Below, one piece after another: positions 1-48,956 of a stretch of DNA of 48,956 nucleotides. The notes beneath the pieces were generated by a model that saw only the letters and a list, made by a program, of their open reading frames with translations, ran no database searches and was not told the origin of the DNA. Position 1 is the first letter of the stretch, and each line of letters opens with the position of its first letter. This stretch comes from Vulcanimicrobiota bacterium (GTDB lineage Bacteria > Vulcanimicrobiota > Vulcanimicrobiia > Vulcanimicrobiales > Vulcanimicrobiaceae). The stretch is taken from contig PMSI01000006.1 of NCBI GenBank assembly GCA_003168375.1, positions 1-48,956 on the forward strand. Reading direction: 5' to 3'. The position numbers were made by a program, and so were the translations under genes.

Positions 1-22
1 CAGTTTTCGCCCGGCGTTAACA
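1..22. repeat. Insertion-sequence end at left edge of window
   Basis: The first 22 bases, read on the minus strand, start TGTTAACGCCGG and end AAAACTG. They match the last 21 bases of the window (48936-48956) at 17 of 21 positions, in opposite orientation. A TGT outer end is typical of IS21- and IS481-type elements. The rest of the element would lie to the left of the window, so the family cannot be fixed. Confidence 0.5.
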
Positions 23-34
23 TCGCTCATTGAT

Positions 35-373
35 CTAGTTGTTTACAATGTCGTCAGACACGATGCGGTACAGGCCATCTTCCTTCTTCAAGTAGGTGAA
101 CGAGGTAGTGAGGACGCCATCAACGGTAAGGTCCCATTCCACGGTTTCACCTAGCGGGATGGCATCGAACCAGCCCGTGATAGGGGCTATCCAATCTGGA
201 AAGAGCGCACTGCCCTCCGCGGGGCCTTCGGAGGTCGCCTCGGGCCCCTCCGCAATGCGGCTGCCAATACTGCGCTCATGAACCCTAGCGGTATATCCGA
301 ACAGGGAGGCGCACGTGATTGCTGTTCTCGCAAGAACGATTCGGCGCCTCTGGTCCTGGGCGCTGATCGAGGA
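35..373 (-). pseudogene. Possible start-less reading frame (gene remnant)
   Basis: A 113-codon open frame on the minus strand runs from just after an in-frame TAG (374-376) to a TAG at 35-37. Its C-terminal half reads like a real protein (GWFDAIPLGETVEWDLTVDG, then FTYLKKEDGLYRIVSDD), with acidic and aromatic residues spaced as in a small soluble domain. No ATG, GTG or TTG lies in frame near the upstream end, so the start has been lost or the frame is chance. I recognise no family. The IS end at 1-22 lies just downstream. The rest of 374-491 holds nothing I can call. Confidence 0.3.
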
Positions 374-491
374 CTACGTCCGCGCGAATTGAACGGAGCA
401 CAGGATCAGTGATATCCCTAGGCCAAGTCTGTCTTATCTCAAGACTACATCGGCGATCCGATGGTGACCGTAGCGTTACGGGGTGCGCTTA

Positions 492-2144
492 ATGCCGAAC
501 ATGAAGCCCGAGCCCTTTCGATTTCGCGATCATGACTCAGTAGGCAATTTGGACGCCGACCATGATCATGAACGCCTGCGCGATTGCTTTGTCGATCCGG
601 GTGCACTCGAATTGCTTCGAGACTGTGCAGCTTTACCGCGCATCATAGTGGGGCGAACCGGTGCTGGCAAAACAGCGCTGATTTTCAAACTGCGCCAACT
701 TGAGGACAATGTCACAGAATTCGAACCCGCTACGTTGTCCCTAAACTACATTTCAAATTCGACAATTCTTCCGTTCCTATTTAAGGTCGGAGTAAACCTG
801 GATCTTTTCTTCGACTTGCTTTGGCGACACGTCCTCGCAACGGAGTTTATACGTCAACGGTACGGCATTCACGACGAAGTGGGACAAGGGAATGCTCTCC
901 AGACGATGATCGAGCGCTTCTCCCGCGACGACTCGAAAAAGAAGGCCCTCGCGTACCTTCGGAGATGGGGTGACAAATTTTGGATTGACGCCGATGAGCG
1001 CGTTAAGGAGCTTACCGAGAAGCTTGAGAAGGCCATCCAATTGCAGGGCAATGTGGCGGGTTTGTCGAGTCGCGCGTCTCTCGAAGCCACGTTCAAACAC
1101 GCGGAAGAGGCAAAGCACGAGTTTGTGGAGCGATGTCAATATGTTTTGAACCAAGTGCAGGCGAGTGATTTGGCAGGCATCGTGGACCTCACCCAAGCCT
1201 GCCTTAACGATGAGCAGAGGCATCACTTTATCGTCATCGACAAACTAGATGACGACTGGGTGGACAATTCATACAAGGCCGCCCTCATTCGAGGACTAAT
1301 ACGTAGCGTTCGAGCATTCGCGAAAGTGCGATGCGCAAAGGTAATCGTGGCGCTGCGCCACGACCTGCTTGAACGCGTATTCGAAGACGAGAATTTAACT
1401 GCGCAGCGTGAGCATTTCGAAGGCCTCTTTTATTCGCTGCGGTGGGGTAGATCGCAGCTCACGCGTATGCTTGACGAACGGGTGAATAAGCTAGTACGAT
1501 CGCGCTACTCTGCGAGTCAGCGTGTGACGCATCGAGACGTCATGGTGTCGTCGCTCGGCGGTAAGCGAACGTCACCAAGCCCGCTTGATTACATGCTTGA
1601 TCGCACGCTGAATCGTCCGCGGGACTTGATCGCATTCTTCAACGAATGCATTAAGGCTGCAGGTGACGTTCCGAAAGTAACGGCGGACGTAATAAAGCGA
1701 GCGGAGCGCGCGTACTCTCAATCGCGATTGAACGCTCTAGATTGGGAGTGGAAGCTAAACTATCATAACTTGAGAAGCGCCGCTCAGGCTGTGCTCGGCA
1801 ATGGCCCGGAGTCGTTCGTCGTCGGCGACTTCTCGGATGAGACGTGCATCGGCTGGATTACAGCATTTACCAGGGAAGACGGTCAACCGGCGGGTCCATT
1901 CGGGGAAGCCGCGTCGCAATTCGACAAAGATTTCGACGGACCGCGCTTTCGGCGTACTGTTATCTGGCATCTCTACAACGTGGGCCTCGTAGGGCTGAAA
2001 ACCGGCAAAGCCGTCCCGTTCGAGTTCGCGTCTGATGGCGTATCTACAATATCACTTCTCGATATTTTAGATAGTACGCGGGTTACGATTCATCGCGCGT
2101 TCTGGAGAGCACTTGGTATTCGGGAGGCCGCTTTTCCGGGATAG
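492..2144 (+). CDS. P-loop ATPase, Sll1717 family
   Basis: A 550-residue ATPase of unknown cellular role. The N-terminal layout is characteristic of the Sll1717 family: an acidic stretch (GNLDADHDHERL), a short helix (CFVDPGALELL), then a Walker A motif GRTGAGKTA near residues 54-62. An acidic Walker B-like strand HHFIVIDKLDDDW sits mid-protein and a helical region follows. I chose ATG 492 because GGGG lies 8 bases before it; GTG 483 and ATG 501 are also possible. G+C is visibly lower than in the core genes to the right, and the gene lies beside a recombinase stub and a tRNA fragment, so it is probably acquired. Members often sit in mobile or defence-rich loci, but no partner gene is visible here. 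Confidence 0.72.
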   Translation: MPNMKPEPFRFRDHDSVGNLDADHDHERLRDCFVDPGALELLRDCAALPRIIVGRTGAGKTALIFKLRQLEDNVTEFEPATLSLNYISNSTILPFLFKVGVNLDLFFDLLWRHVLATEFIRQRYGIHDEVGQGNALQTMIERFSRDDSKKKALAYLRRWGDKFWIDADERVKELTEKLEKAIQLQGNVAGLSSRASLEATFKHAEEAKHEFVERCQYVLNQVQASDLAGIVDLTQACLNDEQRHHFIVIDKLDDDWVDNSYKAALIRGLIRSVRAFAKVRCAKVIVALRHDLLERVFEDENLTAQREHFEGLFYSLRWGRSQLTRMLDERVNKLVRSRYSASQRVTHRDVMVSSLGGKRTSPSPLDYMLDRTLNRPRDLIAFFNECIKAAGDVPKVTADVIKRAERAYSQSRLNALDWEWKLNYHNLRSAAQAVLGNGPESFVVGDFSDETCIGWITAFTREDGQPAGPFGEAASQFDKDFDGPRFRRTVIWHLYNVGLVGLKTGKAVPFEFASDGVSTISLLDILDSTRVTIHRAFWRALGIREAAFPG

Positions 2145-2272
2145 AACAGCGGCGAAGCACCTCCCGGTCGCTAAATCGTTCATATTCGGGACGGATCGGC
2201 GTCCGCGCCACAGAGCGCCTCGCGCGTCCTGAAAGATTGTCTTAAAAGGCCGAAGTTCGTAAAATCGGACTG

Positions 2273-2365
2273 ATGAGCAACCGCCTAATTGGTTACGCCC
2301 GGGTCAGCCTTGGAAGCCTGCCGTCGAAGATTGCAGCGTCGTCATCGTCTGTGCAAGATGTGTAG
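2273..2365 (+). pseudogene. Serine recombinase (resolvase) N-terminal stub
   Basis: The ATG at 2273 is followed by codons for MSNRLIGYARVS, the conserved first strand of serine resolvases and invertases, including the catalytic Ser at the end of the YxRVS motif. After that residue the frame loses all similarity and stops at TAG 2363-2365. This is a truncated or recombined stub. The rest of 2145-2590 contains short open frames on both strands but nothing I recognise; it is best read as decayed mobile DNA. Confidence 0.55.
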
Positions 2366-2589
2366 CCTGTCTTATTATCGTCCACTCGGCGATCGTGACA
2401 CCCGGATGGTCCAACGGGTCTACCGAGTTGTTGCGGACCGCGAAAAGGTCGCGGCCACAAATCATTTCGACACCCTTGGGACCACGCTGAAACCCACGGG
2501 CTAAGGTTGTATGAAATGGTGTTTTCAAGGACTTACGGCCGAAAAACCGCGTAACCACGGGCTTGTTTGGTAACGACCTCGAATTGACA

Positions 2590-2627
2590 CTGTAGAGGTC
2601 AGAAGTTCAATCCTTCTGCCGCCCACC
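2590..2627 (+). other. tRNA 3' fragment, candidate att site
   Basis: Reading right to left, this has the 3' half of a tRNA. There is an acceptor strand GCCGCCC (2618-2624) followed by ACC, and a T arm with stem AGAAG/CTTCT (2601-2605, 2613-2617) around the loop TTCAATC. A variable loop AGGTC precedes it. No matching GGGCGGC 5' acceptor strand lies in the 90 bases upstream, so this is not a complete gene. A tRNA 3' end left on the right of foreign DNA is the usual footprint of an integrative element that rebuilt the intact tRNA at its other end, here off the left side. Confidence 0.55.
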
Positions 2628-2634
2628 GGCTTTG

Positions 2635-2678
2635 CCCAAAAGCCCCAGTAGCCGCCCTTTCTTATCTCGCCTGGGGCT
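2635..2678 (-). terminator. Hairpin after the DUF7336 gene
   Basis: AGCCCCAG (2641-2648) pairs with CTGGGGCT (2671-2678) across a 22-base loop. On the minus strand the hairpin begins at the stop codon of the 2678-2929 gene and is followed by TTTTGGGC, a weak intrinsic-terminator pattern. Confidence 0.45.
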
Positions 2679-2929
2679 CAGTCGTCAGCCGAGGTGATGG
2701 AGCCGTCAGGCCAGCCCCGATCGTAGCCCTCGGACCAATAGTCCAAATCCAAACGAGTTTCATGGATTTCGAAGCCATCCATGTGGGTGCGGAATCCAGG
2801 CTGGTCGCGCTTTCGCTCTATGGCCGCTTCGGCGTTCGCCCGCGTGCTGTAGACACCAATGAGAAACTCATGCCCCTCCGAGTCGTCGTTCTCGGGCTCG
2901 ATGTGCCAGAGCATGTAGACGTCGTCCAT
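2678..2929 (-). CDS. Small DUF7336-type protein
   Basis: An 83-residue acidic protein of unknown function. Its pattern matches the DUF7336 family: an opening strand VYMLWHIEP, the segment HEFLIGVYSTRANAEAAIER, then GFEIHETRLD and a closing YWSEGY. These small single-domain proteins are scattered through bacteria, often near mobile DNA. ATG 2929 is the only reasonable start. It lies between two copies of a 12-base tRNA-end sequence (2616-2627 and 3019-3030), so it may be part of the same accessory segment. No signal peptide or catalytic motif is visible. Confidence 0.6.
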   Translation of the reverse strand: MDDVYMLWHIEPENDDSEGHEFLIGVYSTRANAEAAIERKRDQPGFRTHMDGFEIHETRLDLDYWSEGYDRGWPDGSITSADD

Positions 2930-3018
2930 CTGGTCAGTCTATCAGTCGCGCCGCCCGCGTCCGCCCTTTATGGGCAAGCGGCGCCCTTCTTGGGCAGACC
3001 CCGGGTTCTTGGGCAAAG

Positions 3019-3030
3019 CTGCCGCCCACC
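3019..3030 (+). repeat. Second copy of the tRNA 3'-end sequence
   Basis: CTGCCGCCCACC here repeats 2616-2627 exactly. The flanks also carry an inverted decamer, GCTTTGCCCA at 2629-2638 and TGGGCAAAGC at 3010-3019. This copy lacks a T arm, but lies 9 bases before a strong plus-strand terminator stem, as a native tRNA 3' end would. Confidence 0.4.
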
Positions 3031-3039
3031 ATCTCCAGG

Positions 3040-3067
3040 AAACCGCGCTCAACGCGGTTTTCCTTTT
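3040..3067 (+). terminator. Intrinsic terminator, plus strand
   Basis: AAACCGCG (3040-3047) pairs perfectly with CGCGGTTT (3053-3060) around CTCAA, followed by TCCTTTTTT. No plus-strand protein gene ends nearby; it most likely served the tRNA whose 3' end lies upstream. Confidence 0.65.
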
Positions 3068-3105
3068 TTCGCCGGCCGAGAAAAGCGCGCTTGCACGGCT
3101 GACCG

Positions 3106-3810
3106 CTACATGGCGTGGCCTATCAGCCGCGCGAGGCCGTAGGCGGCGCCGGCGGCGAGCGCGCCGATGAACCACGTCTGCAACGCCCCCATGAAGACCG
3201 GCGTCGCCAGCACGCGCGCGCGTACCGCGCCGAACACGAGCAGCGCGAACGTCGTGAACACGATCGACCATAGCAGCGCCTGCTGCGCGTTCGGAATGAA
3301 CACGTACGGCGCGAGCGGGAAGATCCCGCCGAGCACGTAGCCCCCGCCGACCAGCGCCGCGCTGCGCGGCGCGGCCCGCTCGTCCGGACGCTCGAGGCCG
3401 AGCTCGTTGCGCATCATGAACTCGACCCACTGCTCGCGGTCGCCCGTGATCTCGTTGACGACGCGCGTGAGGACCGGCTCGCGGACGCCGTAGCCGTGCA
3501 GGATCTGCGCGACCTCGGCCCGCTCCTCGCTCGGAACCTCGTGCGTCTCGCGGATCTCGCGAGCGTACTCCTTGGCGTAGTGCGCAACGTCGGTGCGGGC
3601 GGCCAGGTAGCCGCCCAGTCCCATCGAGATCGCACCGGCGACGATCTCGGCGAGGCCGGCCGTCACGACGAGCCCGCTCGCCGCGACCGCGCCGGTCACG
3701 CCGGCCGCCAGCGCGAACGGTACCGTGAGCCCATCGGCCATCCCAAGGACGAGATCGCGGATCGACTGGGTCGAGGGGCCGTGGCGCTCGCTCTCGGCGG
3801 CTTGGTTCAT
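3106..3810 (-). CDS. VIT1/CCC1-family transporter
   Basis: A 234-residue membrane protein of the vacuolar iron transporter (VIT1/CCC1) family, which moves Fe2+ or Mn2+ across membranes. The first helix region has the family's early motif (DLVLGMADGLTVPFALAAG). A second helix (GLVVTAGLAEIVAGAISMGL) is followed by a cytoplasmic helical stretch rich in Glu and Arg, where the family binds metal. Two or three more helices close the protein. ATG 3810 is chosen because upstream sequence is low-complexity and lacks a family match. The gene is divergent from thrS with an 86-base gap. Confidence 0.8.
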   Translation of the reverse strand: MNQAAESERHGPSTQSIRDLVLGMADGLTVPFALAAGVTGAVAASGLVVTAGLAEIVAGAISMGLGGYLAARTDVAHYAKEYAREIRETHEVPSEERAEVAQILHGYGVREPVLTRVVNEITGDREQWVEFMMRNELGLERPDERAAPRSAALVGGGYVLGGIFPLAPYVFIPNAQQALLWSIVFTTFALLVFGAVRARVLATPVFMGALQTWFIGALAAGAAYGLARLIGHAM

Positions 3811-3896
3811 CGGGAGATCGTAGCGGACCGGGGCGAGTTCGTCACGCCTGCGGTCGCGTGTGAGGCACGCCGAACGCGTGCGGCGAAAGGACCGGC

Positions 3897-5639
3897 GTGA
3901 CGACCTCGACGACTCCGGCACGGCCCGAGGGGCCCCTCGCGGACATCGCGCACCTCCGCCACACCGCCGCCCACGTGCTCGCGTACGCGGTACAGGACCT
4001 CTTCCCCGACGCCAAGCCGACGATCGGCCCGGCGATCGAGAACGGGTTCTACTACGATTTCGATCGCACGGAGCCGTTCACGACGGAGGACCTCGAAACG
4101 CTCGCGGCGCGGATGCGCGAGATCGTGAAGGCCGACTACCCGATGACCGGCCGGCGCGTCTCGCGCGAGGAAGCGATCGAGGCGTTCCGCGACAACCCGT
4201 ACAAGATCGAGATCGCGCGCGAGATCCCCGAGGGCGACCCGATCACGCTCTACACGATCGGTGGGTTCACCGATCTGTGCCGCGGCGGCCACGCCGATTC
4301 GACGGGCGCGATCGGGGCGCTCGAGCTGGAGTCCGTCGCCGGCGCGTACTGGCGTGGCAAGTCCGAGAACCCGATGCTGCAGCGGATCTACGGGACCGCG
4401 TTCGTGACGCAGCAGGAGCTCGACGACTATCACGCCTTCCTAGAAGAAGCCGCGAAGCGCGACCATCGCAAGCTCGGCGCCGAGCTCGACCTCTACCACG
4501 TCGACGAGATGGCCGGCGGCGGGCTGATCTTCTGGCACCCGCGCGGCGCGATCATGCGCGGGCTCGTCGAGGCGTTCATCCGCGACGGCCTGCGCGAGCG
4601 CGGGTACCTGCCGGTCGTGACGCCGCACATCGTACACGAGAATCTGTACGCAACCTCGGGCCACCTCGAGAACTTCGGTGACTCGATGTTCGGGCCGATC
4701 GAGGTCGAGGGTCAGCGGTTCCGTCTCAAGCCGATGAACTGCCCCGGCCACATCCTGATCTACGCGAACGAAGGCCGCTCGTACCGCGACCTGCCGCTGC
4801 GCTACAGCGAGTTCGGGACCGTGTACCGGTTCGAGCTGAGCGGGACGCTGCATGGCCTGACGCGCGTGCGCGGCTTCACGCAGGACGACGCGCACCTCTT
4901 CTGCACGCCGGAGCAACTGCAAGCCGAGTTCGAGCAGACGGTCGACGAGGCGCTGCGGCTGATGGAAGCGTTCGGCTTCAGCGAGTTCGAGTATTTCCTG
5001 AGCACGCGCGCCGAACGAGGCGCGACCGACGAGATCGCCGAGGCCGCGATCCGCAACGCGCTGGAGTCGCACAACCTCCCGTACCAGATCGACGACGGCG
5101 GCGGCGCATTCTACGGACCCAAGCTCGACATCAACCTGCGCGACGCGATCGGCCGCAAGTGGCAGCTCGGCACGGTGCAGGTCGACTTCGTGCTGCCGGA
5201 GCGATTCGAGCTGAAGTACCGCGGCTCAGACGGCCAGGATCACCGCCCGGTGATGATCCACCGCGCGCTCGCCGGCTCGCTGGAGCGTTTCTTCGGCGTG
5301 CTCATCGAGCACTACGGCGGGAACTTCCCGGCCTGGCTCGCGCCGACGCAAGCCATGGTCGTGCCGATCTCCGAACACCAGCTCGACTATGCGTACGAGA
5401 TTCGTGGCCGGCTGCGTGCGCGCGGCTTCCGCATCGACACCGACGCGTCGAACGAGAAGCTCGGTTACAAGATCCGCCACTGGAAGACGCAGAAGCTTCC
5501 CTACATCCTGGTCGTCGGAAAGAGCGAGCTGGCCGACGGCACCGTCAACGTCAACGAGCGCGGGATCGACGAGAAGCGGACGGTGAGCGTCGATGCGTTC
5601 GCCGAGGAGCTGGCAGCGAGGATCGCCGCGAAGCGTTAG
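3897..5639 (+). CDS. thrS: Threonine--tRNA ligase
   Basis: Charges tRNA-Thr in the cytoplasm. At 580 residues it lacks the usual N-terminal TGS domain (family about 640) and starts directly at the editing domain. The editing sites are HTAAH (22-26) and DLCRGGH (Cys128, His132). The class II catalytic core holds the zinc ligands Cys282 (NCPGH), His333 (DDAHLF) and His455 (MIHRALAG), followed by the anticodon-binding domain. The GTG start at 3897 is preceded by GAAAGG. The gene converges on the MFS gene with a 4-base end overlap. Confidence 0.95.
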   Translation: MTTSTTPARPEGPLADIAHLRHTAAHVLAYAVQDLFPDAKPTIGPAIENGFYYDFDRTEPFTTEDLETLAARMREIVKADYPMTGRRVSREEAIEAFRDNPYKIEIAREIPEGDPITLYTIGGFTDLCRGGHADSTGAIGALELESVAGAYWRGKSENPMLQRIYGTAFVTQQELDDYHAFLEEAAKRDHRKLGAELDLYHVDEMAGGGLIFWHPRGAIMRGLVEAFIRDGLRERGYLPVVTPHIVHENLYATSGHLENFGDSMFGPIEVEGQRFRLKPMNCPGHILIYANEGRSYRDLPLRYSEFGTVYRFELSGTLHGLTRVRGFTQDDAHLFCTPEQLQAEFEQTVDEALRLMEAFGFSEFEYFLSTRAERGATDEIAEAAIRNALESHNLPYQIDDGGGAFYGPKLDINLRDAIGRKWQLGTVQVDFVLPERFELKYRGSDGQDHRPVMIHRALAGSLERFFGVLIEHYGGNFPAWLAPTQAMVVPISEHQLDYAYEIRGRLRARGFRIDTDASNEKLGYKIRHWKTQKLPYILVVGKSELADGTVNVNERGIDEKRTVSVDAFAEELAARIAAKR

Positions 5640-6793
5640 GCGGTGGAGCGCGTCCAAAGCGCTGCGGCGAGCGCTGCTGCAAACGCTTGCACGATGACGA
5701 TCAGCGCAACGGTTGCGGGCCAGCCGCCATGGTTCCAAATGCCGGCCGGCAAGACAGCGCCGAGTCCGCCGCCGATGTAGTAGACGGTGATGTAGAGCGC
5801 CGCTGCTGTCGAACGGTGATCGCGCGCGACGACACCGATGTACCCTTGCGAGGCGGCTTGGGCGGCGAACACGCCGGTCGACATTACCGCCAGGCCCGCC
5901 ACGATCGTCGCGATGTTCGGGATCAGTGTCAGCAGCACGCCGGCGGCGCTGACGGCGATCGCGATCAGCACGGCGCGCCGATGGCCGAGCCGGTCGATCA
6001 GCCGGCCCGCGACCGGGGTCACGACGACGCCGGCGAGGTAGACGAAGAACACGTTGCCCAGCGCGAGCGTCCCCAGCGAGAACGGCGGCGCGGCGAGATA
6101 GTACGTCGCGAACGTGAACGCCGCCACCAGCGAGAACAGGACGGTCGCACCGACCGCGTACGTCGCCAGGAGGACAGGGTCGCGCACGAACCGGCTAACC
6201 GCGTGCAGCGCCCCGCTCGCCGATGACTGGCGTACGAAACGGCGCGAACGCGGCAGCCAGATCCACACGATCGCGCCACCCGCGAGGTTCAACACGCCGA
6301 GCACCACGAACGCCAGGTGCCAGTCCCACCGGTCGGCGACCACCGCCGTCACGTACCGTCCGAGAAAACCGCCGAGCACGTTCCCGGCGATGTACGCCCC
6401 GATCGCCCGCCCGCCGATCGCGGCCGGAAACTCCTCGGCGATATATGCCAGCGTCACCGCGAACACGGCCGGCATGAACAGGCCTTGGACGAAGCGCCAC
6501 ACGAGCAGCGCGTGCAGCGTCGTCGCGTTCGCGGCAGCGAAGGTGACGAGCGCGAGCCCGAAGATCGCGCTGACGATCACGCGCTTGCGGCCGAGCGCGT
6601 CAGCGAGCGGGCCGACGAACGGCGCCGCCAGCGCGCAGGCGAACGTCAGCACCGAGATCGTCGCGCCGACGGCCGCTTCGCCGGTGTGGAACTCGGCGCG
6701 CAGCGACGGCAGCAGCGGCTGCGTCGCGTACATGTCGAGGAAAGCGCTTCCGCCGCACGCGGCGACGGCCAGGTAGCGCGGATCGAGGCGCAC
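5636..6793 (-). CDS. MFS transporter, YnfM/Bcr-like
   Basis: A 385-residue, roughly 12-helix major facilitator protein. The loop 2-3 signature is clear (GPLADALGRKRVIV), and a second partial copy begins the C-terminal half (GRLIDRLGHRRAVL). Its start (AVAACGGSAFLDMYATQPLLP) resembles YnfM-like putative effluxers, but the substrate is unknown. GTG 6793 is the first in-frame start. It is divergent from the AlkZ-like gene with 55 bases between, so the two may share a promoter region. Confidence 0.82.
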   Translation of the reverse strand: MRLDPRYLAVAACGGSAFLDMYATQPLLPSLRAEFHTGEAAVGATISVLTFACALAAPFVGPLADALGRKRVIVSAIFGLALVTFAAANATTLHALLVWRFVQGLFMPAVFAVTLAYIAEEFPAAIGGRAIGAYIAGNVLGGFLGRYVTAVVADRWDWHLAFVVLGVLNLAGGAIVWIWLPRSRRFVRQSSASGALHAVSRFVRDPVLLATYAVGATVLFSLVAAFTFATYYLAAPPFSLGTLALGNVFFVYLAGVVVTPVAGRLIDRLGHRRAVLIAIAVSAAGVLLTLIPNIATIVAGLAVMSTGVFAAQAASQGYIGVVARDHRSTAAALYITVYYIGGGLGAVLPAGIWNHGGWPATVALIVIVQAFAAALAAALWTRSTA

Positions 6794-6848
6794 CCCCTAT
6801 CCTAGCGCGCAGGCCGGGCCGGCGAAACCGTGCAATGTCGCAGGTTCG

Positions 6849-7979
6849 GTGGCGATCACGACGGCAAACGACACCAAGCTGCGTGCTTGGTGGTCGCGCA
6901 AACAGGGCCTCGACGGCAGTATGGCGGGAAAAAGCGCGCCGCAGGTACTGTCGCATGCCGGGTGGGCGCGATCGGTCGGCGGGGTGGGACCGTATCTGAC
7001 GCTGTTCGCGCGCGCCGGGATCGCTCGTGCCGCCGCCGACACCGCGGTCGCCGCCCTCGAGATCGCCGAGCTGCCCAGCGCGCGCGGCTGCACGTACGTG
7101 CTGCCGGCGGAGGACTTCGCGCTCGGTCTGACCGTCGGCGGCGGCAACAACGGCGACCTGCGGACCGCGGAGAAGCTCGGCGCGGCGCCCGGCGAGATCG
7201 AGAACCTCTGCAAGAGCTTGGTCGCCGCGCTCAACGGCCGCGCGCTCGACCCGGACGGACTGCGCGCGGCACTCGGCGACCGCGTTCGCGACTTCGGCGC
7301 AGAAGGCCGCAAGCGGGGGATGGTGACGACGCTTCCCGTCGCGCTCGGGATGCTGCAGACGGCCGGCGAGATCCGGCGGATCCCGACCAACGGCCGGCTC
7401 GATCAGCAGCGCTATCGCTACGTGCGGTGGCAACCGAACCCGCTAGCGAACGCACCATCGCGAACCGACGCCTTCGAAGCGCTCGCGCGTCGCTTCTTCG
7501 CCTGGATCGGACCGGCGACGTTCGAGGACTTCCGCGTGTTCTCCGGACTCGGCGCCAACGCGGCGAAAGACGCGATGGCGCCGCTGGATCTGCAGCCGCT
7601 CGCGCCGGGCGACGGCCTGCTGTTGCTTCCGGAAGACCGCGAGGCGTGGTCGGGGTTCGAGCCGCCGAGCGACCCGCAGTACGTGCTGGTGAGCTCGCTC
7701 GACGCGCTCTTCGCGCTGCGGCGCGATCCTCGCGACCCGCCGAGCCATGCGATCGTCGACCGCGGCCGGTTGATCGGTCACTGGGAGTTCGACGTCGAGA
7801 CGGAGTCGATCGCGTGGAGCGCGTCCGTCGACGCAGACGCCGAGTTGCGCGGCGCCGTCGCGCGCACGGAAGCGTACGTGCGCGATCAGCTCGGCGACGC
7901 GCGCTCGTTCAGCCTCGACAGCCCGCAAAGCCGAGCGCCTCGCGTCGCCGCGCTGCGCGCAGCGCAGCCGCGACCGTAG
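6849..7979 (+). CDS. Winged-helix protein, AlkZ/YcaQ-like
   Basis: A 376-residue soluble protein that looks like the HTH_42 (PF06224) winged-helix family, which includes the AlkZ/YcaQ DNA glycosylases that unhook crosslinks. Supporting features are the N-terminal Trp/Arg-rich helix with a QGLDG segment, the middle segment RGCTYVLPAEDFALGL where the family has a conserved Arg-Gly strand, the helical wings, and the C-terminal GRLIGHWEFD strand of the barrel-like end. The catalytic Gln-x-Gln pair of true AlkZ is not evident, so activity is uncertain. GTG start; 19 bases before tsaD on the same strand. Confidence 0.55.
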   Translation: MAITTANDTKLRAWWSRKQGLDGSMAGKSAPQVLSHAGWARSVGGVGPYLTLFARAGIARAAADTAVAALEIAELPSARGCTYVLPAEDFALGLTVGGGNNGDLRTAEKLGAAPGEIENLCKSLVAALNGRALDPDGLRAALGDRVRDFGAEGRKRGMVTTLPVALGMLQTAGEIRRIPTNGRLDQQRYRYVRWQPNPLANAPSRTDAFEALARRFFAWIGPATFEDFRVFSGLGANAAKDAMAPLDLQPLAPGDGLLLLPEDREAWSGFEPPSDPQYVLVSSLDALFALRRDPRDPPSHAIVDRGRLIGHWEFDVETESIAWSASVDADAELRGAVARTEAYVRDQLGDARSFSLDSPQSRAPRVAALRAAQPRP

Positions 7980-7998
7980 CCGGCGGCTCGAAGCGACG

Positions 7999-9000
7999 AT
8001 GCTGCTGCTCGGAATCGAGACGTCGTGCGACGACACCGCGACCGCGGTCGTCGACGAGGGCGTGCGCGTGCTTTCGAACGTCTCGACGAACCAGGACGAA
8101 TTCCACGCGAAGTACGGCGGGATCGTCCCCGAGATCGCCTCGCGACGCCACGCCGCGCTCCTCTCCGCAGCGGTCGACGACGCGCTGACGCGCGCCGGCG
8201 TCACCCTCGACCAGCTCGACGGAATCGCGGTGACGGCGGGGCCTGGGCTGATCGGAAGCCTCGTCGTCGGCGTCGCCGCAGCCAAGGCGCTGGCGTTCGC
8301 GACCGGTCTGCCGCTGTACGCGGTCAACCACTTGCACGGGCATCTCTTTGCGGCGTTCCTCGAGCGGGCGCAGCCGCCGGAGTATCCGTTCCTCGCGCTG
8401 CTGGTCTCGGGCGGGCACTCGCAACTGGTCGAGGTCGCGTCGCCGACAGCGCTGCGCGTCATCGGCAAGACGCGCGACGACGCGGCCGGTGAAGCCTTCG
8501 ACAAAACGGCGCGGCTGCTCGGACTTCCGTTTCCCGGCGGTCCCGCGCTGGAAGCGCTCGCCCGAGACGGCAATCCAAAAATGTTCGCGTTCCCACGCCA
8601 CCGCCCGGATCCCGGCACGCTCGACATGAGCTTCTCCGGCATCAAGACGTCGGTGCGCTATTTCCTCGAAACCGACGCCGGGAAGCGCGCGCGCCGCGAG
8701 GACGTCGCCGCATCGTTCCAGGCGGCGGTCGTCGACGTGCTGATCGACCGCGTCGCACGCGCAGTCGATAGGGCCGAGTACCGCGCGCTCGTGCTGAGCG
8801 GCGGCGTCGCGGCGAACGGCGCGCTGCAATCGGCGTTCGTCGCACTCGGCGAGCGACGCGGCATTCCGACGTTCATCCCCGAGCGCCGCTTCTGCACCGA
8901 CAACGCCGCGATGATCGCCGCCGCCGCCGAACGTCGCGCCGGCGTCTGCCGCGTCGACCCGATAACGCTCGTCGCCGATCCGAACTTGCGCTTCAACTAG
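7999..9000 (+). CDS. tsaD: tRNA threonylcarbamoyladenosine transferase TsaD
   Basis: Catalytic subunit that transfers threonylcarbamoyl to A37 of ANN-decoding tRNAs, working with TsaB and TsaE (not in this window). The 333-residue length is normal. The ASKHA-fold opening LGIETSCDDTATAVV, the metal-binding HLHGH motif, the SGGHSQLV loop, and the C-terminal GGVAANGAL and FCTDNAAMIA segments are all present. It follows the AlkZ-like gene and ends 4 bases inside the convergent GNAT gene. Confidence 0.96.
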   Translation: MLLLGIETSCDDTATAVVDEGVRVLSNVSTNQDEFHAKYGGIVPEIASRRHAALLSAAVDDALTRAGVTLDQLDGIAVTAGPGLIGSLVVGVAAAKALAFATGLPLYAVNHLHGHLFAAFLERAQPPEYPFLALLVSGGHSQLVEVASPTALRVIGKTRDDAAGEAFDKTARLLGLPFPGGPALEALARDGNPKMFAFPRHRPDPGTLDMSFSGIKTSVRYFLETDAGKRARREDVAASFQAAVVDVLIDRVARAVDRAEYRALVLSGGVAANGALQSAFVALGERRGIPTFIPERRFCTDNAAMIAAAAERRAGVCRVDPITLVADPNLRFN

Positions 9001-9512
9001 TCTGCGAGCAGCGCCCAGCGCTCGTGATCGCGCCAGGCGCCGTCGAGAAACAGGTAGGCCGGCGAGAAGCCTTCCTTGGTGAAGCCGGCGCGTTTGACGA
9101 GCGCGATCGAGCGCGTGTTGCCGGGCTGGATGTTCGCTTCGACGCGGTGCAGTCCGAGCTCGGCGAACGCGACGCGCACGGCGATCTGCAGCGCCTCCGA
9201 CATCAAGCCGCGGCCGCCGGTATGCGCGTACCCCCAGTAGCCGAGATAGGCGCTGCGGAAGACGCGCATCGTGATTTCGTTCACGTTGATCACGCCGACG
9301 ACGTCGTTGGTCGCTGCCTCACGCGCGATCAGCGCGACGCTGGGCCCCGTCAGACTGCGCTCGAACCAAGCATCGAACCCCGCCTGATCGGTGAAGCCCT
9401 TCTCCCACGGCGCATGGTAGTCGACGTTCTCGCGGTTCAGCGCGATCAGCTCGGCGGCATCGGCGCGGCGCACGCGCCGCACGACGACGCGCGGCGCACT
9501 GGGATCAGGCAA
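8997..9512 (-). CDS. GNAT N-acetyltransferase, RimJ/RimL type
   Basis: A 171-residue acetyl-CoA-dependent acetyltransferase. The RimJ/RimL layout is clear: an opening strand with VVRRVRRADAAELIALN, the acyl-CoA pyrophosphate loop within GYAHTGGRGLMSEALQ, then LGLHRVEANIQPGNTRSIAL and a closing GFTKEGFSPAYLFLDGAWRD. Targets in this family include ribosomal protein N-termini and amino-group drugs; none can be assigned here. Its start overlaps the stop of the upstream DsbA-like gene by 8 bases, so the two are probably co-transcribed. Confidence 0.88.
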   Translation of the reverse strand: MPDPSAPRVVVRRVRRADAAELIALNRENVDYHAPWEKGFTDQAGFDAWFERSLTGPSVALIAREAATNDVVGVINVNEITMRVFRSAYLGYWGYAHTGGRGLMSEALQIAVRVAFAELGLHRVEANIQPGNTRSIALVKRAGFTKEGFSPAYLFLDGAWRDHERWALLAD

Positions 9513-10056
9513 TGCTGCCGTGCTCGAGGAGATAGTCGATCGCTTGCGAGAAGTTCGCGAGGGTCGCTTCCTCTTCGAATAGGACGTCGTTCAAGAAGAA
9601 CGCCGGCGTGCCGGGGATCCCGCTCGCTTCGCCGCTCTCCTTCCGCTCCGCGACGATCCCCGCGTACGTCCCGTCGCGCAGCGCGTTCGCCAGTGCATCG
9701 GAATCGAGACCGAGGTCCCGCGCGTATCCCAGCAGGTGGCGGACGTCGAGCGCGCGCTGATGCTCGAACAGCATGTCGTGCAGCTCCCAGAACTTTCCGG
9801 CGTCGGCCGCGAACTCCACCGCCTCGGCTGCGGCCTCCGCATGCGGGTGCATCGCAAGCGGGAAGCTCCGGAACACCACCCGCAGGCGGTCGCCGTAGTG
9901 TTGCTCGAGCGCCTTCACCACGCCGTAGGCGATCCCACAGTACGGGCATTCGAAGTCCCCGTATTCGACCAAGGTCACCGGTGCGCCGGATGGGCCGCGC
10001 ACGTGATCGTCGGGTCCGACCGGGACGGCGAGCCGGGTCAATCCGTCGTCTTCCAT
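9505..10056 (-). CDS. DsbA-family thioredoxin-fold protein, cytoplasmic
   Basis: A 183-residue thiol oxidoreductase of the DsbA/2-hydroxychromene isomerase group. The active-site motif CPYC is at Cys37/Cys40 after VTLVEYGDFE, and the cis-proline strand is GIPGTPAFFLN. There is no signal peptide, unlike periplasmic DsbA. I chose ATG 10056, which has AAGGA just upstream, over TTG 10074, which overlaps purN. It lies 7 bases after the purN stop and overlaps the downstream GNAT gene, so it belongs to the purM-purN transcript. Confidence 0.87.
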   Translation of the reverse strand: MEDDGLTRLAVPVGPDDHVRGPSGAPVTLVEYGDFECPYCGIAYGVVKALEQHYGDRLRVVFRSFPLAMHPHAEAAAEAVEFAADAGKFWELHDMLFEHQRALDVRHLLGYARDLGLDSDALANALRDGTYAGIVAERKESGEASGIPGTPAFFLNDVLFEEEATLANFSQAIDYLLEHGSIA

Positions 10057-10063
10057 GCGATCC

Positions 10064-11188
10064 TTATCGTTCAAGAGTCCAGCGCCGAATCGCTGCCGGG
10101 ACCGCCCCGAACTCGGCCGGGCGAACTCGCTCGCGCAGTTCTTCCTCGGTCGTGGCGTCTCCGACCGGCACCGGCACCCGGACCAACACCTCGCCCCGAT
10201 CGGTGGCGTCGGTCACGTAGTGGACGGTCGCACCGGTCCAGGCGCTCCCGCCCCGTAGCGCGTCGCGCAGCGCGTGCGCGCCGCGCAGCGCCGGGATCGA
10301 GGTACCGTCCGGCACGATCACCTCGTCCGCCGCCGGGTCGAGCGGCAAGAACGACGGGTGAACGTTGATCGTCTCGGGGAAGCGGCGGAGAAACGCGCGC
10401 GGGAGCAGGTGCATCCAGCCGAGCAACAACACCAGCTCCGGCTCCGTGTCAGCGAGCCGCTCGATGAGCCGCGTGTCGTAGTTCGGCCGCGACTCGTGTC
10501 CGCGGTCCCACCCGACGCAGATCGCGTCGACGCCGTGGTCGCGCGCAGCTGCGAGCGCGCCCGAGCCGGGCTGGTTCGCGATCACCGCTGCGACGTCGAG
10601 CGGCAGCGACCCAGCGTGCACGCGTTCCAGCACGTTGCGCGCGTTCGTTCCCGCCCCGGAGGCCAGGATCGTCGCACGGAAGCGGCGGCCGTCGTCATAG
10701 CCGAACTCGTCGACGACCACCGCGCCGGTGCGCTCCATGTAGCTCGCGATCAATCGTTCGCCGCCGGCCGCCGGGATCAGCGCCGTCGTGTGACCCGCTG
10801 CGCGCAGCGAGCAGAGTGCCGCCGCGAGGAGCGGCTCGCCGATCCCCGCTTTGCGGTGCGCCGGCGCCACGCCGTACGGCCCGAAGACGCCGACGTCGGC
10901 GCGGTCGCGCCAGCGCCGCAGCCAGGGGAACCGCAGCCCGCGCGCACCGAACGCGGCGAACCCTGCGATCGCGCCGTCGCGCTCGGCGACCCACGCGCTG
11001 CCGGCGCCCGCCTCGTACGACCACCACGACGGCGCGAAGTGGTAGTCGATCCAGGCCGCGAGCAGGCCGTCCGCGCCGTCGACGCGGCGCAGCGCATACC
11101 CGGCGCCCGCTGCGGCTTCGTGGGCGCGCGCGAGTGCGCCGCCGCCGTAGCGCTCGTCATCGAGCGCGGCGAGCAGGTTGACCGCCAT
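10064..11188 (-). CDS. purN: GNAT domain fused to PurN (GAR transformylase)
   Basis: A 374-residue two-domain protein. Residues 1 to about 168 form a GNAT-like acetyltransferase domain with an acyl-CoA loop at 106-120 (GVAPAHRKAGIGEPL). From about 170 the protein is PurN, phosphoribosylglycinamide formyltransferase, which formylates GAR using 10-formyl-THF. It opens ATILASGAGTNARNVL and keeps the catalytic Asn275 and His277 (NVHPSFLP) and Asp330 (TDATDRGEV), equivalent to Asn106, His108 and Asp144 of E. coli. PurN alone is about 210 residues. ATG 11188 is 7 bases after the purM stop. The open frame continues upstream into purM, but with no domain sequence. Confidence 0.88.
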   Translation of the reverse strand: MAVNLLAALDDERYGGGALARAHEAAAGAGYALRRVDGADGLLAAWIDYHFAPSWWSYEAGAGSAWVAERDGAIAGFAAFGARGLRFPWLRRWRDRADVGVFGPYGVAPAHRKAGIGEPLLAAALCSLRAAGHTTALIPAAGGERLIASYMERTGAVVVDEFGYDDGRRFRATILASGAGTNARNVLERVHAGSLPLDVAAVIANQPGSGALAAARDHGVDAICVGWDRGHESRPNYDTRLIERLADTEPELVLLLGWMHLLPRAFLRRFPETINVHPSFLPLDPAADEVIVPDGTSIPALRGAHALRDALRGGSAWTGATVHYVTDATDRGEVLVRVPVPVGDATTEEELRERVRPAEFGAVPAAIRRWTLER

Positions 11189-11195
11189 CGCGGTT

Positions 11196-12233
11196 TTAAG
11201 CGGTGCGCACGGGACGGACGATGACGCGCGGATCGCCGTCGCGCCGCGGCTGCACGAAGCCGACGACCTTTGCGCCGGGCGCCGCACGCAGGGCTTTGTC
11301 GACGTCGGTCATCGGCACGATCAGCGTGTAGCCGATCCCCATGTTGAGCGTGCGATAGCGCTCGTCGTGCGCGAGGTTGCCGCGCCGCACGAGCTCCGCC
11401 ATGATCGGCGGCACCTCCCAGCGTGTTTGTTCGAACACCGCCGCCGCGTGCTCGGGCAGCGTGCGCGGCACGTTCTCGAGCAGGCCGCCGCCCGTGATGT
11501 GCGCCATCGACTTCACGCCGGCGACGTTGCGGATCGCACGCACGGGTTCGAGATACGAAGGGTGCGGTGCGAGCAGCGCGTCGCCGTACGTCGTGTCGCC
11601 GAATTGCGCAGCGTACTCGTCTTCGGCGATCAGGGTCCGCGCGAGCGTGTAGCCGTTCGTGTGCAGCCCGACGGCCGGCAGCCCCACGATCGCGTCGCCC
11701 GGGATCACGCGGTTGGGATCGGGCATCGCGTCGATCTCGACCAGGCCGACGATCGTGCCGGCGAGGTCGAAGTGCTCGGGACTGTAGACGCCCGGCATCT
11801 CCGCGGTCTCGCCGCCGAGCAGCGCGCACGCGTTCTCGCGGCAGGCGCGATGGACGCCGGAGACGATGAGCGCCGCGACCTCCGGATCGAGTTTGCCGAC
11901 CGCGAGATAATCCAGGAAGAACAGCGGGTCCGCGCCGGTGACGAGAATGTCGTTCACGCAGTGGTTGACGAGGTCGGCGCCGACCGTGTCGTAGCGCCGC
12001 AGCGCGGCCGCAATCAGGATCTTCGTACCGACGCCGTCGGTCGACCCGACGAGCGCACGCTTCGGGTCGCCCGGGAGCCGGAAGAGCCCGCTGAAACCTC
12101 CTAGGGAACCGAGCTGGTCGGGATGCGTCCACGCGGAGGTGACGTCCCGATACCGCTGCACCGCGCGGTTGCCCGCGTCGATATCGACCCCGGCGCGCGC
12201 GTACGCATCGCCACGGCCCGAGCCGCTGGTCAC
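11196..12233 (-). CDS. purM: Phosphoribosylformylglycinamidine cyclo-ligase
   Basis: AIR synthetase: closes the imidazole ring of FGAM using ATP. The 345-residue length is normal. The family motifs are all present: the opening YARAGVDIDAGNRAV, the ATP-site loop VGSTDGVGTK, the segment NDILVTGADPLFFLDY, the GGETAEMPGVY loop and the C-terminal MAHITGGGLLENVPR. The GTG start at 12233 has no clear Shine-Dalgarno because a dispersed repeat occupies 12239-12266. It leads the purM, GNAT-purN, dsbA-like, GNAT cluster and is divergent from pepA. Confidence 0.96.
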   Translation of the reverse strand: MTSGSGRGDAYARAGVDIDAGNRAVQRYRDVTSAWTHPDQLGSLGGFSGLFRLPGDPKRALVGSTDGVGTKILIAAALRRYDTVGADLVNHCVNDILVTGADPLFFLDYLAVGKLDPEVAALIVSGVHRACRENACALLGGETAEMPGVYSPEHFDLAGTIVGLVEIDAMPDPNRVIPGDAIVGLPAVGLHTNGYTLARTLIAEDEYAAQFGDTTYGDALLAPHPSYLEPVRAIRNVAGVKSMAHITGGGLLENVPRTLPEHAAAVFEQTRWEVPPIMAELVRRGNLAHDERYRTLNMGIGYTLIVPMTDVDKALRAAPGAKVVGFVQPRRDGDPRVIVRPVRTA

Positions 12234-12238
12234 AGCCT

Positions 12239-12266
12239 GTCCTGAGCCTGTCGAAGGGGGCAGGAC
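12239..12266. repeat. Dispersed CTTCGACAGGCTCAGG-type repeat
   Basis: On the minus strand this carries CCCTTCGACAGGCTCAGGAC, a short interspersed repeat type seen in many environmental bacterial genomes. GTCCTG (12239-12244) and CAGGAC (12261-12266) can form a hairpin. A related copy lies at 33261-33293. Confidence 0.65.
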
Positions 12267-12343
12267 GCGCCAACGGCGCGCGTAAACGCGAACAGGTTGT
12301 CCATCACGGTCGCTCGACCGCTTCTGTCCTTCCGGAGGAATCC

Positions 12344-13876
12344 ATGCAGGTCCACGTCTCGAACGACGCGGCGACGTCGGTCGCGACCGGCGCGCTCGTC
12401 GTACCGGTCTTCGCGGGCGGCGCCGTCACCGGCGTCGCAGCCGAGGTCGATACCGTCCTCGGCGGCGCGATCGCCGATATCTTGGCATCCGGCGAGATCG
12501 CCGGCAAGCCGAACGAGACGTCGCTCGTCCACGCGAAGGATGCCCCGTTCAAACGCGTCCTCGTCGTCGGGCTCGGAGAACGCGAGAAATTCACCGTCGA
12601 CGCGCTCGCGAAGTACGCCGGGACCGCGGTCCGCTATCTCGGCAAGCGCGGCGTTGCAGCGCTCGCCGTCGCGCTGCCGGAGGGCGTCGACGCCGCGCTC
12701 GCCGCGTCGTTCGTCGCCGAAGGGGCGATCGCCGCGACGATCGACACCACGATCTACCGGACCGAAGCCGACAAGCCGGTCGTGACCACGGCCGTCACCA
12801 TCCTGGCCGGAACGCACGACCGCGCGGCGGTCGACGCAGGCGCGAAGCGCGGCAGCATCCTCGGCGAGGCGGTGAACGCGGCCCGCATGATGGCGCTGAC
12901 CCCCGCCAACGACATGACGCCGACCCACCTCGCGAATCGCGCGAAGGAGCTCGCAAACGACGCCGGGCTCGAGTTCGACGTCCTCGACGAAGCGCGGATG
13001 GAGCAGCTCGGAATGGGTTCCCTGCTCGGCGTCTCGCGCGGCTCCGACGAGCCCGCGACGCTGAGCGTCATGACCTACAAGGGCGATCCGTCGTCGACCG
13101 AAACGATCGCGCTGGTCGGCAAGGGACTCACCTTCGACTCGGGCGGCATCTCGATCAAGCCGGCCGAGAACATGCACGAGATGAAATACGACATGTCGGG
13201 CGGCGCGGGCGTGATCGCTGCGATGTGGGCGATCGGGAAACTGCGTCCGAAGGTCAACGTGATCGGCTTGATCCCGTCGTCGGAGAACCTGCCCGGGCAC
13301 CGCGCGATGAAGCCCGGCGACATCCTGCGGGCGATGAACGGCAAGACGATCGAGGTGATCAACACCGACGCCGAAGGGCGGCTGATCCTGGCCGACGCGC
13401 TGTGCTACGCGCGCAAGCTCGGGGCGACGAAGATCATCGACGCGGCGACGCTGACCGGCGCGTGCGTAATCGCACTCGGCCACGCGGCGAGCGGGACGAT
13501 GTCGAACGACGACGCGTTCGTGGAGCGCTTCCTGAAGACGGTCGCCGACTGCGGCGAGCGCTACTGGCGCCTCCCGCTCTACCCGGACTACGATCAGCAG
13601 ATCAAGAGCGACATCGCCGACCTGAAGAACACCGGCGGCCGCGCGGCAGGCGCCGAGACGGCCGGTACGTTCCTCAAGAATTTCGTCGCCGAAACGCCGT
13701 GGATCCATCTCGACGTCGCGGGCACGGCGTATCTCGACGGCGAGTCGCCGTTCATGGCGAAGGGCCCAACCGGCACGCCGGTACGTGCGTTCGTGAACAT
13801 CGTCGAGGACTTCGCGAAGAACGGCGCCCCGGCAAACGGCGTCGCGAAGAGCGCGACCGCAGCAACGGTCGCATGA
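12344..13876 (+). CDS. pepA: Leucyl aminopeptidase (M17)
   Basis: A 510-residue cytosolic aminopeptidase that removes N-terminal residues using two metal ions. The N-terminal Macro-like half is followed by the catalytic domain with the metal and active-site segments VGKGLTFDSGGISIKP, the DMSGGAGV loop and the family signature NTDAEGRL. The tail holds the usual RAAGAETAG and HLDVAGTA segments. A strong ribosome site GGAGGA lies 6 bases before ATG 12344. Its stop overlaps the next small gene by 4 bases (ATGA), so the two are translationally coupled. Confidence 0.96.
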   Translation: MQVHVSNDAATSVATGALVVPVFAGGAVTGVAAEVDTVLGGAIADILASGEIAGKPNETSLVHAKDAPFKRVLVVGLGEREKFTVDALAKYAGTAVRYLGKRGVAALAVALPEGVDAALAASFVAEGAIAATIDTTIYRTEADKPVVTTAVTILAGTHDRAAVDAGAKRGSILGEAVNAARMMALTPANDMTPTHLANRAKELANDAGLEFDVLDEARMEQLGMGSLLGVSRGSDEPATLSVMTYKGDPSSTETIALVGKGLTFDSGGISIKPAENMHEMKYDMSGGAGVIAAMWAIGKLRPKVNVIGLIPSSENLPGHRAMKPGDILRAMNGKTIEVINTDAEGRLILADALCYARKLGATKIIDAATLTGACVIALGHAASGTMSNDDAFVERFLKTVADCGERYWRLPLYPDYDQQIKSDIADLKNTGGRAAGAETAGTFLKNFVAETPWIHLDVAGTAYLDGESPFMAKGPTGTPVRAFVNIVEDFAKNGAPANGVAKSATAATVA

Positions 13877-14037
13877 ACCCGCAGGAGCCGGTGATCCCCG
13901 ACCCCGTGCCGCCGGCCGGGCCGGTCACGGACCCGCCGAACCCGGATCAGCCGACGGAGTACGACGCCTACGACCAGGCCGAGGCCGACTCGTTCCCCGC
14001 CAGCGATCCGCCGGCGGCATCGGAGCCGGGGGCGTAG
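13873..14037 (+). CDS. Small acidic protein with SFPASDPP motif
   Basis: A 54-residue, Pro- and Asp-rich protein. It carries the motif ADSFPASDPPA that defines a widespread but uncharacterised class of small bacterial proteins. It has no membrane segment or signal and is probably disordered. Its ATG overlaps the pepA stop codon. The function is unknown; coupling to pepA hints at co-expression only. It ends 1 base before the convergent purF stop. Confidence 0.7.
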   Translation: MNPQEPVIPDPVPPAGPVTDPPNPDQPTEYDAYDQAEADSFPASDPPAASEPGA

Positions 14038-14038
14038 G

Positions 14039-15487
14039 TCAGGCTTTGAGGGCCGGCTGGCGGTCGGCCTGGGCGATGCCGTTCGAGGAGCCCGGCTGGC
14101 TCGGATAGCGCCCGTTCAGACACCCGAGACAGAAGTCGGTGCGGTCGCGGCCGGTCGAGGCGACCAGGTTCTCGATGCTCAGGTAGCCCAGCGAGTCCGC
14201 GCCGAGGCGCTCGCAGATCTCCGGGACGGTGCGGTTCGCCGCGATCAGCTCGGCGTAGGTCGCCATGTCGACGCCCAGGTAACACGGGTGGACGATCGGC
14301 GGTGAGGTGATCCGCAGGTGGACTTCGCGCGCACCCGCGTCGCGCACCAGCTTGACGATGCGCGGCGTGGTCGTTCCGCGCACGATCGAGTCGTCGACGA
14401 CGACGACGCGCTGGCCGCGCAGGTTCTCGACGATCGGGTTGAACTTCAGCTGCACGCCCTGCGCGCGCAGCTTCTGATCTGGGCTGATGAACGTGCGCCC
14501 GATGTAGCGGTTCTTGATCAAGCCCTCGACGTACGGCAGCCCGCTCTCCGCCGAGAACCCGATCCCGCCCGGGATCGCGCTGTCGGGGACGGCCATCACG
14601 ACGTCCGCATCGACCGGGTGCTCGCGCGCCAGCGCGCGTCCCATCTCGTAGCGCGCCATGTAGATCGAACGCCCGCTCAGCACGCTGTCGGGGCGCGCGA
14701 AGTAGATGTACTCGAACATGCACAGCGACGCCGGTTTCACCACTTCGGTGTGTTCGGTCCGGACGCCGCGCGCGTCGATGCACACGACTTCACCGGCGTC
14801 GAGCTCCCGCAGGTAGTGCGCGCCGACGGTGGCCAGCGCGCACGACTCCGAGGCGATCATGTAGCCGTGGTCGCCGTAGGTTCCGATGCAGAGCGGACGC
14901 ACGCCCCACGGATCGCGAAACGCGTACACCGCGTCCGTCGTGCACATCACGACCGAATACGCACCTTCGGCGATGCGCATCGCGGCTTTGATCTTCTCCG
15001 GCCAACTCTCGCCCGGCGCGAGCGCGATCGTCAGCGCGAGGATTTCGGAATCAGACGTCGCTGCGAGCCGCACGTCTTCGGGCAGCCGCGCGGCGAGATC
15101 GTCGGTGTTGGTAAGGTTTCCGTTGTGCCCGAACGCGAACCGGCCCAAATCGGAGTCCAGCTCGAACGGCTGGGCGTTCACGATGATCGAGCTGCCGGTC
15201 GTCGAGTAGCGCGTGTGCCCAATCGCGACGTGGCCGCTCAGACCGCCGAGGATCTCCTCGTTGAAAATCCCGTTGATGAGGCCCATCTCGCGGTGGCTCT
15301 GAATCCGCTCTCCGTCGCCGACGGCCAGCCCAGCGCTCTCCTGCCCGCGGTGCTGCAGCGCGTACAGGCCGAAGTAGGCAAGCCTCGCGACGTCGTCGCC
15401 CGGCGAGTACAGACCAGTGATCCCGCACGCTTCGTGCAGGACGTCACCGGCCGGTTGTACCGCTTCCTGATCGTACGCCCGGGCCAT
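14039..15487 (-). CDS. purF: Amidophosphoribosyltransferase, [4Fe-4S] type
   Basis: First committed step of purine synthesis: PRPP plus glutamine gives phosphoribosylamine. The 482-residue protein has a 20-residue propeptide before the nucleophile Cys21 (EACGITG). The glutaminase domain follows, then the PRTase domain with the PRPP loop VVVVDDSIVRGTT (361-373). Four cysteines at 256, 402, 453 and 456 match the [4Fe-4S] ligands of the Bacillus-type enzyme, which is oxygen-sensitive and AMP/GMP-inhibited. It stands alone on the minus strand, converging with the pepA pair. Confidence 0.96.
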   Translation of the reverse strand: MARAYDQEAVQPAGDVLHEACGITGLYSPGDDVARLAYFGLYALQHRGQESAGLAVGDGERIQSHREMGLINGIFNEEILGGLSGHVAIGHTRYSTTGSSIIVNAQPFELDSDLGRFAFGHNGNLTNTDDLAARLPEDVRLAATSDSEILALTIALAPGESWPEKIKAAMRIAEGAYSVVMCTTDAVYAFRDPWGVRPLCIGTYGDHGYMIASESCALATVGAHYLRELDAGEVVCIDARGVRTEHTEVVKPASLCMFEYIYFARPDSVLSGRSIYMARYEMGRALAREHPVDADVVMAVPDSAIPGGIGFSAESGLPYVEGLIKNRYIGRTFISPDQKLRAQGVQLKFNPIVENLRGQRVVVVDDSIVRGTTTPRIVKLVRDAGAREVHLRITSPPIVHPCYLGVDMATYAELIAANRTVPEICERLGADSLGYLSIENLVASTGRDRTDFCLGCLNGRYPSQPGSSNGIAQADRQPALKA

Positions 15488-15522
15488 CGTCGTACCTTCG
15501 GGACCGATGACCCGGATTCACC

Positions 15523-16203
15523 CTAATCCCGGCGGCGCGAACCGAAGATCTGCAAGAGCGCGATGAAGATGTTGATCGCGTCGAGGTAGATGCTGATCGC
15601 GAGCTCGACCGGCGTGTGCCCGTCGCCGCCGGCGCGGATGCGGCTGAAGTCGACGAGCGTGAGCAGCGTGAACACACCGAGGATCAGCCACGAGTACGTC
15701 GTCGGATGGACCCAGTGGGTGAATATCGAGATAAGCCCCACGATGAGCAGCGCGACGAGGGCGCCGGTCGCGATCCCTTGGAAGCGACGCCAGTCGACCG
15801 AGAACACGAACGCGACGCCGCCCAGCACGAGCATGCCGAAGCCGGTCGTGGCGGCGGCATTGACGACGACGTCCGGGCCGGCTGTTGCCGCGTAGAACGC
15901 GACGATCGGCGCGAGCCCGATTCCCTCGACGAACGTGAACGCGTAGAACCACAGTAACGCGACCCGCGGGTTGGTGCGGAACGCGCTCATGACGAGCAGC
16001 AGGACGATGCCGCCGATGAGGGCCATCTGCCCGGCCCCGAATGAGATCCCGCGGAACAGGTACGACGCCAGGGCCGTGATCAGGAATCCGACCCCGGTGA
16101 TCCCCAGGACCTGACCGAGCAGACCCGGGACGCTGGCCGTGGCGCCGCCCGACGGAATGACCATTCGGTACGGGCCCGGCGAAGAAGAACGTGGCTGGTA
16201 CAT
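15523..16203 (-). CDS. Bax inhibitor-1 family membrane protein
   Basis: A 226-residue protein with about seven transmembrane helices of the BI-1/YccA/YbhL group (PF01027), a family with pH-gated calcium leak activity in the studied BsYetJ. The central helices contain NPRVALLWFYAFTFVEGIGL, a typical family segment. The C-terminal region has acidic residues in and next to helices (TLVDFSRI, ISIYLDAINIFIALLQ), as expected for the di-aspartate pH sensor. It lies 35 bases upstream of purF on the same strand and is divergent from the next gene. Confidence 0.88.
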   Translation of the reverse strand: MYQPRSSSPGPYRMVIPSGGATASVPGLLGQVLGITGVGFLITALASYLFRGISFGAGQMALIGGIVLLLVMSAFRTNPRVALLWFYAFTFVEGIGLAPIVAFYAATAGPDVVVNAAATTGFGMLVLGGVAFVFSVDWRRFQGIATGALVALLIVGLISIFTHWVHPTTYSWLILGVFTLLTLVDFSRIRAGGDGHTPVELAISIYLDAINIFIALLQIFGSRRRD

Positions 16204-16263
16204 CGCGATTCCTAGTACCGCACCGGCGGGGCCGCGGTTACGTCCGGGCGAACCGTCGCGCCG

Positions 16264-17496
16264 ATGGTCGCCGCGTTCCGCTCACGGGTCGCGGTGGCGG
16301 CGATACGCCGGTTCCCCGGCGCCCTGGCCGCTGCCGTGGTCGCCTTTCTCGTGATCCTGGCGAGCTCACACCTGCGCTCGACCCACCAGAACAACTACGT
16401 CCGCGTCGCGTACGCGTGGCTGCACGGCCACATGTGGATCGACTGGCCGGGGCGCTGGATGGACGCCGTCCAGTACAACGGGCACTACTACGGGGTCGAC
16501 GGCCCGGTCCCGGCGATCTTCATGCTGCCGTTGGTCGCCATCTGGGGCAACGCCGCGAACCAGACGCTGGTCGCGATCGCGTTCGCCGCAGTGGCGACCG
16601 GCCTCGCGTGGGCGCTCGCCGGGCGGCTCGGGGTCACTGATCTCTCCACCAAGGTGTTCCTGGCGATGTTCTTCGTCGCGGGCACCGACATCTGGTGGTG
16701 CGCGGAGCTCGGCGACGTGTGGTTCCTGGCGCATCTCTGCGCGGTCGCCTTCATCCTCGGCGCGCTGGTCGAGCTGTGCGGCAAGAATCGCGGATGGCTC
16801 GTTGCGCTGTGCGCCGTGCTCGCCGCCGGCGCGCGCTTTCCCGAGGTCGCCGCGTTCCCGATGTTCGGGTGGGCGCTCTGGACCGGAGCCTTCGCCGGCA
16901 AACGGCCGACGCGCGCGGAGCGCTTCGCGCGGTTGCGTTCGGCGAGCGTCGTCCTCGCCGCCGCCGTCGTCGTGTTCATCGGCTACGACGAGCTGATGTG
17001 GGGCACGGTCTGGGATATCGGCCACACGGTGTACTACCACGCCGACGCGTGGGGCGCGCCGACGGGTTCGCCGTTCCAACTCGCGTACGTGCCGTACCAG
17101 ATCTACTCGTTCTTCTTCCGCGCCCCGATCTTCGTGGAGTGGCTGCAGCACGCGCAGTGGCCGTACGTGAAGCCCGACCTGAACGGGATCGCGCTGACGT
17201 TCACCAGTCCGGCGCTGATCCTCGCCTTCTTGGCGAAAACACCGCGCAACGTCGTCACCGCGCTGTGGATCACGACCGCACTGGTCGCAGCGCCGGCGTT
17301 CTTGTACTACCTCAACGGATGGGTGCAGTTCGGCTCTCGGCACTTCCTCGACTTCATGCCGTACGTGTTCGCGCTCATGTGCATCGCCGTCCGCGAGCGG
17401 CTGCCGCGCTGGGGCGTCGCGCTCATCATCTGGTCCGCGCTGGTCGGCGCCTGGGGCGTCTGGTACTGGAACCTCTTCGTCCGCACCGGCACCTGA
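16264..17496 (+). CDS. Polytopic membrane protein, possibly GT-C glycosyltransferase-like
   Basis: A 410-residue integral membrane protein with roughly ten hydrophobic helices. The first extramembrane loop after helix 1 has many aromatic and acidic residues (HMWIDWPGRWMDAVQYNG, then HYYGVDGPVPAIF), as in the first periplasmic loop of GT-C enzymes that use lipid-linked sugars. I cannot match it to a named family, so function is open. GTG or ATG starts are possible; ATG 16264 gives a sensible Arg-rich N-terminus before helix 1. It is divergent from the BI-1 gene. Confidence 0.6.
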   Translation: MVAAFRSRVAVAAIRRFPGALAAAVVAFLVILASSHLRSTHQNNYVRVAYAWLHGHMWIDWPGRWMDAVQYNGHYYGVDGPVPAIFMLPLVAIWGNAANQTLVAIAFAAVATGLAWALAGRLGVTDLSTKVFLAMFFVAGTDIWWCAELGDVWFLAHLCAVAFILGALVELCGKNRGWLVALCAVLAAGARFPEVAAFPMFGWALWTGAFAGKRPTRAERFARLRSASVVLAAAVVVFIGYDELMWGTVWDIGHTVYYHADAWGAPTGSPFQLAYVPYQIYSFFFRAPIFVEWLQHAQWPYVKPDLNGIALTFTSPALILAFLAKTPRNVVTALWITTALVAAPAFLYYLNGWVQFGSRHFLDFMPYVFALMCIAVRERLPRWGVALIIWSALVGAWGVWYWNLFVRTGT

Positions 17497-17505
17497 CGGA
17501 GCTCA

Positions 17506-17859
17506 TTAAACCAGCGCGAGGACCGCGCGGAGGCCGTTGTCGACTTGCTGCATTATGTGCGGCGGTAGGTCGCCTAGTTCCGCACCTGCGAGCCGTTTCT
17601 TGTCGACCGCTCGAACCTGAGCAATCATCACGAGGCTGTCCTTCGTCGTGCCGCCGACGCCTTGAGGAACCAAGACGTTGAGGAGGTTTCCGGGTTTTCC
17701 GCCGGCGTCGGTAAGCGGCACCACAAACGTCATCGGATTGCGCTCTTCGGACGCTGGGTCGGGAGCATCGCGTCGAACGACGACGCACATTCGAGTTTTT
17801 CGTTGTTCCGACCCGACCGTAGGGTCGAGCGCAAACCGATAGATCGAGCCCCGCTTCAC
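17506..17859 (-). CDS. MazF/PemK-type toxin
   Basis: A 117-residue type II toxin of the MazF/PemK family, which cleaves RNA. The opening MKRGSIYRFALDPTVGSEQRKTR holds the conserved Gly and Arg of the active site, although the usual Pro after the Arg is Met here. The strand FVVPLT and the Ser-containing SLVMIAQVRAVDKKRL follow, as in the family. Its GTG start lies 5 bases after the antitoxin stop, so translation is coupled. It was probably brought in with its antitoxin as a mobile pair. Confidence 0.86.
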   Translation of the reverse strand: MKRGSIYRFALDPTVGSEQRKTRMCVVVRRDAPDPASEERNPMTFVVPLTDAGGKPGNLLNVLVPQGVGGTTKDSLVMIAQVRAVDKKRLAGAELGDLPPHIMQQVDNGLRAVLALV

Positions 17860-17864
17860 TCCAG

Positions 17865-18083
17865 TCAGTCCGCCATGGTCGGAGAAAGCTCGTTAAGGAT
17901 GCTGAGATCGCGCTCCGCGTCCTCGAGCAAGATCCGTGATACCTCAGCATCGAGTCGGTCGCGGCGCCGACGCTCGGCGAGTTCCCGCGCGGCGCCGAGC
18001 ATGAATTGGGTCCGGTTTTGACCAGCCTCGGCGTCGATGAGAGCCAGGTCTTCGTCGGGGACGCGAAGGGTGATAATTGCCAT
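17865..18083 (-). CDS. Ribbon-helix-helix antitoxin of the MazF pair
   Basis: A 72-residue protein with a ribbon-helix-helix DNA-binding opening (IITLRVPDEDLALIDAEAGQ, then NRTQFMLGAARELAERR) and a charged C-terminal tail (SRILLEDAERDLSILNELSP) suited to wrapping the toxin. The antitoxin-first order and 5-base spacing fit type II modules. ATG 18083 is chosen because the ribbon begins right after it. A 16-base palindrome starts 20 bases upstream and is the likely operator. Confidence 0.84.
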   Translation of the reverse strand: MAIITLRVPDEDLALIDAEAGQNRTQFMLGAARELAERRRRDRLDAEVSRILLEDAERDLSILNELSPTMAD

Positions 18084-18103
18084 GCAATAAGCATACACGA
18101 TCT

Positions 18104-18119
18104 GTCAATACGAATTGAC
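18104..18119. promoter_or_regulatory. Palindromic operator candidate for the toxin-antitoxin pair
   Basis: GTCAAT and ATTGAC form a perfect 6-base inverted repeat around ACGA, 20 bases upstream of the antitoxin start. On the minus strand it includes TTGACA, which can act as a -35 box. Ribbon-helix-helix antitoxins commonly repress their own operon from such sites. Confidence 0.6.
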
Positions 18120-18174
18120 TATACCTCATAGCTTTTTCGTCGGAAGTCCAGCAAGGCGCGACACCCATTGTGCC

Positions 18175-18188
18175 CGAACATATGTTCG
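18175..18188. promoter_or_regulatory. LexA (SOS) box, Gram-positive type
   Basis: CGAACATATGTTCG is a perfect 14-base palindrome that matches the Bacillus/mycobacterial LexA consensus GAACN4GTTC, including the preferred flanking C and G. It ends directly before ATG 18189 of the radical SAM gene. LexA bound here would block initiation. Confidence 0.75.
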
Positions 18189-19106
18189 ATGGACGGGTTT
18201 CCCGTCGCTCGGCGGCCGGGCGAGGTTCGGGTCACGGAGATCGCGGCGAAGAGCGCGCTCAACCGGGTGCGCGGCATGGGGTTCACCTGGTCGCTGAACC
18301 CGTTCACCGGCTGCGCTCATCAGTGCGTATTCTGCTACGCGCGCGGGACCCACGCGTATCGTGAGCTCGACGGCGTGCGAGAGTGGGGCTCGGTGCTCGG
18401 CGTGAAGGTCAACGTAGCGGCGGTCCTGCGTGCCGAGCTCGCGAGCCGGACGTACCGCGGCGAAGAGATCGCGGTTGGAACCGCGACCGACCCGTATCAG
18501 GCGCTCGAGGGCAGCTATCGCCTGATGCGTGGGATCTTGACGGCCTTGCGGGACGCGCGCGCGCCGTTTCACATCACGACGCGCTCGCCGCTGATCGTGC
18601 GCGATCTCGACCTGCTTGCGCAGTGCGCGCGGCGTGCCGACGTCGGCGTCGCGGTGAGCATCGCGACGCTCGACGAAGCGTTGGCGCGCGAGATCGAACC
18701 GACCGTCGCGCCGCCGCGCCAACGGCTACGCGCGGTGCGCGCGCTCGCCGATGCGGGGATCCGCGTCGGCGTTGCGGTCGCGCCCGTCTTGCCCGACGTC
18801 ACCGACGACGCGGCGTCGCTCGCGAGCGTCGTGCACGCCGCGGCGGGCGCGGGTGCCTCGCACGTCTGGCACAGCGCCCTCAACCTCGGGGCGATCACCC
18901 GCGACGCCTATTTCGCGTTCCTCGCGGCGACCCGGCCGGAGCTCGTCGACCGCTACACCCGGCTGTTCGGGCGGGGGCGCTATGCGGAACCGGGCTACGC
19001 CCGCGAGGTCGCCGAACGCGTCCACGCCGCTATTCTTGCGACGACCTTCGTGCGGAGCCGCAGGCTGGCGCCGGATCGGACGGGAGCCCAGATCGCGCTC
19101 CTCTAG
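18189..19106 (+). CDS. Radical SAM protein, Rv2578c/SplB-like
   Basis: A 305-residue radical SAM enzyme. The [4Fe-4S] ligands CAHQCVFC (Cys42, Cys46, Cys49) sit after TEIAAKSALNRVRGMGFTW, which matches the Rv2578c-type group related to spore photoproduct lyase. Other family segments are VALGTxTDPYQ-like GTATDPYQALEG and the late VGVAVAPVLPDVTD. The substrate is not established for this group. A perfect LexA box abuts ATG 18189, which points to a DNA-damage role. GTG 18168 would place the box inside the gene and is less likely. Confidence 0.8.
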   Translation: MDGFPVARRPGEVRVTEIAAKSALNRVRGMGFTWSLNPFTGCAHQCVFCYARGTHAYRELDGVREWGSVLGVKVNVAAVLRAELASRTYRGEEIAVGTATDPYQALEGSYRLMRGILTALRDARAPFHITTRSPLIVRDLDLLAQCARRADVGVAVSIATLDEALAREIEPTVAPPRQRLRAVRALADAGIRVGVAVAPVLPDVTDDAASLASVVHAAAGAGASHVWHSALNLGAITRDAYFAFLAATRPELVDRYTRLFGRGRYAEPGYAREVAERVHAAILATTFVRSRRLAPDRTGAQIALL

Positions 19107-19139
19107 GGCGTCGCGCTCGGCGCGCGGAAGGTGCGCGCG

Positions 19140-20675
19140 ATGACCAAACGGGCGTGGTTCGTCGGCGCTGCGATCGCCGTGCTGTTCGCGCCGCAGGCGG
19201 TGCCGGTCGCCGCCGACACCGCCCCAGAGCCCGCGGTCCTCCGTGAGCGGATCCGCGCGTCCGGCGGCCCGATCCCGGATTCGTGGCGCGAAACCGACGA
19301 AACGGTCAGCTCGGACGGCACGACGACGATCGAGCACGATTACCGCCGCGGCAAGGACTTCCGGTACACGTTCGACACGGGTCCGTTCCACACGGAGCGC
19401 GGCGTCAACGGCGGCCGGCTCTGGCACATGAACGACAACGGCCAGGTGATCGTCGACCAGCCCGATCCCGGCAACGCGACGCGTGAAGTGACCACCACGA
19501 CGGTCGAGTCGATCCACACTCCGGTCGAAGGTTACGCGATCGCGACGCTCAACGCGCAGGGACACGGGCAGAAAGAGTACGTCGACGGCACGACTTGGCG
19601 GGTCGTGCGGCGCGAGCAGCTGACGACCAACGGCACGATCGTGACGACGCTCGACGACGTTCGCGCCGATCACGGTCGTACGTTCGCGCACCACCTCCAC
19701 GTCGAGAACGGCTACGCGAACACGACCAGCGACTTGCGCGTCGTCGACTACGCACCGGACGACGTACCGGCGAGCGAGGTCGCGATCTCCGTACCGCGCC
19801 GCTCCCTGGTCACGTTCCCGCCTGGCGCCGGAGCGGTCGAACTGCCGGCCCGCTTCGGTCCCTCGCACATCCTCGTCCGCGTCGAGATCGGCGGCCGCGG
19901 GCTCGACTTCGTACTCGACAGCGGCGCGGGCACGATCACGATCGACTCCGACGTCGCTCGCGACCTCGGGCTGAAAGAGTACGGGAAGCACTCGGCCGTC
20001 ACCGCGGGCCGGTACACGACCGCGCGAACGGTCGTCCCCGAGATGCGCATCGGCTCGCTGGTGATGCACGACGTGGCGATCCAGGTCGTCCCGCACGGTT
20101 GGCAGACCGAGCCTCACGTCAAGGAGGTCGGTCTGCTCGGATTCGACTTCTTGGCCGAGCTCGGCGTGACCATCGACTACGAACACAAGCGGGTCACGGT
20201 CGTCCCGGGCAGTGCGTACGTGCCGCCGAACGACCCAGCGACGATCCCGCTCGACGTCCGCGTCGGCGGCGGCCAGCCGCGCGCTTCGGTCGCGGTGAAC
20301 GGCGCGCTCGGCGAGCGCTTCATCATCGACACCGGCGGTGTCGGCACGTTCTTCATCTTCGACTACTTCGCGCGGCGGCATCCGGAGGCGCTCCGGGACC
20401 GCGGCGGGGGCGGCGCGCAGCGGCTGCGTACGTTGACCGGGATCGGCGGCACGTTCGAGGTCGAGCCGTATCAGATCGAATCGGTGAAGCTCGCCTCGGT
20501 GAACTTCACCGACTTCGTCGGCTATCGCGTCAAGGGCAGCTCGTACGCGCAGAACGACGACGGCATCGTCGGAGTAGATTTCCTACGCCTCTTCACGATC
20601 GGCTTCGACTACGGCAAGAGCCGCCTCTACCTCGTGCCCAACGCCAGCGGCCGCGCGGCGATGGGGCTCAAGTAA
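19140..20675 (+). CDS. Secreted protein with two retropepsin-like aspartyl protease domains
   Basis: A 511-residue exported protein. A signal peptide (AWFVGAAIAVLFAPQAVPVAA) is followed by an N-terminal domain of about 180 residues resembling a lipoprotein-carrier-like beta sheet. Two retropepsin-like units come next, with active sites LDSGAG (Asp260) and IDTGG (Asp397). A retropepsin needs two Asp residues, so the two units could form one intramolecular active site. GGAAGG lies 8 bases before ATG 19140, which decides the start over GTG 19131. The substrate is unknown; the location should be periplasm or cell surface. Confidence 0.75.
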   Translation: MTKRAWFVGAAIAVLFAPQAVPVAADTAPEPAVLRERIRASGGPIPDSWRETDETVSSDGTTTIEHDYRRGKDFRYTFDTGPFHTERGVNGGRLWHMNDNGQVIVDQPDPGNATREVTTTTVESIHTPVEGYAIATLNAQGHGQKEYVDGTTWRVVRREQLTTNGTIVTTLDDVRADHGRTFAHHLHVENGYANTTSDLRVVDYAPDDVPASEVAISVPRRSLVTFPPGAGAVELPARFGPSHILVRVEIGGRGLDFVLDSGAGTITIDSDVARDLGLKEYGKHSAVTAGRYTTARTVVPEMRIGSLVMHDVAIQVVPHGWQTEPHVKEVGLLGFDFLAELGVTIDYEHKRVTVVPGSAYVPPNDPATIPLDVRVGGGQPRASVAVNGALGERFIIDTGGVGTFFIFDYFARRHPEALRDRGGGGAQRLRTLTGIGGTFEVEPYQIESVKLASVNFTDFVGYRVKGSSYAQNDDGIVGVDFLRLFTIGFDYGKSRLYLVPNASGRAAMGLK

Positions 20676-20686
20676 GCGATTCGCGC

Positions 20687-21958
20687 TTACAGGCGCGCAA
20701 TGTCGCCGCGATACGTCAGCGGCGTGCCGCTCGGGAAGCGCGTCTTGAGCGCGGCGATCGCCTCGTACGCGCGAGCGCGCGCCGCGGCGAGATCCTCAGC
20801 TCGCGCCGTGACCGTGAGCACGCGCCCACCGGGCGACGAGACGGTCCCGTTCTCGCGGGCCGATGTTCCCCAGAACGCGACGACGCCGTCGCCCAGATCG
20901 AGATCGGCCGGGAGCCCGCTCACCGGCGTGTTCTCGTACGGATAGCGCGACGTCGCGATGACGACGCCGACGCAGGCGTCCTGCGACCACGTCGCCGCGC
21001 CGGTCTCGAGCGCGCCGTTCGCGGCGGACGCGAGGTAGCGCGCGAAATCGCCGTCGACGCGCGGCATCAGCACTTGCGTCTCGGGATCACCCCAGCGCGC
21101 GTTGAACTCGATCACGAACAGTCCGCGCTCGGTTTGCATCAGGCCGCAGTAGAGCACGCCGCGATAGCGCTCGCCATCGGCGAGCAAACCGCGCAACACA
21201 GGAGCGACGACGCGCTCGCGCACGACGTCGAGCAGGTCGGCCGGAAAGCCGGCCGGCGGCGAGTACGCGCCCATCCCGCCGGTGTTCGGGCCCTGGTCGT
21301 CGTCGCCGGCGCGCTTATAATCGCACGCCGCCGCGACGGGGATCATCGTGCTGCCGTCGGCGATCGCGAAGACGCTGACCTCACGGCCGGAGAGCCGCTC
21401 CTCGATCACGACGTCCGACCCGCCGCCTGGGATCTTGTTCTTGGTGTACCAGTCGGCGAGCACCGCCAGCGCGCTGCCGCCGTCGTCGCAGACGACCACG
21501 CCCTTTCCGGCGGCGAGCCCGTCGGCTTTCACGACGGCGCCCCCGCGCCAGCCGTCCAGCGCGCGCCGTGCCTGATCGAGGTTGTGTACGACCTTGAACT
21601 GCGCCGTCGGGATCCGGTGCCGCTCCATGAAGCGCTTCGCAAAGACCTTGCTGGTCTCGAGGCGGCCGGCGCTGCGGTTCGGCCCGAACACCGCGATCCC
21701 GGCCTCGCGCAGCTTGTCACCGACTCCGGCCGCGATCGCGGTCTCCGGCCCGAGCACGACCAGATCGATCCGTTCCTCCTGCGCGCGACGGACGATCGTG
21801 CGTGCGTCGGTCGCCGCAACATCGGGCCAGTTCGTTCCGCGCGTCAGCGTGCCCGCGTTTCCCGGCGCGTGCAACAGCACTTCACACGACGGCGATGCCG
21901 CGAGCCGCCACGACAGCGCATCCTCGCGAGCACCGCCGCCGACGACCAAGATTCTCAT
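20687..21958 (-). CDS. purD: Phosphoribosylamine--glycine ligase
   Basis: GAR synthetase: joins phosphoribosylamine and glycine using ATP. It has the normal length of 423 residues. The N-terminal domain opens ILVVGGGAREDALSW. The ATP-grasp core has VVKADGLAAGKGVVV and the metal-binding segments FVIEFNARWGDPETQ. It is an isolated purine gene on the minus strand, convergent with the protease gene and divergent from the HAF-repeat gene. Confidence 0.96.
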   Translation of the reverse strand: MRILVVGGGAREDALSWRLAASPSCEVLLHAPGNAGTLTRGTNWPDVAATDARTIVRRAQEERIDLVVLGPETAIAAGVGDKLREAGIAVFGPNRSAGRLETSKVFAKRFMERHRIPTAQFKVVHNLDQARRALDGWRGGAVVKADGLAAGKGVVVCDDGGSALAVLADWYTKNKIPGGGSDVVIEERLSGREVSVFAIADGSTMIPVAAACDYKRAGDDDQGPNTGGMGAYSPPAGFPADLLDVVRERVVAPVLRGLLADGERYRGVLYCGLMQTERGLFVIEFNARWGDPETQVLMPRVDGDFARYLASAANGALETGAATWSQDACVGVVIATSRYPYENTPVSGLPADLDLGDGVVAFWGTSARENGTVSSPGGRVLTVTARAEDLAAARARAYEAIAALKTRFPSGTPLTYRGDIARL

Positions 21959-22010
21959 ACCGCGTCGCGGTCGTGCGCCAGCCCTCGCCCTAATCCTCCC
22001 GCACGGCGGA

Positions 22011-22019
22011 TGCTATGAT
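22011..22019 (+). promoter_or_regulatory. Extended -10 promoter candidate
   Basis: TGCTATGAT is a good extended -10 (TGnTATAAT type), 8 bases before ATG 22028. The implied transcript would be nearly leaderless. No convincing -35 is visible. Confidence 0.35.
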
Positions 22020-22027
22020 CGATCCCG

Positions 22028-23116
22028 ATGGTGTTTCCGCTGCTGATCGCTACGATCGTCGCCCAGCTCGCCTTGCCGCCGGGTTTCTCCGTCGCGCCCG
22101 AGGCCGACCGCCGCCTCGTCTCGATCGCGCCCGACCACACGGTGGCGGCGCGCTCCGAGACCACCTACAGGGGCGGCCGCGACCGTGCGTTTCGCTGGAA
22201 CCGATCCGGCGTCCGCGCCCAGTTCACCGCGCTGCCCGTGGCGACGAGCCCGGATCCGGGGAATCCCGGGGCACCGAAAGGCACCGGCGAGATCGTCGCC
22301 GTTCCGGGCGGCGCGCTCGTCTCGGCGAGCGAGGCGTGGAGCGGAGCGTACAGCGGCGTTTCGTACGAGGTGCAGCGCTGGGCGGGCGAGGCGACGCGGA
22401 GGTGGCCGCTGCCGCCGTGCGCGCAGCCGGGCGACGAGACCGATCAACACGCGAACGCCGTCGACGCGCGTGGCCGCGTCGCGCTGACGATCGACATTAC
22501 CGGCCGAGGCTCGTTCAGCGTGCACGACGATACGGGCCACTACGCACCGTACGCGTACGTCATCGATGGACGCACCTGCCGCGCTCTCGGGCGCGGCGTC
22601 GTGCTGGGCCTACGCGACCGGTGGGCGGCCGGGTATCGCGGCTATCTCGACGGTAACGTCGCGCCGACAATCCTGAATCAAGACCGCCAGCGAGTGATCG
22701 CAGTGCGCTGGCACGATGCGGTGCTGAGCGAACTCGGCGACGGCGTCGCGTACGGCGTCACCGCGTCCGGGTTCGCCGTCGGTGCCAGCGCGCGCCCCGG
22801 CGGGTTTCCCGTCGAGCCGACCCCGCACGCGATCGCGTGGGACGCACGCGGCCGCACAATCGCGCTGGAGCACGGTGCGCGACGGAGCGTCGCGTACGAC
22901 GTCGCCGATGACGGCACGGTCGTTGGGATGCTGCAGGCCGCCGACGGCAAGCACTACGCATTCGTGTGGCGTGCCGGCCGTCTCGAACGCCTCGACGATC
23001 TTCCGCATCCGCGCGGCTGGCGGTTCGAGTCGGCCTACGCGATCGCGCCCGACGGAACCGTCGCCGGGATCGGAACGCACGACGGTACGCCCGCGGTGTT
23101 CACATGGCGGCGCTGA
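22028..23116 (+). CDS. Secreted HAF-repeat-like protein
   Basis: A 362-residue exported protein with a short signal peptide (VFPLLIATIVAQLAL). The body consists of repeated beta units of the type found in HAF-repeat extracellular proteins: SVAYDVADDGTVVGML, HYAFVWRAGRLERLDDL and SAYAIAPDGTVAGIG, then AVFTWR at the C-terminus. Such repeats fold as beta-propeller blades. The function is unknown. It is followed after 43 bases by a secreted HD-domain gene on the same strand. Confidence 0.6.
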   Translation: MVFPLLIATIVAQLALPPGFSVAPEADRRLVSIAPDHTVAARSETTYRGGRDRAFRWNRSGVRAQFTALPVATSPDPGNPGAPKGTGEIVAVPGGALVSASEAWSGAYSGVSYEVQRWAGEATRRWPLPPCAQPGDETDQHANAVDARGRVALTIDITGRGSFSVHDDTGHYAPYAYVIDGRTCRALGRGVVLGLRDRWAAGYRGYLDGNVAPTILNQDRQRVIAVRWHDAVLSELGDGVAYGVTASGFAVGASARPGGFPVEPTPHAIAWDARGRTIALEHGARRSVAYDVADDGTVVGMLQAADGKHYAFVWRAGRLERLDDLPHPRGWRFESAYAIAPDGTVAGIGTHDGTPAVFTWRR

Positions 23117-23159
23117 GCGCCGTCGCGGAATCCCCGTGCCGGCTCGCGAAGCCTCGCCC

Positions 23160-23855
23160 ATGAGACGATTGGCCGCGCTCGTGCTCCTCTGTTCGCTGGT
23201 ACTCGCGCCTGGCGTGCGGGGAGGCGCGGCGCCGGCACAGACCGCGACCGGAATCGCACTCGACGCGCCGTGGAAAGTTGCGGTGTACGAGCTCGCGCGG
23301 ACGAAGTTCAAGCATCCCGCCTGGGGCTGGCAGCACTCCGAACGCGACTACCGGCTCGCGCTCGAAGTGGCGCAAGGCGATCACCTCACCGTCGATACCG
23401 ACGTCCTGTTCGCGGCGGCGTTCTTGCACGACATGGCCGCGTTTCCGCCGTACGAAAAGAAGGGGATGGAGCACGGCGACCGCGCCGCCGAGACCAGCGA
23501 AGCGGTCCTGCGCGACGCCGGCTTCCCGATGCAGAAGTTTCCGGCCGTGCAAGCCGCGGAGCGCGGACACATGTATTACAGCAACGCCGGATCGATACCT
23601 GAAGCGATCGCGCTGCACGATGCCGACTCGCTGGACTTTCTCGGCAGCATCGGCGCGCTGCGCATCCTCGCGCTGACCGGCGAAGCGAAACCCGACGCAA
23701 CCGGCGCAGTGAAGACGCTGCGCGGGTTCGTCAAGGACATCCCGCCGCGGCTGATCACCAACACCGCGAAGAAGCTCGGCGCGCAACGCGTCGCCGAGCT
23801 GACGACGATTCTCGACCGGCTGCAGGCCGAGACCTACGACGGCGCGGCGACCTGA
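23160..23855 (+). CDS. Exported HD-domain protein
   Basis: A 231-residue protein with a clear signal peptide (MRRLAALVLLCSLVLAPGV) followed by an HD phosphohydrolase domain. Metal ligands are likely in SERDYRLA, the canonical HD pair in AAAFLHDMAAFPP, the conserved EHGDRAAETSEAVL helix, and the late HDADSLDFLG. HD-domain enzymes normally act on cytosolic nucleotides, so export is unusual and the substrate is unknown. ATG 23160 begins the signal sequence. The 3' end overlaps the convergent acyl-CoA ligase gene by 22 bases. Confidence 0.75.
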   Translation: MRRLAALVLLCSLVLAPGVRGGAAPAQTATGIALDAPWKVAVYELARTKFKHPAWGWQHSERDYRLALEVAQGDHLTVDTDVLFAAAFLHDMAAFPPYEKKGMEHGDRAAETSEAVLRDAGFPMQKFPAVQAAERGHMYYSNAGSIPEAIALHDADSLDFLGSIGALRILALTGEAKPDATGAVKTLRGFVKDIPPRLITNTAKKLGAQRVAELTTILDRLQAETYDGAAT

Positions 23856-25510
23856 GCCGCGCGGCGCTGCTCCTCCTCCTGGAGCGCGCGCCATTGCACC
23901 TTGCCGGTCGGCCCCCGTGGCAGCGCATCGACGAATGCGATCTCGCGCGGCAGCTTGTAGGCGGCCATGTGCTCGCGCGCCCATGCGATGATCTCGTCGG
24001 CGGTCGCGCTCGCGCCGTCGCGCAGCACGACCAGTGCCTTCACTTGTTCGCCGAGACGCGCGTCGATCGACGCGATCACGCAGGCTTCCTTGATCGCCGG
24101 GTGTCCGAACAGCTTCGTCTCGACCTCGGCCGGCCAAACCTTGAAGCCGCCGGCGTTGATCATGCGCTTGACGCGATCGACCAGAAAGAAATATCCTTCG
24201 TCGTCAGCGTAGCCGAGGTCGCCGGTGCGCAGAAAACGCTTGCCGTCACGTTCGATGAACGCCTCGGCGGTCGCCTCGGGCTGCTTCCAGTACTCGCGCA
24301 TCACCTGCGAACCAGCGATGACGATCTCGCCGGTCTCGTTCGGCCCGAGCTCGCGCAACGTCTCCGGATCGACGACTCGCGAGTCGATGCCGAAGGTCGG
24401 GACGCCGAGGCATTGCAGCTTGGTGCGATCGGGCGGGTTTGCGTGCGTCATCGCGATCGTCTCGGTGAGGCCGTAGCCTTCCATGTAGTTCATGCCGAGC
24501 CGCTCGCTGAGCTCGGTGCCGACCGCGGCCGGAAGCGGCGCACCGCCGCCGCCCAGCGCGACCAGCGAGGCCAACGCCTCGGCGCGATAGCCGGGATGCG
24601 AGAGCAGGTCGACGACCATCGTGCTGATCGCGGTCATCCCGGTACACCGGTAGCGCTCGATCAGCGTGAGCGCGGTCGCGGGATCCCAGCGCGTCATCAT
24701 CACGATCGTCGCACCGTTGCAGAGCCCAGCGTTCATGTCGCCGGTCATCCCGGTGACGTGGAAATACGGCAGCACCGAGAGAATGCGCGCCCCGGGACCG
24801 GTGCTGCCGCCCCACATCGGCGTCGCCCAAGTCGTCGTCTGCACCGAGCGGTGGGTGTGGACGCACCCTTTCGGACGTCCGGTCGTACCGGACGTGTACA
24901 GAAGCAGCGCCATGTCGTCGCCCCCGGTGACGATCGAGCTCGGCACCGCCGTGCCGCGAACCGCGTCGGCGAACCGGACCCAGCCGTCGCCTTCGACCGG
25001 CGCAGCAGGCGCCGCGACGGCGGCCGGCAGCGCGAGATCGGTCTCCCGCTCGAGGTAGTCGGAATACGCCGCGACGACGACGTGCCGCAGACGATACGCG
25101 TGCGGGCGCAGCCGTGACGCGAGCTCCTGGCCGGTGATCGCGACCGTCGCGTCGCTGTCGTCGAGGTACGTTTCGAGTTCTTCGGCGACCAGCATCGGAT
25201 TCAGCGGAACGACGACCGCGTTTGCGCGCAAGATCGCGTAGTACGCGATCACGAACTGCGGCGAGTTCTGCATGTGGAGCAGAACGCGATCGCCGCGCTT
25301 GACGCCCGCCTCGTGCTCGAGATGCCCGGCGAGCGCCTCGACCTCGCGCCACAGCCGCGCGTACGCGATCGGCGTATCGTAGTACACGATCGCCGGATGA
25401 TCGGGCCAGCGTGCGGCGGAGGTCGCGAGGTTGTGCGCGACGCTGGTGGCCGGTACTGGGAACTCGCGCGGGCGGCGTTTCGGCCAGTACGCGAAATGAC
25501 GCTGTTCCAA
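23834..25510 (-). CDS. Acyl-CoA synthetase (AMP-forming)
   Basis: A 558-residue ANL-superfamily enzyme that activates a carboxylic acid, probably a fatty acid, to its CoA thioester through an acyl-AMP. The P-loop-like motif is LLYTSGTTGRPKGCVHTH, the adenine site GYGLTETIAMTH, the hinge region FLRTGDLGYADDEGYFFLVD, and the catalytic Lys lies in the C-terminal PRGPTGKVQWRAL. Chain-length preference cannot be judged. It is divergent from the metallo-beta-lactamase-fold gene, with a palindrome in the 35-base gap. Confidence 0.9.
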   Translation of the reverse strand: MEQRHFAYWPKRRPREFPVPATSVAHNLATSAARWPDHPAIVYYDTPIAYARLWREVEALAGHLEHEAGVKRGDRVLLHMQNSPQFVIAYYAILRANAVVVPLNPMLVAEELETYLDDSDATVAITGQELASRLRPHAYRLRHVVVAAYSDYLERETDLALPAAVAAPAAPVEGDGWVRFADAVRGTAVPSSIVTGGDDMALLLYTSGTTGRPKGCVHTHRSVQTTTWATPMWGGSTGPGARILSVLPYFHVTGMTGDMNAGLCNGATIVMMTRWDPATALTLIERYRCTGMTAISTMVVDLLSHPGYRAEALASLVALGGGGAPLPAAVGTELSERLGMNYMEGYGLTETIAMTHANPPDRTKLQCLGVPTFGIDSRVVDPETLRELGPNETGEIVIAGSQVMREYWKQPEATAEAFIERDGKRFLRTGDLGYADDEGYFFLVDRVKRMINAGGFKVWPAEVETKLFGHPAIKEACVIASIDARLGEQVKALVVLRDGASATADEIIAWAREHMAAYKLPREIAFVDALPRGPTGKVQWRALQEEEQRRAAQVAAPS

Positions 25511-25524
25511 GGGGACTGCCTTCG

Positions 25525-25539
25525 GGCGGTCTAACCGCC
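25525..25539. promoter_or_regulatory. Inverted repeat between divergent genes
   Basis: GGCGGT and ACCGCC form a perfect inverted repeat around CTA in the 35-base gap between the acyl-CoA ligase and the hydrolase. It could be an operator acting on both genes, or a short stem in either leader. Confidence 0.35.
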
Positions 25540-25545
25540 TAGTCC

Positions 25546-26541
25546 TTGTCGATTCCGAGCAACCTGCCGCCGATCACCCAGATCGGCGACCGCATCGTGC
25601 AGATCCGGCTGCCGATGACCGGCAACCCGATGCGCTACATCAACGGCTACCTGCTCGAGGACGACGACGGGCTGACGCTGATCGACTGCGGCTGGAAGGC
25701 CGACGACGTGCTGGCCGCGCTCGAGGAGGGCCTCGCGCTGTGCGGCCATACCGTGCGCGACGTGCGCCGCCTGCTGATCACGCACTTCCATTTCGATCAC
25801 TACGGGCTCGCCGGGACGCTGATCGGCGCGGGCGTTCCGGAGCTGGGGATGCACGAGCGGGACTGGGCGTTCTTGCGCGCCCGCCGCGAACGGCGCGGTG
25901 ACGACGACTCGATCGTGAACGCGTGGCTGGAGCGCAACGGGCTGCCGGTCCAGCCGGAAGACGACGACGACTCGTGGGACCGGTTCGATTACGTGGAACC
26001 GACGCGGATGGTCGAAGACGGCGAACACATCGGCCGCTTGCGCGCGATGTTCACGCCGGGCCACTCACCGGGCCACCTGTGCTTCGTCGACACGGTCTCC
26101 GGGCGGACGTTCACCGGCGACCACGTGCTCGACCCCGTCACGCCGCACGTCGGCATGTGGCACGATGCGAGCCGCGACGCGATGGGCGAGTACGTCGCGT
26201 CGCTGCGGACCGTCGGCGCGCTCGAAACGACCGGCGCGCTGCCGGCGCACGGCGAGGCGTTCCCCGATCTCGCCCGGCGCGTCGACGAGCTCTTGGCGCA
26301 CGAAGCCACGCGCGAAACCGACGTGCTGCATGCGCTCGACGACGGCCCGAAGACCGCTACCGAAGTAGCCGGAGCGCTACGCTGGCGCCGGCGCGGCGAC
26401 CGTTTCGATCAACTGCACCCCGAGCACCAGCAGTTTGCCGTCGCCGAGACGCTCGCGCACCTCGAACACCTGCGCCGCCGCAACGAGGTGACGCGCACCG
26501 ATGCCCCCGCGCGAATCACCTGGGCCCGCGTCCTCGTCTAG
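25546..26541 (+). CDS. Metallo-beta-lactamase-fold hydrolase
   Basis: A 331-residue MBL-fold hydrolase. Metal ligands are in THFHFDHYG (HxHxDH), the GHSPGHLCF histidines, the Asp of FTGDHVLD and the His of LPAHGE. The C-terminal 80 residues look like the winged-helix-type tail of LACTB2-like members (ALRWRRRGDRFDQL and nearby). Substrates of such proteins include thioesters, nucleic acids and lactones; pairing with an acyl-CoA ligase makes a thioester plausible but unproven. The start is TTG 25546, since no ATG precedes the conserved strand. Confidence 0.83.
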   Translation: MSIPSNLPPITQIGDRIVQIRLPMTGNPMRYINGYLLEDDDGLTLIDCGWKADDVLAALEEGLALCGHTVRDVRRLLITHFHFDHYGLAGTLIGAGVPELGMHERDWAFLRARRERRGDDDSIVNAWLERNGLPVQPEDDDDSWDRFDYVEPTRMVEDGEHIGRLRAMFTPGHSPGHLCFVDTVSGRTFTGDHVLDPVTPHVGMWHDASRDAMGEYVASLRTVGALETTGALPAHGEAFPDLARRVDELLAHEATRETDVLHALDDGPKTATEVAGALRWRRRGDRFDQLHPEHQQFAVAETLAHLEHLRRRNEVTRTDAPARITWARVLV

Positions 26542-26557
26542 TCACCCGCACCCTGAA

Positions 26558-28132
26558 CTATTCCCACTCGACGGTGGCGGGGGGTTTTGAGGTGATGTCG
26601 TAGGCGACGCGGTTGACGCCGGGGATCTCGTTCACGATGCGCGCCGAGATGCGCTCGAGCAGATCGTGCGGGAGACGCGCCCAGTCGGCGGTCATCCCGT
26701 CCTCGCTGGTGATCGCGCGGACGCCGACGAGGTTGCCGTAGGTGCGCCCGTCGCCCATCACGCCAACGCTCTTCACCGGGGTGAGGACGGCGAAGTACTG
26801 CCACGGCCGCGGCGAGAGACGGCCTTGCGCGATCGCCGCGTCGATCTCGCTGGTCACGATCCAGTCGGCCTCGCGCACGACCTCGAGCCGCTCGCGCGTG
26901 ATGTCGCCGATGATGCGCACAGCGAGCCCCGGCCCGGGGAACGGCTGTCGCTCGACGATCGCGTTCGGCAGCCCGAGGACGCGCCCGGCTTCGCGCACCT
27001 CATCTTTGAACAGCGCGCGGAGCGGTTCGACGAGTCCCAGCGCCATGCGTTCCGGCAACCCGCCGACGTTGTGGTGCGACTTGATCTTGTGCCCGGCCTT
27101 CGAGCCCGGCGTTTTCGACTCGATCACGTCGGGATAGAGCGTCCCCTGCACCAGGAAGCGGACGTCCGGGATCTTCTTCGCTTCTTCTTCGAAGATCGCG
27201 ATGAACTCGTGCCCGATGCGGATGCGCTTCTCCTCGGGATCGCCGATCCCGGCGAGCCGCTCGAGGAACCGCCGTTCCGCATCGATATGGATGACACTGA
27301 GGTGCAGCACGTCGCGGAATGCGGCGATCACGCCGAGCGACTCGTTCTTGCGCATCAGCCCGGTGTCGACGTAGATGCAGGTCAGCTGCTTCCCGATCGC
27401 GCGCGCGACCAGCGTCGCGGCGACCGCGGAATCGACGCCGCCCGAAAGCGCGCACAGCACGTTGGCGTCGCCGACCTGCGCGCGCACCTTTTCGATCGCG
27501 TCGTCGACCCACGAGTCCATCCGCCATGCCGGCGCGATCCCGGCGATCGTGTGCAGGAAGTTCTCGAGGATCGCGGTGCCGGCTTCGGTATGCACGACCT
27601 CCGGGTGGAACAACGTCGCGTAGATCTTGCGAACCTCGTCGCCCATCACCGCGACCGGTGAACTGGCCGTATGAGCCAGGCCGGTGAAGCCGGGCGGGAT
27701 GCTCTCGACCGAATCGCCGTGCGACATCCACACTCTCGATTCGGTTGGGACGCCTAATAACAACGGAGCGTCAGCCCGGTCGACGACGAGCTGCGCGGGA
27801 CCGAACTCGCTATGGCCGAGCCGGACGAGGCCGCCGCCGAAGCGCTTCACCAGCAGCTGCATACCATAGCAAATCCCGAGCAACGGCAAGCCGCTGCCGT
27901 ACACGCGCGAATCGCAGTCGAGCGCGTCGTCGCCAAAGGTCGATTCCGGGCCGCCGCTGAGCACGATCGCCGACGGCTCGCGCTTCGCGATCTCGTCCCA
28001 CGAGACGTCGAACGGCAACAGCTCGGAGTAGACGTTCGCCTCGCGCGCGCGGCGCGCAATCAGCTGGCTGACCTGCGAGCCGAAGTCGAGGATGACGACG
28101 GTCGCGGGCTTCGCCTGCACGGGAGTGGTCAT
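26558..28132 (-). CDS. guaA: GMP synthase (glutamine-hydrolysing)
   Basis: Converts XMP to GMP using ATP and glutamine. The 524-residue protein has the class I glutamine amidotransferase domain (Cys in LLGICYGMQLL, His/Glu in LFHPEVVHT). The ATP-pyrophosphatase domain follows with the P-loop ALSGGVDSAVAATL, then the dimerisation domain ending KPPATVEWE. It is the last gene of the ten-gene purine operon; its ATG overlaps the stop of the upstream Uma2 gene by 4 bases. Confidence 0.97.
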   Translation of the reverse strand: MTTPVQAKPATVVILDFGSQVSQLIARRAREANVYSELLPFDVSWDEIAKREPSAIVLSGGPESTFGDDALDCDSRVYGSGLPLLGICYGMQLLVKRFGGGLVRLGHSEFGPAQLVVDRADAPLLLGVPTESRVWMSHGDSVESIPPGFTGLAHTASSPVAVMGDEVRKIYATLFHPEVVHTEAGTAILENFLHTIAGIAPAWRMDSWVDDAIEKVRAQVGDANVLCALSGGVDSAVAATLVARAIGKQLTCIYVDTGLMRKNESLGVIAAFRDVLHLSVIHIDAERRFLERLAGIGDPEEKRIRIGHEFIAIFEEEAKKIPDVRFLVQGTLYPDVIESKTPGSKAGHKIKSHHNVGGLPERMALGLVEPLRALFKDEVREAGRVLGLPNAIVERQPFPGPGLAVRIIGDITRERLEVVREADWIVTSEIDAAIAQGRLSPRPWQYFAVLTPVKSVGVMGDGRTYGNLVGVRAITSEDGMTADWARLPHDLLERISARIVNEIPGVNRVAYDITSKPPATVEWE

Positions 28133-28692
28133 TCCGGCCAGAGTTCGTCCACGGCGAAGCCGAACCCCGGAAGAATATCGGGAAACTCGACGCGTCCGCC
28201 GGGCGGAACGCTCAGCGGCGGGACCCCGGCGCGGTGGATTTCGACGACTCGTTGCCCGGGGTCGACGTAGACAACGATGTCGATGCGTTGCGACAGAAGC
28301 AGGTCAAGCTTAGCTCGGCACGCTCTTTCGCTCTGTTTGCTCGACCGGATCTCGAACACGAGTTCCGGCACGACACGTGCGAACGAGCGCGGGACTTTTG
28401 GCATACGAACACGCGAAACATAGGTAACGTCCGGCGCCATGAGGTCGCCATCCGCGAAGAGAATACCGCCATTCGAATCAAAGACGTAGCCGAGCTTCCT
28501 CTCCTCGATCCATGCTTGGATGCGTGAGCCTATCAGCATAACGAGATGCGCTGATACGAAATCGTGGGGCGGCACGACAACATACTCGCCGTTTCGAATT
28601 TCCAGATCGTAAGCGGGATGTTTCCGCTGGATTGCGTCCAGTAGCTCCCAGTACGTCGGATCGTCTTTGTGTTCCAACCGAACGGCGTTCAC
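28129..28692 (-). CDS. Uma2-family (DUF820) PD-(D/E)XK nuclease-like protein
   Basis: A 187-residue member of the Uma2 family, which has a restriction-endonuclease-like fold and unknown biological role. The family pattern is clear: ILFADGDLMAPDVTYVSR supplies the Asp, and PELVFEIRSSKQ supplies the Glu-x-Lys-like end (here E-I-R, so the catalytic Lys may be displaced). DPGQRVVEIHR follows. The GTG start overlaps the stop of the second purP by 4 bases, and its own stop overlaps guaA by 4 bases, so it is translationally embedded in the purine operon. Confidence 0.82.
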   Translation of the reverse strand: MNAVRLEHKDDPTYWELLDAIQRKHPAYDLEIRNGEYVVVPPHDFVSAHLVMLIGSRIQAWIEERKLGYVFDSNGGILFADGDLMAPDVTYVSRVRMPKVPRSFARVVPELVFEIRSSKQSERACRAKLDLLLSQRIDIVVYVDPGQRVVEIHRAGVPPLSVPPGGRVEFPDILPGFGFAVDELWPE

Positions 28693-29825
28693 GTCAGTAC
28701 CTCCTCGAGCCGGCCTTGGTCGCGGGCCCAGACCAGCTCCATGGCGATCCGTTCGCCGACCGAGACGTCGCGTCCCCACCGGTAGGCGGTGTAGGGCGTG
28801 TAGCGCGTGCCGGGCGAGCCCGGGATGCGCAGGCTCACGTCGTAGCAGACGAAGTCCTTCGGCGGGCCGCTGACGATGACGCACTGCAGCGCGAACGGGC
28901 CGATCACGCCGACGCCGTCGACTGCGCGCGCGGCCAGAACGAACCGTTCGCCCATCTCGAACGCCTTCTCCAGCATCGACTCGGTCAGCGTCGCCGCGAT
29001 GTGCCCCGCTTCTTCCATGCGGACGGGCTCGTCGGCGAGGTCGCGCGCCTGTTTGAACGGGAGGCCGACCAGGCCGTCACGGTTCGTTTGCCGCCGCGTG
29101 TCGGTGCCGAGCAGCTCCAGCTCGCCGAGCACCGGCGACCAGAAGAAGTTCAAGTTGATCGTCGGGCCGAGCAGAAACTCCTCGATCACCGCGCCGCGCA
29201 GACCTTCTGCCGTCACGATGCCGTCGTGAAGCAGCCGCTCCGCCGTGTGCTCGTACTCGTTCTCATCGCGCGCGAGGAAGAACGCGCGCTCGAACGAGAC
29301 CTTCGCGTGCGGGGCCTTGATCATCACCAGCGTGTTGATCTGGTCGGGCGAGCCGATCCGGCGCGGATAGCGGATCCCTGCGCGGTCCATGAGGGCGTAT
29401 TGATTCTCGGGCTCGTCGCGTTCCTCGGCGCGCAGCAGCCGCCGGTTTCCGAAGAACGGCACCCGCATGCGTTCTTCGATCTCGGTGTACGAATAGCGTT
29501 GGTGAAGGTACACCTCGAACGAGCGGTTCGGGACGAACACGACGCTCTCGCGGCGTAGCCGCTGCTGCACGTCGTCGTCGAGGACGTCGGCGAACGCCGC
29601 GAGTTCGAGCGTCGCATCGACGCAGCCGCGCGGCGGTCCGTCGGAGCGGCGCGCATAGTACGCATCGTAGGTCGTGTTGCGCCCGCGCTCCGTGACGATC
29701 AGGTTGCGCAGGCCCTGCGCGCGCGCGCCCGCGGCCACATCGAGCGCCGAATGGCTCCCGATCGAGCACAGCGTCAGACTGCCCGCGTCGTAGGACGCTA
29801 GTGTCCCCTTCAGATCGAACGGCAC
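28689..29825 (-). CDS. PurP paralogue with divergent active site
   Basis: A 378-residue ATP-grasp protein of the PurP (FAICAR synthetase) family. The opening LTLCSIGSHSAL, the segment RVPFFGNRRLL and the DTRRQTNRDGLVGLP strand match PurP. The glycine-rich ATP loop of true PurP is replaced by KAPHAKVSFERAF. The HYFYSP strand reads NFFWSP, and the C-terminal metal-binding MEISAR becomes YDVSLR with the following GG/GT loop lost. Archaeal genomes also carry divergent PurP copies. It may be a regulatory subunit or have another substrate. GTG 29825 is 10 bases after the previous stop. Confidence 0.75.
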   Translation of the reverse strand: MPFDLKGTLASYDAGSLTLCSIGSHSALDVAAGARAQGLRNLIVTERGRNTTYDAYYARRSDGPPRGCVDATLELAAFADVLDDDVQQRLRRESVVFVPNRSFEVYLHQRYSYTEIEERMRVPFFGNRRLLRAEERDEPENQYALMDRAGIRYPRRIGSPDQINTLVMIKAPHAKVSFERAFFLARDENEYEHTAERLLHDGIVTAEGLRGAVIEEFLLGPTINLNFFWSPVLGELELLGTDTRRQTNRDGLVGLPFKQARDLADEPVRMEEAGHIAATLTESMLEKAFEMGERFVLAARAVDGVGVIGPFALQCVIVSGPPKDFVCYDVSLRIPGSPGTRYTPYTAYRWGRDVSVGERIAMELVWARDQGRLEEVLT

Positions 29826-29835
29826 GCCGAATCCA

Positions 29836-30960
29836 CTACGACGAGATGAAGGCCCTCGCCTCGCTCGAGGTCGGGTAGTTGACCAGCAGCGTCCGGCGGA
29901 CGTCCTGCTGCGCCGCTTTGGCCTCCGGCGTCCCCGCACGTCCGAGGGTGTCGTAGGCGCGCTTGTAGAGCCTCGGCAGCTCGTAGTCGCGCGGATACTG
30001 GTGCTGCCAGTCGTCAAGAGAATCCACGACCCATATCGTGTCCTTGGTCATCTGGCCGCCCCAGCCGGCGTCGAGGTACTTCCCGATCCGTGTCAGCTCG
30101 TTCCGAACCCCGATCGGCGAGAGCTTCGTGCGTCCGAAATACTCGTCGGCAGGCGCGGTGATCATCAGAAACGTGTCGTGCGAGACGACGTGACCGATCA
30201 CCGCAAGCCCGTGCGCGGACGCGCGGTGCGAAGCGACGACCCTGGCAGCCTCGCGCTCGTCAGGCGAATAGCCTGGGCCGGCGTTCCGCGCCGCATCGAC
30301 CATCGGAAAGAACACTTTTCCCATATCCTGGGGCACCGAGCCGATCGGGAACGTATTCTGCGCGGCGCGCTGGAAGGCGAGCGTGCGCCAGCGCGTGTTC
30401 TCGGTGAGGTTGTACGCGCGCAGATCGGCGTCGACCTGACCCAGCAGCGCCTGCACGTCGCCCGGATACTTCTCCGCCAGGACCGCCGCGTCGGCGTCGG
30501 CGTCCGCCGCCAGCTTCGCGGCGCTCGCGTCCTCAGCGTCGAGCTTTGCGAGCAGAGCGCGCGCGGCCGGACCGCGGTCGGCATCGTTCTGCCACCCCTG
30601 CGCGGCCAGGCGCACGTACCACTCGGCGGCGTCGTTGCTCACCAGCGGATCGTACGAGAGCTGCGTCGCGAGATCGACGGTGATCCCCTTGATCGCCAGG
30701 TTCTGGGGGTCGTCGCGCCGGCGCAGTTCGTAGCCGCGTCCCGCGTCGAGCACCGCCGAGAAGTAATCCAGCTCATCGGCAAGATGCCAGCCGGCGGCTG
30801 CGCCCTTGTCGTACGCCGCCTTCATCTGCCGGTACAGCTGCGCAGGATCGATGTCGAGCGCTGCACGTACCGGCACGAACGGCAGCGCGACGAGGAGCGC
30901 TGCGAACAGCGCCGCGACGAATCTAGCGATTGCCGACCGTTGTGTCGTCGAGGACTGCAT
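29836..30960 (-). CDS. Exported protein of unknown function inside the purine operon
   Basis: A 374-residue protein with a signal peptide (IARFVAALFAALLVALPFVP) and an Ala-rich, largely helical body. I recognise no family. Its start codon ATG 30960 lies 38 bases inside the end of purP, in another frame, and it ends 10 bases before the second purP gene. It is therefore locked into the operon. Charged and aromatic stretches such as GGQMTKDTIWVVDSLDDWQH look like a folded domain. Nothing in the sequence explains why an exported protein should sit between two purine enzymes. Confidence 0.6.
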   Translation of the reverse strand: MQSSTTQRSAIARFVAALFAALLVALPFVPVRAALDIDPAQLYRQMKAAYDKGAAAGWHLADELDYFSAVLDAGRGYELRRRDDPQNLAIKGITVDLATQLSYDPLVSNDAAEWYVRLAAQGWQNDADRGPAARALLAKLDAEDASAAKLAADADADAAVLAEKYPGDVQALLGQVDADLRAYNLTENTRWRTLAFQRAAQNTFPIGSVPQDMGKVFFPMVDAARNAGPGYSPDEREAARVVASHRASAHGLAVIGHVVSHDTFLMITAPADEYFGRTKLSPIGVRNELTRIGKYLDAGWGGQMTKDTIWVVDSLDDWQHQYPRDYELPRLYKRAYDTLGRAGTPEAKAAQQDVRRTLLVNYPTSSEARAFISS

Positions 30961-32005
30961 CGAGCGAGTTGGACAACAGCGCATTCTTGATCTCTCGTGC
31001 GATTCGGCGTCCGGTGGACATGGGCTCGCTGTAGTTCAGATACGAGTACGGAGAACCGTCGATGAACAGGTTCGTACCCGCAACGATCCGAGCCGAGATC
31101 TCCATGATGTAGAACTGGGTGTCCGGTGTGATGATCGTCTCGATACAGAACGCGCCGAACAGCCCCTTCGGGCCGCAGATCTCCTGGCTGACGCGGACGA
31201 CGTCCTCGCCCATCCGGTAGGCCTCGGCGAGCATCGACTCGCGCAGGCTGATCGGCTGGTTGCCGACCACGACGTACGAAGGATCGAGGTCCATCCCGGC
31301 CTGCGCTTGCGAGGGGATGCGGCCGAGCGAGTCGACGTTCGTCTCGTAGCGCCGGTCCATCGACATGATTTCGAGCTTGCCGGTCAGCGGCGAGTAGAAG
31401 TAGTGGATGTAGAGTGGGACGCCGATGATGTACTCTTGGAGGATGTAGTTCTGCCGCGCGAGCAGCGAGGCGCGCTCTTCGAAGTCCATCGCGTCGCGCA
31501 GGAACATGTAGCCCTTGCCGCCCTGCGCTCCGTACAGCTTGACGATGACGGGGCGGTCGATCTCGGCGCCGGTCTTGAACTGGCGTGGAAGCTTGAGCCC
31601 GGCGCGAAGCAGCCAATCGCGCTGCAGCTCGCGGCTCGCTTCCCAGTCGAGCACGGCCTTGTTCCCGAAGTACGGGATGTTCATCTTCTTGTGCTCTTCG
31701 AGCGAGAGATACGCGACGAACGAGCCGTGCGGGACGATGATGATCTTGCGCTTCTCGAGCTCGGGCACGAGCCCCATGAAGTCGCTGTACTTCGAGATCG
31801 TGATCACTTCGTCGATGAAGGCGTAGGAGCTGTAGAGCCGCGCGGTCTCGCGGCTCGCGATCGCCAGCGTACCGAACCCCTCGTCGCGCGCACCCTTGAG
31901 GATCTGCAGCGCGGAGTGCGAGCCGAGCGTGGCGATCGTATACATCTCGCCGACGCCGCTCCGTCGCGGATTTGCCTGAGGAAGGGGCTCGACCATCATC
32001 GTCAT
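30923..32005 (-). CDS. purP: FAICAR synthetase PurP (formate-dependent), archaeal type
   Basis: A 360-residue ATP-grasp ligase that formylates AICAR with formate and ATP, the archaeal alternative to the folate-dependent PurH step. Conserved segments match archaeal PurP closely: YTIATLGSHSALQILKGA (22-39), VPHGSFVAYL (91-100), the ATP loop VIVKLYGAQGGKGY (153-166), HYFYSPLTGKLEIMSMDRRY (201-220) and the metal end MEISARIVAGTN (301-312). ATG 32005 overlaps the PurS-like stop by 4 bases. No PurH is present in the window. The close match and operon position make the call firm. Confidence 0.9.
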   Translation of the reverse strand: MTMMVEPLPQANPRRSGVGEMYTIATLGSHSALQILKGARDEGFGTLAIASRETARLYSSYAFIDEVITISKYSDFMGLVPELEKRKIIIVPHGSFVAYLSLEEHKKMNIPYFGNKAVLDWEASRELQRDWLLRAGLKLPRQFKTGAEIDRPVIVKLYGAQGGKGYMFLRDAMDFEERASLLARQNYILQEYIIGVPLYIHYFYSPLTGKLEIMSMDRRYETNVDSLGRIPSQAQAGMDLDPSYVVVGNQPISLRESMLAEAYRMGEDVVRVSQEICGPKGLFGAFCIETIITPDTQFYIMEISARIVAGTNLFIDGSPYSYLNYSEPMSTGRRIAREIKNALLSNSLDAVLDDTTVGNR

Positions 32006-32439
32006 GCTGTAATTGCCACCTGAAACGCGGGATTGCACAGAAAGGTCTCGACCGCCCGCTCGAGATCGGCAGGCGCGATGTCGCGCCCGGAATCGTCGAG
32101 TAAACGCCAGGCCGTGCGTCGGCGGATGGCGCGCACTCCAGGGATCGCGCGGCCGCCCACGAGGGTTACCCGGGCTTCGTCGCGCGAGGCGATCCATACC
32201 TCGCCCGGCGCCGGCCGGTCGGAGTCCCGCGCGAGCAAGCGGTGCTTGTTGGGGTTGTGGATCGTCTCGATCGAGGAGATCGTCGCGGTCAGGTCGCCGG
32301 CCGGCGCGTCGACGACGAACAGCCAGATGTCGGCCCGCACGACGCGCGCGACGGGGATGCCGAGCCGGGCGAGCGTCTCGAACGCCGTGAACGCCTCGTT
32401 GTCCGGGATCGTCAGCGTCACCGCGAACGTCTGCGTCAC
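32002..32439 (-). CDS. PurS-like subunit, apparently two fused units
   Basis: A 145-residue protein at the position of purS, between purQ and purP. PurS (about 80 residues) bridges PurQ and PurL in FGAM synthetase. Residues 5-69 follow the PurS pattern (strand, helix FETLARLG, strand, then helix ending IHNPNKH). Residues 97-143 again look like the second half of PurS, IPGVRAIRRRTAWRLL then AVETFLCNPAFQVAI, comparable to the usual LLANPxIxxYxI end. It thus resembles a fused PurS pair with one unit trimmed. Similarity is weak, so the call rests partly on context. It overlaps both neighbours by 4 bases. Confidence 0.58.
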   Translation of the reverse strand: MTQTFAVTLTIPDNEAFTAFETLARLGIPVARVVRADIWLFVVDAPAGDLTATISSIETIHNPNKHRLLARDSDRPAPGEVWIASRDEARVTLVGGRAIPGVRAIRRRTAWRLLDDSGRDIAPADLERAVETFLCNPAFQVAITA

Positions 32440-33224
32440 GCGATCGCCTCCGCCAGCACGGCCCGGGCGAAGGCCTCGAAGAAGACGATCCCGCCCGACG
32501 GCGCCAGCGTCTCCTCGGTGTTGCCACGCACCGCGTCACGCGTCGCGTCGAGATGCTGGAACGTCCAGGCGTCGCGCTCGGGGTGCGGCATGACCGCCAG
32601 CACGTTCCCCTCCGCGTTCACCAGCCCCGCGCAACTCAGCGCCGAACCGTTCGGCGCTGCGACCGGGTTGCCGTCGCGGTCGCAGTACACGAACGCGAGG
32701 TGGCCGTCACGTTCGATGCGCGCCAGCTCGGCCTCGGGCGCAGCGAGGCGGCCGTCGCCGTGCGAGGCCCACGCCGGGATCACCGCGCCAGGCTCGATCC
32801 CGGCGAGGATCGGCACGCGGCCCGGATCGACGGCGAGCCTGACGTGGACGTGGACCGACTGGAATCTGCCGCTCGCGTTCGGCGCAAACGCCGCGGTCGG
32901 CCGGCGCAGCGGTCCCGTGCCGGGCACGAGCCCCGCTTCGGCAAGGATCTGCGCGCCATTGCAGATCCCGAGGACATACTTTCCGGCCTGGGCCGCCTCA
33001 ATCACCGGGTCCATCAGCGCATCGTGCGCAGCGACGGCACCGGCACGGATACGGTCTTCGTAGGCGAACCCGCCGGGCAAAATGTACGCATCGAACCGCG
33101 CGAGCTTCTCGGGCTGCGACCAATGCACGAGCTCACCCTCGAGCCCGACGGCACGCACCGCGCGCAGCGTCTCGTCCTCGCTGTTCGTGCCGGGAAACAC
33201 GAGCACCGCAACAGTTCCTGTCAT
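32436..33224 (-). CDS. purQ: FGAM synthetase subunit PurQ
   Basis: Glutaminase subunit of phosphoribosylformylglycinamidine synthetase; it passes ammonia to PurL. The class I amidotransferase fold opens VAVLVFPGTNSEDET. The nucleophile is the Cys in VLGICNGAQIL, and the His/Glu pair is MPHPER. At 262 residues it is longer than the common 227, with an insert after PHPER (AWTFQHLDATRDAVRGNTEE). Its stop overlaps the PurS-like start by 4 bases, and it starts 36 bases after the purL stop, across a dispersed repeat. Confidence 0.94.
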   Translation of the reverse strand: MTGTVAVLVFPGTNSEDETLRAVRAVGLEGELVHWSQPEKLARFDAYILPGGFAYEDRIRAGAVAAHDALMDPVIEAAQAGKYVLGICNGAQILAEAGLVPGTGPLRRPTAAFAPNASGRFQSVHVHVRLAVDPGRVPILAGIEPGAVIPAWASHGDGRLAAPEAELARIERDGHLAFVYCDRDGNPVAAPNGSALSCAGLVNAEGNVLAVMPHPERDAWTFQHLDATRDAVRGNTEETLAPSGGIVFFEAFARAVLAEAIA

Positions 33225-33260
33225 CGCGACTAACTCACCACCATTGTCACGCTGAGGTTG

Positions 33261-33293
33261 TCATCCTGAGCTTGTCGAAGGGCCTGTCGAAGC
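33261..33293. repeat. Dispersed repeat covering the purL 3' end
   Basis: On the minus strand this reads CTTCGACAGG, then CCTTCGACAAGCTCAGGATG, two abutting cores of the same repeat type seen at 12239-12266. It encodes the last ten residues of PurL (STGPSTSSG tail) and its TGA stop. Confidence 0.65.
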
Positions 33294-35606
33294 GCCGTAA
33301 AACGCGCGGAGCGGCGCTTCCCACGCCTCGCGCAGGTCGGCGAGTAGGACACGTTCGTTTAAGGCGCCGCCATCATCGTAGCGCTCAGCGAACGGTTCGC
33401 CAATGGTCCAGCCGAATTCATAGTATGGCACGTCACGATCCGCGATGGCGCGCACCGCTTCGTCCTTTCCGACCTCGATGACGTACCCGACGTGCTCTCC
33501 GAACCACGATGCGCTGCCGTATTCGCCATGGTTGATCAAGCCGCAATCCTCTTCGAAGGCAAAGCCGATCGGGCTGTCGGCCGCAAACGCCATCTCTGCA
33601 GCCGCCGCGAGGAGCCCGCCGTCACTGACGTCCCGCGCCCCCAAGATCACACCGCGCGCAATCCCTTCGCGCACGTATTCGCACGCGGCGAGAAACATCT
33701 GGTAGTCGATCTCGGGCAGCGTTCTCGAGCGGATGCCGCGGAGCTCCGCATACACCGAACCGCCGAGCGCCGCCGTCCTCGGGAGCACCCCGACAAAGGC
33801 AAGCTTCGAATCTGGCCTCCGCAACCGCCCGGTGGTACTGCGCGAAACGTCCGGTAACGTGCCGATACACGATACGATCGGGGAGGGGGCCACTGAGTTT
33901 CCGGATGAGGAACGGTTGTAGAGCGATACGTTGCCGCTCACAAAAGGAACGCCGAGCTGCCGAGATGCCCGCGTAAGCCCATCGACCGCCGCCACGAACG
34001 CTCCCATTTGCTCCGGGATCGTCGGGTCGCCGAAATTGAGGCAATCGGTCAGACCGGCGGGAACTGCGCCGACCGCAGTTACTTGCGCGATCGCTTCTAT
34101 CACCGCGAGTTCGGCGGCTCTGGCGGGATCGATCTTGCCGTACCGGGGATTTCCGCCGACACCTAGCGCGACGCCGAGCGAGGCACCCGGAATCGGGACC
34201 AGCACACCAGCGTCGGCAAAACCCGGTGGTATCGCTGTACAGCCACGAACCACGCCATCGTACCGCCGATAGATAGGGGCACGGGAACACACGTCGCGGT
34301 GGCCGAGGATCGCGGAGAGGGCTTCGAAGCGGGAATAGTCGTTCCGCGCCGCGTCGTGGTAGAGGCTGCGCCGTAGTTCGCGGGCTTCAACTTCCACCAC
34401 CGGCAACACGTACGGCCGCGAGTACCGTACGCCGCCCGTCAGGAACTCCAGGTCGACGTCCATCACGGTTTCGCCGCGGTGTTTGGCGACGTAGCGGCCG
34501 GTCTCGGTGACCTTTCCGATGATCGCGGCGCATGCGCCGCGCGCGACGCGCGGGAGCGAGTACATCTCGTTGTAGATCGAGAGCAGCGTCGGAGTGAACG
34601 ACGTCGGGACGATCCAGCACAGGCGCTCCTGCGTCTCGCCGATCGCGATCACTTCTGGGGGCAGCTCGGGCTGCGCCGTGGAGACGCGATCGAGCTCGAC
34701 CTCGGCACCCATACCGCCCGCGGCGCACAGCTCGGCGCTGCAGCCCGCCAGCCCCCCGGCGCCAAGGTCCTTGAACCCGGCGACGATCTTTTCAGCGCGA
34801 AGTGCGGCGAACACGGCATATGACGCGCGCATGATCACGTTCTTCAGGAACGGATCGGGAACTTGAACGGCGCCCTTGTTCTGATCGGCGTCTTCCTCGT
34901 CGAGGGTCAGCGAGGAGAACGAGGCGCCGCCGAAGCCGCTGCGGTCCGTCGCCTTGCCGACGAGCACGATGTCCCACCCGACGCTGCCCGCAGGCGCGCG
35001 CGAGTGGATGATGTCCTTCTCCTTGACGAGGCCGAGCGCGACGACGTTGACCAGGACGTTGTCGTCGAACGACTCGTCGAAGAACACGTCGCCGCCGACG
35101 TTCGGCACACCGATCGCGTTGCCGTACGCGGCGATCCCGTCGACGACTTGCTGCGCGACGTAACGGCAGTGCTCGTTCTCGAGCCGGCCGAAGCGCAGCG
35201 GATCCGCGATCCCGATGACCTCCGCGCCCATGCAGAGCACGTCGCGGACGATTCCGCCGATTCCGGTCGCCGCACCCTCGAACGGGACGACTTGCGAAGG
35301 ATGGTTGTGCGATTCGTGCGCCACGACGATCCCGTAGGTCTCGCCGTTCCACTCGCCGAGCCGTACGATCCCGGCGTCCTCGCCGACGCCGAGCAGCACG
35401 CTCGGCCCTTCGGTCGGCAGCTTCTTCAGGTGCTCCCGGGACGACTTATAGGAGCAATGCTCGCTCCACTGCGCATCGAACGCGAACAGCTCCGTTGCCG
35501 TCGGCACGCGTTCCAGGTGCTCGGCGATGCGGCGCAGCTCGTCGTCCGAGAGCGCGACCCCGAGCTCCCGCCCTCGCGCAACCGCATCGTCGACCGTCGC
35601 TGTCAC
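33261..35606 (-). CDS. purL: FGAM synthetase subunit PurL
   Basis: Large synthetase subunit that amidates FGAR with ATP and ammonia delivered from PurQ. The 781-residue length fits the small, Gram-positive-type PurL. It has the N-terminal SEHCSYKSSR histidine motif, VVAHESHNHPSQVVPFEGAA, KDLGAGGLAGCSAE and a repeated AIRS-like half with SGNVSLYN. The last ten residues (after RAFYGA) are encoded by a dispersed repeat and are unlikely to be ancestral. It starts GTG 35606, one base after the purC-purE stop. Confidence 0.96.
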   Translation of the reverse strand: MTATVDDAVARGRELGVALSDDELRRIAEHLERVPTATELFAFDAQWSEHCSYKSSREHLKKLPTEGPSVLLGVGEDAGIVRLGEWNGETYGIVVAHESHNHPSQVVPFEGAATGIGGIVRDVLCMGAEVIGIADPLRFGRLENEHCRYVAQQVVDGIAAYGNAIGVPNVGGDVFFDESFDDNVLVNVVALGLVKEKDIIHSRAPAGSVGWDIVLVGKATDRSGFGGASFSSLTLDEEDADQNKGAVQVPDPFLKNVIMRASYAVFAALRAEKIVAGFKDLGAGGLAGCSAELCAAGGMGAEVELDRVSTAQPELPPEVIAIGETQERLCWIVPTSFTPTLLSIYNEMYSLPRVARGACAAIIGKVTETGRYVAKHRGETVMDVDLEFLTGGVRYSRPYVLPVVEVEARELRRSLYHDAARNDYSRFEALSAILGHRDVCSRAPIYRRYDGVVRGCTAIPPGFADAGVLVPIPGASLGVALGVGGNPRYGKIDPARAAELAVIEAIAQVTAVGAVPAGLTDCLNFGDPTIPEQMGAFVAAVDGLTRASRQLGVPFVSGNVSLYNRSSSGNSVAPSPIVSCIGTLPDVSRSTTGRLRRPDSKLAFVGVLPRTAALGGSVYAELRGIRSRTLPEIDYQMFLAACEYVREGIARGVILGARDVSDGGLLAAAAEMAFAADSPIGFAFEEDCGLINHGEYGSASWFGEHVGYVIEVGKDEAVRAIADRDVPYYEFGWTIGEPFAERYDDGGALNERVLLADLREAWEAPLRAFYGASTGPSTSSG

Positions 35607-35607
35607 G

Positions 35608-36828
35608 CTACGCGAACGCCGTCCCGGGCTGCGGCGGCGGAGGCGGCGCGTTGAGCTGCGCGTTCAGCGCGAGGACTTGCGCGCGCGCCTGCGCGTCGAG
35701 CAGCAGCGTGCGGCCGAACACCACGGTGTCGTCGAGAGCGAGCACCTTCGCACAGCGCAGCGCCGCCTCGTCGAATCCGCCGCTAGCGGGGTCGAACCGC
35801 ACGACCGGCTGTCCGGTGGTATGTTCGAGGATTGCGGGCAGCGCACTCCCGGCGCCGCAGACTGCGGCGAAGACGAGACGATGGCGCTTGAAGTTGGCGT
35901 CGAGCGAAGCAGCCATCGTCGCCGCGTGGTCCGGCATGCGACCCGCCGTCGTGACCTGCCGGGCCAGGCCGAGCCCGAACCGCCCGAGCGCGCGCGCGAA
36001 GGTCTCGCCGGCATCGACGTACTCCGCGCCGTCGAGGATGATCGCGACGATCCCGGGCCGCAACTGCGGAAAACTCGACACCATGAGCGAGACGGACTCG
36101 TAGTCGTCCTTGATGCGGTCCAGCGCTTCGTCGGTGACCGTCTCGAGGTTGCGATAGTTCTGTTTGTCGAGCGCGAGATCTTCACGGCCCTGCGGCCAGA
36201 TGCGCCACGAGTCGTTGTCGATGACGTCGGCGAGCACGAGCGAGCCTTTGTTCTCGCCGGAGGCGAGGCGCCCGAACTCGACCTTGAGATCGACCAGCGC
36301 GACATCGCGCCGCCCCCACGCGTGCGCGAGGATCTCGTACGTGATCCGCGCGTATTCGCTCATCGTGCTGATCTCGTCGGGCGTCGCGATGCGGCGCGCG
36401 AGAATCTCCGCTTGCGTGATCAGCGGATCGTGGTTCGCGTCGTCCTTGAGAAAGAACTCGATGACGCGCGGTGCCAAGATGGCGCCGCGAGGGACGTCGG
36501 GGTGGCGCCGCGCGAACGAACCGGCCGCGATCCCGCGCACGACGACTTCGAGCGGCAGCATCTGGCAGCGCCGCACGAGCATCTCGTTGTTGTCGTCGTC
36601 CTCGCCGCCGTTGTGATAGTGCGTCGGCAGCCCGCAGAGGTTGAGCAGCCGGAACACGCGCGAGGTCGTCTGCGCCGCGATCCGCCCTTTCCCGTCCATG
36701 ACGTCGCGCCGAGCGCCGTCGCCGGCGGTGATCGCATCACCCTGCATCACGACGGCCATGTCGGGCTGACCCTCGAGCTCGTAGAGCACCTTCGTCTTGC
36801 CGCGCGCGATCTCGTGTCCCTTACGCAT
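35608..36828 (-). CDS. purC: PurC (SAICAR synthetase) fused to degenerate PurE
   Basis: A 406-residue fusion. Residues 1 to about 240 are SAICAR synthetase: GKTKVLYELEG, MLPLEVVVRGIAAGSF, VDLKVEFGR and LADVIDNDSWRIW are typical. Residues 258-392 resemble PurE (AIR carboxylase), as in the animal PAICS order: VAIILDGAEYVDAGETFARALGRFG aligns with the PurE opening. However, the GSxSD, SAHR and AGGAAHLPG motifs read LDGAEYVD, TAGRMPD and CGAGSALPA, so carboxylase activity is doubtful. A Pro-rich tail ends the protein. No other PurE or PurK is in the window. It overlaps purB by 8 bases. Confidence 0.85.
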   Translation of the reverse strand: MRKGHEIARGKTKVLYELEGQPDMAVVMQGDAITAGDGARRDVMDGKGRIAAQTTSRVFRLLNLCGLPTHYHNGGEDDDNNEMLVRRCQMLPLEVVVRGIAAGSFARRHPDVPRGAILAPRVIEFFLKDDANHDPLITQAEILARRIATPDEISTMSEYARITYEILAHAWGRRDVALVDLKVEFGRLASGENKGSLVLADVIDNDSWRIWPQGREDLALDKQNYRNLETVTDEALDRIKDDYESVSLMVSSFPQLRPGIVAIILDGAEYVDAGETFARALGRFGLGLARQVTTAGRMPDHAATMAASLDANFKRHRLVFAAVCGAGSALPAILEHTTGQPVVRFDPASGGFDEAALRCAKVLALDDTVVFGRTLLLDAQARAQVLALNAQLNAPPPPPQPGTAFA

Positions 36829-38233
36829 CGTTCTTCTCTACCGTTTCCACCGTATCGCGAATGCGCTGCGCGAGGCGCCGCGCGCGCTGCGGCGCGTCAC
36901 CGACGTGGCCCGTCGGGTCGAGCCATTCGCGCACCTCGGCGGGGTCGACCCAGCGGGCGATCCGCTCGTCGTCGGCGAGCAGTGTGGCCAGCGGGTTCGA
37001 GTCGCCGGCGGCGAGCGCATCGTAGGCGCGCATCGCGCTCTCACGGATCACTTCGTGCAGCTCCTGCCGGTCGCCGCCGCGCTTCGCGGCCTCCATCAAG
37101 ATCGCTTCGGTCCCCGCGAACGGCCCGTAGGTGCGCAGGTTTTCGGCGATCCGGCGCTCGTCGACGCGCAGGCCTTCGACCAGCTTCTTCGCGAGCGAAA
37201 GGATCTCGTCGCAGCAGAGCAGCGCTTCGGGCAGGATCGTGCGCCGGTTCGCGCTGTCGTCGAGCGTGCGCTCAAGCAGGTTGGTCGCGGCGTTCTGCCA
37301 TGCGACGTCCGCGTACGCGGGCAGCAAACGCGCGAGCGAGTCGATGCGCTCCGCCATCACCGGGTTCCGCTTGAACGGCATCGCGCTCGAACCGACTTGC
37401 TTCGCACCGAACGGTTCGGCGATGTCGCCGAATCCGGGGCTCGCCAGCACGCGCACGTCGAAGGCGAACTTCGAGAGCGACGCGCCCATCCCGGCGAGCG
37501 TCGATAGTAATAAATAGTCGAGCTTCCGCGGATATGTCTGGGTCGCGACGTCGCGCGCAGTGAGCCCGAACCGCCCGAGCACGTCGTTCTCTTGATCCTG
37601 CGGCGTGCGCGTGGTTCCGTCGAAGAGCCGCGCGTACGATGCCGACGTGCCGACCGCGCCGCGAATTCCCTTTGCCGTGAGCTGTTCGCGCGCGGCGAGC
37701 AGCATGGCGCGATCGATCAGCAGATCCTGCGCGTAGACCGCGAGGCGGTAACCGAGCGTCGTCGGCTCCGCCGGCTGAAGGTGCGTGTAGCCCATGCAGA
37801 TGAGGTCCGCGCGGCGATCGATCTGTACGGCGAACGCGCGCAGCAGGTCGTCGAGCGCCGCGCCGACTTGATCGAGTGCGAGCCTCATGCGGAACATCTC
37901 GACGGTGTCTTCCACGTCCATCGAGGTCGCGCCGAGATGGATCTTCCCGCCGCCGACCGTCGCCTGTCGCGCGTAGACGCGAATCTCCGCCATCAGGTCG
38001 TGCCCGATCTCGCGTTCGATCGCGAGAGCCGACTCGAGATCGATCTCGTCGGCGTGTTTACGGAGGTCGTCGACTTCGGCTTGCGACACCAAGCCCGCGC
38101 CCTGCTGCGCCTCGGCGAGCGCGACCCAAACCGCGCGCCAGAGCTTGCGCCGCTCGCGTTCCGAGAAGAGCTCGCGGAGCGACGGGCGCGCATAGCGCCA
38201 CGAGAACGGCGAGGCGTAGTTTTTGTCGTTCAC
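36821..38233 (-). CDS. purB: Adenylosuccinate lyase
   Basis: Cleaves SAICAR to AICAR and adenylosuccinate to AMP. The 470-residue protein opens NYASPFSWRYARP. It carries the TSMDVEDTVEMFRMR region, the THLQPAEPTTLGYR catalytic His segment and the signature GSSAMPFKRNP. It is the first gene of the ten-gene purine operon. Its ATG 38233 faces the divergent prepilin-like gene; the 118-base gap to 38352 must hold the operon promoter, but I see no clear -10/-35 pair or known riboswitch there. Confidence 0.95.
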   Translation of the reverse strand: MNDKNYASPFSWRYARPSLRELFSERERRKLWRAVWVALAEAQQGAGLVSQAEVDDLRKHADEIDLESALAIEREIGHDLMAEIRVYARQATVGGGKIHLGATSMDVEDTVEMFRMRLALDQVGAALDDLLRAFAVQIDRRADLICMGYTHLQPAEPTTLGYRLAVYAQDLLIDRAMLLAAREQLTAKGIRGAVGTSASYARLFDGTTRTPQDQENDVLGRFGLTARDVATQTYPRKLDYLLLSTLAGMGASLSKFAFDVRVLASPGFGDIAEPFGAKQVGSSAMPFKRNPVMAERIDSLARLLPAYADVAWQNAATNLLERTLDDSANRRTILPEALLCCDEILSLAKKLVEGLRVDERRIAENLRTYGPFAGTEAILMEAAKRGGDRQELHEVIRESAMRAYDALAAGDSNPLATLLADDERIARWVDPAEVREWLDPTGHVGDAPQRARRLAQRIRDTVETVEKNDA

Positions 38234-38351
38234 GGTCCGCGCGTGGGCTTCGCGGAACGCGAACCATCAGCCTCGACGAGAAACGTCGTGGAAGGAGGGT
38301 CCTCTGGGCCAGGAGGCATGCCGCGGGGACCGGCGGGCACCGCTCAAGGTA

Positions 38352-40055
38352 GTGGACGACACGCGCGCTTCCGGCGACCACGGATTCAGCCTCATCGAGA
38401 TCGTCATCACCGTCGCGATCGTCGCGATGGCGGTGGCTGCCGGCGTCGCGGTCTCGCTCGGCGCTCGCTCGTTCGCCGTCTCGACGGCGGCGGCGGAGTT
38501 CGATCACCTCCTCGACAGCGCGCGGACCATCGCGCGCGAGACGCAGGGCGCGACGCTCGTCTTCGCGCCGGACGCCTACGGCGACGGCACCGAGGTGCGC
38601 GTCCTGACCGCTGGACCGAACGGCACCCTCGTCGCGACCACGATGCCGATCGTGCACACGCGCGCAGCGATCGAGGAAGCGTCGCTCGGGACGACGCCGT
38701 TCGCGTTCGTGGTCCATGCGAGCGGGTCGCTCGGCGGGCGGCCCGGATATCGTCTCGGCGATTCGACCGCCTCCGGCGAGGTCGGATGCCCTGCTGCCGG
38801 TACGTTCCATTTCGTCATCCGCGCCGCCGGCGCGGCCGCGGAACGCCTGATCCCGTGCCGCATCAACCTAGCGGCGACCGGTCCGCTTGCGATTGCGACG
38901 TGGCCTCCGGCGGTCATCGCGCCACCGCCGACACCTTGCGGCGGGCCTTGCCAACCCAGCACGCTTCCGACCCCGCCGTCATCATCGCCGACCTGTCCGC
39001 CGAACTTCACGCCGAGCCCCGGCGGTTGCGCGCCATCGCCCGCGCCCGGCGCGCCGCGATATCACGTCACCGCGTCGAGCGGCTCCGCGACGATGCCGGT
39101 CGGCGGAAGCACCGCGCTGACCGCACAAGCGACGCTGACGAACGCAACTGCCGTCGCGCCCGGGACGCCGACATCGATCCCCGTGCTGGTCCAGCAAACC
39201 TCGGACTCGGTCTGCACAGCGGCGCCACCCGGACCTCAGCCGTCCGGCGCGCAGTTCGTGCTGAACGCGATTGCATCCGGAACGTGCACCGCAACGATCG
39301 GCGCCGATCCGTCCGGCGTCCCCGGCGCAACGGCGGACACCGCTTCGCTCACCGTCACCGTCACCGCGCCACCGAGCGCAACACCGTCACCCCCGACGTG
39401 CGACCTCATCGCAAACGGAAAATGTTATCACCGGATCGTCGACCGCACGTCGCAGGCATTTTACAAGGCGGTTACTCCAGACTCTCAGTGCACGAGTCCC
39501 GGTGATTCCACAACCTGCGAGTACATTGACTCAATCCATGAGATCTCGCTCTCTCAGGGCTACGACATCATTCCACCCGAGCCCCCGAAAGATGCAGCGC
39601 ACGAGCTCTTATTCAGAATTGAGAGCATTGCGGGGGCGACGTCGGCGTGTCTTCCCTACTCGGCTATTCAGACAATGCCCTTCGGCCCGATCAACTGGGG
39701 CGGCACCAACATCGGCGGACCGGCCCAGCCGCCAATGGGATTAGGCGAGCCTGACACGTTCTCTACGCAGAATCGAGTAATTCAGCAGTCCGCTCCAGTC
39801 AGCGGTTATCTTGAGTCGAGTTACGTCTGGCAAGAACCGACAACGCTTCAAGGCCTATATAGCGCCGTCGCACTAGGCAAGGTCGGGTCAATTTATACGT
39901 TTACATACTCGTCGCCTGAGGCTTCAAGCATTACGCACACATCGTGGTACCCGGACTTTCCAGGATGCGACGTCGCTGGAGATCCAAACGCCCCAGGTCA
40001 AGAATACGGTATCGCTGGTGTGAACCTGCAGTTTGAGGTATTTCAGGCGCAATAG
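38352..40055 (+). CDS. Prepilin-type secreted protein with Pro-rich and Ig-like regions
   Basis: A 567-residue protein with a class III signal: a short leader ending HG, then FSLIEIVITVAIVAMAVAAG, with the Glu at +5 that prepilin peptidase and methylase need. It should be a pseudopilin or pilus-associated protein. A pilin-like domain with Cys pairs comes first, then a Pro/Ser/Thr linker (APPPTPCGG to PSPAPG) and a beta domain with an Ig-like pattern (GSTALTAQATLTNATAV). The C-terminal 200 residues, rich in Tyr and Ser, are encoded by DNA with visibly lower G+C. GTG 38352 gives an 11-residue leader; an earlier TTG 38223 is less likely. Confidence 0.68.
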   Translation: MDDTRASGDHGFSLIEIVITVAIVAMAVAAGVAVSLGARSFAVSTAAAEFDHLLDSARTIARETQGATLVFAPDAYGDGTEVRVLTAGPNGTLVATTMPIVHTRAAIEEASLGTTPFAFVVHASGSLGGRPGYRLGDSTASGEVGCPAAGTFHFVIRAAGAAAERLIPCRINLAATGPLAIATWPPAVIAPPPTPCGGPCQPSTLPTPPSSSPTCPPNFTPSPGGCAPSPAPGAPRYHVTASSGSATMPVGGSTALTAQATLTNATAVAPGTPTSIPVLVQQTSDSVCTAAPPGPQPSGAQFVLNAIASGTCTATIGADPSGVPGATADTASLTVTVTAPPSATPSPPTCDLIANGKCYHRIVDRTSQAFYKAVTPDSQCTSPGDSTTCEYIDSIHEISLSQGYDIIPPEPPKDAAHELLFRIESIAGATSACLPYSAIQTMPFGPINWGGTNIGGPAQPPMGLGEPDTFSTQNRVIQQSAPVSGYLESSYVWQEPTTLQGLYSAVALGKVGSIYTFTYSSPEASSITHTSWYPDFPGCDVAGDPNAPGQEYGIAGVNLQFEVFQAQ

Positions 40056-40070
40056 CCGCGTCGGCTGGTA

Positions 40071-40129
40071 AGACTAGAGATGGGATCGCCAAATGGCGAT
40101 ACCGTCTCTAGAGTCTCAGTCCGACTGAG
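40071..40129. terminator. Double hairpin between convergent genes
   Basis: A long hairpin (40071-40116) has arms GG(A/T)ATCGCCA around the loop AA, extended by AGAGA/TCTCT and AGACT/AGTCT with a 2-base bulge. A second perfect stem, CTCAGT/ACTGAG around CCG (40115-40129), follows. It lies between the stops of two convergent genes and could end transcription from either side, though no T tract follows. Confidence 0.55.
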
Positions 40130-40131
40130 GC

Positions 40132-41064
40132 TTAGAATCCGAAGCCTAGCGTTTGCTCAACCACTGGAACAAGGTTGAGGCCGCCCGCAGGACCATCGAT
40201 ACTGTAGAGCTGCACCACGTACGGCTGACCCGCAAGCGGTGTTGGCGCCGCGATCGAAGTGATCGGAACTGGGGTTCCAGCGGCTACGCCGATGCCGTCG
40301 TAGAAACCGGCGGGGATGGCGGCGATCGCTGAGGTGACCGTCCCGTTCGTCGTCTGCAGTACCACCGTCGACGGCTTCGTCGCCGCCACGGCGGCCGCAC
40401 CGGTGAGCACCGTTGCGACGGTGCACGGCGTCACCGTGGCCGTGCAGAGGCCGAAGCCGACACCGTTGGCCTTGCCGACGCTGAATGCCGGCGATGCATT
40501 ATGCGAGATCACTGCCGGACCGCCGGGGGCGATCGCGAAGATCGGCTCACCGAAGACGTAGAGTCCCAGCGTACCGCTTGCGGCCGTTCCCGCAAGCACG
40601 ACGGTCAGGCGCGAACCAGCGGCCGGCGCGAGCCCGGGGGTAATCGTGATCACCTTGATCGGCGAAGTCCCAAGGTAGGGCCCGGGAGCCGTCGGGCACT
40701 CCAAGCCGACCTGCGAGGCGACTTGGGCCGGGAACACCGAGACCGTGTGCGGGATACCGCCGGGTATCTCGTACAGGGCAGCTGTCGCCTTACCGTAGGA
40801 AACGGTCGGGGCCGTTATTCCGAACGGGAGGTTGTCGACGCAGACGTCGACGTTACCAACCCCGCCGGTGCCCGAGTCGGGTGATCCCTGGATGAACCGC
40901 AGCAACGACGAGCCGTTTCCGCCGCTCTGAATGGTTCCAGGACTACCACCGGCGTTGTTGGGCGGGCCCGCGAACGGCAGCGACGAGCCGGCCCCGTTCG
41001 AACACGCGGTCATCGAGAGAGCGAACGCGCCCAGGACGGCCAGGCGGGCGAGAAGACTACGCAT
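40132..41064 (-). CDS. Lipoprotein with DUF4397-like repeats
   Basis: A 310-residue predicted lipoprotein. The signal peptide ends in a lipobox, LSMTAC, with Cys21 as the lipidation site, and a Gly/Ser/Asn-rich linker follows. The body looks like DUF4397 beta units: LLRFIQGSPDSG with VDVCVDN, YEIPGGIPHTVSVFP and SRLTVVLAG, and a second weaker unit to the end. Such proteins are exported surface or periplasmic proteins of unknown role. Its 3' end faces the prepilin-like gene across a double hairpin. Confidence 0.65.
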   Translation of the reverse strand: MRSLLARLAVLGAFALSMTACSNGAGSSLPFAGPPNNAGGSPGTIQSGGNGSSLLRFIQGSPDSGTGGVGNVDVCVDNLPFGITAPTVSYGKATAALYEIPGGIPHTVSVFPAQVASQVGLECPTAPGPYLGTSPIKVITITPGLAPAAGSRLTVVLAGTAASGTLGLYVFGEPIFAIAPGGPAVISHNASPAFSVGKANGVGFGLCTATVTPCTVATVLTGAAAVAATKPSTVVLQTTNGTVTSAIAAIPAGFYDGIGVAAGTPVPITSIAAPTPLAGQPYVVQLYSIDGPAGGLNLVPVVEQTLGFGF

Positions 41065-41179
41065 GCGTGGAGTGACCTCTCAGGGAGCCGAAGGCGAGCG
41101 ACGACGCAAGGTCACCGAAAACGGCGACCTGCAATGGTGCGCGACGTTGGATTCAAGCCCGCGTGAATCCTCCGGTAGT

Positions 41180-42169
41180 TCACCGAAGCGAGGCGAGCCG
41201 CGAGGCCAGGTCGGCCGTCAGGAGCTCGATCATCGAGCGGGGGTCGTCGATCCGTCCGATGACGACGGCCTCGAAGCCCCGGACGGCCGATTCGTACCCG
41301 TAGCGGGCACGCCGTTCGCCGATGCGGCGCGCGATGGGCCGCAGCGTGCGCTCGCGCCAGCGGTCCCTCGGCGGGATGGCCCCTCCGCCGGGGCGTGCCA
41401 GCTCCCAGATCAGGGCGAACTCCCTGGCGAGCGCGCTCGCAAGCGGTACCGCCGCCCCGCGCGGGTCGTTTGCAAAGAGTTCGAACGCGATCGCCAGCGC
41501 CTCGTCGGGGCGGCCCTCCACGACGGCCGCGGCGTACTGCCAGGCCTTGGGGTCCTCGACGCTGAGGCTCTCGCGCTCCAGGTCGGCCACCGTGATGGTC
41601 CGGCCGAGCAGCGCCAGTTTTTCGAGGTCGTTGCGGATGGAGCCGACGTCGGCGTCGCTCTCGGCTAGGATCGTGACTACCCGCGGCTGAGCTTTCGCGC
41701 TCAGTGCTTCCAGGGTCTCGCGCACGAAGCGCTCGCGCACGTCGGCGTTCGGGGTCGTGTCGATGCGCAGCGCTTTGCGGCCCGCCAGCTGGCCGTACGG
41801 CTCGGGCTTCGTTTTCTTCGCCGGCGGGAAGAGGTCTTCGAGCACCAGCGTGTTCCCGTCCGGAACGCTTTCCGCGACGGCCCAAAGATCGCGCCGCGGC
41901 TGCGCCCGCAAGCGATGGCAGTTGCGGACGACGACGACGCGCCGCTCCGCCAGGAACGGCATAGCGTTGACGGCGTCGCCGGCGGCGCGGCCGATCGCGT
42001 CGCTCTCCGGTCCGTCGAAGACGTCGCAGTTCAGGGCGCGCATGTCTTCCGGGAGCAGCCGATCGAGGACGGCGTCGAGCGCGCGCTGCGCCAGGATCGG
42101 ATCTTCGCCCTCGATGACCACCAGGCCGTCGATCTTCGGGCTCTTGTCGAGGAAGTCGTAGAACTTCAC
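41180..42169 (-). CDS. holA: DNA polymerase III subunit delta
   Basis: Clamp-loader subunit that opens the sliding clamp. The 329-residue protein follows HolA: an opening LVVIEGEDPILAQRALDAVL, the clamp-binding region with AMPFLAERRVVVVRNCHRL, the linker VVTILAESDADVGSIRNDLEKLALL, and a helical C-terminal collar domain. As usual for delta it lacks a working Walker A. Its start overlaps the mtnA stop by 4 bases. The 115 bases between its stop and the lipoprotein start hold nothing I can call. Confidence 0.9.
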   Translation of the reverse strand: MKFYDFLDKSPKIDGLVVIEGEDPILAQRALDAVLDRLLPEDMRALNCDVFDGPESDAIGRAAGDAVNAMPFLAERRVVVVRNCHRLRAQPRRDLWAVAESVPDGNTLVLEDLFPPAKKTKPEPYGQLAGRKALRIDTTPNADVRERFVRETLEALSAKAQPRVVTILAESDADVGSIRNDLEKLALLGRTITVADLERESLSVEDPKAWQYAAAVVEGRPDEALAIAFELFANDPRGAAVPLASALAREFALIWELARPGGGAIPPRDRWRERTLRPIARRIGERRARYGYESAVRGFEAVVIGRIDDPRSMIELLTADLASRLASLR

Positions 42170-43155
42170 GCGACGGGCAACGGGATTCGCGGGCGGTGCT
42201 CGAGATCGGCGATCGCGTCCGCGTAGGGCGGAGCGAGCACGCCGTACTCGGTGATGAACCCGGTGACCAATCGGCCGGGCGTGACGTCGAAGGCGGGGTT
42301 GAAGACCGCATCGTCGGGCGCGATCCGCACCTCGTCGGGCGAGCGCTCTTCGATCGGGATGCCGGCGCCGGATTCGAGCGTGAAGTCGAACGTCGACCGC
42401 GGCGCGGCGACGTAGAACGGAATCCCGTGATGGGCGGCGGCGATCGCGACGCCGTAGGTACCGATCTTGTTGGCGGTGTCGCCGTTGCGCGCGATGCGGT
42501 CGGCGCCGACCACGACGGCGCGAATCGACTTGCGCTGCATCGTGATCGCCGCCGCCGAGTCGACGATCAGCGTGCAGGGCACGCCACCTTCGTGCAGCTC
42601 GAACATCGTCAGCCGCGCGCCTTGGAGCAGCGGACGGGTCTCGTCGACGAAGACGTGCAGCGCCTTTCCGGCGCGGTGCGCGGCGATGAAACAGCCGAGC
42701 GCGGTGCCGTCACCGCCGGTCGCGATCGGCCCGGTGTTGCAATGCGTGAGGACGTTACCGCTCGGCGGAAACAGCTCGACGGAGGCGTCGGCGATGCGCC
42801 GGTCGACGTCGCGCTGCTCTTCGTGGATGCGGCTCGCTTCGGTGAGCTCGTCGCCGGTTGGGACCGCCAGCACGCGGTCGACCGCCCAGGCCAGATTCAC
42901 TGCGGTCGGGCGCGCAGCACGAATCCGCGCGGCTGCGGCTTCGTAGCCTGCTCGATCGCCCGCGTGGATGCGCGCGGCGAGCGCGACGCCGTACGCGCCG
43001 AAGATCCCGATCGCCGGCGCACCGCGCACGGCGAGCGTGCGAATCGCTTCGACGACATCATCGACGGTCGTCGCACGCTCGCGCGAAACGGCTCGCGGCA
43101 ACGCCCGCTGATCGAGAAAACCGACGGCGTCGCCATCGTACCAGACCGAATCCAC
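42166..43155 (-). CDS. mtnA: S-methyl-5-thioribose-1-phosphate isomerase
   Basis: Methionine-salvage enzyme that isomerises MTR-1-P to MTRu-1-P. The 329-residue protein matches the eIF2B-like MtnA fold: IRTLAVRGAPAIGIFGAYG near the N-terminus, the catalytic Cys in NVLTHCNTGPIATGG, and the Asp in VVVGADRIARNGDTANKIGT. No other salvage gene (mtnK, mtnB, mtnC) is nearby. It is coupled to holA by an ATGA overlap and lies 35 bases after the zinc-ribbon gene stop. Confidence 0.93.
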   Translation of the reverse strand: MDSVWYDGDAVGFLDQRALPRAVSRERATTVDDVVEAIRTLAVRGAPAIGIFGAYGVALAARIHAGDRAGYEAAAARIRAARPTAVNLAWAVDRVLAVPTGDELTEASRIHEEQRDVDRRIADASVELFPPSGNVLTHCNTGPIATGGDGTALGCFIAAHRAGKALHVFVDETRPLLQGARLTMFELHEGGVPCTLIVDSAAAITMQRKSIRAVVVGADRIARNGDTANKIGTYGVAIAAAHHGIPFYVAAPRSTFDFTLESGAGIPIEERSPDEVRIAPDDAVFNPAFDVTPGRLVTGFITEYGVLAPPYADAIADLEHRPRIPLPVA

Positions 43156-43190
43156 TTCCGGCGGATTCGGCGGAGGTCAGTGAACTACTG

Positions 43191-43505
43191 TCAGGCCCGC
43201 ACGGCGTTCATCGCCGTGTAGCAGCCCCGGCAATAGACCGGCCGATCGCCCCTCGGCTTGAACGGCACTGTCGTCTCGGTGTTGCATTGCGCGCACACCG
43301 CATCGAACATCTCGCGCAGACCCGCGGTCGAAGAGGGTGCTTGGCCGAGGCCGCTCGACCGCTGCGTCTTCCGCACGGTGCGGCAGTCGCGGCAGCGCTG
43401 CGGCTCGTTCTCGAACCCCTTCTCCGCGTAGAACATCTGGTCGCGGACCGAGAAATCGAACGAATTCCCGCAGTCTTTGCAAATTAGGACTTTGTTTTCG
43501 TACAC
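43191..43505 (-). CDS. Zinc-ribbon protein, CxxC type
   Basis: A 104-residue protein with three CxxC-type knuckles. LICKDCGNSFDFSVRDQMFY and RCRDCRTVRK form the first ribbon of the kind seen in CxxC-x17-CxxC proteins. AVCAQCNTETTVPF and VYCRGCYTAM form a second. This pair of ribbons recurs in small proteins of unknown function, possibly binding RNA or protein. GTG 43505 is chosen because upstream residues are low-complexity Arg/Pro and the ribbon begins directly after it. The start is divergent from the TonB-like gene. Confidence 0.72.
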   Translation of the reverse strand: MYENKVLICKDCGNSFDFSVRDQMFYAEKGFENEPQRCRDCRTVRKTQRSSGLGQAPSSTAGLREMFDAVCAQCNTETTVPFKPRGDRPVYCRGCYTAMNAVRA

Positions 43506-43681
43506 CGACGCTTGGCCGGGCGGCGAAGCCCCCCGACCCCCCTGGAAGCGGATGGCAAACACGGCGCCGACCGATATCGGAGGCGCCGTACGGGGGAGTA
43601 TACGGTAGCCGGCTCCTCTTGGCAATCCTGGCCCAAGGCAGCCGCAGGAACGGTCGCCGGCCCGCCGCAAAGGCGGCGCTC

Positions 43682-44488
43682 ATGCGGGTGGTGTTGCTCC
43701 TGAGCCTCGTCCTCATGTGCGCCGGCGCGGCGCCGGCTTCGCCCCCGGCTGCCGAACCGTCACCCGGGCCGAGCGCCGCGCCGATGCCGGGCTGGTGCCC
43801 GCTTCGAGCGAACGTAAGCGCAGTCGGCAGAACACACGAGCGCTACGTCATTCGCCTGACATCGTTCGGGACCGGGCGCGCTTCGGGGACGATTGCGCTC
43901 TGGGCGGGCGAGGCGCGGTACGACATTTCGTTCCGCGACGCCGTCGCGATGGACACGCGAGAGCGGGTCGCCCAAGGGACACCGATCGTCGTGCGCTTCG
44001 CGTCTCCGGTCGCGCTCGACGGCGCCGCAGTGACCTCGCTGATCGAAAATGATGCGGATCGGCGTTGTGATCCTTTGTTCTCACCGTGGGTGCCCGGTCA
44101 GCCGCTGGGGCCCGACCGCCGAACGTCGGCAGAACGACGTGCCGCCGACGAGTACATTGAGCGCGCCGTGACGCTGCCGGCCCTGGACGCGCCGAACCCG
44201 ATCTCCGATCCACGGCCTTGCACTGCCCGAGATCGTACCGCGCGAACGGTCGCTGCGACGCAGCCGGAACTGCCGTCGTTCGGACCACAAACCGGATACG
44301 TCGACGTGCTGGTCGTCCTGGACACGGCCGATCACGTTACAAGCGTGCGCGTCGAACGCTCCAGCGGTACGCGCAGCATGGAAAGCGCCGCGCTCGCAGC
44401 GGCCGGCATGTCGAAATTCGCTGGCGCAACGTTTCGCTGCCGCCCTATCATCGGCGCCTATCGCTTCAGCGTGGAGTTCGGACCTTGA
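43682..44488 (+). CDS. Exported protein with TonB-like C-terminal domain
   Basis: A 268-residue exported protein. The signal peptide (VVLLLSLVLMCAGAAPA) is followed by a short Pro-rich stretch, a beta domain with Cys residues, and a C-terminal domain with the TonB_C pattern GYVDVLVVLDTADHVTSVRV then RSMESAALAAAGMSKFAGAT. Real TonB is anchored by an uncleaved N-terminal helix and has a long Pro/Lys linker, which is missing here, so this is a TonB-domain protein, not a proven energy transducer. The domain implies an outer membrane. Confidence 0.62.
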   Translation: MRVVLLLSLVLMCAGAAPASPPAAEPSPGPSAAPMPGWCPLRANVSAVGRTHERYVIRLTSFGTGRASGTIALWAGEARYDISFRDAVAMDTRERVAQGTPIVVRFASPVALDGAAVTSLIENDADRRCDPLFSPWVPGQPLGPDRRTSAERRAADEYIERAVTLPALDAPNPISDPRPCTARDRTARTVAATQPELPSFGPQTGYVDVLVVLDTADHVTSVRVERSSGTRSMESAALAAAGMSKFAGATFRCRPIIGAYRFSVEFGP

Positions 44489-44566
44489 TCAGATTGAGAG
44501 CACGGCCGCCTTCCGCTGCAAGCCGGGTCCGAGCGGCCATATCTTCACGATCTCGTACGGTGGTGC

Positions 44567-45066
44567 TTAGCGAAACCCGACCCGAGTCGTCTCGCGCTTC
44601 GGCTCGATGACGGCCACGGTTGCCGCGGCTACCGCGGCTTCATAACCCTTGTCGCCGCGCGCGGGGTCGGCGCGCTCTTCCGCTTGCGCGCGGTTCTCGG
44701 TGGTGAGGACGCCGAAGCCGATCGGGACGCCGCTCCCGAGCTGCACGTCCATGATGCCGCGCGCGCACTCGCCGGCGACGTAGTCGAAGTGCGGCGTGTC
44801 GCCGCGGATCACGACGCCGAGTGCGACGACGCCGTCGATCTTGCTGCCGGTGATCAGGCGCCGCGCGGCGATCGGCAGCTCGAAGCATCCCGGCACGTGT
44901 ACGACCTCGACCGCATCATCGGCGACACCGCAGTCGCGCAGCCCGCGGCGCGCGCCGTCCTCGAGCTGCGCCGCGAGGTCGGCGTAGAAATCGGCGACGA
45001 CGATCGCAAACGACTTCCCGGTCGCGTCCGGCAGCGTGGGCTTCTTCGCGGTTTTCTTAGCCGTCT

Positions 45067-45070
<4 letters not shown>
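44567..45070 (-). CDS. ribH: 6,7-dimethyl-8-ribityllumazine synthase
   Basis: Penultimate step of riboflavin synthesis, joining the pyrimidine and DHBP. The 167-residue protein has the family segments FAIVVADFYADLAAQL, VHVPGCFELPIAARRL, ALGVVIRGDTPHFDYV and VPIGFGVLTTENRAQAEERA with the catalytic His. A Lys/Ala-rich N-terminal extension (TAKKTAKKP) precedes the domain. Its ATG overlaps the ribBA stop by 4 bases, so the two are coupled. The 78 bases downstream to the TonB-like gene hold nothing I can call. Confidence 0.95.
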
Positions 45071-46485
<1,415 letters not shown>

Positions 46486-46508
46486 ACCCCTGAGACTCGC
46501 CGATCGGG

Positions 46509-46542
46509 TTGACAGTTGTCAGGACGATATACTTGGCGCACC
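46509..46542 (+). repeat. Left inverted repeat of the IS1595-type element
   Basis: Begins TTGACAGTTGTCAGG and continues through GATATACTTG to GCACC. It pairs with the inverted copy at 48749-48782. A stem GTGCC/GGCAC (46548-46565) follows in the transposase leader and is also partly kept in the second copy at 48809-48824. Confidence 0.7.
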
Positions 46543-46587
46543 AGGGAGTGCCACCCAGCAGGCACACCCGGCCCGTACCCTTGGAGT

Positions 46588-47628
46588 ATGGACCGGACGC
46601 CCCGCACCTTGCTCGAAGCCGTGACCTACTTTGCCGACCCGGATCGCGCCCACGCCTACGCCGTGAAATGGCGCTGGCCCAACGGCGTTGCCTGCCCCCG
46701 GAACGGCTGCGGATCGGCGTCCGTGCAGTTCATCGCGACCCGCAAGAAATGGCGCTGCAAGGAGTGCAAACGGCAGTTCTCGGTCCGCGTCGGCACCATC
46801 TTTGAAGATTCGCCGATCTCGTTCTCCAAGTGGCTCCCGGCCTTCTGGCTTCTCGCGAACACGAAGAACGGAACGTCCTCGCACGAGCTTGGTCGCGCGC
46901 TCGGCGTGACGCAGAAAACCGCGTGGTTCATGTTCCACCGCATCCGTCTCGCGATGAAAGCGGAATCGCTCATGCCGCTCGCCGGTGAGGTCGAAGCGGA
47001 CGAGACCTTCGTCGGTGGTGTCTCCCGCACGTCCTGGAAGGCCCGAAGCGGCTTCGTCAAACTGCCGCACGGCCCAGCGACCGGTAAGGCCACTGTGTTC
47101 GGCATGGTGCAGCGTGGCAAGGACGGGAAGCCCTCTCAGGCCCGCGCGATGGTCGTCCCGAATCACAAGGCGTCCTCGCTGATCCCGAAGATTTACGCGA
47201 ACGTCGTGACCGGATCGACGCTCTACACCGACGCCCTGCGCTCCTACCGGCAAACGGACCGCGATTTCGTCCACGAGTTTATCGACCATAGCTTGGCCTA
47301 CGTCGAGGGTCGCGTTCACACCAACACCATCGAGAATTTCTGGTCGTGCGTGAAGCGCACTCTGCACGGGACGTATATCGCCGTTCGCCCGTTCCACCTT
47401 GACGCGTACCTTGACGAGCAGGTGTTCCGCTTCAACGCCCGCGAGGACGACGACGCGGGCCGGTTCGTCGCAACGCTCAAGGGCGCGGACGGGAAGCGCG
47501 TGACGTACAAGGCGCTGACGGCCTCGCATCCCCGGTGGCGGCTGCGTCCCGGCCGCGTTGCCCGTGCGGCTGCGCGACGTGCCGCGACGAACCAAGAACC
47601 GATCGCGGGCAAGAGCGACCGCATCTAG
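46588..47628 (+). CDS. IS1595-family (ISXO2-like) transposase
   Basis: A 346-residue transposase. The N-terminal zinc ribbon is CPRNGCGSASVQF then WRCKECKRQFS. The DDE-type core follows with GEVEADETFVGG (first Asp), STLYTDALRSY (second Asp) and VHTNTIENFWSCVKRTL (the Asn/Glu region), as in ISXO2-like members. ATG 46588 is chosen because the same start, TTGGAGxATG, is kept in the second copy at 48848. A GGAG lies 4 bases before it. The frame is intact, so the element may be active. Confidence 0.9.
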   Translation: MDRTPRTLLEAVTYFADPDRAHAYAVKWRWPNGVACPRNGCGSASVQFIATRKKWRCKECKRQFSVRVGTIFEDSPISFSKWLPAFWLLANTKNGTSSHELGRALGVTQKTAWFMFHRIRLAMKAESLMPLAGEVEADETFVGGVSRTSWKARSGFVKLPHGPATGKATVFGMVQRGKDGKPSQARAMVVPNHKASSLIPKIYANVVTGSTLYTDALRSYRQTDRDFVHEFIDHSLAYVEGRVHTNTIENFWSCVKRTLHGTYIAVRPFHLDAYLDEQVFRFNAREDDDAGRFVATLKGADGKRVTYKALTASHPRWRLRPGRVARAAARRAATNQEPIAGKSDRI

Positions 47629-47810
47629 TCCTCGTCCACGAGCGCGGGGCCTTTGGCGGGCGGAGGTCCAAGGGTTTCGTCAACGATCTCCCCAGCGCGC
47701 TCCTCGACTTTTTTCAGGTCGTCTTTGGTGACGCGGAAAATCTTGCGTCCGAAATCCTCGAAGCGCTCCATCGCGGTTTCAGGATCGTGCTCGTCGTCGC
47801 TATTTGTCAT
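47625..47810 (-). CDS. Small acidic passenger protein
   Basis: A 61-residue acidic protein, mostly one amphipathic helix (FEDFGRKIFRVTKDDLKKVE then ERAGEIVDETLG). I recognise no named family, but small proteins of this shape (F..(L/I)xxVxKxE) are often annotated beside transposases. Its stop overlaps the transposase stop by 4 bases in opposite orientation. Its start overlaps the next gene's end by 11 bases. A regulatory or partner role for the neighbour is only a guess. Confidence 0.5.
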   Translation of the reverse strand: MTNSDDEHDPETAMERFEDFGRKIFRVTKDDLKKVEERAGEIVDETLGPPPAKGPALVDED

Positions 47811-48696
47811 CTATTTCCAGCGCCTCGTTAAGCAGCATATCACGAATCTTGTCTTTCATATCGCGAAGGCCTTGGAGGCCTTCATCGAGGCTCGACTGAC
47901 CACGAACATCACGAGCCAAAGCCTCATCCGTCAGCCCTGGATACACTAAGCCGAATCGCTGCTTTGCGTCCGTCGCTAGGCGAACGAGGTCCGGGCGAAA
48001 ATCGCGTGCAAAGGCCGTTGCGTTTTCTTCGGCAATCCTAGCAATATCGCGTAGTTCTTGATCCCTGTCGCCAACTTGGACTTCCTCCATATCGTCTTTG
48101 AAGGATTGCAGTCGCGTCGTAAGCGCGGCAACGCTACGAAGCAGGTTAACCAACGGAGTGAGACGGCCCAACCGCTCGCGGTACGCGTCGCGCTCTTGTG
48201 CTAGTGTCTGTGCCGTCGTCCTGGGCACCATCGTCTCGGCTATGCTACGATGCAAGTCGCGCAATTCGGCCTGCGCATGGTCGCGCTGGCTCGCAACGAC
48301 TTGCACCGCCTGTGTAAGTCCGTCGCGCTCTACTCTCATCTCGTATCGCGCAGCGTTGGCCTGATAGGCTTCGTCGGTGAGCCGCGTGACTTTCGCCTTT
48401 AGTTCATTTGTCTCATCACTCTGCAGCGGAGGAACGGAACCATTAGCACTCACCGGCTTTCTTCCGCGTGGCCAAATCACCCATGTTGTCAGGACAATAG
48501 CAGCGAGCGCCATAATCCAGAGCTGTGTAGGTTCAGAGATAAACAACCGACCCAGAGCGGTAATGTCATGTCCAGACGATTGCGCGGCGCTTAGTCCGGC
48601 GCTCACGAAATGAGCCACTATGCCGCCACCGAGCCATCCGCCAAACGCGATGAGCGCGGCGCGGACTCGCTCTGGGAGGGCGCCGTTTCTAACCAT
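47800..48696 (-). CDS. Membrane-anchored coiled-coil passenger protein
   Basis: A 298-residue protein with two N-terminal membrane helices (ALIAFGGWLGGGIVAHFV and LWIMALAAIVLTTWVIW). A long heptad-rich helical region follows (ELKAKVTRLTDEAYQANA through QERDAYRERLGRL), then a charged C-terminal domain. I recognise no family. The topology suits an inner-membrane sensor or scaffold. ATG 48696 has AAGGG 9 bases upstream; GTG 48705 does not. Its G+C is lower than the core genome. It lies inside the transposon with the small acidic gene, and the two overlap by 11 bases. Confidence 0.6.
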   Translation of the reverse strand: MVRNGALPERVRAALIAFGGWLGGGIVAHFVSAGLSAAQSSGHDITALGRLFISEPTQLWIMALAAIVLTTWVIWPRGRKPVSANGSVPPLQSDETNELKAKVTRLTDEAYQANAARYEMRVERDGLTQAVQVVASQRDHAQAELRDLHRSIAETMVPRTTAQTLAQERDAYRERLGRLTPLVNLLRSVAALTTRLQSFKDDMEEVQVGDRDQELRDIARIAEENATAFARDFRPDLVRLATDAKQRFGLVYPGLTDEALARDVRGQSSLDEGLQGLRDMKDKIRDMLLNEALEIDDK

Positions 48697-48748
48697 GTCT
48701 CGCACCCTTGGCGCGGCGTGGGACCCGGCCTGCCTCGGTTATATTGCT

Positions 48749-48782
48749 GGTGCTTCAACTATATCACCTTGACAACTGTCAA
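48749..48782 (-). repeat. Right inverted repeat, shared with the next copy
   Basis: Inverted counterpart of 46509-46542. Its outer 14 bases, TTGACAACTGTCAA (48769-48782), are a near-perfect palindrome and also form the left end of the second copy. Confidence 0.7.
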
Positions 48783-48952
48783 GATAATATACTTGACGCC
48801 CCGCAAAATGCCACCCTGTGGGCACAGCCCGAGTATACGCTTGGAGCATGGATCGGACGCCCGCCACTCTGCTCGAAGCCGTTATCTACTTTGCCGACCC
48901 GGATCGCGCTCACGCCTATGCCGTGAAGGCCCGTTTGTTAGCGCCGGAGTAA
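48769..48952 (+). mobile_element. Second, truncated copy of the IS1595-type element
   Basis: From 48769 the sequence again follows the left end, leader and start of the transposase at 46509-46660, with about three quarters of bases shared. It ends after about 27 codons near 48927, where similarity stops. The leader hairpin and the TTGGAGxATG start are kept. Confidence 0.75.
48848..48952 (+). pseudogene. Truncated ISXO2-like transposase
   Basis: ATG 48848 opens MDRTPATLLEAVIYFADPDR and continues to AYAVK, matching the first 27 residues of the 46588 transposase with two changes. It then diverges and stops at TAA 48950. The zinc ribbon and catalytic core are gone, so this is non-functional. The break lies just before another insertion-sequence end at 48936. 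Confidence 0.85.
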
Positions 48953-48956
48953 AACT
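48936..48956. repeat. Insertion-sequence end at right edge of window
   Basis: TGTTAGCGCCGGAGTAAAAC, then T at the last base, matches the reverse complement of the window's first 22 bases at 17 of 21 positions. It is probably the outer end of an element that interrupted the second transposase copy and continues past the window. Confidence 0.5.

Follow-up and report, generated by a model that had tools for sequence, protein, structure and literature searches.

A GNAT-like acetyltransferase domain fused to the purine biosynthetic protein PurN in the bacterial family Vulcanimicrobiaceae

The PurN protein of a Vulcanimicrobiota bacterium carries a GNAT-like domain at its amino terminus, and comparison with related genomes has confirmed that this arrangement is a genuine, conserved fusion. 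The gene was found on a contig of 48,956 nucleotides (PMSI01000006.1, assembly GCA_003168375.1), the whole of which is referred to here as the window; its domains and neighbouring genes are listed in Table 1. The architecture is unusual for a bacterial PurN, and represents a new combination of known domains. In the reading that we favour, to which we assign a probability of roughly one half, the protein consists of an ordinary PurN and a separable GNAT, the latter being a predicted N-acetyltransferase with its own amine acceptor that would act independently of formyl transfer.

Table 1. Features of the GNAT-PurN fusion gene and of its surroundings (positions in the window)
Feature	Position	Strand	Basis and remarks
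GNAT-PurN fusion gene	10064..11188	minus	open frame (374 aa, ATG start, read 11188 down to 10064), Pfam matches to both domains, fused homologues
GNAT half, residues 1-160	10709..11188	minus	Pfam Acetyltransf_1; AlphaFold model; VIA-align
Acyl-CoA loop, R112-K-A-G-I-G117	10838..10855	minus	conservation across fused loci
Short linker, ~residues 161-169	10680..10708	minus	low model confidence
PurN half, residues 170-374	10067..10681	minus	Formyl_trans_N, TIGR00639, fold match
~17-residue insert, about residues 284-300	10289..10339	minus	alignment with stand-alone and E. coli PurN
purM	11196..12233	minus	TIGR00878, 338 bits, over cut-off; 7-base gap upstream of fusion gene
DsbA-like thioredoxin-fold protein	9505..10074	minus	Thioredoxin_4, 9.9e-23; overlaps end of fusion gene by 11 bases
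Second GNAT, RimJ-like, unrelated to fused GNAT	8997..9512	minus	Acetyltransf_3, 1.8e-21; last gene of run

The original prediction, made from the DNA letters of the window, had placed a GNAT-like domain in frame with a complete PurN, and had proposed a search with GNAT profiles and a survey of homologues for the same fusion. Both domains were found by Pfam where they had been placed, with Acetyltransf_1 matching residues 46-137 (6.5e-7, above the gathering score) and Formyl_trans_N matching residues 172-366 (6.2e-30). Acetyltransf_1 is also matched by 70 of 77 homologues. The frame stays open in relatives at 71-96% identity, and thus the ORF does not contain a frameshift or a missed stop. The chance that neighbouring genes were merged by an error of assembly or gene calling is negligible, as 64 loci, which come from many separately made assemblies and include one in a gap-free isolate genome, share an identical open frame, and dN/dS is well below 1 (~0.05-0.5) in the GNAT and PurN halves alike, with similar values for the two in most pairs. 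Such a number of open fused loci rules out an artefact or a frameshift as the source of the fusion.

The survey of homologues covered 149 genomes of the window's phylum, Vulcanimicrobiota (Eremiobacterota). In the window's family, the Vulcanimicrobiaceae (f1), about 35 of 38 sampled genera carry the same fusion, and nearly every genome possessing the gene has it in the fused form. The alignment used below comprises 64 fused loci, including that of the window. One carrier, the gap-free isolate genome G119, belongs to the same genus as the window and is putatively Vulcanimicrobium alpinum WC8-2, which would place the fusion in a cultured species; the chromosome of V. alpinum WC8-2 has 3,508,363 bases (PMC9758169). 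For G120 and several other f1 genomes, only Met-tRNA-formyltransferase-like matches and no PurN were seen; these are drafts of 63-94% completeness, and they reflect either incomplete assembly or a lost pathway. In the sister families f2 (4 genomes) and f3 (14 genomes), PurN has a gene of its own that mostly lies directly after purM, and a stand-alone GNAT, ~40% identical to the GNAT half and unlinked to PurN, is encoded by 4/4 f2 and 10/14 f3 genomes. No second copy of the GNAT was seen in f1, except for weak matches.

Outside the phylum, no GNAT-PurN fusion was detected among 1,334 genomes sampled from four other phyla (396 Actinomycetota, 398 from the phylum of a Eubacteriales genome, 297 from that of an Acidobacteria genome, and 243 from that of a Euryarchaeota genome). 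Here, scoring was confined to the best candidates of each genome, and the three phyla besides Actinomycetota were searched with an E-value limit of 1e-46, which could miss a very divergent fusion. The fused protein of G035, which is not part of the alignment, scores 5.6e-109, far better than this limit. Within the literature library covered, no paper on a GNAT-PurN fusion was found. The premise that PurN usually has one domain is correct for bacteria, but not for animals, where PurN is part of the trifunctional GART. In the eukaryotic protein (PurD-PurM-PurN), PurN is likewise one domain of a larger protein, yet its partners there are enzymes of the pathway, whereas the partner here is a GNAT.

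Both domains are complete. In the PurN half, Asn275, His277 and Asp330, the three residues singled out in the original prediction, are invariant in 64/64 fused loci and align with the catalytic residues N106, H108 and D144 of E. coli PurN. The best NCBIfam match of the fusion protein is TIGR00639 (PurN, 3.4e-38), although the score misses the equivalog cut-off (131.1 versus 150.1 bits); no rival equivalog scores higher. The unfused PurN of G128, a genome of the same genus, is also under this cut-off, and the shortfall is thus due to the PurN of the lineage (its insert and divergence) rather than to the fusion. In fold comparisons, solved GAR transformylases are the closest folds, with Z scores of about 20-22 (for 3AUF, Z 22.2 over 195 residues at 2.8 A). 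The bacterial PurN proteins 3AUF, 1GAR and 3DA8 share the fold and the same catalytic Asn/His/Asp with the PurN half, whereas the fusion adds the N-terminal GNAT and a ~17-residue insert, and has GWMH in place of the bacterial GFMR in the folate-side loop. The insert, with the consensus DPxxDxVxxPDGxxxPxFRG, directly follows the catalytic HPSxLP motif (HPSFLP in the window), and adjoins the position of a mobile loop in E. coli PurN. It is found in the PurN of most of the phylum, fused or unfused, which rules it out as a product of the fusion.

The genomic context is that of a purine biosynthetic gene. The fusion gene adjoins purM, as does bacterial PurN, and upstream on this strand the window also contains a purF-like gene (with amidotransferase and phosphoribosyltransferase domains), purD and guaA. 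The genome also holds purH, just under its cut-off, in addition to purD. The fusion is the only PurN in the genome of the window, since the other weak PurN match has the length and the partial match expected for Met-tRNA formyltransferase or a similar protein. PurT was considered as a back-up GAR transformylase and rejected, as no PurT over cut-off is present in this genome and the best PurT-like match is PurK. Given a sole PurN, an adjacent purM and a PurT-like gene that is PurK, the fusion very probably provides the working GAR transformylase of the cell, as judged from gene content.

On the other side of the fusion gene (8997-10074), the DsbA-like gene that overlaps its end is itself overlapped by the RimJ-like gene, whose product resembles S5-alanine N-acetyltransferase but is below the NCBIfam cut-off. 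Matches to these two genes were observed only next to fusion genes from the window's genus.

In the GNAT half, an acyl-CoA loop had been anticipated within residues 106-120, and the motif R112-K-A-G-I-G117 indeed lies there. Position 112 is Arg or Gln in 64/64 fused loci and G117 is kept in 63/64, while the middle Gly is variable. Y150 is kept in 61/64, and W46, D48, F51, W56 and E59 are each conserved in more than 90%. An AlphaFold model of residues 1-169 alone (pLDDT 85) was matched by VIA-align to residues 146-315 of 5KGA/5KF1 (Z 12.6, 157 residues, 4.4 A), followed by RmNag 4ZM6 (Z 12.2) and a Sphaerobacter GNAT, 3TT2 (Z 12.1); matches within 1 Z were counted as tied. The nearest solved folds are the C-terminal halves of tandem GNATs, and the profile search agrees, the best matches by both approaches being the C-terminal domains of C. 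acetobutylicum GlmA (5KF1, 5KGA) and R. miehei RmNag (4ZM6). Unlike these tandem proteins, the fusion has a single GNAT, ~15-20% identical to them, that is preceded by a relict-like strand. The fold match starts at residue 1, so that this strand (residues 2-8) is the counterpart of the final strand of the first domain in tandem GNATs. In L064, a double GNAT of the phylum, a similar strand, YNLVCDL, lies between the two domains.

This resemblance does not extend to the amino-sugar site. Tyr297 of GlmA (mutated in 5KGH) has its counterpart in Tyr150, but the catalytic Asp287 (mutated in 5KGA) and Trp288 of the aromatic sugar platform correspond to Pro139 and Ala140, and the position of Asp287 is occupied by Pro, Ala or Gly across the family. 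The active GNAT domain of RmNag uses glucosamine, not its phosphate (PMC4680927). With the catalytic Asp and Trp of GlmA not conserved, a glucosamine acetyltransferase assigned by homology was rejected, and amino-sugar activity should not be transferred to the GNAT half.

Closer relatives are the stand-alone GNATs of the sister families (L048-L061), which share ~35-41% identity over the entire GNAT half and the common motifs W..F..W..E, GIFGPxGV and R..G.G, but are encoded by a separate gene unlinked to purine genes. They lie beside genes for EPSP synthase and a peptide-binding protein, beside GH125, AstE-like and MFS genes, or beside SecD/SecF, and no purine gene was recognised beside them in the f2 and f3 neighbourhoods. 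As a clue to the substrate these surroundings were discarded, because the three neighbourhoods have nothing in common. The absence of a purine neighbourhood speaks against both roles suggested in the original prediction, a tuning of formyl transfer and the acylation of a purine intermediate. In the second of these, the GNAT half would act next to PurN on an intermediate such as GAR or phosphoribosylamine, or else on some competing side product. Such a role would suit a domain fused to PurN and placed between purM and purN, with nearest solved relatives that acetylate an amino sugar (PMC4680927), but we consider it improbable, since acetylation of GAR would divert the pathway, Asp287 and Trp288 of the GlmA glucosamine site are not conserved, and the GNAT domain is dispensable in G128.

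The trees fit a single fusion followed by vertical descent. In PurN trees, the stand-alone f2 and f3 sequences group together (99/99), and in GNAT trees, fused and stand-alone GNATs are split (100/99), with the exception of the long-branched double GNAT L064, which has the longest branch in the tree and is of unsure placement. The pairwise identities of the GNAT and PurN halves are correlated (0.73). The order purM-purN is kept in fused and in most unfused relatives of the class, and thus the simplest history is a single insertion of a GNAT between purM and purN in the f1 ancestor. Judged by such comparisons, the fusion is old and has been passed on vertically, and purifying selection acts on its GNAT half, which is nevertheless dispensable in some lineages.

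The clearest case of dispensability is G128 (L120, G128:C119), in which PurN comes directly after purM and the intervening GNAT sequence is missing. This PurN is nested deep among the fused sequences (97/94 with L009), and the GNAT half was therefore lost secondarily, or the locus was mis-assembled in a draft that is 73% complete. A YDD remnant is seen ahead of the PurN start. In other lineages the GNAT half has decayed while the PurN catalytic residues are intact. For instance, the CoA loop is gone from L116 (G035:C30), though the GNAT domain is still present, L108 has Gln at both CoA-loop positions, and further conserved GNAT residues are missing from L106, L010, L114 and L115; several of the decayed halves are on long branches of the GNAT tree. 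Such cases are what would be expected if the fold were retained as a structural or solubility domain, on which PurN had come to depend for its folding or oligomeric state: in G035 the domain outlasts its CoA loop, and five further lineages (L108, L114, L115, L106 and L010) have lost at least one key residue, with longer GNAT branches in several. This explanation is nonetheless unlikely, as the CoA loop and Tyr150, needless for a mere scaffold, are conserved in the great majority of loci, and the PurN of G128 is entirely without the GNAT half.

The reading of an ordinary PurN joined to a separable acetyltransferase would account for these observations as follows. In the f1 ancestor, a pre-existing single-gene GNAT would have ended up directly after purM and in frame with purN. 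The PurN half would make formyl-GAR as usual, while the GNAT half would bind acetyl-CoA or another acyl-CoA and N-acetylate an amine acceptor of its own, with Tyr150 as the general acid. With Pro139 at the position of Asp287, acetyl transfer by the GNAT half would need another base, or none. That the two halves are separable follows from the G128 PurN, which lacks the GNAT. The fusion would tie the amount of GNAT to purine synthesis through shared expression, and not through channelling. However, an operon already provides shared expression, which therefore does not by itself fully explain why the fusion is retained, and its maintenance in about 35 genera suggests that the physical link brings some benefit.

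One such benefit would arise if the GNAT half regulated GAR transformylase in response to acetyl-CoA, or worked as an enzyme coupled to it, a proposal that we regard as possible but doubtful. As a sensor, the GNAT half would bind acyl-CoA, with or without catalysis, and regulate PurN according to carbon status; the fusion would then be the first PurN with activity tied to acyl-CoA supply. Conservation of the CoA loop where the catalytic Asp position is Pro, Gly or Ala is consistent with a sensor, as is linkage maintained across so many genera. On the other hand, Tyr150 is kept, and so are W46, D48, W56 and E59 of the putative acceptor site, as in unfused relatives, which suggests catalysis; in some lineages, moreover, the GNAT half is gone or has decayed although PurN is intact. 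The linker is modelled at low confidence (pLDDT <50 for residues 161-166) and contact between the domains is not evident, the full-length AlphaFold model (pLDDT 72, pTM 0.50) being too weak for judging inter-domain contacts.

The probable presence of the fusion in a cultured strain would make these alternatives testable, and the coexistence of fused, unfused, domain-deleted and domain-decayed versions constitutes a rare natural experiment. It allows one to ask whether genes of central metabolism are fused because their functions are coupled, or whether the join is neutral and persists through shared expression. GNAT-PurN is a domain architecture that an entire bacterial family has fixed in its purine pathway.
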